Below are positions 1 to 41,619 of a stretch of 41,619 nt of DNA, piece after piece. Under the pieces are notes generated by a model, which saw nothing but the letters and a program-made list of their open reading frames with translations, did no database searches and was not told the origin of the DNA. The translations under genes and the position numbers were made by a program. This DNA comes from an uncultured Lentisphaerota bacterium (lineage in GTDB: Bacteria > Verrucomicrobiota > Lentisphaeria > Oligosphaerales > CAITYL01): the NCBI GenBank assembly GCA_903894975.1, contig CAITSE010000109.1, forward strand, positions 1-41,619. Reading direction: 5' to 3'. How positions within the stretch are numbered: position 1 is the first letter of the stretch; each line of letters starts with the position of its first letter.

Positions 1-161
1 GGCCACTCGGTGTAGATGATCACCTGGGTGTCCGACAGGTCCGGAATCGCGTCCAGCGGGATGTTGCGCACCGCATACGCGCCGCCGAGCACCAGCGCCG
101 CCGTCGCCAGCAGCACCAGGAAGCGGTTTTTCAGGGAGAAATCAATGATGTGTTTCAGCAT
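1..161 (-). CDS. cusA: Heavy-metal RND efflux pump, N-terminal fragment (CusA/CzcA family)
   Basis: Only the first 53 codons lie in the window; the gene runs off the left edge. The translation opens with MLKHIIDFSLKNRFLVLL and continues to a segment containing IPLDAIPDLSDTQVII. The inner-membrane helix followed by a (V/L)DA(I/L)PDLSD motif is the signature start of CusA/CzcA heavy-metal RND transporters, which use the proton gradient to drive Cu/Ag or Zn/Cd/Co out through an adaptor and an outer-membrane factor. An AGGAG ribosome-binding site lies six bases before the ATG. The upstream RAYT reading frame ends inside this start region (7-bp overlap). The matching adaptor gene lies about 5.5 kb upstream, separated by a restriction enzyme and the RAYT. 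The metal cannot be read from this fragment, so the symbol indicates family only. Confidence -1.
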   Translation of the reverse strand, partial: MLKHIIDFSLKNRFLVLLATAALVLGGAYAVRNIPLDAIPDLSDTQVIIYTEW

Positions 162-1000
162 GGGGCACTCCTGGGAACGTCCCCCCCTGGGAACGCCGAG
201 CCCCAGCTCGGCGTGTCGTCCGGACTTGCCGAGCTAGGGCTCGGCGTTCCCAGGGTAATCTTCCGCCCGTTCCGGGCGCTGCTCCAATCCCATTCTTCCG
301 GCGAGGAAACCAATCCGGCCTTGACCGGATTCGCATGGATATAATTCAGCGCCGTCTGAAAATGCTTCTCATCCCGGATCACGCGATCCCAATACTCCCG
401 CATCCAAGCGCCTCCGCCCGCCTGGGACGCCCCATCCGGGGCCGTCCCCCCGGGGGACGCCCCCCCCTGGGAACGCCGAGCCCCAGCTCGGCAAGTCTCT
501 TCGCTCTCCATCACCTCCCGAATCTTCCTCCCCGTAAAACTCTTCCAGGACTGAACGATCTTCCCCAACGCCCCCCCCGGGTAGGCACGGATCAGCACAT
601 GCACATGATTCGGCATCACCACCCAGGCAAGCAGATCATACCGTTCTCCGGCGAACCGCTGCCAAGTATCCACGACGCAGACCGCGACTTCCGGGTGTCG
701 CAGAATACAGGAGCCATGTCCGGCATCCAGCCAGGCGTCCAGCCGCTTCCGCCGTTCCGTGTCCTGCAATTCCGCCGGAACACCATCCAGTTCAGCATGA
801 ATGCGCTCTAACGCGCTGGCGGGCAGGCTGTCGGCCAGATGATAGGTGATGGCTTGCCGCAGGTTGGCGTCGTCGTGGTGCGGGAGGTAGCCGCGGGTGT
901 ACCAGCCGCGATGGGAAGACTTGCCGAGCTGGGGCTCGGCGTTCCCAGGTGGGGGAGCGCCAGAGTTTCTGGATCGAAAGGGTGAGGAAATGGAGTTCAT
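155..1000 (-). CDS. REP-associated tyrosine transposase (RAYT, Y1_Tnp/IS200-like) with REP repeats read in frame
   Basis: A 281-aa protein of the single-strand-cutting Y1 transposase family that mobilises REP/REPIN palindromes. The core is recognisable: an N-terminal RGYLPH-type start near residue 36, the HxH metal motif in VVMPNHVHVLI (His132 and His134), KSFTGRKI, then EYWDRVIRDEKHF, and catalytic Tyr220 in LNYIHANPVKAGL followed by EWDWSSA. Three stretches do not belong to the family: about residues 16-27, 169-195 and 249-275. Each is the translation of a REP copy (920-955, 467-495, 187-254). The ORF begins 3 bp after the restriction-enzyme stop and ends 7 bp inside the pump-gene start, so the final ~30 residues are read-through of a REPIN. 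Activity is uncertain, because the mid-protein insertion lies between the two catalytic motifs. Confidence -1.
   Translation of the reverse strand: MNSISSPFRSRNSGAPPPGNAEPQLGKSSHRGWYTRGYLPHHDDANLRQAITYHLADSLPASALERIHAELDGVPAELQDTERRKRLDAWLDAGHGSCILRHPEVAVCVVDTWQRFAGERYDLLAWVVMPNHVHVLIRAYPGGALGKIVQSWKSFTGRKIREVMESEETCRAGARRSQGGASPGGTAPDGASQAGGGAWMREYWDRVIRDEKHFQTALNYIHANPVKAGLVSSPEEWDWSSARNGRKITLGTPSPSSASPDDTPSWGSAFPGGDVPRSAPC
187..254. repeat. REPIN: two inverted REP copies
   Basis: Two oppositely oriented copies (about 187-213 and 225-254) of a palindromic unit of the form CTGGGAACGCCGAG...CTCGGC. Each can form its own GCCGAGC/GCTCGGC stem. Together they form a larger hairpin with a loop of about 11 bases. 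The arms differ by one base in the centre (CCCCAGC versus GCTAGGG). The pair lies 26 bp upstream of the pump start codon and encodes the last part of the RAYT frame. Confidence -1.
467..495. repeat. REP copy inside the RAYT gene
   Basis: Same unit as at 187-213 and in the same orientation, preceded by a C-rich run (461-467). It is read in frame as part of RAYT residues ~169-178. Family RAYTs have only a short linker here between the KSFTGRKI and EYWDRVI motifs, so this looks like an insertion into the coding region. Confidence -1.
920..955. repeat. REP copy at the RAYT N-terminus
   Basis: Thirty-six bases identical to 5643-5678 (from CTTGCCGAGC through CCCAGGTGGGGG), in inverted orientation relative to the copy at 467. 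It encodes RAYT residues ~16-27 (PGNAEPQLG). The identical partner lies 4.7 kb away just downstream of the cusB-like gene, on the far side of the restriction enzyme. Confidence -1.
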
Positions 1001-1003
1001 GGT

Positions 1004-4000
1004 TCAAAACTCATCGAATGGGCCGAGTCCTTCGACGCCGTAGAGTTTCTCGGCTTCCCAATTGACGGCCAGCTCGACCACGGCCAGACAATCCTCCACC
1101 GTCGCCAGCAACTGCATCTGCGCGCCGGGACGCAGATAGGACGGCGCGGCCGCGAGAAGCCCGCTGGCCAGCGTCGCACGGACAAATGCGGCCATTTCGT
1201 TGCCCGGTTCCTGGTTGGTGAAATGGAGGCGCTTAAGTTCGACGGCAGTCTCCGTAAGCGTCCTCAAGCGTTTTGACTGCGTCGCGTCCGGTATCACCAG
1301 CGGCATCATCCGGAGATCACTGATCTCGAAGGCGGCCGTGTTCTTCTGCAATTTTTTGAGATAATAGCTGAAGACATCTGAGTTGAAGATGGCAAGCATT
1401 GCCTTGGGTAGAACGTCGCTGAGTACGGAAGTCAATCTTGAGGCGCTGGCATCGAACACGCAGGGATGTTGCAGCTTGGCCTTTAACGCCACATGGTTGC
1501 CTAGTAATGTGTATGTAACACCCTCCGTGAAATACAGATGCGCGTTACGGATGACCGGGGAGCGGGTTTCAGGGCGCCCGCTGTTGGCAAACAGCCAAAT
1601 CACATTCGATTGCAGCCAATCAATGTAGAGCGGTTCATTGTCCAGCCAGCGGTTACCTTCAGGATCTCCTTTACGGAAAGGAGCAAAGCGGCGGCGGCCG
1701 CAAAACCCGTTGTAGGTAACGGCAACGCGCGGGGCAGCCTCGGGATCGGAGTAAGTTTCACCGGAGCGCAGACCAAGAAGGCGCGCAGACAGTTTGTTTT
1801 CGGCCAGCCAATGCTGAAGTGCTTCGCAGAGCGCACAGAAATCAGCGGTGGAGATTTTCCGCGCCTTGCGAAGTTCACTCAACGGCTTGCCGCCGCCGGG
1901 TAGGCGTGTGCCTTGCCAGAAGGCTTCCAGCGTGGGCTCCTTCTTCCACAGCGCGAACAGTTCCTCCCGGCGGGCGTCCCAAGTGAACTGGAAATCTTCC
2001 TCCGTGGCAACCAGTCCCGGCGGGACGACACGGTAGAGGTCGGTCTTGCCAAAGCCGAGTTCGATAGCGGAGAACTGTTCGCGCAACGGCTCAACCGTGT
2101 TTTCCCAGGCGGCAGAATCCTCCAGCGGTTTGGTGGGGTCGCCGCCGGCTTTTGCCAAAAGTTCCAGGAACCGCGGACCGATGGTCGGGCTTTGCTGCCA
2201 GCGGGCTGTCCACGTCCGGCGTTTGGCCAAGATCGCCTCAGCCTGCGGTGTGCCGTCGAGATAGCCGAGGAAGCGGGCGTTGTTGGCGGTGCGCATGCCC
2301 TGCCCGCCTTCAGCGATGAGGCCGACGAGGGTGACGTCGCCGGGCTTGAGAGTCTGGTGATAGGCGGCGATGGCGGCACGGTTGTCGGCGAACTTGGCGG
2401 AGGTCTCGATTTTCGGCCACCATTCGGCCACAAGCCGTTTCACCGGTTCGTTGAAGCGGCGGAACAGTTCGAGCGTGGCGGGACGCGGCTCGAAGAAGAC
2501 GCCCTTGTGCGCATCGGCAAACAGCGCCGCCGGAACTTGATGCAGGCGCAGGGTCTGGAACTCGCCGTGGCGGGTGCCGTCGGCGGACTCCGGCAGCGCG
2601 AGATTTTCCGCGGGCGGCAGGAGCGGCAGCGCCTCGTCCGGACGGCTCATCTGGTTGTCCGCCAGACGGCGGGGCCGGGCCTGGACGAAGAGGAGCGGGT
2701 GCCCCTCTCGCGGCGGGGCATCTTTGCAGGCGACAAAGATCGCGGCGTCCACCGTGGCGTCAAACGGATCGCACTGGCCGAGCCGGAACAAGACGTTCTT
2801 CTGGAGCAGGTCACGCATCCGCTGCTTGCTGGCGAGAGTGAAGAAGGTGTCGGAGACAATGAAACCAAAAGTGCCACCAGTGCGGAGCAGGCGGAAGCCG
2901 AGGTCGGTGAAGTGGACGTAGAGATCATCGAGGTACCCGAAGCGGTATTCAATGGCCTTGCGGGCGGCATCGCCCATGCTGGTATGGGTGGAGATGTACG
3001 GGGGGTTGCCCAGGACGACATCGAAGCCGGCGTCCGCGTCCGGCAGCGGCGTGCCGTCGGGCTGGAAAAAGACGTCAGGGAAGGCGAGTTCCCAGTGGAA
3101 CGGCGTGGTTTCCGCCAGAAGTTTCGTCCGCTCCGGAAGCAACTTTTGCTGAAGTTCCCGGGCTTTTCCCAAATCGTCAGCCGCGAGTTGATCCGGCGCG
3201 TGGCGGAGCAACGCGAGGTTGCGGTATTCGTACTCATCCAGGGGCAGGCCAAGGAGGGTGGCGACCCAGTCATGGGCGGTTTCCACAAAGGGGATGACCT
3301 GGGCGGAAACCTCGTGCCAGCGCGTTTCCTTGTTCTTGACCAATTCCATTTCGGTGCTGGCGGTGGCTTCAATGTCCACGGTCACGGCGATGACGTCACG
3401 GAGGGTGGCGGTGAGTTGGTCGCCGAGTTCGAGAACGGAGGAACCGGTGGCGGTGGGCAGGGAGCGAAGTTCGCCGACGCGGGCATAGAGAAGGGAGTTG
3501 CCCTGCCGCAGGTGATGGTCAAGGAAGCTGAGCGGTTCGTCGGCGGCAATGCAGGTGAGCCAGAGGGAGAGCTTGGCGAGTTCGACGGCCAGCGGATTGA
3601 TGTCGACGCCATAGATACAGGCTTCGACAATGCGCCGGCGCCAGTAGGCGATTTCCGCCTCTTCCTGTGAGTTGCCACCGGTGACGGGAATGCGTCCGTC
3701 CCGGAGAATTTCCTCCTTGGATCGCTTGCGGTCGCCCTGGGTGACGACTTTTTCCGTCATCCGCCGGGTGGTGGGATGGTCAAAAATCTCCCGGGCCAGC
3801 CGTTCCACGGCGCGGACAAGGAAATGGCCGCTGCCCATGGCGGGGTCAACCAGGTTCAGTTTCAGCACGGCCAGGGCAAAGGCGTTGCACTCCCGCTTCT
3901 CCATGGATCTGGCGGTCCGCGCGGCCGCGACTTCGGGGGAAGCTTCAATCCGCGCGAGTAACGGCCGGAGCGCTTCCCGGAGAAGATATTCCACGACCCA

Positions 4001-5449
4001 GTCGGGAGTGTAGAACACGCCGGAACGATGGTTCTTGCCGTTTTCGTCCTTGAGCGCGAGACGGCCTTTGTCCGGGACAAGTTTGCCACCGAGAAGCCCC
4101 TCGTAGATGTCGCCTAACTGGCGGACTTCCATGGTGGCATAGTCAATGGTTTCGTCCGTGAAGATCTTGAGCTGCCGGTTGCTTTCGCGGGCCGGGGGTT
4201 GGGCGAAGATCAGTTGGCGAAGGATGTTGGCGAGGGACTTGTCGCCGATGCGCCACGATTCGATCTCCGGATGTTTGTCCGGGTTGAAGAGGCCGCCGTT
4301 GTAGCGGGCCACGTTGCACGCGGTGTTTTGTTCCGGGCGATCGCCGTTGATGAGGTGAAAGAGCTTAAGGAGTCCTTCATAGAGTTCGTCAAACGCATCG
4401 CCGTCGTAGGCCGCGGCATTCCGCAGGATATCCACGAAACGGGTCAGGGAAAATTTGTTCCGGTAGAGTTTGTTGGCGCCTTCGCCGGAGGTTTTGACGG
4501 GGAGCAGGTCGCGGCTTTCGGCGTAAAGCACGAACAACAGGCGGTAGAGAAAGATCATGGAGACGTCGTACAAGCGGGGCAAGTCCGCCTCCGACAACTT
4601 ATTGGCTTGGTTCTGGTAAAAGGCGAGCGCGAGTTCTTCCAGGACGTCGAATACCCGATAGCGCAGATTTTTTTCGATTTCGACTTGGTGCAGGAGGGCG
4701 TCTTCCCGCAAGCGGTCGAGCAGGCAGCGGCCGCTGCCATCCTGCTCGAAGGCGGCCGCCCGGAACAAGGCCAGGAAAATGCGGAAACTCTTCAGGTCAC
4801 AGAAAAAGCCGTTCTTGACCAGGTGAAAGGAGAAGGTATCGCCAACGGCCGTGTGCTCCCCGTAGAGACGCCATTGCTCGGCATTGGTGAGAATGACCCA
4901 ATTAAAGAACCGCTTCCCCTGAGCGCCCTTGGCGTTTTGGAGATAGTGCATGGCCTGCTGGCTTGGGAACCAGCCAGGAGTTTCCGTGGTGGACACCTGG
5001 TCAAGTGGATGCCCTGCTTTTTTGGCTTCCAACACGGTAGCCGCGAGACTAAATACGCCCTCGGCACTTTCACTGGCGGCCGCGCTTTGTTGCGCCTCGC
5101 GGTTGGTGAAAAGGCAATAGTCGGGGCGTTTGCGAAGCGTGGCGGTCTTGGCGGGCAAGGTTTCTTCGGGAATGAAAAACCAGCCGAGTTCCTGCAAGAC
5201 CACGTCCAGGAACTGGGAACGGGTGAATGCCTCCTTGCGCTTTTTCAGGGCAACGGCATTCTGATTCCACAGTTCCCGGAGTCGCTCATAAACAGGCTTT
5301 GCCGCTTCGCTGGATGGCAGGTGCGGTGAATTCAGCAACTGCCGACGAAGGTAGCTTTCCGTGAACAGGCCACGGTCCGATTGGTAGGCACTGACCCCAT
5401 CACATACGGTCAAATCAAGGCTTGGTTGTTGTTCCGCGTAAGCTTTCAT
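1004..5449 (-). CDS. Type IIG-like restriction-modification enzyme (PD-ExK nuclease plus Eco57I-type adenine methyltransferase)
   Basis: A single chain of 1,481 aa from the ATG at 5449; an in-frame TTG at 5467 would add six residues, and neither has a clear Shine-Dalgarno. Positions below count from the TTG. RPDYCLF (Pro115-Asp116) and LEAKK (Glu147-Lys149) fit a PD-(D/E)xK nuclease, as in type IIG/IIL enzymes. A long helical region follows. The methyltransferase then shows FYTPDWVVEYLL (motif X, ~485-496), DPAMGSGHF (motif I, AdoMet binding, 541-549), GVDINPLAVELAKLSLWL (~620-637) and catalytic NPPY (821-824), typical of N6-adenine enzymes of the Eco57I class. The C-terminal ~500 residues probably hold the target-recognition domain. 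No separate specificity, helicase or BREX/DISARM gene is adjacent, so self-contained type IIG is favoured over PglX. The RAYT follows by 3 bp. Confidence -1.
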   Translation of the reverse strand: MKAYAEQQPSLDLTVCDGVSAYQSDRGLFTESYLRRQLLNSPHLPSSEAAKPVYERLRELWNQNAVALKKRKEAFTRSQFLDVVLQELGWFFIPEETLPAKTATLRKRPDYCLFTNREAQQSAAASESAEGVFSLAATVLEAKKAGHPLDQVSTTETPGWFPSQQAMHYLQNAKGAQGKRFFNWVILTNAEQWRLYGEHTAVGDTFSFHLVKNGFFCDLKSFRIFLALFRAAAFEQDGSGRCLLDRLREDALLHQVEIEKNLRYRVFDVLEELALAFYQNQANKLSEADLPRLYDVSMIFLYRLLFVLYAESRDLLPVKTSGEGANKLYRNKFSLTRFVDILRNAAAYDGDAFDELYEGLLKLFHLINGDRPEQNTACNVARYNGGLFNPDKHPEIESWRIGDKSLANILRQLIFAQPPARESNRQLKIFTDETIDYATMEVRQLGDIYEGLLGGKLVPDKGRLALKDENGKNHRSGVFYTPDWVVEYLLREALRPLLARIEASPEVAAARTARSMEKRECNAFALAVLKLNLVDPAMGSGHFLVRAVERLAREIFDHPTTRRMTEKVVTQGDRKRSKEEILRDGRIPVTGGNSQEEAEIAYWRRRIVEACIYGVDINPLAVELAKLSLWLTCIAADEPLSFLDHHLRQGNSLLYARVGELRSLPTATGSSVLELGDQLTATLRDVIAVTVDIEATASTEMELVKNKETRWHEVSAQVIPFVETAHDWVATLLGLPLDEYEYRNLALLRHAPDQLAADDLGKARELQQKLLPERTKLLAETTPFHWELAFPDVFFQPDGTPLPDADAGFDVVLGNPPYISTHTSMGDAARKAIEYRFGYLDDLYVHFTDLGFRLLRTGGTFGFIVSDTFFTLASKQRMRDLLQKNVLFRLGQCDPFDATVDAAIFVACKDAPPREGHPLLFVQARPRRLADNQMSRPDEALPLLPPAENLALPESADGTRHGEFQTLRLHQVPAALFADAHKGVFFEPRPATLELFRRFNEPVKRLVAEWWPKIETSAKFADNRAAIAAYHQTLKPGDVTLVGLIAEGGQGMRTANNARFLGYLDGTPQAEAILAKRRTWTARWQQSPTIGPRFLELLAKAGGDPTKPLEDSAAWENTVEPLREQFSAIELGFGKTDLYRVVPPGLVATEEDFQFTWDARREELFALWKKEPTLEAFWQGTRLPGGGKPLSELRKARKISTADFCALCEALQHWLAENKLSARLLGLRSGETYSDPEAAPRVAVTYNGFCGRRRFAPFRKGDPEGNRWLDNEPLYIDWLQSNVIWLFANSGRPETRSPVIRNAHLYFTEGVTYTLLGNHVALKAKLQHPCVFDASASRLTSVLSDVLPKAMLAIFNSDVFSYYLKKLQKNTAAFEISDLRMMPLVIPDATQSKRLRTLTETAVELKRLHFTNQEPGNEMAAFVRATLASGLLAAAPSYLRPGAQMQLLATVEDCLAVVELAVNWEAEKLYGVEGLGPFDEF

Positions 5450-5642
5450 AAAAAACACGAATCCCAAGATGCCAGCCCAAACTGTGCTTCACCACGAGCC
5501 GGGGATGCCCCGCCCCCAACATGATGACTTTCCTTCAACGTAAGATCACTCGCGGCTGATGCAACAGTCGCGGAGCAAAAGATGGAAGCCATACGTTCTC
5601 TGACTCCGTTATGTACAACCTGTCGATCCCTGCCATGAAATA

Positions 5643-5678
5643 CTTGCCGAGCTGGGGCTCGGCGTTCCCAGGTGGGGG
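5643..5678. repeat. REP copy between the adaptor gene and the restriction enzyme
   Basis: Thirty-six bases identical to 920-955. It lies 6 bp after the stop of the cusB-like gene and marks the upstream border of the restriction-enzyme/RAYT insert. The rest of the 5450-5684 spacer holds no gene; I saw no convincing promoter there. Confidence -1.
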
Positions 5679-5684
5679 CGTCGA

Positions 5685-7394
5685 TCACTTCTTCCCCGGC
5701 ACCAGATGCATCCCGCAGAGCGGGCAGTCGCCGGCGTGATCCTGGCGGATCTGCGGGTGCATCGGACAGGTCCAGACCGCCGCGGCCTCCGGGCCGGACG
5801 TCGTCGGCGCGGCGGCGGCAGCCGGGACCGCGGCCGCTTTCATCACCGGGAGCAGGGTCATGCCGCACTTCGGGCATTTGCCGGACTTGGCCTCATGCAC
5901 GTCCGCATGTTCCGGCATGGGGCAGGTGTAATAGTCGACCGCCTCGCCCGGCTGGATCTGGACCAGCAGTTCCGGGGTCACCGGCACCAGGGCCATGCCG
6001 CAGAGCGGACAGTTCCCCGCGTGGTTGTAGAGGATGGAGACATGCTCGGGCATGGGGCAGAGGTAGACGGGGGCGGCGGGGGGAATTTTCGATTTTGGAT
6101 TTTCGATTTTAGATTGTTCGGCAGGAGAGCCCGAAAGGGCCGGCGCGGGAGCGACAGGGCTGGACTGCATCTTGGCGATGGCCTCGCGCAACTGGCTTTC
6201 GGAATCGAGCATGAACTGGCCGGAGGTGACGACCTTTTCCCCTTCCTTCACGCCGTCGAACACCTGGTAGAATCCGGCCTCGGAACGCGGGCCGAGGGTG
6301 ACGGTGCGCGGGTCGAACCGGCCGCCGGGGAGCGCCACGAAAACGGTGTTGATCTCGCCGCTGCGCAGCACCGCCGTATCCGGCACCAGCAACACATCCT
6401 TCGCCAGTTCCGCCTCCAGCTTCACCGCGGCAAACATGCCGGGCTTGAGCGTGTACCCGGGATTGTGGAATTCCAAGCGGACCTTGACGGTGCGCGTCCG
6501 CTCGTCCACCGACGGATAGATGTAGGTGACCCGGCCGCGGAAGATGCGGTCCGGCAGATAGCTGAGGGTCACAGCCCCCTCCTGGCCGAGACTCACGAAC
6601 GACAGGTCCTGCTCGTAGACCTGGGCCAGCACCCAGACCGTGCCGAGATCGGCGATACGGAAGAGCTTCATGCCGGCATCGGCCATTTGCCCTTCGACCA
6701 CCAATTTTTCCATGATAATCCCGTCCCGCGGCGCCAGTACCTTTAGCGTCTTTTTCGCCACGCGCGTCTTTTCAAGTTCGGCGATCTGGTCGTCGGAGAT
6801 ATCGAAGAACTTCAACTTGGTCAGCGCACTGACCTTCATCAGTTCCGCGCCGTCGCCCGATTTCAGGGCCAGCACATATTCCACCTGGGCGCTGTACAGT
6901 TCGGGCGAGTAAATCTCAAAGAGCGGTTCGCCTTTGTGCACCAAGCGTCCGGTGCTGTCGGCGTAGAGTTTTTCGATCCAGCCCTTGAACTTGGTGGTGA
7001 CATCGCTCATGGCGGTTTCGTCATAGTCCACGGCGCCGACGGTGCGGATGGCGCGCCGCAACGGCCCGCGGACGACCAGGCCGGTGCGCAGGTTCATGTT
7101 CTGGGTGGTAACCGGATCAATGACGATGGCGTTGGCGTCGCCGGCGGCGGCGACGCCTGCCGACGGCGCGGAAACGGACGGCTGCTTGCGGACCGGGGTC
7201 AGTTTCATGCCGCAGATCGGGCAGTTGCCGGGGTGGTCCTGGATGATCTGCGGATGCATGCCGCAGGTCCAGAGCGCCTTGGCCGGCGTGACCGCGGCGG
7301 GAGTCGGTTCGGCGGCAATGGCCGGAACGGCCCACGACAATCCTGCGGTCAGAAGGAGTGCCACCAGCAGACCGGGGACCCGTGTGAATTTCAT
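5685..7394 (-). CDS. cusB: CusB/CzcB-type efflux periplasmic adaptor with four heavy-metal-binding domains
   Basis: A 569-aa membrane-fusion protein linking the RND pump to the outer-membrane factor and receiving metal in the periplasm. The ATG at 7394 has AAAGG upstream and begins a signal peptide ending near residue 28 (AIAAEP); an upstream TTG at 7415 is less likely. Heavy-metal-binding motifs of the form (W/Y)xCxM(H/P)...CPxCGMxLxP occur at ~42-68, 444-472, 488-517 and 541-569. Between the first and second lie the barrel-sandwich, hairpin and beta-barrel regions of the adaptor (for example LVHKGEPLFEIYSPEL and LKVLAPRDGIIMEKLVVEG). One such domain is usual, so one N-terminal plus three C-terminal is notable. 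The linker just before the second domain (SKIENPKSKI, ~430-439) is encoded by a short-word repeat at 6083-6117. The substrate is probably Cu/Ag or a similar soft metal (inference). Confidence -1.
   Translation of the reverse strand: MKFTRVPGLLVALLLTAGLSWAVPAIAAEPTPAAVTPAKALWTCGMHPQIIQDHPGNCPICGMKLTPVRKQPSVSAPSAGVAAAGDANAIVIDPVTTQNMNLRTGLVVRGPLRRAIRTVGAVDYDETAMSDVTTKFKGWIEKLYADSTGRLVHKGEPLFEIYSPELYSAQVEYVLALKSGDGAELMKVSALTKLKFFDISDDQIAELEKTRVAKKTLKVLAPRDGIIMEKLVVEGQMADAGMKLFRIADLGTVWVLAQVYEQDLSFVSLGQEGAVTLSYLPDRIFRGRVTYIYPSVDERTRTVKVRLEFHNPGYTLKPGMFAAVKLEAELAKDVLLVPDTAVLRSGEINTVFVALPGGRFDPRTVTLGPRSEAGFYQVFDGVKEGEKVVTSGQFMLDSESQLREAIAKMQSSPVAPAPALSGSPAEQSKIENPKSKIPPAAPVYLCPMPEHVSILYNHAGNCPLCGMALVPVTPELLVQIQPGEAVDYYTCPMPEHADVHEAKSGKCPKCGMTLLPVMKAAAVPAAAAAPTTSGPEAAAVWTCPMHPQIRQDHAGDCPLCGMHLVPGKK
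6083..6117. repeat. GATTTTGGATTTTCGATTTT word repeat inside the adaptor gene
   Basis: Low-GC string of GATTTT/GGATTTTCG words within an otherwise GC-rich coding region. It is read on the minus strand as SKIENPKSKI. The same words, in a degenerate inverted arrangement, fill the spacer at 34659-34728, so this is probably an intergenic repeat captured in frame in a disordered linker. Confidence -1.
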
Positions 7395-7490
7395 GATAGC
7401 ACCTTTTATTCCCAATGGTGGTCAATACCCCGACCCTTTGGGTCACTTACGTTTTCGGTAGATCGGAGCGCTGAAGGCGCGGTTCCATAA

Positions 7491-7690
7491 TAGCCTGGGG
7501 CAACGCCCCAGGTTGGAGCGAAAATGAGACCGGAGCCCTGTAGGGGCGAACCATTTTGGGTTGCGCGAGCATGTCGCCGAATTCCTATGGGTCGCCCCTT
7601 CAGGGCTCAACCGGTGTTGTAACGGAATCCTGGGGCGACGCTACGCTCTGCCCCAGGCTGTTATGGTGCGCCCCGTTGGGGCTGAAAACG
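7491..7690. repeat. Cluster of short palindromes of the CGCCCCTTCAGGGCT family
   Basis: The 357-bp spacer between the outer-membrane-factor and adaptor genes contains no gene. It carries a run of short GC palindromes: CCTGGGGC-AAC-GCCCCAGG (7494-7512), CCCTGTAGGGG (~7536), CGCCCCTTCAGGGC (~7593), CCTGGGGCG...CTGCCCCAGG (~7629-7657) and CGCCCCGTTGGGGC (~7669). Related modules recur at 28580-28660. They may form stacked hairpins that attenuate the efflux operon, but no U-tract is seen. Confidence -1.
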
Positions 7691-7751
7691 GAAGACTCTC
7701 GTGCTTTGGGGTTTGGCTGTTGGATACCCCGCACCCTTGGGTTGGGGTTCT

Positions 7752-9107
7752 TCATTTCAGCGGCGCGCCCGGCGGGGGGCGGGCCAGGAGGATCAGGGAA
7801 AGCTCGGCCAAGGCGGTGTCATGCTGCGCTTGCGCCTCCGCTTCGGCCATGCCGAAATCCAGGAGCATGCGTTCATAATCCAGCATGGTCTGAAAATCCA
7901 CCGCACCGGTGAGATAGGCGGAGCGCGCGGCATCCAGAGCCTGGCGCGTCTTGGGCAGCAGCGTCTCACGCAGAAGGCGCAGATTCCGGCTGCTTTCCAC
8001 GACTTGAAACCGCTTGTCGGCAAAGTCGACGGCCAGGGCGATCCGGCCGGCGTCAAGCTTGGCCTGGGCCGCGTTTTTTCCGGCCCGGGCCGCGGCGATG
8101 TCCGCGGCGATCCGGTCGCGCCAGACCGGCAGGGTCATGGTCGCCTGGGGGCGCCAGAGCACAGGAATCGCCTTCAGGTCCGCCTCCGCGCCCGCGGAAA
8201 AGTCAGGGATGCCGGCCTTGCGCGCCAGAGTGATGCCGGCCTCGGCCTGACGGATTTCGGCATCCAGGCCCCGGAGCACGGGGTTGCGGGCCAGCGCCTC
8301 GGCCAGCAGTTGGCTGGACGCAACGTCCAAGGAAACGGTTGGAAACGGCGTCTTCATGACCGGCGGCGCGGGCTGGTCCGGACTGTCGCCCAGGGCGGCC
8401 TTGAACCTGGCCAGAAGAAGGTCGCGCGAATCTGCCAGATTTTCGATTTCCGCCTGCATCCGGCTCTGTTCGATCTGGGTGCGCAACACGTCCGGCAACG
8501 AACCTTGGCCGGAGGCGTTCCGGGCTTCGGCCAGTTTTTCGAGTTCGGTGAGGAGGGCTAGGGACTGGCGGTCCAGTTCCAGTTTCCGGTCGAGCAGGCG
8601 CAGGTCAAAGGCCGCGCGCTTGACCCCGAACGCCGTCTGCAGGACGGCCTGTTCAAACGCGGCGTACCGGGCGGCGGCCTCGGCGGTGGCGCCGGCGGCG
8701 GCCGCGGCAAGCTTTCCCGGTGCGGGGAAATCAAACATCAGCCCCGGCATCACCGAGGTGACGATCGACTGGATGTCCATCTGGAAGGTGAGCTTCGGGT
8801 CCGGCGGCGTCCGCATTCCCGTGATTTTTTCGACCGAGGCGAACCAGTCGTAATACGCCTCCGAGACCGCGGGATGGTTGAACAGCGCATAGCGCAGATA
8901 CTCTTCCGGCGGAGATTGTTCCGTGAGCGCAGGCAGAACGGGCTTGAGATCGCCAGGGCGGTAGGCGGCGCCCACCGCCGCCCGGTCGCGGCGGGCGGCG
9001 GCCTCCCCGGCCGGCTGGAGCGAGGCGCAGCCAGCGGCGGCAAGGGCCGCCGCCACGGCAAATGTCCGGGCCCAAACCGGCCACCAACGCTGGACGCGCT
9101 CTTTCAT
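7752..9107 (-). CDS. cusC: Outer-membrane factor lipoprotein (TolC/CusC family)
   Basis: 451 aa. The N-terminus is a lipoprotein signal with lipobox LAAAGC (Cys near residue 27). The rest is long amphipathic helices with the internal duplication typical of TolC/CusC/CzcC proteins, for example PVLRGLDAEIRQAEAGITLARKA-type and VDFQTMLDYERMLLDFGMAEAEAQ-type segments. It forms the trimeric outer-membrane channel of the tripartite metal efflux complex. The ATG overlaps the stop of the upstream YHS-like gene by 4 bp (ATGA), so translation is coupled. The adaptor gene follows after a repeat-filled spacer. Family assignment is firm; the particular metal is not readable. Confidence -1.
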   Translation of the reverse strand: MKERVQRWWPVWARTFAVAAALAAAGCASLQPAGEAAARRDRAAVGAAYRPGDLKPVLPALTEQSPPEEYLRYALFNHPAVSEAYYDWFASVEKITGMRTPPDPKLTFQMDIQSIVTSVMPGLMFDFPAPGKLAAAAAGATAEAAARYAAFEQAVLQTAFGVKRAAFDLRLLDRKLELDRQSLALLTELEKLAEARNASGQGSLPDVLRTQIEQSRMQAEIENLADSRDLLLARFKAALGDSPDQPAPPVMKTPFPTVSLDVASSQLLAEALARNPVLRGLDAEIRQAEAGITLARKAGIPDFSAGAEADLKAIPVLWRPQATMTLPVWRDRIAADIAAARAGKNAAQAKLDAGRIALAVDFADKRFQVVESSRNLRLLRETLLPKTRQALDAARSAYLTGAVDFQTMLDYERMLLDFGMAEAEAQAQHDTALAELSLILLARPPPGAPLK

Positions 9108-9442
9108 TTCTTGCCGGCTTCGGGTTTGGCAGCGGCGGCCGCCGCCGCGTTCTTGGCCGCGGCGTCATCCAGGAGCTTCAGATACTTCGCCGGATCTTTC
9201 TTGAACTCGGCGACGCACATCGGGCAGCAGAAGCGGATCTCGCGGCCGTTGTAGTCGAATTTGACGGGCGCGCCCATCTCCCCGCCCAGCTTGTCGCCGG
9301 AAACAACGCAGGTGGTCAGCGGATAAGCGTCTTTCACCACGGCGGGCTGGGCCGGCTTTTCCGCCGCACAGACATATCCGCAGCAGGTGATCACCACGGC
9401 AGCGGCAAGAGGACGAACAACTTGGAGAAAACTCGTGTTCAT
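9104..9442 (-). CDS. Small exported YHS-like metal-binding protein, first gene of the efflux operon
   Basis: About 112 aa. An N-terminal signal sequence contains two Cys (VVITCCGYVCAAE). It is followed by TTCVVSGDKLGG and REIRFCCPMCVAEFKKDPAKYL, the YHS/TRASH-like pattern (Cys near the front, CCxxC, then the FxxDPxKYL tail) found in small proteins next to Cu/Zn efflux systems. It probably binds or delivers metal in the periplasm. The C-terminus is an Ala/Lys-rich tail. Two ATGs are possible (9448 and 9442). AGGG is only two or three bases from the first and about eight from the second, so the second was chosen. The stop overlaps the outer-membrane-factor start. Confidence -1.
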   Translation of the reverse strand: MNTSFLQVVRPLAAAVVITCCGYVCAAEKPAQPAVVKDAYPLTTCVVSGDKLGGEMGAPVKFDYNGREIRFCCPMCVAEFKKDPAKYLKLLDDAAAKNAAAAAAAKPEAGKK

Positions 9443-9746
9443 CGTCATTTCCCTTTTTTGGTTGGCGGCGGCGCTTCAGGTTTTCCGGTCACAGGCACCG
9501 GCTGGTTCAACGTACATGTAGCGCAGCCTCATGTCAACGTCCGGGTTCCTTGATTTTGTAACGGCAGGCGCCGGCGGACAAAGGCGGTTGAGCGGCTATA
9601 TTGACAGTTCCCATCCCCGCCAGACCTGCGGTTGTCCGTTTTTGCGGGCGGCGGTGTGGCGTCCCCACGGCAAGCGCCGGCACTCCGGCATGGCAGCCCA
9701 CTCCACGAGTGGATGCCGCCGTTTACCTGTTGAATGAAAGACCCCG
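9443..9746. other. Divergent spacer between the efflux operon and the helicase
   Basis: About 300 bp between two divergent starts. It must hold the promoters for both, but I could not identify convincing -35/-10 pairs. GC content stays high; I see no gene and no repeat family here. Confidence -1.
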
Positions 9747-11417
9747 ATGCCAAATTTCGACTCGTTTGGACTGGCCCCGTCACTGCTGCAAGCCATTGCG
9801 GACCTGAACTTTGAGAAGCCTACCCCCGTGCAGCGGAAGGTATTGCCGATGATCTTGGGCGGCTCGCGGGACCTGGTGGCCCTGGCCCAGACCGGCACCG
9901 GCAAGACCGCAGCCTACGGCCTGCCGCTGGTGCAGATGACCGATCAGGCCAATCCCGCCATCCAGGCGGTGATTCTCTGCCCCACCCGCGAACTGTGCAT
10001 GCAGATCACCAAAGATCTGGCCGGGTTTGCCAAGCACACGCCCGGGGTCCGGATTGTCGCGGTCTACGGCGGCGCCCCGGTTCGGGAACAGGTCTGGGCC
10101 TTGCAGCGCGGCGCGCACATCGTGGTGGCAACCCCAGGGCGCATGAACGACCTGCTGCGGCATCGGAACGCCGACCTGAGCCAGGTTCAGCGGGTGGTGC
10201 TGGATGAGGCTGACGAAATGCTGAACATGGGATTCCAGGAAGAACTGGAAGCCATCCTTAGCAACGTTCCGGAAGACGTCCGGAAACTGCTGTTTTCCGC
10301 CACGATGTCGAAGGCGGTAGCGGCCATTGCCGGCAAGTACATGCGCAACCCGGAAGAGGTGGTGGTCGGCCAGCGCAACGCCGGCTCGGAAAACGTCAGC
10401 CATGAATGCTATAAGGTCCACGCCAAGGACCGCTATCCGGCCCTGAAACGGATTCTCGACTTCCACCGGAACGTCTATGGAATTGTGTTCTGCCGCACGC
10501 GGGCGGAAACCCAGGAGGTGGCCGCGAACCTGATGCGGGACGGCTACAACGCCGACGCCCTGCACGGGGAGATGATGCAGGAACAACGCGATGCCGTGAT
10601 GAAAAAATTCCGCGCCCGTGAACTGCAACTGCTGGTCGCCACCGATGTGGCGGCGCGCGGGCTGGACGTCACCCACCTGACCCATGTGATCAACTACAAT
10701 CTGCCGGATGAACCCGAGGGGTATACCCACCGCAGCGGCCGGACCGGCCGGGCGGGCAAGGCCGGAACCTCCATCGTCATCGTCAATATGCGTGAAGAAT
10801 TCAAGCTCCGCACCATTGAGCAGATCATCAAAAAGACCTTCATCCACAAGACCGTGCCGACGTTGCGTAACGTCTGCGAGTCCCAGATTCTGGGGCTGGT
10901 GGAACGGCTCAAGGGACTCGACACGGCGCACCCCATGCTCGACAGCATGCTGCCGGTAGTGACCGCGGCCCTGGCGGAGATGACGCCGGATGAAGTCTTG
11001 AAACGCTTTGTTCTGCTGGAATGCAAGCGGTTCTGGGATGAAGACAAAGGGCTCTCGGAGGTGACTCAGGGGGACCGGCATCAAGCCTTTGAACCGGGCG
11101 CCCGGCGCGGGAACCCCGGGGACATGGTCACGATGGAGATCAATCTCGGCCGCCGAAACCGTCTGACCCCGGCAGCCCTGATCACCCTGATCAACCGTGC
11201 CACCCGCGGCCCCATGGTACGCCTCGGCAAGATCCGGATCCAGGAGCAAATCAGTTCGTTCGAGGCTCCCTTGGAGGCCGCGACAGACTTGGAAGCCTCC
11301 CTGACCCGGGGGACGTTCGACGGGCGCAAAATCGGCGTCCGGATCGCACCCGGGGACACGATCACCGCCCCCCATCCTCATGCGCACTCCCGATCCAAGG
11401 GCGGCGGCCACTCTTAG
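9747..11417 (+). CDS. deaD: DEAD-box ATP-dependent RNA helicase with DbpA-type RNA-binding domain (DeaD/CsdA-like)
   Basis: 556 aa. The Q motif (FEKPTPVQ, ~22-29), Walker A AQTGTGKT (~47-54), PTREL (~80-84), TPGR (~129-132), DEAD (153-156), SAT (184-186), the second RecA domain with ARGLDV and HRSGRTGRAGKAG are all present. The C-terminal ~90 residues (VTMEINLGRRNRLTPAAL through the FDGRKIGVRIA segment) match the DbpA RNA-binding domain shared by DbpA, CsdA and relatives. These enzymes unwind rRNA or mRNA during ribosome assembly and cold adaptation. Length is slightly shorter than E. coli DeaD. It is monocistronic, with a repeat-bearing spacer following. Helicase assignment is certain; DeaD versus DbpA subtype is less so. 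Confidence -1.
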   Translation: MPNFDSFGLAPSLLQAIADLNFEKPTPVQRKVLPMILGGSRDLVALAQTGTGKTAAYGLPLVQMTDQANPAIQAVILCPTRELCMQITKDLAGFAKHTPGVRIVAVYGGAPVREQVWALQRGAHIVVATPGRMNDLLRHRNADLSQVQRVVLDEADEMLNMGFQEELEAILSNVPEDVRKLLFSATMSKAVAAIAGKYMRNPEEVVVGQRNAGSENVSHECYKVHAKDRYPALKRILDFHRNVYGIVFCRTRAETQEVAANLMRDGYNADALHGEMMQEQRDAVMKKFRARELQLLVATDVAARGLDVTHLTHVINYNLPDEPEGYTHRSGRTGRAGKAGTSIVIVNMREEFKLRTIEQIIKKTFIHKTVPTLRNVCESQILGLVERLKGLDTAHPMLDSMLPVVTAALAEMTPDEVLKRFVLLECKRFWDEDKGLSEVTQGDRHQAFEPGARRGNPGDMVTMEINLGRRNRLTPAALITLINRATRGPMVRLGKIRIQEQISSFEAPLEAATDLEASLTRGTFDGRKIGVRIAPGDTITAPHPHAHSRSKGGGHS

Positions 11418-11544
11418 CCTGGATTATTCAAGAAACTCCCGTTTCACTCCAAGTTTCAGGCGGTTATGCCCGTCCGAACCGCGAAGGTGAATGAGCGAGC
11501 CAATTCTCATGAAATCCGCTTGCAAAACTCCATTCTGACCGCAA

Positions 11545-11660
11545 AGGGTTCAGGGTTCAGGGTTCAGGGTTCAGGACTGACGAAGACTCATCCCCTGTAA
11601 CGAGATGGGGGTTGCACGTTCCTCTCTTCTGCTTCCTGACGGCCTGAACCCTGAACCCTA
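11545..11660. repeat. GGGTTCA tandem repeat and its inverted counterpart
   Basis: In the 350-bp spacer before the GT4 gene, about four tandem GGGTTCA heptamers (11545-11575) face an inverted pair, CCTGAACCCTGAACCCTA (11643-11660), across a ~67-base loop. Apart from this, 11418-11767 holds no gene. An upstream in-frame extension of the GT4 ORF to 11663 crosses the end of this spacer and was not accepted. Confidence -1.
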
Positions 11661-11767
11661 CGTTGGGGAACTTCTGTAAGATCCTTGATGAATCATCCGG
11701 GCTAAGAAATCTCCTAATCCGGAAAAAACCGCTTCAGGCGCGGCCTGATTTTACGGTATGTTATACC

Positions 11768-12931
11768 ATGCGCATCGCCCACGTCATCACCCGCATGATT
11801 ATCGGCGGGGCTCAGGAGAATACGCTCCTGACTGTCCGCGGGCACTTGGAGCACGGGCACGACGCCGTGCTGATCACCGGCCCGACGGATGGACCGGAAG
11901 GCAAGCTGCTCCAGACCCGGCCCGTGCCCGGCCTGCAGGTGGTTGAAATCCCGCGGCTGTGCCGGGCACTGCATCCGCTCCATGACCTTCTCGCGTACCG
12001 GCACCTGGTGCGGGTGTTCCGCGCGGGACGGTTCGAGGTCGTCCACACCCACTCCTCCAAGGCCGGCATCCTCGGCCGGTTCGCGGCGCGCCGGGCCGGA
12101 GTGCCACTGGTGGTCCATACCGTCCACGGCCAGGCGTTCCATCCCTATCAGGGCGGCCTGGCCAACCGGATTTACATCGCCGCGGAACAACTGGCCGCGC
12201 GCCGGTGCGACCGGATCTATGCCGTGGCCCAGGCCATGATCGACCAATGTGTCGCCGCCGGCGTGGCGCCCGCAGCGAAATACCAGGTCGTCTACAGCGG
12301 CATGGAATTAGAACCGTTTCTGAACGGAACGCGCGATCCGGATCTGCGCCGGCGACTGGGCATTCCCACCGGCGCCTTGGTCATAGGCAAAATTGCCCGC
12401 CTGTTTGAACTCAAGGGACACGACACCCTGATTGCGGCCGCCTCGAAAATCGTCAAGGCCTGCCCGGAAGTGCGTTTTCTCCTGGTCGGAGACGGATTGC
12501 TGCGGCCGGCGCTGGAAGCGGAAATCCGGCGGCGCGGCCTGGAATCCTTCTTCATTTTTACCGGGCTGGTGCCGCCGGCGGACATCCCGATGTACGTCCA
12601 CCAGATGGACATTCTCGCCCATTTTTCCCTGCGTGAAGGACTGCCCCGGAGCGTGGTCCAGGGACTGGCCGCGGGGCTGCCGGCCGTCGCCCATCCGCTG
12701 GACGGCACGCCGGAAGTGGTGGCGGACGGAAAAACCGGGATACTCTGCTCGCCGCAGGATCCCGCCGCCGTCGCCGCCGCCTTGATCCGCCTCCTGCACG
12801 ATCCCGGCCTGCGGGCCCGCCTCGGAAACGCCGGACGCGAGCGGGTCCGCCACGACTTTGACTGGCGTCGCATGGTCGAAGTTCTGGAGACAGATTACGC
12901 CCGGCACTTGACCAATACGCCGCACGGCTGA
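11768..12931 (+). CDS. Glycosyltransferase family 4 (GT-B fold)
   Basis: 387 aa. The N-terminus MRIAHVITRMIIGGAQENTL is the classic GT4 start (GGAQ/GGAE near residue 13), which decides the start codon even though no Shine-Dalgarno is visible. The acceptor domain includes VVHTHSSKAGILGRFAA. The donor-binding domain includes GKIARLFELKGHDTLI, FLLVGDG and REGLPRSVVQGLAAGLP, the E-x7-E region in which the second acid is Gln. GT4 enzymes transfer a sugar from a nucleotide donor to an envelope glycan or lipid; acceptor and sugar are not predictable. It stands alone, so a polysaccharide cluster is not indicated. A TATGTTATACC stretch directly before the ATG might be a -10 of a near-leaderless transcript (speculative). 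Confidence -1.
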   Translation: MRIAHVITRMIIGGAQENTLLTVRGHLEHGHDAVLITGPTDGPEGKLLQTRPVPGLQVVEIPRLCRALHPLHDLLAYRHLVRVFRAGRFEVVHTHSSKAGILGRFAARRAGVPLVVHTVHGQAFHPYQGGLANRIYIAAEQLAARRCDRIYAVAQAMIDQCVAAGVAPAAKYQVVYSGMELEPFLNGTRDPDLRRRLGIPTGALVIGKIARLFELKGHDTLIAAASKIVKACPEVRFLLVGDGLLRPALEAEIRRRGLESFFIFTGLVPPADIPMYVHQMDILAHFSLREGLPRSVVQGLAAGLPAVAHPLDGTPEVVADGKTGILCSPQDPAAVAAALIRLLHDPGLRARLGNAGRERVRHDFDWRRMVEVLETDYARHLTNTPHG

Positions 12932-13000
12932 TATTTTACCTGTTGTCCACCCGAGGTGTCCGCCGCGGCGATCACCCAGCAGCCTCCGGGAAATTTAGAA

Positions 13001-13029
13001 TTAACTGCTTCTCCCCATCGTTCTATTAG
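13001..13029 (+). promoter_or_regulatory. Possible sigma-70 promoter for the coiled-coil protein gene
   Basis: TTAACT (13001-13006) and TATTAG (13024-13029) are separated by exactly 17 bases in a locally AT-richer stretch. Each box matches four of six consensus bases. Start of transcription would be near 13036, with the ATG at 13070. Confidence -1.
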
Positions 13030-13069
13030 TATTACAGGTACGATTCCCCAAACCCAGAGGATTCCACAC

Positions 13070-13603
13070 ATGAAAACCCGAATACTCATGCTGCTCGCCG
13101 CCGTCGGCGTCGCCTTCTCCCTGGCCACACACGCCGCCGCCCCGGCCGCCAAAGGCCCTACCCCCGAGGAACTGGACAAGGCCAAGACCCTTTATCCCGC
13201 CCTGATCAAGCTCCGCGATGAAGCGATCAAGCTCCAAACCGAGTTAGATGACGCCAAGGCCAAGGCCAAAGACGTCAAAGATTCGGATAAGAAAGCCGCC
13301 CCGTTTAACAAGAAGTTAGACGCCATGCGCGCCACCTGGAAAGACGAAGTCGACCGGCTTACCAAAAAAGGCAACAACGAACTGGAAAAGCTGCGCAAGG
13401 AATATGAAACCGCCGGCCTGCGCCTGAACGAAGCCACCGGCAAGGGCGCCGATACCACCTCCCTCATGGCCAACGCCACGGCCATCAACGACAAGATTAC
13501 GGTCCTCCAGAAAGACTTGGGCCTGACCACCAAGATCCGCCCCCCCCAACTTGACGAGGTGAAGAAAACCGACGTCAAGAAGGACGACAAGAAAAAGAAG
13601 TAA
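13070..13603 (+). CDS. Small exported lysine-rich coiled-coil protein, function unknown
   Basis: 177 aa from MKTRILM; AGAGG lies about ten bases upstream. The first ~23 residues are a signal peptide ending in ATHAAA. The mature part is highly charged and helical (ELDKAKTLYPALIKLRDEAIK-like heptads), with many Lys, Glu, Asp and Ala and almost no Cys or aromatic residues, and a tail of DVKKDDKKKK. It is expected to be a periplasmic coiled-coil or elongated protein. I do not recognise a named family. It has its own candidate promoter and is followed by a hairpin terminator, so it is probably monocistronic. Confidence -1.
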   Translation: MKTRILMLLAAVGVAFSLATHAAAPAAKGPTPEELDKAKTLYPALIKLRDEAIKLQTELDDAKAKAKDVKDSDKKAAPFNKKLDAMRATWKDEVDRLTKKGNNELEKLRKEYETAGLRLNEATGKGADTTSLMANATAINDKITVLQKDLGLTTKIRPPQLDEVKKTDVKKDDKKKK

Positions 13604-13614
13604 TCCTGCCAAAT

Positions 13615-13636
13615 ACCGGACTCAACCCGGTTTTTT
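13615..13636 (+). terminator. Rho-independent terminator
   Basis: ACCGG (13615-13619) and CCGGT (13627-13631) form a 5-bp stem around a 7-base loop, followed by a run of T to 13636. It begins 12 bases after the stop of the coiled-coil gene. The stem is short, so strength is moderate. Confidence -1.
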
Positions 13637-13699
13637 CCCATGGGCGGCCGTGTGGCCGCCCTTTGATTTTGACCCAGCCCCGACCAAGGATACTCCGCC

Positions 13700-14407
13700 A
13701 TGACCTGCCAGGAACTGCGTGAAAGCGTGTGTCGCGCCAACCTGGAACTGGTGCGCCGGGGGCTGGTCATCGGCACCTGGGGCAATGCCAGCGGTATCGA
13801 CCGCGCCGCCGGCGTGGTCGCCATCAAGCCCAGCGGCGTCGGTTATGCGGAACTGACGCCCGAGAAAATCGTGCTGCTGGATCTGGACGGCAAAGTGCTC
13901 GAGGGCACCCTGCGCCCCTCCTCCGACACGCCGACCCACCTCGCCCTGTACCGGGCCTGGAACGAACTGGGCGGCGTCGTCCACACCCATAGCGTGTACG
14001 CCACCATTTTTGCCCAGGCCAGCCGCTCCATCCCCTGCTTCGGCACCACCCATGCCGACCATTTCCACGGCACCATCCCGGTGACCCGCTCCCTCACGCC
14101 CGAAGAAACGGCCGGCGAGTATGAAGCCAATACCGGGAAGGTGATCGTCGAGGCCTTCTCCGGCGAGGAAGGGCGCCATCCCGACCCCATCTCCATGCCC
14201 GCCACGCTGGTGGCCCACCACGGCCCTTTCACCTGGGGACGGGATGCCCACGACGCGGTGGAAAACAGCGCCGTCCTGGAAATCGTCGCCCAGATGGCTT
14301 TCGGCAGCATCCAGATCGCCCCCGGCCTTCAGCCCCTGCATGAATTTCTGCTGGACAAACATTACCTGCGCAAACATGGCTCCAATTCCTATTACGGACA
14401 GAAATGA
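13700..14407 (+). CDS. araD: L-ribulose-5-phosphate 4-epimerase (class II aldolase family)
   Basis: 235 aa, close to the 231 aa of E. coli AraD. Visible motifs: GNASG (~28-32), IKPSGV (~42-47), SSDTPTHLALY (~74-84), the zinc-ligand pair HTH (His95 and His97), THADHFHG with Asp120, AHHGPF, and the C-terminal HYLRKHG...YYGQ tail that separates AraD epimerases from fuculose aldolases. It interconverts L-ribulose-5-P and D-xylulose-5-P, feeding pentoses to the pentose phosphate pathway. AAGGA lies upstream of the ATG. No araA or araB is next to it; L-ribulose-5-P from other routes (for example ascorbate or xylulose pathways) is possible. The TGA overlaps an ATG that starts a short proline-rich frame leading into ksgA. 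Confidence -1.
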   Translation: MTCQELRESVCRANLELVRRGLVIGTWGNASGIDRAAGVVAIKPSGVGYAELTPEKIVLLDLDGKVLEGTLRPSSDTPTHLALYRAWNELGGVVHTHSVYATIFAQASRSIPCFGTTHADHFHGTIPVTRSLTPEETAGEYEANTGKVIVEAFSGEEGRHPDPISMPATLVAHHGPFTWGRDAHDAVENSAVLEIVAQMAFGSIQIAPGLQPLHEFLLDKHYLRKHGSNSYYGQK

Positions 14408-14523
14408 CCACCGACCCGGACATGCCCGCCGCCGCCACCCCTGATGCCGCCCCCCCCCCCCCCTCCCCGCGGCGCCGGACGGCGCAGAGCCCGCCGCCGG
14501 CCCGCCGCCACCGCACCGCATGA
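14404..14523 (+). other. 39-codon proline-rich frame with a 14-C tract linking araD to ksgA
   Basis: The ATG at 14404 overlaps the araD stop (ATGA), and the frame ends with a TGA that overlaps the ksgA ATG at 14520 (again ATGA). It contains a run of 14 C (14450-14463). In the frame of ksgA, the bases after the tract also read as open, coding-like sequence (LPAAPDGAEPAAG). Gaining one C or losing two would therefore fuse a proline-rich leader of about 39 residues to KsgA. It could be a phase-variable leader, a coupling ORF, or a length error at the homopolymer. Confidence -1.
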
Positions 14524-15353
14524 ACCGGCAGGAACTCCTCGCCCTGCTTGAACGGTTCGGGATCCACCCCAGTCGTAAGCTCGGCCAGAATTTCCTGGCC
14601 GACACCAACCTGCTCAACTGGATGGTGCGCACCGCGGCGCCCCAGGCCGGCGAAACCGTGATCGAAATCGGCCCCGGCACCGGCGTCCTCACCGCCCAGC
14701 TCCTGGACGCCGGCACCAACGTTATCGCCGTGGAACTGGACCGGCGCCTGGCCGAACACCTCCACAACGCCTTCGACGGCCGGGAAAATTTCCGCCTCGT
14801 GGAAGGCGACGCCTGCCGGGTGGACTTCGCGGCAATCAGCGGCACGACGCCCTGGCGCTGCATCGCCAACCTCCCCTACAGCATCAGCAGCGTCGTCATC
14901 GCCCGCTTCCTGGAACTGGCCAATCCGCCCCGGGAACTTTTCGTTCTCCTGCAATGGGAAATGGCGGCACGGATGCGGGCCGCGCCCGGCACCAAGGACT
15001 ACGGCAGCCTGAGCGTACTCGTCCAACTCTTTTACGACGTGCGCATCCTGCGCCGGGTCGCGCCGCAGGTTTTCCTGCCGCCGCCCGAGGTCGATTCGGC
15101 CTATGTCCAGTTCAAGCGCCGGGACACCGCGCCCACGGCGGCGGAGTTCACCCGCATCCGCGAGATTGTCCGGCTCGGTTTCAGCCAGCGCCGGAAACAG
15201 CTCCGCAAAATGCTGTCCGCCCGCTTCCCCGTCGCGGCCGTCTGCGCCGTCCTGACCGGGTTCGGCCTGCCGGAAGACGTCCGGGCCGAAGTCCTCACCC
15301 CCGCCCAGTTCCGCCGCTTGGCGGAATTCTTGAACCCGCCGCCGGCGGCTTGA
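14520..15353 (+). CDS. rsmA: 16S rRNA (adenine1518/1519-N6,N6) dimethyltransferase RsmA (KsgA)
   Basis: 277 aa, normal for the family. The start MNRQELL...GIHPSRKLGQNFL matches the KsgA N-terminus (KxLGQNFL). AdoMet motif I is EIGPGTGVLT (49-58), the acidic VELD follows, and motif IV is NLPY (117-120) followed by SISS. The C-terminal helical domain includes RLGFSQRRKQLRKML, typical of KsgA. It dimethylates two adjacent adenines in helix 45 of 16S rRNA late in 30S assembly. There is no Shine-Dalgarno in front of 14520; translation could depend on coupling through the short upstream frame. The gene converges on the mutarotase gene with a 49-bp gap and no obvious terminator. Confidence -1.
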   Translation: MNRQELLALLERFGIHPSRKLGQNFLADTNLLNWMVRTAAPQAGETVIEIGPGTGVLTAQLLDAGTNVIAVELDRRLAEHLHNAFDGRENFRLVEGDACRVDFAAISGTTPWRCIANLPYSISSVVIARFLELANPPRELFVLLQWEMAARMRAAPGTKDYGSLSVLVQLFYDVRILRRVAPQVFLPPPEVDSAYVQFKRRDTAPTAAEFTRIREIVRLGFSQRRKQLRKMLSARFPVAAVCAVLTGFGLPEDVRAEVLTPAQFRRLAEFLNPPPAA

Positions 15354-15402
15354 GTCTCTAACAGGACTCTATTCTGCCACAAAAGATCGGGCGGATATCG
15401 GC

Positions 15403-16278
15403 CTACACCGCCGCGCCGGCCGTATAAGTCGTCAGGCCAGCCCATTCCTCGCCCGGCGCCAGAATCCGGCCGGGAACGACGGCGCCGGTCTCGACGCAAA
15501 CCATGTTCCGGTATTCGTCGTCGCCGAAATCTTCCATGGCCCGGGCCTTGTCGATCCAGGGATTCCAGACCACGGCGTCGGGCAGGTGCTGGGTGCGAAT
15601 GCGGACGGCTTCGCCGCCGGCTGCGCCGAGGATCCGCAGCTCATCCGGGGTTTGCAGATAGATCCGGTCGGTTTCCCGGTCAAACGGGATCTCCGGCCGG
15701 GTTTCCGTTTCTCGAACCCGGCCGCGCAGGGAATCCAGGTACTCGCAGCCGTCCAGCCCCACCACCCGGGTTGCGGCAATGTCGTCCACGGCGAAATACG
15801 TGTGCAGCGCAACCTGGAAGGGCAGCGGCGCGACGCCGGTGTTGGTGACGCGCAGGCCAAGACGGATACCGGCCGCGTCAAGATGCACGGCCAATTCCAA
15901 GTCAAAGGCGTGCGGCCAGGCCGCCGGGGCTGCCACCGCCGTGGACGCACAGCCGAAAACCGCCCAGACGGCGTCGTCCGGCTGCACACCCTGCCGCCGC
16001 AGTTCCCAGATGCGGGTGCGGGCCAAACCGTGCTTCGGCAACGGCCCGTCGCCAAACTGGGGAAAGATCACCGGCACGCCGCCGCGGATTGGCTGACCCG
16101 CCGCGAAACAGGAACGGCGACTGAGGAACAGCCGCTCCCGCCCGTCCGCCGTGCACCAGGAGGTCAGATGCCCGCCCAGCAGGTACACCGTGGCGACTGC
16201 GCCCGACGGATGGCACATCACCGCCATCTCCAACCCGTGGGAATCCTTCTCCAAAACCACCGACGAAGCCGTGCTCAT
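15403..16278 (-). CDS. D-hexose-6-phosphate mutarotase (YeaD-like, galactose mutarotase fold)
   Basis: 291 aa starting MSTASSVVLEKDSHGLEM, with GAGG eight bases upstream of the ATG at 16278; a longer frame to 16422 reads through spacer and was rejected. Family motifs: YLLGGHLTSW, LFLSRRS, IRGGVPVIFPQFGDG, HGLARTR, the His of LHTYFAV, VVWNPWIDKA and the C-terminal NMVCVETG, in which the Glu is the expected catalytic base. It interconverts the alpha and beta anomers of glucose-6-phosphate and related hexose phosphates. It lies 91 bp after the P-type ATPase gene on the same strand; a link between the two is not obvious. Confidence -1.
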   Translation of the reverse strand: MSTASSVVLEKDSHGLEMAVMCHPSGAVATVYLLGGHLTSWCTADGRERLFLSRRSCFAAGQPIRGGVPVIFPQFGDGPLPKHGLARTRIWELRRQGVQPDDAVWAVFGCASTAVAAPAAWPHAFDLELAVHLDAAGIRLGLRVTNTGVAPLPFQVALHTYFAVDDIAATRVVGLDGCEYLDSLRGRVRETETRPEIPFDRETDRIYLQTPDELRILGAAGGEAVRIRTQHLPDAVVWNPWIDKARAMEDFGDDEYRNMVCVETGAVVPGRILAPGEEWAGLTTYTAGAAV

Positions 16279-16369
16279 GATAAAACCTCGTGCAAGATCA
16301 CGCTGGAATATGGCATTCCCTGATGGCGATGAGCCCTCGACTCCCTCGCCGACCACAAGACCACACTCT

Positions 16370-18361
16370 TTATCCCTCACCGGCCCGATCCAGTTCCTCG
16401 CCGCAGCGAACCAGCCGAGCACTGTTGAAAACCACAGCCATCGTGCCGATGATATGCACCACGGCAGCAGACACCGGGGTCAGCCAGCCAACGGTGGAGA
16501 GATAGAGGCCGCCCAGAATTACGAGCAGACCAAGAACCAGATTCTGGCGCATTAGCGACTGGGTGCGACGCGACAGGGAAATCAGGAACGGAATACGTCT
16601 CAAATCATTGTTCATCAGCGCGATAGATGCACTTTGCACCGCCACGTCACTGCCGAGAACGCCCATGGCGATGCCAATGTCGCCCGCGGCCAGGGCCGGC
16701 GCGTCATTGACGCCGTCACCGACCACCGCCACCAGATGCCCACGGCGTTTAAGTTCCTCGACGACGGCCACTTTTTCCTGCGGCAGACAGCCGGCGCGAA
16801 CTGTGGTAATTCCGAGTTTTCCGGCCACGGCCTGGGCTGCGGATTCGTTGTCGCCGGTAACCATGCAAATTTCGCGCAACCCCTGGGCCCGAAGCGCGTC
16901 CACGGCAGCTCTGGCGGCGGGGCGCACGGCGTCACGCAGGCCGATCCAGCCGAGAACCCGGGCGCCGCGGGCAACGTAGACGATGCTCATGGCCCGCGTA
17001 TCCTCACCGGGAACGGGAACCGCGTCAACAGGCAGCCCTTCTTCACGCAGCCAGGTCACACGGCCGACGCGGCAGACCTCGCCGCTAAACGTCGCGGTGA
17101 CGCCCTTGCCGGCGGTTTCCTTGAATTCGCCGGGAGCCTGCCAGCGGACGCCAGCGTCCTGGGCCAGCTTGCGCAAGGCCTGGGCCGCGGGATGATTGCT
17201 GTTGGCTTCGACGGACGTGGCAGTCTCCATGAGTTCGGCCAGTTCCACGCCGGGCGCCGGGTGGAGCTTGGCCACCTCCAGCACGCCTTCGGTGAGGGTG
17301 CCGGTCTTGTCAAACACCACGGCCCGGATTTTGGCGGCCAGCTCAATATGCGTCACATCCTTGATCAGAATGCCCAGACGCGCCGCGGCGGCGATAGCGG
17401 CGATGACCGCGGACGGCGTGGCCACGACCAAGGCGCAGGGACAGGCAATGATCAACACCGCAATCACCCGCGATAAATCGTTGGTGAAGAACCAGACCAG
17501 GGCGGCCAAAGACAGGATCGCCGGGGTGTAAAAGCCGACATACCGGTCGATCATGCGCATGATCGGCAGGCGCGAAGATTCGGCGGCGACAATGAGGTCC
17601 CGGACCTTGCCCAGGGTCGTGTCCCGGCCAACGCGGGTGACACGCACGTCCACCAGCCCGGTCAAATTCTGGGTGCCGGCAAAAACTTCCGCCCCGGGCG
17701 TCTTGTCCGCCGGCAGCGATTCACCCGTGATGGAGGCCTGATTCACCGTAGTGGTGCCGGTGAGGACGACGCCGTCGGCCGGAAAATTTTCACCGGGACG
17801 AATGCGGCAGACGTCATCGATATGCAGTTCCGTGACGTCAACCATTTCCTCTTCACCGCCGTCCCGCCGGACGCGGCGGGCCTGGCGCGGCGTGAGCCGG
17901 ACCAGCGCCTCAATGGAGGCCTCGGCGCCAATGGCGGTCTTCTGCTCCAACGTGATCGAAAGCAGCATGAGGAAGGCCACCGCCCCGGCGGTGCGGTAAT
18001 CCTTGATGGCAAATGCTGCCAGCAGCGCCAGCGACACCAGTTCGTTCATGTAGACCTTGCCGCGCAGCAGATCCTTGACCGAGGTCCACAGAATCGGGGC
18101 GGACAAAATCAGGGCGCCGGCCAACGCGCTCAGTTCCAGCGCGAACGGATCCAGCGTACCGGGCAGGAAAAAACCGCCGAGGTAGGAATTGAGCACCAGA
18201 ATGCCGCCGGTGATAGCCACGCCCAAGCGCACCGTCTCGTGGGAGTGCCCATGGTCATGACCATGCCCATCGTGACCGTGATCGTGGTCGTTCCCGCCGC
18301 AGCAGGCACAGCCCGCGCCGGTGCGCTTCTCAAACGTTTCGCTTGGTTTCCGGCCCAGCAT
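16370..18361 (-). CDS. P1B-type heavy-metal-transporting ATPase with Cys/His-rich N-terminus
   Basis: 663 aa. Ion motif CPC (307-309, in IIACPCALVVATP), actuator TGES (212-215), phosphorylation site DKTGTLTEG (Asp351), the HP motif in SNHPAAQAL, and the hinge GDGVNDAPALA are all present. There is no N-terminal HMA ferredoxin-like domain. Instead the first ~42 residues carry GCACCGG and a His/Asp/Gly stretch (HDHGHDGHGHDHGHSH) that should bind metal. The last helix has HIIGT rather than the Asp-Gly of classical Zn/Cd pumps or the motif of Cu pumps, so Zn/Cd/Co-type export is likely but not certain. It begins 38 bp after the third SPFH gene, probably in the same transcript. Confidence -1.
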   Translation of the reverse strand: MLGRKPSETFEKRTGAGCACCGGNDHDHGHDGHGHDHGHSHETVRLGVAITGGILVLNSYLGGFFLPGTLDPFALELSALAGALILSAPILWTSVKDLLRGKVYMNELVSLALLAAFAIKDYRTAGAVAFLMLLSITLEQKTAIGAEASIEALVRLTPRQARRVRRDGGEEEMVDVTELHIDDVCRIRPGENFPADGVVLTGTTTVNQASITGESLPADKTPGAEVFAGTQNLTGLVDVRVTRVGRDTTLGKVRDLIVAAESSRLPIMRMIDRYVGFYTPAILSLAALVWFFTNDLSRVIAVLIIACPCALVVATPSAVIAAIAAAARLGILIKDVTHIELAAKIRAVVFDKTGTLTEGVLEVAKLHPAPGVELAELMETATSVEANSNHPAAQALRKLAQDAGVRWQAPGEFKETAGKGVTATFSGEVCRVGRVTWLREEGLPVDAVPVPGEDTRAMSIVYVARGARVLGWIGLRDAVRPAARAAVDALRAQGLREICMVTGDNESAAQAVAGKLGITTVRAGCLPQEKVAVVEELKRRGHLVAVVGDGVNDAPALAAGDIGIAMGVLGSDVAVQSASIALMNNDLRRIPFLISLSRRTQSLMRQNLVLGLLVILGGLYLSTVGWLTPVSAAVVHIIGTMAVVFNSARLVRCGEELDRAGEG

Positions 18362-18399
18362 GTTTGCTCAATTCCCTAGTCTGAAAGGTTCTAATTCAA

Positions 18400-19605
18400 C
18401 TACGGCTGCCCGCCCGCTTCCGGCGTCTTCTTCCGGGGCGGCTCCGGACCGAGCAGGAGGCGAACCTCCTGTTCACCACCGTCGCGGACATGGGTCACAT
18501 AACGCGCCTCGGCCCGGCCCAGCGCCTCGCGGACAGCGTCGGCGTGGAGCGAGACCAGCATGGTGTCGGGATTTTTCTCGTATTCGCTGAGAACGGTCTC
18601 GAAATAGTCCGCGGCGGCGCGAATGCCGGCCACGGTGCGGGTCTGATAGGCGCGGGCGTCGCTGAGGACTTTCGTCTTCCGGCCTTCGGCTTCGGTGATG
18701 ACCTTGTTTTCGTAGGCGCGGGCCTTGTCGATCTCAGTCTGCCGATCGGTGGCGGCGTTGAGCACATTGCGGAAAGTCGCCTGCACCGAGGCCGGCGGCT
18801 GCACTTCGACCAGGCTCACCTGCTGCACCTCAATACCCACATCCAATGTTTCCAGCGCCCGGATCACCCGTTCCTTCACCGCGTTGTTCAAGCTGACGCC
18901 GCGGGCGCCAGCTTCGCCGCCCTTGGCCGCGCCGGGCCGGAAAACATCTTCCACGGGCCAGGCCCCGACTTCGGCTACGGCGGCATCCTCCAGCAGACAT
19001 TGGATCAGGAAGTCCACTCCTTCTTTCGCCACCGGCCCGCCGCCAGGCCCGGTCGCCGTGGCCGGATTGTCGGCAAAAGCCAGGTAATAGCGCCGGGCAT
19101 CGCGCACCCGGTAGGTCAGGGTCCAGACCGTATGCATAATGTTAGCGTCACCGGTCAGCAGGTACCCGTCCTGGCCGGGGCGCAACGGTTGATCCTCAGG
19201 CGGGGGCGGCGCGCTTTCCTTGTTCTCCAGCCGGTTCGGATCCAGCTTCGGCGCAAACTGCCGCGTGGTGAGGGTGACGGAGCGCTGGGCCGGAATCTTC
19301 CGAACCTCGTCCACCGGATAGGGCCAGGCCCAGTACCAGTCGCCGCTGCGCAGGATTTCCTGCCCGTCCTTGATCACGAGCTTGCCGAAACGGAACAGCA
19401 TGGCCTGCTGGTCCACCTTGACGTAGAACGCGCCGCCGAACAGGCTGACGGCCAGCACGACCACGATAAGCAGCCGCAACGCCTGGAAAAAACGTCCCAC
19501 GGTGCGCATGAGCGCTTCCAGGCCGGCGTCGCTGGCGGCCGGCGCGGCGGCGGGGATCGGAGACGAAAGTTTTTCGAGTTCCGGAGCCTTCATGGGCGGC
19601 GTCAC
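18400..19605 (-). CDS. SPFH/Band 7 membrane protein, HflK/HflC-like (third of three)
   Basis: 401 aa. A cytoplasmic N-terminal stretch of ~40 residues is followed by one transmembrane helix (RLLIVVVLAVSLFGGAFY) and an SPFH domain beginning VKVDQQAMLFRFGKL. A charged helical segment (TDRQTEIDKARAYENKVITEAEG) is typical of HflK/HflC. HflKC complexes form large membrane cages around FtsH and modulate its proteolysis. The ATG overlaps the previous SPFH stop by 4 bp. The C-terminal ~70 residues (RLLLGPEPPRKKTPEAGG) look disordered. The P-type ATPase gene follows by 38 bp. Confidence -1.
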   Translation of the reverse strand: MTPPMKAPELEKLSSPIPAAAPAASDAGLEALMRTVGRFFQALRLLIVVVLAVSLFGGAFYVKVDQQAMLFRFGKLVIKDGQEILRSGDWYWAWPYPVDEVRKIPAQRSVTLTTRQFAPKLDPNRLENKESAPPPPEDQPLRPGQDGYLLTGDANIMHTVWTLTYRVRDARRYYLAFADNPATATGPGGGPVAKEGVDFLIQCLLEDAAVAEVGAWPVEDVFRPGAAKGGEAGARGVSLNNAVKERVIRALETLDVGIEVQQVSLVEVQPPASVQATFRNVLNAATDRQTEIDKARAYENKVITEAEGRKTKVLSDARAYQTRTVAGIRAAADYFETVLSEYEKNPDTMLVSLHADAVREALGRAEARYVTHVRDGGEQEVRLLLGPEPPRKKTPEAGGQP

Positions 19606-20573
19606 TTCTTTTCCGGAGTGGCGGCTTTGACCGGGGCGGCGGCGGGGCGCAGGCGCGCCGCATCCGGCCGGAGCAGATCGTACGGCGGCGTGTTGGTGTC
19701 CAAAATCAGGGTGGTCTTCTCATCCACCGCCTGGCGCAACGCCTCCAGCTTGCGCAGAAAAACGGCCAGTTGCGGATCTTTCTGGAACACGGCGTAAGCG
19801 GCGGCGGCGGTGCGGTCGCCCTCGGCGCGGAGCTGCATACCCGCCGCCTCGGCCTCGGAAAGGATGCGACTGACCTTAACGTCCGCCTCGGACCGGATCT
19901 TCTGCGCATCGCGGGCGCCCTCGGCCCGATAGGCGTCGGACTTGCGCTGCCGCTCGGCCCGCATGCGCTCGAACACTTTCATGGTCACATCCTCCGGAAA
20001 GCCGATGTGCCGGAAGCCGATGTAACGGACTTCAATGCCGTATTTCTCCATCGCCACTCCGGAGAGTTCACCCAGGATTTCCTTTTCCACATCCGGAATC
20101 CGGACCTTGCCGGGATCGGTATTGATCAAATCGCTCAAGGCATGCCGGCCCAGCACGTTGTTGCGGCCATTGCGCACCAGATCATCCAGCTTATTTTCCG
20201 CCTCGGACACCGTGTTGACCGCCTTGAGGTAGGTCACCGGTTCGCCCACGCGCCAGACCACGAAGGTGGTAACGATCACCGGGAAGTTGTCCGCCGTCTG
20301 CACCTGTTCCACATTGCCCTTGCGCAGGTCGTAGCACTGCATGCGGCCGTCGTGCCGCCAGACCTCGTCGATCAACGGCAGCTTGACGTGCGCGCCGGGC
20401 TTGAAGATTTTCACCGCGCCGCCGGCCTCGGCCAGGGGTTTGCCGAAGCGCATGACCACGGCGACCTCGGTCTCCCGAACCTGAAAGACCACCAGCGCCG
20501 CGCCGAAAATCACCGCCACCGCCAAGCCCAATGCCAGCGCCGGCCAATGTTGCCAGAAAGTGCGTTCCGCCAT
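19602..20573 (-). CDS. SPFH/Band 7 membrane protein, HflC-like (second of three)
   Basis: 323 aa from MAERTFWQHW; GGAG lies nine bases upstream, which favours this ATG over an earlier one at 20588. One N-terminal transmembrane helix (LALGLAVAVIFGAALVVFQV) precedes the SPFH domain (RETEVAVVMRFGKPL). The order of features and the segment GIEVRYIGFRHIGFPEDVTMKVFERMRAERQRK are very close to HflC, including the ERMRAER helix. It probably pairs with one or both neighbours in an HflKC-like ring. The start follows the large SPFH gene by 73 bp; the stop overlaps the next start by 4 bp. Confidence -1.
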   Translation of the reverse strand: MAERTFWQHWPALALGLAVAVIFGAALVVFQVRETEVAVVMRFGKPLAEAGGAVKIFKPGAHVKLPLIDEVWRHDGRMQCYDLRKGNVEQVQTADNFPVIVTTFVVWRVGEPVTYLKAVNTVSEAENKLDDLVRNGRNNVLGRHALSDLINTDPGKVRIPDVEKEILGELSGVAMEKYGIEVRYIGFRHIGFPEDVTMKVFERMRAERQRKSDAYRAEGARDAQKIRSEADVKVSRILSEAEAAGMQLRAEGDRTAAAAYAVFQKDPQLAVFLRKLEALRQAVDEKTTLILDTNTPPYDLLRPDAARLRPAAAPVKAATPEKK

Positions 20574-20646
20574 GTTGCCCGTCTCCATATGCCTTGTCAA
20601 CAATCCCGAACCGCCGACCTATCCCCGCGGGGGGACGGTTCGCCGG

Positions 20647-22629
20647 TTATTTTTTATCCAAGTCCAAGTCCAGCAGATCCGGCCTGAGCTTTTTCTCCAG
20701 ATTCAGCACTGTCACCTCGCGGCTGGCGGCGCCGGTCACGATATACTTGCGAACGCCGCGGCCTTCGCCCAGCAGAATGTCCAGATAAGAATTCAACATA
20801 TACAGCTCCGGCGCGGCACGATAGGCCAGAAGCTGCGACTCGAAGCGGCCGGCCTCGGCCTGGGCCACCTGGACCCGCTGCTGCCGGTACCCTGTCGCCG
20901 CCGCCTGCATGACGGCCGCCATCGCCTCGCTCTGGGCCACGGCCGACACCGCCCCGGCCTCCGCCTTGAGCGAAAATTCATGTTTCTCCTCCATGGCCCC
21001 GGCCACGGCATCGAACGCCTTGCCAACCTTGACCGGCGGATGAATGCCCTGCAGGCCGATAAACACCACCTCGACGCCCAGGCCGAAGCGGTCCGCCGCC
21101 GCCTGGATGTTCCGGCGTAGCGCCTCGCCTCCCGCCGCCCGGCCATCGGCCAGGATGCGGTTGAAGTCCACGTTCGCCAGGTATAACGTCACCTCGCGGT
21201 TGGCCAGATCCTGAAGCAGCATGGCGCCGTTATGATTGGCATATTGGAAGGCATACAGGTTTTTAACCTTGTAATACAGCGGAATGCTCGCCGCGAGAAA
21301 CTGAACATTGACCGGCAACCGCCGCTCACCAACTTCGCTTGCCGCCTTCACCCCGGCCGCATCCGCCGCGACAATCGGAGCCGTCGCCACGATAAAATTA
21401 AACTCTTCTTTGTTGTGCGCCTTGCTCCAGAGCATGACCCGGCCGGTAGGATCACCCATCTCCTCGCCTTCGCCCGGGGGGGCGTCCTTGACGTCCGTGC
21501 TGCTGCCGGGAACATATCCGATCGGGAGTTCCTGAACGCGTTCGACGGCGAACAACCCCACCGTGTCCACCGGCCACGGCAGTTTGACGTGCAGGCCCGG
21601 GCCGAGCGGCGTCGGCGTGATCACGCGGCCCCAGCGCAGGACCAGGGCATTCTGCTCCGGCCGCACCACCATGACGCAGGTCATGAGCCAGAACAGTGCG
21701 GCCGCCACCGCGGCAAAGGGAATGACCGTGCGCTCCAGAAAGCGGTAGAGCCAGGCGTCGGACACCTTGAACCCGAATTGATAATCGAGCGCGACCGCCA
21801 CATTCCGGGCCACGCCGCCCGGTTCCGTGACCAGAGTCAGCAACCGGCTCTCCGGCATGGGCCGCTCTTCTTCACCGGGCGTCCGCGGCCGGTACCAGTC
21901 GATGATCACGTTCACCAGCAATTCGGCGGCAAACAAGGCCAGCGTACCGAGACCGATGCAGGCGGCGCGCAAATCCGGCCGGAACGCGGCCAGCTTCCAC
22001 TCTGGATTCAGCAGGAAAATCGCCGCGCCGGCCAGGCCGGTCAAGGCCCCGGCCAATAGCAACCATGTCGCCGCCGGCCGCAGCCAGCGGCAGCCGGACG
22101 CGCGTGAAGCGCCGTTGAAATAGCTTCCGGCCAGAACCGCGCCGGCGGCCAGAGCCAGCGACAACAGTCCGTTCTGCACCGGATTGAGAACTTCGGGCGG
22201 TGCAGGCAGCAGATTCCACCGCCGCCAGAACTGCCACACCGCCACACCCAAAAGCAGCGCCGCCGCGGCGGCCGCCGCCGGCACCAGATATTTCAGATAG
22301 GCCTGACTGGCGCGGGCGGCGCTTTTGAGCGCCTCATCCCCGTCGCGGAACAATTCGCCGCCGGCGCCGCGGCCGGCCCGCCATGCGGCCACCGCCGAAG
22401 CCTCGTCCGTTTCGCGCCGGACCAGGCGCAACCGGCCCCAGCCCACCAAGGCCAGGGCCACGCCGCCGGCCGCCGCCAGGACGGCCGGAATCAACGCCAG
22501 CGATTGGGACAGCCCCGCCAGAATCCAGACGGGAAGCAACAACGCCACCGCCGTTCCGGCCAGCAGCGCCGCCATCATTTCCGGGCGGTCGGCCCGGTTC
22601 GCAGACAAATCTGTTATGGGTTCAGCCAT
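20647..22629 (-). CDS. Polytopic SPFH/Band 7 protein with seven predicted membrane helices (first of three)
   Basis: 660 aa, much longer than HflK (about 420). The first ~335 residues hold seven hydrophobic segments in roughly three blocks, the last being VIPFAAVAAALFWLMTCVMVV. The SPFH domain follows directly (VRPEQNALVLRWGRVITPTPLGPGLHVKLPWPVD), then a helical region (AGAVSAVAQSEAMAAVMQAAATG) and a Lys-rich C-terminus. The SPFH part resembles HflK. The polytopic N-terminus resembles the extra membrane domains of HflK-like proteins in some PVC bacteria (recollection, not checked). It heads the three-gene cluster; the region upstream holds a long inverted repeat. Confidence -1.
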   Translation of the reverse strand: MAEPITDLSANRADRPEMMAALLAGTAVALLLPVWILAGLSQSLALIPAVLAAAGGVALALVGWGRLRLVRRETDEASAVAAWRAGRGAGGELFRDGDEALKSAARASQAYLKYLVPAAAAAAALLLGVAVWQFWRRWNLLPAPPEVLNPVQNGLLSLALAAGAVLAGSYFNGASRASGCRWLRPAATWLLLAGALTGLAGAAIFLLNPEWKLAAFRPDLRAACIGLGTLALFAAELLVNVIIDWYRPRTPGEEERPMPESRLLTLVTEPGGVARNVAVALDYQFGFKVSDAWLYRFLERTVIPFAAVAAALFWLMTCVMVVRPEQNALVLRWGRVITPTPLGPGLHVKLPWPVDTVGLFAVERVQELPIGYVPGSSTDVKDAPPGEGEEMGDPTGRVMLWSKAHNKEEFNFIVATAPIVAADAAGVKAASEVGERRLPVNVQFLAASIPLYYKVKNLYAFQYANHNGAMLLQDLANREVTLYLANVDFNRILADGRAAGGEALRRNIQAAADRFGLGVEVVFIGLQGIHPPVKVGKAFDAVAGAMEEKHEFSLKAEAGAVSAVAQSEAMAAVMQAAATGYRQQRVQVAQAEAGRFESQLLAYRAAPELYMLNSYLDILLGEGRGVRKYIVTGAASREVTVLNLEKKLRPDLLDLDLDKK

Positions 22630-22754
22630 GGTGAATCACGAGACCGCCCCGGCCTTCCGGATCCACTCCGGCACCGGGCACGCAACAGTGCGCGCTAACC
22701 ATACTCGCGATTTGCCGCTCCGCAAGGGAATGCGATCATGCTGGCGTAATCCCT

Positions 22755-22933
22755 CAGATGGGAGGGGGCGAGAGTTGAAAAGGTCTGTGGCTTGTGGCCT
22801 GTAGGCCTGTGGTAAAGCATGGACAGGGATGTGGACGGGAACGAAAATCGGCTTTCCCGCCTTCCTCTTCACCACAAGCCACAGGCCTACAGACCACAGA
22901 CCCCGTCTCGCGTTTTGGACAATCCCCCATCTG
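22755..22933. repeat. CTGTGG/CCACAG inverted word repeat upstream of the SPFH cluster
   Basis: The 340-bp spacer between the SPFH and LarA genes holds no gene. An outer pair CAGATGGG/CCCATCTG (about 22755 and 22926) encloses GTCTGTGGCTTGTGGCCTGT (22783-22802) followed by AGGCCTGTGG, and on the other side ACCACAAGCC...ACAGACC (22871-22901). The arms are built from the same short words in permuted order. Both neighbouring genes are on the minus strand, so it sits at the 5' side of the SPFH gene and the 3' side of... no, the 5' side of the downstream transcript only; its role is unknown. Confidence -1.
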
Positions 22934-22969
22934 TAACTAACTCTATTACCATAGCTTATACCACCCAAG

Positions 22970-24268
22970 TCAAGTAAGCATGACGTACGGGCCATCCGGA
23001 ATCACGGCCACCCGCGCGCCGGGATGGTCGCGGAGAAAGTCGTCGAGGAACCGCTGCGCCCGTTCCCGGGCGTCGCCGGCGCCCTCCACCGGGGTGACGC
23101 TCAGGCGGCGCTGGGTTTCCAGCGGGATGCCGTCCGAAACGAAACGCAGCCGTTCCACGCCAGTCATGGCCAGCGTACGGCACTGCATCTGATACTGCCA
23201 CTGGTCAAGCTTGGTGTGATCGCGGCTGGCCCCGGCATCACGCAGAAAAGCGCGCCAGTCATTGGCGTAATGGAGCATCAATTCCGCATAGGCCCGGCTG
23301 CCCAGCCCTTCGCCGCAGTGCGCCGCGACCAGCAGGGTGCTGCCGGCCGACAGCGCCGGCAGCGCCGTGACCATGCCCTTGACCGTCTGGTAGAAAGTCT
23401 GGTCCAGCGGAAATCCGCCGCCGTTGGTGACGACCAGGTCATAAGGCCCGCCGGCAGCGGCCGTGGTCCACTCCGCCACTTGGGCGCAGCCGTGGGCGTG
23501 GGCCGCCTCCAGATCGCCGCAGCAGACCGCAGCGATTTTCCGGTCGCGGGCGAGCGCCACGTTGAAGAGAAAATCGACGCCGACCGCCCGGGCAATGTCC
23601 AACGCGATGGCATGGCAGGGATTACCCTCCAAGTTGCCTTCCCGGGCGCGGGAGTCGGCCAGGGTTTCAAAGCCGTGAAACCGTTGCACCGTCGCCAAAT
23701 CCACCAGCGCCGGGCAGACGCCCTTGCGCCCGCCGGAAAAGCCTGCCATGAAATGGGGTTCGATAAAGCCGGTGACGATGCGGAACTCCGCCTCCGCAAA
23801 GCGCCGGCAGACACTGACCGGCGGTTGTTCGCGAATGCACACCAGCGAGGCGGCGTCATGGGCGTTATGATCCACCACCTCGACCCGGGCGCGGATCTCC
23901 GGGCCGACCAGCGCTTCCAGCTCCACCGGTGTGCTGTGCCGATGCATGCCGGTGCCGACAATGATGACGACCCGTCCGTCTGGGATGCCGCAGTCATTGA
24001 GCGTCCGCAACAGGTGCGGCAGGAATATGGCGTTAGGCACCGGCCGGGTGACGTCGGAAATAGTGATGGCAACGGTGCCGGGCCGGCGTTCGCGCAACAG
24101 CTCCGCCAACGGCTTGGAACCGATCGGGGCCGCCAGAGCGGCGCGGATCGCGGCGTCCGCGTCCGGCAACGCAGGGATGGGCTTGCCTTCCAGGACGGCA
24201 GCGTCCCCGGGCAGGCGCAATTCCATCCCCGTCTTGCCGTAGAGCAGATGATGCGTGGAGGTGATCAT
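22970..24268 (-). CDS. larA: LarA-type nickel-dependent lactate racemase family protein (DUF2088)
   Basis: 432 aa. Residues known from Lactiplantibacillus LarA line up with an offset of about two: Asp72 and Arg75 (SDVTRP), His109 (GTGMHR), His172 and Lys182 in EPHFMAGFSGGRK (the Lys holds the nickel-pincer cofactor), and His198. Such enzymes racemise or epimerise 2-hydroxyacids by hydride transfer to the NPN cofactor. Substrates beyond lactate are common in the family, and this one cannot be read from sequence. No larB, larC or larE cofactor genes lie in the window. The start ATG at 24268 has no strong Shine-Dalgarno. An inverted repeat fills the upstream spacer. Confidence -1.
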   Translation of the reverse strand: MITSTHHLLYGKTGMELRLPGDAAVLEGKPIPALPDADAAIRAALAAPIGSKPLAELLRERRPGTVAITISDVTRPVPNAIFLPHLLRTLNDCGIPDGRVVIIVGTGMHRHSTPVELEALVGPEIRARVEVVDHNAHDAASLVCIREQPPVSVCRRFAEAEFRIVTGFIEPHFMAGFSGGRKGVCPALVDLATVQRFHGFETLADSRAREGNLEGNPCHAIALDIARAVGVDFLFNVALARDRKIAAVCCGDLEAAHAHGCAQVAEWTTAAAGGPYDLVVTNGGGFPLDQTFYQTVKGMVTALPALSAGSTLLVAAHCGEGLGSRAYAELMLHYANDWRAFLRDAGASRDHTKLDQWQYQMQCRTLAMTGVERLRFVSDGIPLETQRRLSVTPVEGAGDARERAQRFLDDFLRDHPGARVAVIPDGPYVMLT

Positions 24269-24328
24269 GGCCGACTTTTTGTTAGCCGGATCTATTCATG
24301 TGAAGACAGTCGTTGATCCCGCCATAGG

Positions 24329-24420
24329 GAATCCTTTTTTGCCGCAAAAGAACGCATAGATCGCAAAGAATTGTGGAATCCTTTTTTGCGTTCTTTGCGC
24401 TCTTTCGCGGCAAATTCTTC
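24329..24420. repeat. GCAAAGAACGC inverted word repeat
   Basis: Arm one (24340-24370) begins TGCCGCAAAAGAACGC and arm two (24386-24416) is its imperfect reverse complement (GCGTTCTTTGCGCTC...GCGGCAA), with a short loop. A direct repeat GGAATCCTTTTTTGC starts both halves (near 24329 and 24375). The hairpin lies between the S1-protein stop and the LarA start, both on the minus strand. Confidence -1.
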
Positions 24421-24439
24421 CGGCTTGCCGGCCAGTCGC

Positions 24440-25924
24440 TCAATCCAGTTTCAGGTTGTCCAGCGCGCCGAGGACTTTGCCGAGATTGCCGAGGGAAGAA
24501 CCGGGATGGAGGTTCCGCTGGTATTCGGTGTAGGCTTCGTCTTCCGCTTCTTCCTCGGAAACCTTGGCCTGAACGCCGGGCACCGAGATGGAAACGCGGT
24601 CGCCGTCGACGGACACCACCTCAACCTTGACTTCCTTGCCGGAACCGAAGGCGCCGTGCATCTGCCGGAGCCGTCCCGGGCCTTCAGCCAGACCCATGCG
24701 GCTGATGTGCAGCAGGCCGCTGCGGCCGCCGGGAAATTTGATAAAGGCGCCGAATTCCTTGAGCGCGTCCACGATTCCATCCAACACCGCACCAGGCACC
24801 ACGGCGGCGTTCTGGCGCGCCTGTTCCGCGGCCGCTGCGGCCTCTTCGGAATTGATGGAGACGACCGACAGCGAAATCCGGTGTTTTTCCGCGTCGAAAT
24901 TTTCGACCAGAACTTCGAGGGGATCGCCCTCCTTCACCGCCTCGCCGGCGTGGTTCAGGCGCCGGCCGCGACCAAGCTTGGAAATCGGGATCAGCCCTTC
25001 GACGCCGGGCTCCAATTCGACAAAGGCGCCGAAGTCCAAGGTCTTGACCACGGTGCCGAAATGGCGCGAGCCGGCGACATAGGTCATGCCGGCGCCGTCC
25101 CACGGATCGGCCGCGGCAGCGCGCAGGCTCAGGGAAATGCGCTTGCGTTCCCAGTCGATGTCACGGACCACGACCTGGACCTTCTGTCCGGGCGTGACCA
25201 CGTCTTCGGCCTTAACATCCCGCTTCCAGGCCAGTTCCGAGAGCGGCACCAGACCGTCGGTGCCGCCAATGTCCACAAACACGCCGAACGGCATGATCTT
25301 TTTGACCGTGCCTTCAAGGCGGTCGCCGGACTTGATCCGGGTCTTGAGCTCTTCCAGGAGCTTGCCCTGTTCCTGCTCCAGCAGGCGGCGCCGGTTCACC
25401 ACCAGGCGGCGGCCGTTCTCGGAGTATTCCTGGATGAGAAAGAGCAATTTCTGGCCGAGGTACAGGGCGGCGTCCATCTTACCAAGATCAATTTGGGAAT
25501 AGGGGCAGAAGCCGCGGTGCGACCCGATCGTGACCTCAAAGCCGCCCTTGGTTTCGCTGACGACACGGCCCTCAACCGGAATCCGCGCCTGGAACGCCTC
25601 GGAAAGGGCCGAATCCGCCGTCGCGGCATTCACGCGTTTGGTGAGGCGAATCTCGCCGTCCTCGTCGGCGTGGATGCAGATGCCTTCCACAGAATCGCCG
25701 ACCTTGACCATGCACAGGCCGGCCTCGTCGAGGAACTCGACCTTATCCATGAGCGCGTCCGCCGGGGCATTAACGTCCACAAAGACGGTTTCCGCACCAA
25801 TGCGCGTGATCTTGCCTGACACCTTTTTCCCCGCCTCGATGCGGGTGGTGGTGCGGGAGGTGTGCCCTTTTTCGAACTGCGCCAGCATCGCGCCGAAATC
25901 CATCTTCTCGTCAGTCATGGTCAT
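24440..25924 (-). CDS. Protein with five S1 RNA-binding domains (ribosomal protein S1-like)
   Basis: 494 aa from MTMTDEKMDF; AGGA lies just upstream, and a longer frame to 26026 reads through spacer. Five S1 OB-fold units are visible: ~32-97, 116-179, 199-269, 284-355 and 378-450. The third and fourth are canonical (GVFVDIGGTDGLVPLSEL; GAFVELEPGVEGLIPISKL), each closing with the RISLSLR/RISLSVV strand. The first two resemble the ribosome-binding half of S1. The acidic segment SEEEAEDEAY follows domain five. It could be the S1 ribosomal protein of the organism (usually six domains) or an accessory S1 protein. It binds mRNA or rRNA single strands. Confidence -1.
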   Translation of the reverse strand: MTMTDEKMDFGAMLAQFEKGHTSRTTTRIEAGKKVSGKITRIGAETVFVDVNAPADALMDKVEFLDEAGLCMVKVGDSVEGICIHADEDGEIRLTKRVNAATADSALSEAFQARIPVEGRVVSETKGGFEVTIGSHRGFCPYSQIDLGKMDAALYLGQKLLFLIQEYSENGRRLVVNRRRLLEQEQGKLLEELKTRIKSGDRLEGTVKKIMPFGVFVDIGGTDGLVPLSELAWKRDVKAEDVVTPGQKVQVVVRDIDWERKRISLSLRAAAADPWDGAGMTYVAGSRHFGTVVKTLDFGAFVELEPGVEGLIPISKLGRGRRLNHAGEAVKEGDPLEVLVENFDAEKHRISLSVVSINSEEAAAAAEQARQNAAVVPGAVLDGIVDALKEFGAFIKFPGGRSGLLHISRMGLAEGPGRLRQMHGAFGSGKEVKVEVVSVDGDRVSISVPGVQAKVSEEEAEDEAYTEYQRNLHPGSSLGNLGKVLGALDNLKLD

Positions 25925-26000
25925 ACGTTCCTGGTTAGGGTCTGTGGTCTGTAATCGGTGTGACAGTGTGACAGTGTGGCGGAGACGGGAATTTGGTGCC

Positions 26001-27212
26001 TCAGCGGTTCGGGCGGGCGCAGACAATCTCCGTATGGTCGCCGGTGAATTCGATGGCAGCCTTCTTCAGGCAGGCCGGCCAAAGCCAGATGCTGCCCCGC
26101 GGCGCGGCCCATTCGCCGCCCTGGGGCGTCCGCAGTACCGCGGCACCGTTGAGCACGACCAGCAGGGAGACGTCCCCGTCCGATATGGCGTCCATGGTCG
26201 TGCCATGATCGGCATGCAGGATGTCGAGCTGGAACTCGGGTGTAGGTGGGGTGTAATTGAAGGCGCCACAACAATGGCAGCCGTCAGGCTGGATCCGGAG
26301 CGGCCCCTTTTGCTCGTAGGTGAGCATGTCCAAGAGCACGTCGGTGTCAACAAACTTGGGCGTGAGCCCGGCTCGAACCACGTTGTCGGAGTTGGCCATG
26401 CATTCAAGGATGGTGCCGCGGAGATAGGCGTGGGGCTCGTTCGCGCCGATGTACACGGCCTCGCCGGGTTCCAGGTGCACGAGATTGAGGAAATAGAGGG
26501 AGAGCAGGCCGCGGTCGTCCGGGTATTGCTCGGCCAGTTCCAGGAACCAGCCGTCATGGGGACTGCGCACGATGCTGCCGCGGATTTCGGCGGCGGCGGC
26601 GCGCACGGCATGGGCAATGTCCTTCTGGGCGGCACGGAAGATGGCGGCATAGGCGGCCTTCAGCCAGGCCTTGGCCGGCAAACTGAAGGCGACGCCGGCC
26701 CGGGTCAGGAACTGGCGGATGGCCGGGAGTCGGCCCACGTCGCGGCGGATGGCGGCGGTGGTGCGGAAGCGGCAGAGCGCGTCGAACGGCGTCAGGGCCA
26801 CGGCGATTTCCGGCTTGGGATTGGCGTCTGGGTAATGCTTCGGGTCGCGGGCATGTAACGTCTTCGCCAGCTTCGGATCGGGATGGGCCTGGATCGACAG
26901 GGCGCGGTCGCAGCTCAGAACCTTGAGCAGGAACGGCAGCTCGCGGGCGCCGGCCTTGGCCAGACGCCGGCCGAGCACGGCTTCGGGCGCGGCCCGGATC
27001 ACGGCGTCGAGCGCCGTTTCCGTGCCATCCGGCAGCCGGACCTTGGCGGACAGGTTGGGATGGGCGCCGATCCAAAGTTCGGCGAACGGCCGGCCCTCGG
27101 GACAGGGTAGGCTCAGAAGATCGGCGATAAAAGGTTTGGCACCGGCCTTGGGCATCTCGCCCCAGGCATAGGCCTGCACACCGCAGACCAAGGGATGAAA
27201 AGCTGGATTCAT
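26001..27212 (-). CDS. manA: Mannose-6-phosphate isomerase, class I
   Basis: 403 aa starting MNPAFHPLVCGVQAYAWGE. The zinc ligands of type I phosphomannose isomerase can be placed: Gln and His in SIQAHPD, Glu in NPKPEIAVAL, and His in NEPHAYLRG, which also carries the substrate-binding motif. YAWG near the start and LVHLEPGEAVYIGANEPHAY are family hallmarks. It interconverts fructose-6-P and mannose-6-P, the entry to GDP-mannose or the exit for mannose use. No Shine-Dalgarno is visible before the ATG. The frame is open to 27506, but family alignment supports 27212. The S1-protein gene follows 76 bp downstream; the spacer contains a small tandem GTGTGACA. Confidence -1.
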   Translation of the reverse strand: MNPAFHPLVCGVQAYAWGEMPKAGAKPFIADLLSLPCPEGRPFAELWIGAHPNLSAKVRLPDGTETALDAVIRAAPEAVLGRRLAKAGARELPFLLKVLSCDRALSIQAHPDPKLAKTLHARDPKHYPDANPKPEIAVALTPFDALCRFRTTAAIRRDVGRLPAIRQFLTRAGVAFSLPAKAWLKAAYAAIFRAAQKDIAHAVRAAAAEIRGSIVRSPHDGWFLELAEQYPDDRGLLSLYFLNLVHLEPGEAVYIGANEPHAYLRGTILECMANSDNVVRAGLTPKFVDTDVLLDMLTYEQKGPLRIQPDGCHCCGAFNYTPPTPEFQLDILHADHGTTMDAISDGDVSLLVVLNGAAVLRTPQGGEWAAPRGSIWLWPACLKKAAIEFTGDHTEIVCARPNR

Positions 27213-27505
27213 GGGGAAAAAGATGGTCTGGTAAAACCGGCTGTGCACCCCGGAACCGGAGGCCTCGCCGGCAGTTGATGGATGAAAACGGAAGGGTTCA
27301 ATATAACCCGAACTCCGGGGATGGCACCCGGGCGGCCGGGAGAGGCGGGGTGCGCCGCCGGGTGATGGCCGGAGCCGGGTTACTCGGATCGGACCGATCT
27401 GACAGATCCGGCCACACGCACCAAGCCTTGTCTTCTTCCCCATCGCCGGGTATACTTTTCCGACACATACCGACCCCTGTTGAAGAACAAGACAGGAGCA
27501 TTCCA

Positions 27506-27965
27506 TTGAACCAAAGAATGATTCAACTTGCGGCCCTTATCGCATCCGTGTTGCCGCTATCGACCTGGGGGGAAGGACCTCCCTCCCCCAGGCAATCTCA
27601 CGGATATGACGGCGCTGGCCTATATTTCCCAGATCGGTGACAGGGAGATCCGCTTCGGATTATCCGATGCCGAGATCGGCAGGTTCCCCTCATGGCCCCC
27701 GGAACAGGCGATTCCACTTACATTCAAACAGGTAATTGAAATCGCCGCAAAAGAATTGCCGGAACTCCTACACGGCGCCAAAGGCTGGTATGTGAAGGGC
27801 ATTTCCCTCGAACAAGTCCTGCGATCCCCGGATGGCAACGGCAAATGGGTCTATCTGGTTAAGTTCGGGGGAATCGGGGATAATGAGGATCTCTGCGTTC
27901 CTGTTACCTTTCTGGGATTGGCCGTTAAAGGTATAGAGCAGAAGCAGTCGAAAGAACAACGGTAA
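27506..27965 (+). CDS. Small exported protein, function unknown, interrupted by a one-base frameshift
   Basis: A TTG at 27506 with an ideal AGGAG seven bases upstream opens a signal peptide (MNQRMIQLAALIASVLPLS). This frame is lost after the G6 run at 27567-27572. Removing one G joins it to the frame ending at 27965 (GKDLPPPGNLTDMTALAYIS...), giving about 152 aa. As sequenced, the body could only be made from internal starts such as ATG 27606, without an export signal. The body contains IRFGLSDAEIGRFP, FKQVIEIAAKELPELL and VYLVKFGGIGDNEDLCVPVTFLG. I recognise no family. It may be a sequencing error, a recent pseudogene or a slippage site. The next gene is an ExbD-like lipoprotein; both are small envelope proteins. 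Confidence -1.
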
Positions 27966-28003
27966 ACGATCGATCAACCCAGGGGAAAAATAGGGGGGAA
28001 ATA

Positions 28004-28069
28004 GGGACAGGTGAATTATCCTGCAACCCAGTTACCTGTCCCCAAGATCTCCCAAGATCTCCAAGATCT
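28004..28069. repeat. GGGACAGGT inverted pair plus CCAAGATCT triplet
   Basis: GGGACAGGT (28004-28012) and ACCTGTCCC (28034-28042) form a perfect 9-bp stem around a 21-base loop. Three near-tandem CCAAGATCT units follow to 28069. The element sits between the frameshifted gene and the lipoprotein gene, ending 50 bp before the latter's ATG. Confidence -1.
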
Positions 28070-28118
28070 TCCGGCAAGTAGAGAAAAACGTTGAATGACA
28101 GGTCGAAGGAGTCGTGCA

Positions 28119-28484
28119 ATGAACAAATGCGTTTTTGCTTTGGTGCTGGTTATGGCCCTCCTCTCTGTGGGATGCTCCAGAAAGAATAATGCCCAGATCC
28201 CGTTCAACGAAAATGAAATTCTCAAGATATCGGTGTTCAAGTCTGGAGAGATAAAGGCGGACGGCAAGATGGTTTCTCAGAAAGACCTTGACATCCTTCT
28301 CGCGACAAACGCCCAGAGGAACGGCGTGATTTGGTACTATCGCGAGGCAGGCCAGGAAGAGCCGCCGCCGCAAGCAATGGAAGCGCTCCACTTAATCATA
28401 AAGCATAAGAGGCCCATCAGCATGTCGAGTAAGCCTGATTTCTCCGATACGATTGATGAAAAGGGGAATTCAATACCGAGATAA
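28119..28484 (+). CDS. Small lipoprotein with ExbD-like C-terminal region
   Basis: 121 aa starting MNKCVFALVLVM, with GAAGGAG seven bases upstream of the ATG. Lipobox LSVGC puts the lipidated Cys near residue 19. The rest (ILKISVFKSGEIKADGKMVSQKDLDILLA, then EALHLIIKHKRPI read across the whole segment) resembles the periplasmic domain of ExbD/TolR: strand, GxIxxDGxxVxxxxL helix, then the vALHLII helix. That resemblance is by eye and weak. ExbD normally has an N-terminal transmembrane anchor rather than a lipid, and no ExbB is nearby. It may be a decoy or a stand-alone envelope protein. Confidence -1.
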   Translation: MNKCVFALVLVMALLSVGCSRKNNAQIPFNENEILKISVFKSGEIKADGKMVSQKDLDILLATNAQRNGVIWYYREAGQEEPPPQAMEALHLIIKHKRPISMSSKPDFSDTIDEKGNSIPR

Positions 28485-28579
28485 TAAAGAGCTTCAAACA
28501 AACGGGTTTCGCGGCCGACACTCCTTCGTCAGGTCATGATACTGACACAATGAATTCTCTGGGATTACCCCGGATGTCA

Positions 28580-28660
28580 CGCCCTTACAGGGCTCCAGCG
28601 AGGATGGGATTCGGACCCGGGGCGCTGCCCCGGGCTGGTATGTGCCGCCCTTTCAGGGCA
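28580..28660. repeat. CGCCC-TTACAGGGC palindrome cluster (second copy of the family)
   Basis: CGCCCTTACAGGGCT (28580-28594), CCCGGGGCGCTGCCCCGGG (about 28616-28634) and CGCCCTTTCAGGGC (28646-28659) appear in the same type of order as the cluster at 7491-7690, so the two loci share one modular repeat family. Confidence -1.
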
Positions 28661-29033
28661 ACGAAGCGGAAGCGGTCTTTCGCCTTAACCACCGACCCGC
28701 ATCCTCGTCCATTTCCCGTCCATATCCGTCCATCTCACTGTCCATTTCCCCTGACAGGATCACGAAGATGTAATTTCCGCCTCCGCGAACTCCGCGCCTC
28801 CGCGTGAGACAGGTTTTTTCTGTTTTCCGAGACGTTTGCGAAAGCACCGGAGCGAGAAACCGGCACCGCCTGAAGGCGGAACTCTGAACCCGGACGGAGC
28901 GGGGTTCAAAAAGGCAAGATTTTTCTCACGGTGGCACGGAGGCACGGGGAAAGAACTGTATAGTTTTCCTGTTCCTTGCGGTTTGCCCTTGCGGTTTTCT
29001 GGTCCTGCTTTGCCCGTGAACAAGTACAAACAG

Positions 29034-29100
29034 TAGCCCGGGCAAGCCGGACACAAAGGTTGCATAGCACCATAAACCTGGCTCCGGCTTGGCCGGGCTA
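29034..29100. repeat. 18-bp-arm hairpin in front of the MFS gene
   Basis: TAGCCCGGGCAAGCCGGA (29034-29051) and TCCGGCTTGGCCGGGCTA (29083-29100) are reverse complements apart from one base. An inner AAAGGTT/AACCT pair extends the stem. The structure ends 28 bp before the MFS start codon and could influence its translation, or be a REPIN-like element. Confidence -1.
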
Positions 29101-29128
29101 GATCGTACCCGGAGCCACGGTAGCGCCA

Positions 29129-30571
29129 ATGGAAAACTATATCCTCCCCAACCGGACCGCCCAGAACCGCCTGATCGCGATCGTCTGCGTCGGGACTTTT
29201 ATCGCGAATCTTGACTCCACCATCGTCAACATCACACTCCCCACCCTTTCGAACGAATTCCACGTCAGCCCCAGCGTGGTGTCCTGGACGGTTCTCGCAT
29301 ATCTCCTTTGTGAAACGGCGTTCATGCTGCCCTTCGGCAAGCTGGCCGACATCAAGGGGATCAAAAGCGTCTACACGGCCGGATTCCTCGTCTTCCTGAT
29401 CGGATCCATCCTGTGCGGCTTCTCCACGAGCATGGGCGAATTGATCGCCTGCCGAGCACTGCAGGGCGTGGGCGGGGCCATGCTTTTCACCGTGATGATG
29501 GCCTTCATCCCCATTCATCTTCCGCCGGAGCGGCGGATCCAGGCGATGGGACTCACCACCACGGCGGCGGCGGCGGGCGTGGCCCTCGGCCCGCCCTTGG
29601 GCGGCTGGATCGCCTCCCTCATCGGGTGGCGCTGGATTTTCTTTGTCAATGTGCCCATCTGCGTGGCGGCGATCGTCGCCGCCTACCGGCATATCCCGGC
29701 AGCTTCCCCCCGCACGACCGACAAACGCTTTGATTTTGCCGGGGCCTTTTATTCCTTTGTCGCCCTGATTTTTTTCCTGTACGGCATCAGCATGGGACGC
29801 GAACACGGCTGGGGCTCCCCGGTCATTGTCTCCTGCCTGCTGCTGGCCGCGCTGGGGACGGCCGCCTTCGTCAGACGGCAGGGGCGGATCGCCTATCCGC
29901 TCATGAACCTTGCGCTATTCAAGGACCGGGCCCTGCTTTTTGCCATCCTTTCCTTTTCCGCCAGCCTCATGACCGTGGGCGGCATCCTTTTCCTCTTCCC
30001 TTTTTATCTTGAAGAATACCGAAATCTGGACACTCATGTGGCCGGCATGATCATGATCCTGCTCTCCGTCGGGCAATTCATCGGCCCTTACATGGGCAAG
30101 GCCTCACAAAAATACGGGGCGGTCAAGGTCTGCCTCGCCGGGCTCGCGCTAAGCCTTGTGTCGTTCCTCTTCTTTCTGCGTCTCGCCCCCCTGACGGAAG
30201 TGATTCTGATTGTCCTTTTTCTCGGCCTCTTCGGTCTTTCCCAGGGAATCAGCAAAGCCCCCAACGTCTCCCTGATCATGGGCGCGGCGCCGCCGGACAG
30301 CCGCGGCGCCGTGTCGAGCCTCATGAGCCTGAGCCGGAGTCTCTCCATCGCCTTGGGCGTGCTCTTTTTCGAAACGATCTTCTCCGACTCCATCCCCCAT
30401 GCCATTTCGATCGACAACACACATATTGCCGCCGGCATCAGCCATGTCCGGGAACTGGCCCCGGGCTTTTTCAACGCCTTTCTCTTTGGCGTGATCATCA
30501 GCCTGGCGGCCGTCGTCTCCATGCTGGCCATTTCCTGGAACAAGCCCGAAAAGGCGGCCGTAAAAAACTGA
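29129..30571 (+). CDS. MFS multidrug exporter, DHA2 (EmrB/QacA) family
   Basis: 480 aa with about 14 hydrophobic helices. LDSTIVNITLPTL in helix 1 is the DHA2 signature, motif A is GKLADIKGIKSV after helix 2, and GVALGPPLGGWIASLIGWRWIFFVNVP is the antiporter motif C region with the following WRWIF. Such proteins export drugs, dyes or bile-like compounds in exchange for protons. No EmrA-type adaptor or regulator is adjacent. The gene is isolated between repeat-rich spacers, with a hairpin directly upstream and another directly downstream, and uses more TTT/TTC runs than its neighbours, so acquisition as a single cassette is possible. The start is the ATG at 29129; a Shine-Dalgarno is weak. Confidence -1.
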   Translation: MENYILPNRTAQNRLIAIVCVGTFIANLDSTIVNITLPTLSNEFHVSPSVVSWTVLAYLLCETAFMLPFGKLADIKGIKSVYTAGFLVFLIGSILCGFSTSMGELIACRALQGVGGAMLFTVMMAFIPIHLPPERRIQAMGLTTTAAAAGVALGPPLGGWIASLIGWRWIFFVNVPICVAAIVAAYRHIPAASPRTTDKRFDFAGAFYSFVALIFFLYGISMGREHGWGSPVIVSCLLLAALGTAAFVRRQGRIAYPLMNLALFKDRALLFAILSFSASLMTVGGILFLFPFYLEEYRNLDTHVAGMIMILLSVGQFIGPYMGKASQKYGAVKVCLAGLALSLVSFLFFLRLAPLTEVILIVLFLGLFGLSQGISKAPNVSLIMGAAPPDSRGAVSSLMSLSRSLSIALGVLFFETIFSDSIPHAISIDNTHIAAGISHVRELAPGFFNAFLFGVIISLAAVVSMLAISWNKPEKAAVKN

Positions 30572-30596
30572 AGGCGGATGCAGCGGAACAGGAAGT

Positions 30597-30695
30597 TTTT
30601 CTCACGGTGGCACGGAGACACGGTGAATGGCGGCAAGAAAGGGTTGCTGTTTGCATACCCCTTTCTCTCCGTGTCTCCGTGCCACCGTGAGAAAA
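30597..30695. repeat. Perfect 27-bp-arm hairpin after the MFS gene
   Basis: The arm 30597-30623 (TTTTCTCACGGTGGCACGGA...CACGG) is the exact reverse complement of 30669-30695. The 45-base loop has a further GAAAGGG/CCCTTTC inner pair. A one-mismatch solo copy of the arm occurs at 28921-28947, on the other side of the MFS gene. It could terminate MFS transcription; the second arm ends in AAAA rather than a T-run on the plus strand. Confidence -1.
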
Positions 30696-30803
30696 TGCCT
30701 TTCCCGAAACGATTGCCCCGCGGGTTCCCGGCATATATTTGCCCCTGCCGCAATGGGCAGCGTCCCGGCCGCGGCAGTTCACGCTTTACCCCAGAGGTCG
30801 ATC

Positions 30804-31676
30804 ATGCTCCGCCAAGCTGTCATTCCCGTCGCCGGCCACGGCACCCGTTTCCTGCCCGCCACCAAGTCCGTGCCCAAGGAAATGACCGTTATCCTGGACC
30901 GCCCGGCGCTGCAGTGGATCATCGAGGAGGCGCTGGCCGCCGGCGTGGAGGAAGTCATCCTCGTCACCAGCCCGGAGAAACCGGTCATCCGCGACTATTT
31001 CGGCCCGACCCCGGCCTGGGCGGAAAAACTCCGGAAAAATCCCGCGCGCCAGGAAGCCATAGCCGCGCTGGACCGGGTCATGGCGATCAGCCGGCGCCTG
31101 CGCTTTGTCGAACAGCTCGAACAAAAAGGGCTGGGGCATGCCGTCTTGCAGGCGGCGCCGCTACTGGACCCGGACCAGCCGTTCCTGCTCCTGCTCGGCG
31201 ACGCCCTGGTCCGGAGTTCGACACCCTGCGCCGGGGCCATGGCGGAGATCTGCCGCGAGACCGGCGGCGCCAGCATCATCGGCCTGGAACGGGTGCCGCG
31301 GGAAAAGGTCAGCCGCTACGGCATTGTCGCCGGCGACGCCGTCCGCGACGACCGGCTTTTCAAGCTTCACGGCATGGTCGAAAAACCGGCCGCCGACCAA
31401 GCCCCCTCCGACCTGGCCATCGCCGGCCGCTACATTCTCAGCCCGAAAGTGCTTGAACTCCTGCGTGAAACTAAGCCCGGACACGGCGGCGAAATCCAGA
31501 TCACCGACGCCATCCGCGGCCTGCTCGCCACGGAACCGGTCTACGGCTGGCGCTACAAAGGCGTCCGCCACGACATCGGCAATCCCTTCGACTACCTGGC
31601 CACGGCGGTCGCCTATGCCCTGGACGATCCCGCCTGGCGCGCCCGTCTCCAGACCGGCTTGCCGACCCGGGGCTGA
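30804..31676 (+). CDS. galU: UTP--glucose-1-phosphate uridylyltransferase
   Basis: 290 aa starting MLRQAVIPVAGHGTRFLPATK, with AGAGG six bases upstream; longer frames to 30627 cross the hairpin and were rejected. The nucleotide-binding GxGTRFLPxTKxxPKEM motif, IIEEALAAGVEEVILVT, the acidic LLGDALV, VEKP and GGEIQITDAIRGLL are standard GalU features. It makes UDP-glucose from UTP and glucose-1-P for envelope glycans, trehalose or glycogen. It is consistent with the GT4 and GT9 enzymes in the window, although those are not in the same operon. The gene converges with the exported-protein gene at 31708, with 31 bp between stops. Confidence -1.
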   Translation: MLRQAVIPVAGHGTRFLPATKSVPKEMTVILDRPALQWIIEEALAAGVEEVILVTSPEKPVIRDYFGPTPAWAEKLRKNPARQEAIAALDRVMAISRRLRFVEQLEQKGLGHAVLQAAPLLDPDQPFLLLLGDALVRSSTPCAGAMAEICRETGGASIIGLERVPREKVSRYGIVAGDAVRDDRLFKLHGMVEKPAADQAPSDLAIAGRYILSPKVLELLRETKPGHGGEIQITDAIRGLLATEPVYGWRYKGVRHDIGNPFDYLATAVAYALDDPAWRARLQTGLPTRG

Positions 31677-31707
31677 TCTGTCCGAAGCGGTCCGATAACA
31701 CCGAAGA

Positions 31708-32748
31708 TTACGGAGACGCGTCGGGGAGACCCATGATCTGGCCGCCGGCCGCCGGGGTGATGCTTTTTCCGGCGGGAACAGGAGCCGGGTCCGTCACGGT
31801 CGGCGATCCGCCCCCCGTCTCCATTCTGTCTGGGCGCGCTCCCGCTTCCCTGGCCATGGCTTTTTCCCGCTCCAGTTCGGAAAGATCTTCCTGCTTGTAA
31901 TCCGTCCCATCCACGGCGGGACGCCCACCGGAGACCATGATCCGCCCAATGTCCGGATCCCGCTGCAAATGCGGCGAGGAAGTCTCTTCCAGCATCAGAA
32001 AACGCTGCTGCTTCTGCACCAGGTTGCAATCGAGAACCCGGTATTCGTACAACCGCGGCCGAAGCATATACAGAAGGTGAATGTTGCTATAGGTATCGAC
32101 GTCGCACTCCGGGGTGCTGCCAATGATCCGCGGCCCGAGGCGGATGATGCCGTAGACCGCAGCTTCATCCTCAACCTGCACGGCCAGTCGTTCACGGCGC
32201 TCATCCCGGTACGAGATCAGGGAAACTTTACGCCGGGGAATGGTCTTCACTCCCTCATCGACCGGTACGCCAAACTGCTTGAACCAGAAGATGTGTCCGG
32301 ACTGGATCCGGATCCGGACCGACTCGGAACGATAGTCGCGGTCAAGGCGGGAGTGCCCGATCTGGGCAGTGACGGTGTAGGTGCCCTCAGGCTGGATGTC
32401 ATACAGATCGTTAAGCAGAACTTCAAGCCGGGAGGTTTCCCCGGCGCCGATGACCGCGCCTTCCGCCAGATCCGCCTTGCGTACACGTTTCGCCGGCAGC
32501 CCGTTGGGATCCGCGACTTCGAGATGGAGATAGGACTTGCCGTCATCGGCGGAAAAAACCAGCGAGTTGCCCGTATCATTGCGCACCGTGATCGCAACGC
32601 GAACCGCCTCGTATTGCAGGTAACCCTCCCGATCCGTCTTGATGCCGATGCCCATCTGGGCCTGGGCCGGGAAGATGGCCGCCGCCAACAGCACCGCCGC
32701 CGCCAAAATAACCGTGCGAGATACAAAAGCTGCGTGACGGGCGCTCAT
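31708..32748 (-). CDS. Exported protein with Ig-like beta-rich domain, function unknown
   Basis: 346 aa from MSARHAAFVSRTV. GGAGG lies eight bases upstream and the ATG overlaps the GT9 stop by 4 bp, so this start is firm. The signal peptide ends near AQAQM. The N-terminal ~130 mature residues look like a beta-sandwich (YEAVRVAITVRNDTG, SYLHLEVADPNG, EGTYTVTAQIGHSRLD), as in BsuPI- or Ig-like modules. The next ~120 residues include IIGSTPECDVDTYSNIHLLY and an LYEYRVLDCNL stretch. The C-terminal ~90 residues are charged, then Pro/Gly-rich and probably disordered. No enzymatic motif was seen. Coupling to a heptosyltransferase suggests an envelope role. Confidence -1.
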   Translation of the reverse strand: MSARHAAFVSRTVILAAAVLLAAAIFPAQAQMGIGIKTDREGYLQYEAVRVAITVRNDTGNSLVFSADDGKSYLHLEVADPNGLPAKRVRKADLAEGAVIGAGETSRLEVLLNDLYDIQPEGTYTVTAQIGHSRLDRDYRSESVRIRIQSGHIFWFKQFGVPVDEGVKTIPRRKVSLISYRDERRERLAVQVEDEAAVYGIIRLGPRIIGSTPECDVDTYSNIHLLYMLRPRLYEYRVLDCNLVQKQQRFLMLEETSSPHLQRDPDIGRIMVSGGRPAVDGTDYKQEDLSELEREKAMAREAGARPDRMETGGGSPTVTDPAPVPAGKSITPAAGGQIMGLPDASP

Positions 32749-33818
32749 CGGTTCGCCTCCTGTTGCGGAACTCCGGCTGCCAGTACTTGTTCCACCTGCG
32801 CCGCCACCACGCTGACGGGAATGGAATTCATGCATCCATTCCGCCCGTTACGACACTCCTCACGGAAGCATGGTCCCTCTTCAAAGCACTGGCCCCGAAG
32901 GATGTTGTGAATCTTGCCATAGGGCCCGGTCAGCGTCGGATCCGTGGGCCCGAATAAAACCACGGCGGGCCGGTTCACGGCGGCGGCCAAATGGGCGGGG
33001 CCGCTGTCATTGGCCACCAGCAGGCAACTGCGCCGGAGCAATTCCAGCGATTCCACCAGCGACGTGCGCCCGGCGGCATTCCAGAAGCACGGAAGATTGC
33101 CGGCCCGCCCGACGATCTCCGCCGCCAGCAACCGTTCGGAACGGCCGCCGATCAGGACGAAACCCGCCCGGGGATGACGCGACCGCAACTGCCGGATCAG
33201 TTCGGCGACATGTTCGGCCGGCCAGATCTTGCTTTGCCAGCGCGCCCCGGGAGCCAGGACCACCAAGGGCGCGCAGTCCCCCAGGCCCTCCGCCTCCAAT
33301 AACGCGTTCACGGCCTGCACCACGGCCGGCGGCCGCACCATTTCCGGAAAGCGCACATCTTCATTATCGGGCAGTTGAAAGACCTTGCGGACCAGGTGCA
33401 GGTTCCGGTCAATGGCATGCCGAAGTTCGGGCGGCGTCAGCACCGACTGGGTATAAAACCACGGCGCGCATTCCCGGGCATCGGCAAACCCGGCCCGCCG
33501 CCGGCAACCCGTGCCCCAGGCGATGAACCCGCTCCGGAACAACCCCTGCAAATCCAGAACCCAGTCAAACCGGCGCGCCCGAAGTTCGGAGAGAAAATGC
33601 AGAAACTCGCCCCAATGCTGGACCCGCCCCCAGCGGTGGCGGCGGAACGGAATAACCTCGTTCACGGCGGAACAAAGCTCCACCAGAGGCACATATTCTT
33701 CATTCACCACCCAGGACAACCGCGCGTCCGGATGATGCCGCCGCACCAATTCCACGGCCGGAAAGGTGTGGGCGATATCGCCAAGACTGCTGGGTTTGAT
33801 GACCAGAATATTCAACAC
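32745..33818 (-). CDS. Glycosyltransferase family 9, ADP-heptose:LPS heptosyltransferase-like
   Basis: 357 aa. The start (GTG at 33818, translated MLNILVIKPSSLGDIAHTFP) carries the classic GT9 opening ILVIKPSSLGD. VVLAPGARWQSKIWP, FVLIGG, LLVANDSGPAHLAAAVNRPAVVLFGPTDP follow as in WaaC/WaaF. It transfers heptose (or a related sugar) to the LPS inner core or a lipid glycan. The segment near the C-terminus has several Cys (QCFEEGPCFREECRNG, four Cys), as in many PVC and delta-type homologues. It starts one base after the metallophosphoesterase stop and overlaps the next gene by 4 bp, so the three are one operon. Confidence -1.
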   Translation of the reverse strand: MLNILVIKPSSLGDIAHTFPAVELVRRHHPDARLSWVVNEEYVPLVELCSAVNEVIPFRRHRWGRVQHWGEFLHFLSELRARRFDWVLDLQGLFRSGFIAWGTGCRRRAGFADARECAPWFYTQSVLTPPELRHAIDRNLHLVRKVFQLPDNEDVRFPEMVRPPAVVQAVNALLEAEGLGDCAPLVVLAPGARWQSKIWPAEHVAELIRQLRSRHPRAGFVLIGGRSERLLAAEIVGRAGNLPCFWNAAGRTSLVESLELLRRSCLLVANDSGPAHLAAAVNRPAVVLFGPTDPTLTGPYGKIHNILRGQCFEEGPCFREECRNGRNGCMNSIPVSVVAAQVEQVLAAGVPQQEANR

Positions 33819-33819
33819 G

Positions 33820-34548
33820 TCACCGACCCAGGCTGAGCCGGTGGGCCAGGCGTTCCGGCAGTTTCGCTTCCAAAATTTTCTTCTGCGTGGCGGCGATGTC
33901 GTACTCGACCCGGTGCAACTTCACCAGCATTTCATCGGTGCAGAAGGTCACAAATCCCGCCCGGGGATCACCATCACGGGGCTGACCCACGCTGCAAACA
34001 TTGACCAGATACTTGTGCCCCGGCATCAGCCGGATCTCTTCATACTTGCCGCCGGTCACCCCGCCAAACTTTTCAAAGGCCAGGGGCACATGGGTGTGGC
34101 CGAAAAAACACACCTGGGTAAACTGGTAATGCAGGCTGGCCTCGGCGGTGAGACTATCAAAGATATACCCCCATTTTTCCGGCATGTCCAGCGTGGCGTG
34201 AACCAGGGTCATTTTGGTTCCCAGTGTCCGCTGCAACGGCAAGTTGGCCAGCCAGTTGCGCTGCTCGTCCGAGAGTTTCTGCCGGGTCCATTCGATGGCC
34301 AGGGCCGCCTGCGGGTTGAAGCCGTGCAGATCCTCATGGGAGGCCGCCTGCTCATCGTGGTTGCCCTTGACAATCACGTCCGGGGACAGCCCCCGCATGA
34401 TTTCCAAACATTCCGTGGGATCCGCATTGTACCCGACGATGTCGCCGATACAAATATATTTTTCCACACCCAACTCCTGGCATTTCTGCAGGACGACCTG
34501 CAATGCCTCAAGATTAGCGTGGATATCACCCAGAATGGCATATTTCAT
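33820..34548 (-). CDS. Calcineurin-like metallophosphoesterase (YfcE/diadenosine-tetraphosphatase-like)
   Basis: 242 aa from MKYAILGDIHANLEAL; the frame extends to 34632 but family alignment and the GDIH motif fix the start at 34548. Metal ligands: GDIHAN (Asp and His near 8-10), GDIVGY, GNHDEQ, His in LVHATLD, and GHTHVP. These di-metal enzymes hydrolyse phosphodiesters or phosphoprotein substrates; the native substrate is unknown. It leads a three-gene set with GT9 and the exported protein, with spacing of one base to GT9. The upstream 183-bp spacer holds a word repeat. Confidence -1.
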   Translation of the reverse strand: MKYAILGDIHANLEALQVVLQKCQELGVEKYICIGDIVGYNADPTECLEIMRGLSPDVIVKGNHDEQAASHEDLHGFNPQAALAIEWTRQKLSDEQRNWLANLPLQRTLGTKMTLVHATLDMPEKWGYIFDSLTAEASLHYQFTQVCFFGHTHVPLAFEKFGGVTGGKYEEIRLMPGHKYLVNVCSVGQPRDGDPRAGFVTFCTDEMLVKLHRVEYDIAATQKKILEAKLPERLAHRLSLGR

Positions 34549-34658
34549 GAAAAGAATCCAGAGAGAAAGGCGACGCACACATGAAATAAATAAACGTAGC
34601 GCCATTCCCGTCCGGGTCAACCCTGTCGCCAAATCCCGTTACGCCGGCCGGGATAAAA

Positions 34659-34728
34659 GATTTTGGGATTTGTGTTTTTGGATTTCGGATCGGAATGCCG
34701 GCAATCTAAAATCCGCAATCCAAAATTC
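34659..34728. repeat. GGATTT/AAATCC inverted word repeat
   Basis: Words of the type GATTTTGGGATTTGTG...TTTTTGGATTTCGGAT (34659-34690) face AATCTAAAATCCGCAATCC (from 34703), a permuted reverse complement. The same vocabulary is found inside the cusB-like gene (6083-6117). The repeat lies directly downstream of the DUF2851 gene stop. Confidence -1.
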
Positions 34729-34731
34729 ACC

Positions 34732-36211
34732 TCAGTTCCCCGGCAACTCTGCCGCCACCGGGCACCCGGCGCAAATCCCGCCTGCGCCACGGCAGAAGTC
34801 TGACCGGATCTTGAGCAACCCCTGCTGCATGACGGCCCGCGGCGCCACTTCACGCAACCGGCTGGCCGGCACCAGCAAGCGGTGCGCCATTTCCTCCACA
34901 TGCCGGTTGGACTGCAACCGCGGCAATTGCCGGAAAGCATCCTCCGCCAGACGCGCCCGCTCCTCTTTGCCCTGGTGCACAGCATGGGCATAGAGAAAAG
35001 GCAGGGCCACGTTAGCCAGCAGATCCCGGATCCGGCTGCCACCCAACGGTGCCGCGGCATGCAAGATCGGCGCCGGTGCGGCGGTTTTCACCCCCTGCTG
35101 CCAAGCCAGGGTCAATGCCCGCAGCAACTCCCGGGGCGAACCGGCAACCACCCGTTCCAACCAGGACTGCGGTCGCCAGGCGCAGGATTCCAGCCAGTTC
35201 AGGGCCGCCTGCAATCGGCGCTCAGGACGATTGGCCGGACGCTGCATGCACCGACTCCAGCCGCCGGCCGCCGGCGGCCGCCCGGCCGTCCACCAGCGGT
35301 CCCACAAGCTCCGCACCAGTTCCCGGCGCCCCGCCGGCAACGGTTGCAGGCAGGGGTCCGGCAGCAGCCCGGCCCCGCCCCACACCGCCGCCGCCCGGTC
35401 CAACGGTTCCGGCAGCCGCCGCAGTTCCGCCACCGGTAAGGCTGCCGCCAACCGCCGCATCGGCTCCCGGTTCATGCGGTAGCCGAACGCTTCCAAGATG
35501 GCAGCGTACAAGGCCTGTTCAAATCCGTCCCGAACCCCTTCACAGAAGAGTTTCTCCGCCTTTTCGCGGAACCGGGCCAGACCGGCAGCCTCCAGAAATT
35601 CCCGGACTTGATCCCGTTCCATCGCGGCAAACCGCGCGGCACAGGCGCCGGGCATGACACACCGGGCATAGGGATAGCCGGGCTCCGCATCCGGAACCAA
35701 CGCCACGGCCGTTCCATACCCACCACCGCCCCTGGCGATTCCCCCGGTTCGCGCCTGCAGGCAAAGCACCGGCAACCCCGGCACGGCGTCCACCCTCCCC
35801 GCCGCCGACCAGACCACATGCAACACCACGCCACCGTAGACCAAATCACGGTCGTGACCGTGGGCATACCAGTCACCGGCATGCCGGTGCACTTCGACCG
35901 CTCCGGCAATTTCAATCCCGCCGAGACGCAGTCGCGCGCCGGAAAAATCCGGCCCGGCCGCCACATTCCAGGTACCGGGATGCAACACCTCCAAAACCCG
36001 ACCGTCCGTGGTCCGCAGATCCGGCCCCAGCTGCTGCTCATTCCACAGCATCTGCAGGCTCCGTTCGCTGGGTTGGCTTTCCGGTAAATCCTGATTATGG
36101 TCGCACAGCAGCAGGCCGGCGCCAGGATCCGGCAGCTCCATGCCTGGAAACCGGTGAGTGGCCTGCTGAAACCGCAAGTATGATTGCGGCGCCGCAAACT
36201 GAGGATGCACC

Positions 36212-36213
<2 letters not shown>
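34732..36213 (-). CDS. DUF2851 family protein
   Basis: 493 aa with GGAGGGAG just upstream of the ATG. Family features: LQMLWNEQQLG, VLHPGTWNVAAGPDFSGARL, AVEVHRHAGDWYAHGHDRD, then VVLHVVW. The conserved GPDF...E..H...DW pattern is suggestive of a nuclease-like core, but no function is established that I know of. The central part is helical; the C-terminus carries a Cys cluster (DFCRGAGGICAGCP) that could bind a metal. The family is typical of Bacteroidota and PVC bacteria. Its start codon overlaps that of the divergent protease gene. A consensus TATAAT for this gene sits inside the first codons of the protease frame. Confidence -1.
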
Positions 36214-37774
<1,561 letters not shown>

Positions 37775-37819
37775 ACCGGACCGCCGCCTGCCGCGCCGCG
37801 CCGCGCCCCTTGCCCCCCC

Positions 37820-38143
37820 ATGAAACTTGCCAATACCATCTTGATCGTCATCTTCCTTCTCGTCAGCATTCCGTCCACCTTTCTATTCCTGGGCAAGTAT
37901 TCCGAATACAACAAGCTCAGTACAGAACTCCTGGAGATGAAAAAAAGTCTGAACCAGCAGGAGAAGGAAAACAGCAGCCTCCGGCAGGACATCGAAGCCC
38001 TGCGCAAAGACAACCAAATGATCGAGAAGAAAATCCGCGAACGCTTCGGCTGGTGCAAGGACGGCGAGACCATTTACAGGTTCGACACCCCGTCCGCCGG
38101 CGGCGCCCCCCCCCCCGTCCGCACTCCGCCGCCCCCCCTCTGA
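37820..38143 (+). CDS. FtsB/DivIC-like septum-formation protein
   Basis: 107 aa. One N-terminal transmembrane helix (ILIVIFLLVSIPSTFLFLG) is followed by a coiled coil of about 45 residues (ELLEMKKSLNQQEKENSS) and then ERFGWCKDGETIYRF, which fits the xxxxG(M/Y)xxPGExxYxF end of FtsB/DivIC. These bitopic proteins join FtsL and FtsQ at the division septum. The remaining tail is Pro/Gly-rich and contains an 11-C tract (38106-38116) that could change the final residues by slippage. It starts 45 bp after the protease gene and ends 11 bp before the sugar-binding lipoprotein gene. Division genes are not otherwise present. Confidence -1.
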   Translation: MKLANTILIVIFLLVSIPSTFLFLGKYSEYNKLSTELLEMKKSLNQQEKENSSLRQDIEALRKDNQMIEKKIRERFGWCKDGETIYRFDTPSAGGAPPPVRTPPPPL

Positions 38144-38154
38144 CCAAGGATGGC

Positions 38155-39594
38155 ATGATAAAGTCCTGGTCATACCGGGCGGTGGCGGTCGGGCTGCTGG
38201 CGGGAGGTGTGCTGCTGGCCGCGACGGGCGGCTGCCGGCGCAGCGACGAACGCACCGCCGACGGCCGGATCATCGTCACCTATTGGGAGAAGTGGACTGG
38301 GTTCGAGCGGGACGCCATGCAGGCGGTGGTGGACGACTTCAACCGCTCCCAAACCCGCCTTGAGGTGCGGATGCTGACGGTCAGCACGGTGGAGCAGAAG
38401 TTCATGATGGCCACGGCCGGCGGCAATCCGCCCGATGTGGTCGGCCTCTGGTCGCCCTCGGTGAACGTCTATTCCGAGAAGGGGGCGCTGACGCCGCTGG
38501 ACAAACTGGCGGCGGAGGCGGGGTTGGCGCGGGAGCAGTACATCCCGGTCTACTGGGACTTGTGCCGGCACCGCGATTTTCTTTGGGCGCTGCCTTCCAC
38601 CCCGGCCACCGTCGCCCTGCACTGGAACAAACGGCTCTTCCGCGAGGCGGGACTGGATCCGGAGAGGCCGCCGCGGACTCTGGCCGAGCTGGCCACCATG
38701 AACGAGCGGCTGACCATCGTGGAAATCCAGCGCAACGGCAAGCTGGAACGGGTGCGCTTCCCCGACCTGACAGCGGCGGAGCGGGCGTCGCACCAGTTTG
38801 AGATCGCCCAGCTCGGGTTCACCCCCGCCGAGCCCGGCTGGTGGAACCCGATGTGGGTCTACTGGTTCGGCGGCGACCTGTGGAACGGCCGCGACCGCGT
38901 CACCCCCGCCACGCCGGAAAACCTGGCCATGATGAACTGGTACCGGGGCTATGCGGACACCTACGGGCTGGAAAACCTGCGCCGCTTCGGTTCCTCGTTC
39001 GGCAATTTCTCCTCCCCGCAGAATCCGTTCCTCGCGGAAAAGATCGCCATGGTCCTGCAGGGAGTCTGGATGTACAACTTCATCGACAAATACGCGCCGA
39101 CCATCGAGTGGGGCGCGGCGGCGATGCCGGCGGCGGGCGACGGCACGGGCGCGCCGGTGACGATCGCGGAAACCGATGTGCTGGCCATTCCCCGCGGCGC
39201 CCGGCACCCGCGGGAGGGGTTCGCCTTCATCCGCTACGTCAACACCCAGCCCGTGCTGGAAAAACTGAACCTGGCCCAGCGCAAGTTCAGCCCGCTGGCC
39301 GTCCAGGCCGACGCCTTCCGGAAGGCGCACCCGAACCCGACCATCGACGTGTTCCGGAACCTGGCCTTCAGCCCGGCCGTGCGCATCGCCCCGCGCCTAG
39401 TCATCTGGAACGAATACGCCATCGAGATGAACGTGGCCATGGACCGGGTTTTCTCGGGCCTGGCCGAGCCCGGGGCCGAACTCCAGGCGGTGCAGGAACG
39501 GGTGCAGTGGAAGCTGGACCGCGTCAACCGCCGCTGGGAATACACCGGTTCGCAGCGGCAGCAGGAATGGAGGCTGACCCGTGACGCGCTCTGA
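38155..39594 (+). CDS. ABC transporter sugar-binding lipoprotein (family 1 SBP)
   Basis: 479 aa starting MIKSWSYRAVAVGLL; AAGGA lies close upstream. Lipobox ATGGC places the lipidated Cys near residue 25. The mature protein opens with IIVTYWEKWTGFERDAMQ, then FNRSQTRLEVRMLTVS and GNPPDVVGLWSP, the normal pattern of carbohydrate-binding proteins of the MalE/UgpB class, with FLAEKIAMVLQGVWMY and AIPRGARHPREGFAFIRYV later. It captures an oligosaccharide or glycoside for the two permeases that follow. Sugar identity is unknown. A longer frame upstream to 37771 runs antisense-like through the FtsB gene and is not real. The stop overlaps the first permease start by 14 bp. Confidence -1.
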   Translation: MIKSWSYRAVAVGLLAGGVLLAATGGCRRSDERTADGRIIVTYWEKWTGFERDAMQAVVDDFNRSQTRLEVRMLTVSTVEQKFMMATAGGNPPDVVGLWSPSVNVYSEKGALTPLDKLAAEAGLAREQYIPVYWDLCRHRDFLWALPSTPATVALHWNKRLFREAGLDPERPPRTLAELATMNERLTIVEIQRNGKLERVRFPDLTAAERASHQFEIAQLGFTPAEPGWWNPMWVYWFGGDLWNGRDRVTPATPENLAMMNWYRGYADTYGLENLRRFGSSFGNFSSPQNPFLAEKIAMVLQGVWMYNFIDKYAPTIEWGAAAMPAAGDGTGAPVTIAETDVLAIPRGARHPREGFAFIRYVNTQPVLEKLNLAQRKFSPLAVQADAFRKAHPNPTIDVFRNLAFSPAVRIAPRLVIWNEYAIEMNVAMDRVFSGLAEPGAELQAVQERVQWKLDRVNRRWEYTGSQRQQEWRLTRDAL

Positions 39595-40468
39595 ACGGCA
39601 CAACCTCGTCACCGGCCTGCTGTTTGTCAGCCCCTGGATCGTCGGATTCCTGCTCTTCACACTGTATCCGGTGGGGGCGTCACTGTTCTATTCGTTCTGC
39701 GACTACGACGTCCTCTCCCGGCCGGTCTGGGTCGGAACCCTGAACTTCCGCGATCTGGCCGCCGACACGGTGTTCTGGAAAGCCCTGTCTAACACCCTGA
39801 TCTACGCCGCCTTCTCCCTGCCGCTGGGGCTGGCCACCTCCCTGTTCGTCGCCGTGCTGCTGAACTGCGACATCCGCGGCCGTTCCATCTACCGGGTCCT
39901 TTACTTCCTGCCATCGCTGGTGCCGCTGGTGGCGTCGTCCATGATCTGGCTGTGGATCTTCAACGGCAAGTTCGGCCTGCTCAATTACGGCCTGAGCCTG
40001 GTCGGCCTGCCCGGCCCGGACTGGCTGGGCGAGCAGACCTGGACCAAGCCGGCGCTGATCCTGAGCAGCGTCTGGGGAATCGGCAACTCGGTGGTCATCT
40101 ACCTGGCGGCGCTCCAGGACGTGCCGACGGCCCTCTACGAGTCCGCCGAACTCGACGGCGCCGGGTTCTGGCGCAAGCTCTGGCACATCACCATCCCCAT
40201 GATCTCGCCGGTCATCTACTTCAACCTGATCATGGGCATCATCGGCTCGCTGCAGGTTTTCGCCCAGCCCTACGTCATGTTCAACGGCGCCGCCGGCGGC
40301 CCCAACCGCTCGGTGCTCTTCTACGCCGTCTACCTCTACGAGAACGCCTTCACCTACAACCAGATGGGCTATGCCTGCGCCATGGCCTGGATCCAGTTCC
40401 TGATGATCCTCGGCCTGACCTGGGCCGCCACCCGCCTCACCCGCAGCCACGTCCATTACGGGGGCTGA
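39581..40468 (+). CDS. ABC sugar transporter permease, MalF type
   Basis: 295 aa starting with GTG (MTRSERHNLVTGLL). Six membrane helices are apparent, the first in FVSPWIVGFLLFTLYPVGASLFYSF. The EAA loop (YESAELDGAGFWRKLWHITIPMISP) contacts the ATPase. It overlaps the binding-protein gene by 14 bp, so the genes are coupled. It matches the MalF/UgpA group in length and order but lacks the long periplasmic domain of MalF itself. Confidence -1.
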   Translation: MTRSERHNLVTGLLFVSPWIVGFLLFTLYPVGASLFYSFCDYDVLSRPVWVGTLNFRDLAADTVFWKALSNTLIYAAFSLPLGLATSLFVAVLLNCDIRGRSIYRVLYFLPSLVPLVASSMIWLWIFNGKFGLLNYGLSLVGLPGPDWLGEQTWTKPALILSSVWGIGNSVVIYLAALQDVPTALYESAELDGAGFWRKLWHITIPMISPVIYFNLIMGIIGSLQVFAQPYVMFNGAAGGPNRSVLFYAVYLYENAFTYNQMGYACAMAWIQFLMILGLTWAATRLTRSHVHYGG

Positions 40469-40475
40469 CGCCGTC

Positions 40476-41618
40476 ATGCAAAAACTTACCATTCCCGGCC
40501 GGATCCTGGTCTACCTGACGGTCACCGCCGGCGCCCTGCTCTTCTGCACGCCGTTCTTCTGGATGATGTCCACGGCCCTCAAGCCCATCGACCAGACCAT
40601 GAGCATGCCCCCCCGCTGGCTCCCCTTCCGCTATGAAGCGATGCTGGACGGACGGAGCTCCGAGGTGCGGCTGGAACGGCGGTTGGACGAGTCCGCCCTG
40701 ATTGTCCGTGAAACCGCCGGCGGCGCCCGGCATCTGCTTCCCGCCGGCGCCGTCCGCGACGGCCAGGCCGAGATCACCGACCGCAACGGCGGCCGCCGGA
40801 CCGCTGCCGTGACCGTCCTCGGCACCGTTCCCGCCGGCCCGGAAGCCCCGTGGTGCGTCGTTTCTCCAGCCGCCGCACCCGCCGGCAGCGACGCCTGGAC
40901 GGCGATCCCAGCCGGGGAACTCAGCCGCTACATATCCTTCCGCTGGAAGAACTTCGCCAATGCCATCCGCGCCATGGGCGACTTCCCCTCGTACCTGAAA
41001 AATACCCTGTTGCTCTGCCTGCTCACCGTCACCGGCACCGTCATCTCCAGCGCCCTGGCCGCCTACGGCTTCTCCCGCATCGAATGGAAGGGGCGCGACA
41101 AGCTGTTCCTGGTGGCACTGGCCACCATGATGATCCCCTTCCCCGTGGTCATGGTTCCGCTGTACTGCCTGTTCCGCGCCCTCGGCCTGATCGGCACTCT
41201 CCAGCCGCTCTGGATCGGCTCGTTCTGCGCCGGCGCCTTCAACGTCTTCCTCCTGCGCCAATTCTTCCGCACCATCCCCCAGTCCCTCTCCGACGCCGCC
41301 CGCATCGACGGCTGCAGCGAACTCCAGATCTTCCTGCGCATCATCCTGCCCATGTCCAAGCCGGCCATGCTCGTGGTCGCCCTGTTCCAATTCATGGGCA
41401 CCTGGAACGATTTCCTCGGCCCCCTGCTCTACCTCACCGACCAGAAGGACTTCACCCTCGCCCTCGGCCTGCAGGCCTTCCAAAGCCGCCAGGGCGGCAC
41501 AGAGTGGAATTACCTCATGGCCGCCAGCGCCATCGTCATCCTCCCCGTCATCCTCCTCTTCTTCTTCACCCAGCGCACCTTCATCGAAGGCATCGCCACC
41601 ACCGGGATAAAGGAGTAA
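40476..41618 (+). CDS. ABC sugar transporter permease, MalG type, with a ~100-residue inserted domain
   Basis: 380 aa, compared with about 275-300 for the family. Helix 1 (LVYLTVTAGALLFCTPFFWMMSTALK) is normal, followed by PPRWLPF, but then residues ~53-155 form an extra periplasmic domain (EVRLERRLDESALIVRE, HLLPAGAVRDGQAEITDRNG, then WTAIPAGELSRYISFRW), before the usual NFANAIRAM and the remaining helices. The EAA loop is DAARIDGCSELQIFLRIILPMS. The insert looks beta-rich and could modulate substrate docking. The gene is complete; its TAA ends at 41618, so any ATPase gene, if it follows, lies beyond the window. Confidence -1.
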   Translation: MQKLTIPGRILVYLTVTAGALLFCTPFFWMMSTALKPIDQTMSMPPRWLPFRYEAMLDGRSSEVRLERRLDESALIVRETAGGARHLLPAGAVRDGQAEITDRNGGRRTAAVTVLGTVPAGPEAPWCVVSPAAAPAGSDAWTAIPAGELSRYISFRWKNFANAIRAMGDFPSYLKNTLLLCLLTVTGTVISSALAAYGFSRIEWKGRDKLFLVALATMMIPFPVVMVPLYCLFRALGLIGTLQPLWIGSFCAGAFNVFLLRQFFRTIPQSLSDAARIDGCSELQIFLRIILPMSKPAMLVVALFQFMGTWNDFLGPLLYLTDQKDFTLALGLQAFQSRQGGTEWNYLMAASAIVILPVILLFFFTQRTFIEGIATTGIKE

Positions 41619-41619
41619 C

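Follow-up and report, generated by a model that had tools for sequence, protein, structure and literature searches.

The DNA analysed (the window) is a stretch of 41,619 nucleotides of an uncultured Lentisphaerota bacterium, whose minus strand carries three consecutive genes coding for SPFH proteins. The first encodes S1 (20647..22629; 660 amino acids, ATG start, as given in the list of open reading frames), the second HflC (19602..20603; 333 amino acids when read from a TTG codon, the likely start being an in-frame ATG at 20573), and the third K, an HflK-like SPFH protein (18400..19605; 401 amino acids, GTG start). The gap between S1 and HflC measures 73 bp with the ATG start of HflC and 43 bp with the TTG start, and HflC and K overlap by 4 bp (19602-19605). 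A profile search retrieved Band_7 (PF01145) in S1 (7.3e-6), HflC (1.9e-26), and K (4.6e-14); coordinates and domain content agree with the earlier note, which had described three consecutive SPFH genes with a 73-bp gap and a 4-bp overlap. Absent from that note was the fourth gene, located 38 nt downstream of K on the same strand and coding for a P1B-type heavy-metal ATPase (16370..18361; 663 amino acids). Promoter and terminator scans of positions 15000-23500 gave no outstanding signal for the operon.

Distribution of the four-gene operon

In the genome sample, the class to which the window belongs is represented by 97 further genomes, of which 94 matched S1 at E <= 1e-10 (one, G055, only at 5e-11), so that the three-gene set is not a chance arrangement. 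The locus survey, from which S1 open reading frames shorter than 450 amino acids or below 150 bits were dropped, yielded 120 distinct S1 loci, among which the CDF-fusion variants L084 and L096 are included. Eighty of the S1 loci came from a GTDB scan and were chosen by an S1 motif, not by the ATPase; an initial GTDB scan that used only the one protein as query had retrieved no relative. The order S1-HflC-HflK-P1B was found in 102 loci, the P1B gene came first in three, nine were cut by a contig end within 2.4 kb downstream (L047, L060, L075, L107, L109, L120, L124, L155, and L161), and six lacked an adjacent P1B gene of the operon kind (L055, L073, L085, L096, L102, and L084). In L055, a protein kinase gene takes the place after the SPFH set.

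The locus survey, of the kind that the earlier note had proposed for PVC genomes, showed a recurring SPFH trio with the ATPase beside it in 105 of the 111 distinct S1 loci whose flanks were long enough, and this adjacency was kept where the gene order had changed (L087, L088, and L091). The three successive intergenic gaps measured 100 nt or less in 99, 100, and 95 of the 102 operons, respectively. The SPFH trio and the P1B ATPase form a conserved operon. The four-gene unit recurs in Lentisphaeria, Verrucomicrobia, Kiritimatiellota, and three proteobacterial classes. Among plasmids, six that were examined carry it as well; their hosts, members of the alpha-, beta-, and gammaproteobacteria, are Burkholderia ubonensis, Paraburkholderia sprentiae, Rhizobium tumorigenes, Klebsiella aerogenes, Rhizobium sp. 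T1473, and R. lusitanum; on the P. sprentiae plasmid, the operon adjoins the genes of PCu(A)C and of an ABC importer for zinc.

Identity and descent of the SPFH proteins

HflC scored 149.7 bits against the TIGR01932 equivalog, above the cut-off of 134.4, and both S1 (105.3 bits; 3.6e-30) and K (108.2 bits) remained below the cut-off of 159.4 of TIGR01933 (hflK). Moreover, HflK proteins possess a single N-terminal membrane segment, and S1 has seven helices. In the SPFH tree, a quick tree with SH-aLRT support only that omits six untrimmable S1 rows (L077, L079, L080, L083, L087, and L088), S1 (92) and K (99*) each occupied one side of a branch spanning PVC bacteria and proteobacteria, and HflC lay beyond a 100* split from both. 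S1 and K were both apart from E. coli HflK, K forming a clade of its own. The occurrence of Band_7 in all three proteins could be explained by a recent local triplication of one SPFH gene devoid of functional meaning, but these deep branches leave practically nothing of that explanation, and recent duplication of the trio is ruled out by the tree. Judged by their sequences, S1, HflC, and K represent ancient lines common to PVC and proteobacterial operons. The earlier note would have abandoned its reading had the three genes been recent duplicates that do not co-occur elsewhere; instead, the lines are ancient and the three components stay together in more than 100 loci.

Membrane domain of S1

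Seven hydrophobic peaks were found in the average of the S1 family (39 sequences), and the AlphaFold2 model of residues 1-330 (mean pLDDT 89.0; pTM 0.82) placed helices at residues 15-41, 46-87, 103-139, 150-174, 181-206, 218-246, and 293-318, which bears out the seven membrane segments described earlier ahead of the SPFH domain. According to this model, the helices constitute a six-helix domain followed by helix 7, the usual single anchor of HflK, and S1 is predicted to consist of a CDF-fold membrane domain (residues ~11-252), a conserved linker (247-290), TM7 (293-318), and an HflK-type SPFH domain. When the predicted membrane domain was compared with known structures by VIA-align, YiiP (8f6k_B) was matched with Z 17.1 and an rmsd of 3.1 over 201 aligned residues, the best unrelated chain dropping to Z 8.7. 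Similarly, YiiP/ZnT chains filled all top rows of a Foldseek search, at a best E of 0.02. The N-terminal domain of S1 hence has, as modelled, a CDF transmembrane fold.

The CDF metal site, (H/D)xxxD in TM2 and TM5, was present in none of the 66 aligned S1 rows. In the window, TM5 of S1 (residues 181-206; 22012..22089, minus strand), which corresponds to the HxxxD helix of true CDF transporters, lacks this site, and window S1 gave no PF01545 match at E <= 1. An hhalign comparison of S1 with CDF resulted in P 0.0016 and a probability of 16% (controls, P 0.04-0.37), which is weak sequence evidence for homology, and the proteobacterial S1 N-domains gave no useful match with CDF (45 columns, P 0.01). 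A proof of CDF homology by sequence alone was therefore given up. The model indicates that S1 is an HflK-type SPFH protein, the YiiP/ZnT-like N-terminus of which has lost the CDF metal site, and a fold of this kind without its metal site suggests an adaptor or relic rather than a channel. Of the suggestion that one SPFH protein brings its own membrane anchor or channel, the anchor thus holds, whereas the absent metal site speaks against the channel.

The P1B-type ATPase

The window ATPase scored 530.4 bits against TIGR01525 (cut-off 346.25) and contains the motifs CPC (307-309), DKTGT (351), and HIIGT in TM8 (636), as well as a His-rich N-terminus. In a quick tree of 76 rows with SH-aLRT support only, for which 44 PVC operon rows were taken, partly at random, from about 100, the operon ATPases of PVC bacteria and proteobacteria grouped in a single clade with an SH-aLRT of 100, which excluded CadA and SilP as well as copper pumps; the ATPases of the proteobacterial plasmid operons share it with those of the PVC operons. 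Four rows labelled as references fell inside this clade (L241, L243, and two of L233), and the ATPase of L084 grouped outside it, with CadA types. DKTGT was kept in 100 of 101 operon ATPases. The CPC motif of TM6 was replaced by VPA in 18 of the 101 and changed otherwise in 13 more, so that not all of these ATPases need move heavy metals. The window ATPase is, by its motifs, a putative heavy-metal pump, and its VPA relatives warn against assuming transport for all.

His-rich loops occurred in 45 of 103 P1B proteins versus 66 of 610 flanking open reading frames, and in 14 of 107 S1, three of 105 HflK, and none of 106 HflC proteins. Since the counts in the SPFH members are low, the ATPase alone stands out, and such loops were dropped as a metal signature of the whole set.

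Fusions of SPFH proteins with transporters

Direct fusions of an SPFH protein to an intact CDF transporter (CDF-SPFH) were found in three of 288 genomes and on one plasmid, each followed by HflC and then HflK; those of L084 and L096 have intact HxxxD sites. P1B-SPFH fusions occurred in five of the 288 genomes, with HflC and HflK next in all four cases with enough contig. Among the papers retrieved by searches of the open-licence PMC literature, none described a CDF-SPFH fusion in its title or the beginning of its abstract.

These fusions bear on a reading in which the SPFH proteins, in the manner of flotillins, form a lipid or chaperone scaffold and thereby keep the ATPase stable in the membrane, with neither a sealed cage nor control of metal access. 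The conserved operon would suit such a role, as would the scaffold and quality-control roles of SPFH proteins described in parts of PMC11222466 and PMC12005517. However, it leaves unexplained why two unrelated transporter types are fused in the HflK position, and the AlphaFold2 model of S1 aligns with 7vhq_E, the HflK chain of the E. coli cage (Z 15.3, but with an rmsd of 15.5 over 266 residues). A mere scaffold is hence rather unlikely.

Relation to FtsH

The single FtsH of the window's genome is encoded on another contig (C7), and no FtsH-like open reading frame was present among the 10,609 of the S1-locus neighbourhoods or in the further loci searched. The earlier observation that no FtsH lies beside the trio thus extends to every neighbourhood searched, and FtsH as a hidden neighbour was discarded. 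Reading the trio as an HflK/HflC-type cage set stands as far as the SPFH trio is conserved, but this reading missed the stable partner, the P1B ATPase. In the draft genome (89% complete), the HflC/HflK-like genes described here are the only HflK/C-like pair, so that S1, HflC, and K may also serve FtsH.

This would fit an HflK/C complex that modulates FtsH and contains one additional subunit, the ATPase being a mere neighbour, co-regulated, for instance, under zinc stress, FtsH being a zinc protease. HflC indeed exceeds its equivalog cut-off, and PA2437-PA2439 of Pseudomonas aeruginosa are named FtsH modulators in part of PMC9431628. Nevertheless, this explanation is improbable in view of the persistent adjacency of the ATPase, even under altered gene order, the two kinds of fusions, the lack of FtsH in the searched neighbourhoods, and the position of S1 and K below the hflK cut-off and apart from E. 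coli HflK.

Metal regulation and direction of transport

In Table 2 and other excerpts of PMC4542158, PA2435 (HmtA) and the HflC/HflK-type genes PA2437-PA2439 are upregulated 5.6 to 14.4-fold on zinc depletion. Excerpts of PMC8531726 report that Zur binds the PA2439 promoter and that hmtA mRNA shows no repression by zinc; according to a passage of PMC10393844, the import direction of HmtA needs further confirmation. For the hmtA locus, the locus-tag mapping in part of PMC9431628 gives PA14_33070/33080/33110, which are PaFlo5/6/7. Zur-like words were looked for in 99 regions, each comprising 300 bp of upstream sequence and 90 bp of gene, and none was shared, although the words searched may not represent the PVC Zur box; only isolated palindromes, none of them common, occurred in the first 40 regions. 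These regions gave no support for a conserved Zur control of the operon.

Because of the analogy with the Pseudomonas hmtA locus, the ion is likely zinc or copper, and uptake is slightly favoured over export. Alternatively, the ATPase may be an efflux pump with a periplasmic outlet over which an SPFH dome sits and passes the metal along; an ABC exporter-like set is often encoded behind the operon. An ABC ATPase gene directly follows the P1B gene at many loci (59 gaps, median 36 nt), and P1B genes lie downstream of the CDF-SPFH variants in L084 and L284, that of L084 being of CadA type. Established P1B pumps are exporters, as are CDF proteins. In contrast, excerpts of PMC4542158 and PMC10393844 describe HmtA as an importer that rises on zinc depletion, and the operon of Paraburkholderia is close to the genes of a zinc importer. 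Export thus remains a serious possibility, at somewhat less than even confidence.

A proposed cage-housed metal transport system

The SPFH trio and the P1B ATPase rather probably constitute a cage-housed metal transport system, of which we infer the cage, the metal, and the direction. S1, HflC, and K would build a mixed periplasmic dome of the HflK/C type, S1 and K occupying K-type places and HflC C-type ones. The dome would enclose a membrane patch holding the ATPase, the CDF-like domain and the invariant cytoplasmic linker of S1 may dock the pump in it, and the dome would govern access to the periplasmic mouth of the ATPase. More specifically, and tentatively, a three-subunit SPFH dome may seal this mouth, with a dead CDF transporter on a ring subunit docking the pump.

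Counted for the unit were the conservation of the operon, the great age of the three SPFH paralogues, the grouping of the P1B proteins in one clade, the predicted CDF-like fold, and the natural SPFH-CDF and SPFH-P1B fusions. Counted against it were the six S1 loci without adjacent ATPase, the absent CDF site, the VPA ATPases, the lack of a shared Zur palindrome, the weak CDF sequence evidence, the hmtA mRNA not repressed by zinc, and the occurrence of only one HflK/C-like pair in the genome.

HflK/C cages have so far been studied as FtsH regulators and are here proposed to house metal pumps too; a four-gene unit across phyla together with fusions to two unrelated metal transporters makes this a testable claim. 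If the pump is indeed caged, HflK/C cages would be general housings of membrane machines, FtsH being one occupant and metal pumps another. HmtA is an atypical P-type importer of unsettled mechanism, for which the SPFH trio would supply missing subunits, and its odd import behaviour would then stem from its cage. The P1B-SPFH and CDF-SPFH fusions are compact proteins suited to structure determination.

Comparison with known systems

The E. coli HflK/HflC-FtsH complex (7vhp, 7wi3, and 9cz2) resembles the present set in its HflC and HflK-type subunits, the predicted SPFH fold of S1, and the expected periplasmic dome, but here three SPFH proteins occur, one with six extra helices, with a P1B ATPase as partner and no FtsH nearby. 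CDF transporters (YiiP and the ZnT family) share the predicted six-helix fold of S1, and true CDF-SPFH fusions exist at related loci; however, these transporters carry a cytoplasmic CDF domain where S1 has its SPFH domain, and S1 lacks both HxxxD sites and a PF01545 match. A precedent for an SPFH dome around a transporter, proposed here from genes, is human red-cell stomatin, which encloses AQP1 and UT-B according to part of PMC12407830, although these are passive transporters and no ATPase is involved. Among the papers retrieved by searches of the open-licence PMC literature, none presented the SPFH-P1B set as a single system in its title or the beginning of its abstract. The closest known counterpart is the hmtA locus (PA2434-PA2439), where excerpts of PMC4542158, PMC8531726, and PMC11761036 place an SPFH trio (HflK family, HflC, and HflC family) with a zinc-linked P-type metal ATPase. 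Its order equals that of the window operon by locus number, the likeness resting on gene content and the order published in PMC4542158, except that PA2436 lies between PA2435 and PA2437. The excerpts of the zinc literature place PA2437-PA2439 beside HmtA as FtsH modulators and do not treat the SPFH genes and the ATPase as one system, as is proposed here.

Genome organization of the SPFH-ATPase operon

The window carries four tandem genes on its minus strand, namely the first SPFH gene with its N-terminal membrane domain (S1; 20647-22629, 660 amino acids), HflC (19602-20603), a third, HflK-like SPFH gene (K; 18400-19605), and a P1B-type (heavy-metal) ATPase (16370-18361). HflC exceeded its curated cut-off, whereas the HflK-like proteins S1 and K stayed below the curated HflK cut-off; the ATPase, scoring above the heavy-metal model, displayed CPC, DKTGT, and a His-rich N-terminus. 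The coupling of the three SPFH genes claimed in the earlier note was borne out, as S1 and HflC are 73 bp apart with the HflC ATG start at 20573 (43 bp with a TTG start) and HflC and K overlap by 4 bp; the ATPase gene, 38 nt behind K, had been overlooked. The immediate upstream neighbour of S1 is a co-oriented LarA-like gene (lactate racemase family; 22970-24268); a BLAST comparison with 38 places in relatives did not find it beside their operons.

In the draft genome of this organism (4.46 Mb, 89.45% complete), further Band_7 domains occurred only at two places on contig C203 and one on contig C40, all non-HflK/C by curated cut-offs. These regions (L036:905-4325 and L037:3269-4888) encode two adjacent large proteins (622 and 528 amino acids) and a protein of 540 amino acids with N-terminal zinc ribbons. 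Only one other P-type ATPase was found (contig C97), with a low score against the P1B profile. S1, HflC, and K may serve FtsH, since they are the only HflK/C-like proteins in this draft genome; the ftsH gene itself is located on contig C7.

Conservation and ancestry

S1 matches at E <= 1e-10 were present in 140 of the 288 genomes sampled from the phylum, the weak ones being ordinary HflK proteins, and in 94 of the 97 other sampled genomes of the same class (one only at 5e-11). A GTDB genome scan with an S1 alignment retrieved 555 relatives; the analysis continued with the 80 best, which by their record titles covered Lentisphaeria, Victivallales, Oligosphaera ethanolica, Verrucomicrobia, and Kiritimatiellota. 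Together with genome regions, they provided 120 distinct S1 loci. The order S1-HflC-HflK-P1B was found in 102 loci, with gaps of at most 100 nt at successive junctions in 99, 100, and 95 of them, and the ATPase stood in front in three more; nine loci were cut by a contig end and six had no adjacent ATPase of this kind. The ATPase thus adjoined the SPFH genes in 105 of the 111 loci with enough sequence. The absence of an adjoining FtsH extended to the relatives, as the organism's own FtsH had no match among the 10,609 ORFs of their loci.

In many loci of the PVC group the operon is longer: an ABC ATPase gene immediately follows the P1B gene (59 gaps measured, median 36 nt), and genes for a large membrane protein, another conserved protein, and, upstream of S1, an ABC-2-like permease are added (examples of the extension: L122:8998-10173, L166:16080-17504, L048:16641-18248, L170:7755-8717). 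These genes are not beside the window operon; the large membrane protein has a homologue elsewhere in the genome (C162:34030-35391). Ser/Thr protein kinase genes adjoin the operon in some loci (L055:11592-14357 and 6263-7270; L160:38-1057), one of them occupying the place of the ATPase in L055.

Outside the phylum, tblastn searches of plasmids returned 13 records with S1 and 10 with a Burkholderia protein as query. The four genes were found in order on six of the nine records examined (Burkholderia ubonensis, Paraburkholderia sprentiae, Rhizobium tumorigenes, Klebsiella aerogenes, Rhizobium sp. T1473, and R. lusitanum); those of Tistrella, Persicobacter, and Shinella contained HflK/C pairs without the ATPase. 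Seven hydrophobic peaks were seen in five of the six plasmid S1 proteins, and six, at the threshold applied, in the R. tumorigenes protein. The plasmid N-domains matched the PVC N-domain in a profile comparison (P 1.9e-10, probability 96.9%, 289 columns). In Paraburkholderia, genes for a zinc ABC importer and for a copper chaperone lie close to the operon.

When 78 SPFH domains were placed in a tree, S1 (support 92) and K (support 99) each made up one side of a branch, with PVC and proteobacterial members alike, and HflC grouped with ordinary HflC across a split with support 100. This indicates that S1 and K are both K-type and that the three lines predate the divergence of these operons, arguing, with their co-occurrence, against the recent duplication considered in the earlier note. 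A second tree, built from 76 P-type ATPases, placed 43 of 44 PVC and all six proteobacterial operon ATPases in one clade (support 100); this clade also took in four rows labelled reference, and CadA, SilP, and the copper pumps fell outside it.

Membrane domain of S1

An AlphaFold2 model of S1 residues 1-330 (66 rows) had a mean pLDDT of 89.0. Its first 19 Foldseek matches were all CDF metal transporters (best E 0.02, probability 1.00; nothing under E 0.001). VIA-align gave Z 17.1 against YiiP (201 residues aligned, rmsd 3.1), and 28 CDF rows ranked ahead of the first unrelated chain (Z 8.7). The full-length model (pTM 0.54) matched CDF as well as SPFH chains, including HflK. Since sequence evidence for this kinship is weak, its main support comes from the predicted fold and from natural fusions. 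In its predicted fold the S1 membrane domain resembles CDF transporters such as YiiP, but it lacks their metal site, (H/D)xxxD being found in TM2 or TM5 in none of the 66 rows. The interpretation in the earlier note was thus supported in part: three SPFH components kept together, a membrane anchor on one of them, and no adjoining FtsH agreed with the data, whereas the membrane domain is probably an adaptor or a relic rather than a channel. Invariant in the family are E76, E236 (TM6), and the linker residues Y246, R247, P248, R249, S261, P270, and D282-F287. Helices 2, 4, and 6 are each followed by a loop rich in arginine, which suggests a cytoplasmic N-terminus and a periplasmic SPFH domain, which fits the periplasmic location given for HflK/C in the available text of PMC2636767.

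Natural fusions

A CDF transporter with a recognizable Pfam domain is fused to HflK in three of the 288 genomes (G114, G275, and G226), followed by HflC and HflK; both fusions read (L084 and L096) kept the HxxxD sites in TM2 and TM5. An Aquibium oceanicum plasmid encodes an Nramp transporter, a CDF-HflK fusion, HflC, HflK, a peptidylprolyl isomerase, and a heavy-metal ATPase, in that order. Peptidylprolyl isomerase genes accompany such fusion operons in two phyla (L084:6935-9004, L284:4281-6266, L298:11137-12831). Further, in five of the 288 genomes (G114, G287, G053, G020, and G007), one open frame encodes a P1B ATPase together with an SPFH domain of the HflK type (L283:7867-11031, L299:130-3006, L300:5640-8609, L301:2440-5451, L302:2-2635), with CPC and DKTGT intact and with HflC and HflK behind it in all four with a long enough contig. 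Because fusion partners usually act together, these fusions are the strongest evidence that SPFH proteins and metal transporters act as one.

Possible function and known systems

The operon, its co-inheritance, the paralogy, the predicted fold, and the fusions were established computationally. S1, HflC, and K would form a mixed dome around the P1B ATPase, to which the dead CDF domain of S1 and its invariant linker may contribute the docking part. The CPC-bearing ATPase of the window likely transports zinc or copper. VPA replaces CPC in 18 of 101 operon ATPases, P1B-like proteins of Oligosphaera relatives (L039, L040, L041, L042, and L044 among them), with the catalytic site (DKTGT) intact, so that ion specificity may have drifted and, judging from this motif, the transported ion has possibly changed.

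According to the available portions of the sources, the Pseudomonas aeruginosa locus PA2434-PA2439 combines HmtA (PA2435), described as a P-type ATPase importer, with PA2437, PA2438, and PA2439 of the HflC/HflK kind, and zinc depletion upregulates hmtA and PA2437-PA2439 5.6 to 14.4-fold (PMC4542158); proteins of the locus also increase, some of them not significantly (PMC11761036). The PA2439 promoter is bound by Zur, but zinc does not repress hmtA mRNA (PMC8531726); a review considers import as the direction still to be confirmed (PMC10393844). PA2437-PA2439, named PaFlo5-7 in a 2026 paper, gave slight phenotypes when deleted, and the available text of that paper does not mention an ATPase (PMC13086221); the locus-tag mapping and the label 'FtsH modulators' come from PMC9431628. 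As far as these P. aeruginosa texts were available, none regards SPFH proteins and pump as a single machine. No description of HflK/C, a P1B pump, and a CDF fold as one system was found in the literature searched. The parts are known, namely the HflK/C cage, the P1B pump, and the CDF fold, and their arrangement described here is widespread; a structural precedent for an SPFH dome around a transporter is provided by the stomatin domes enclosing AQP1 and UT-B, as reported in the available part of PMC12407830.
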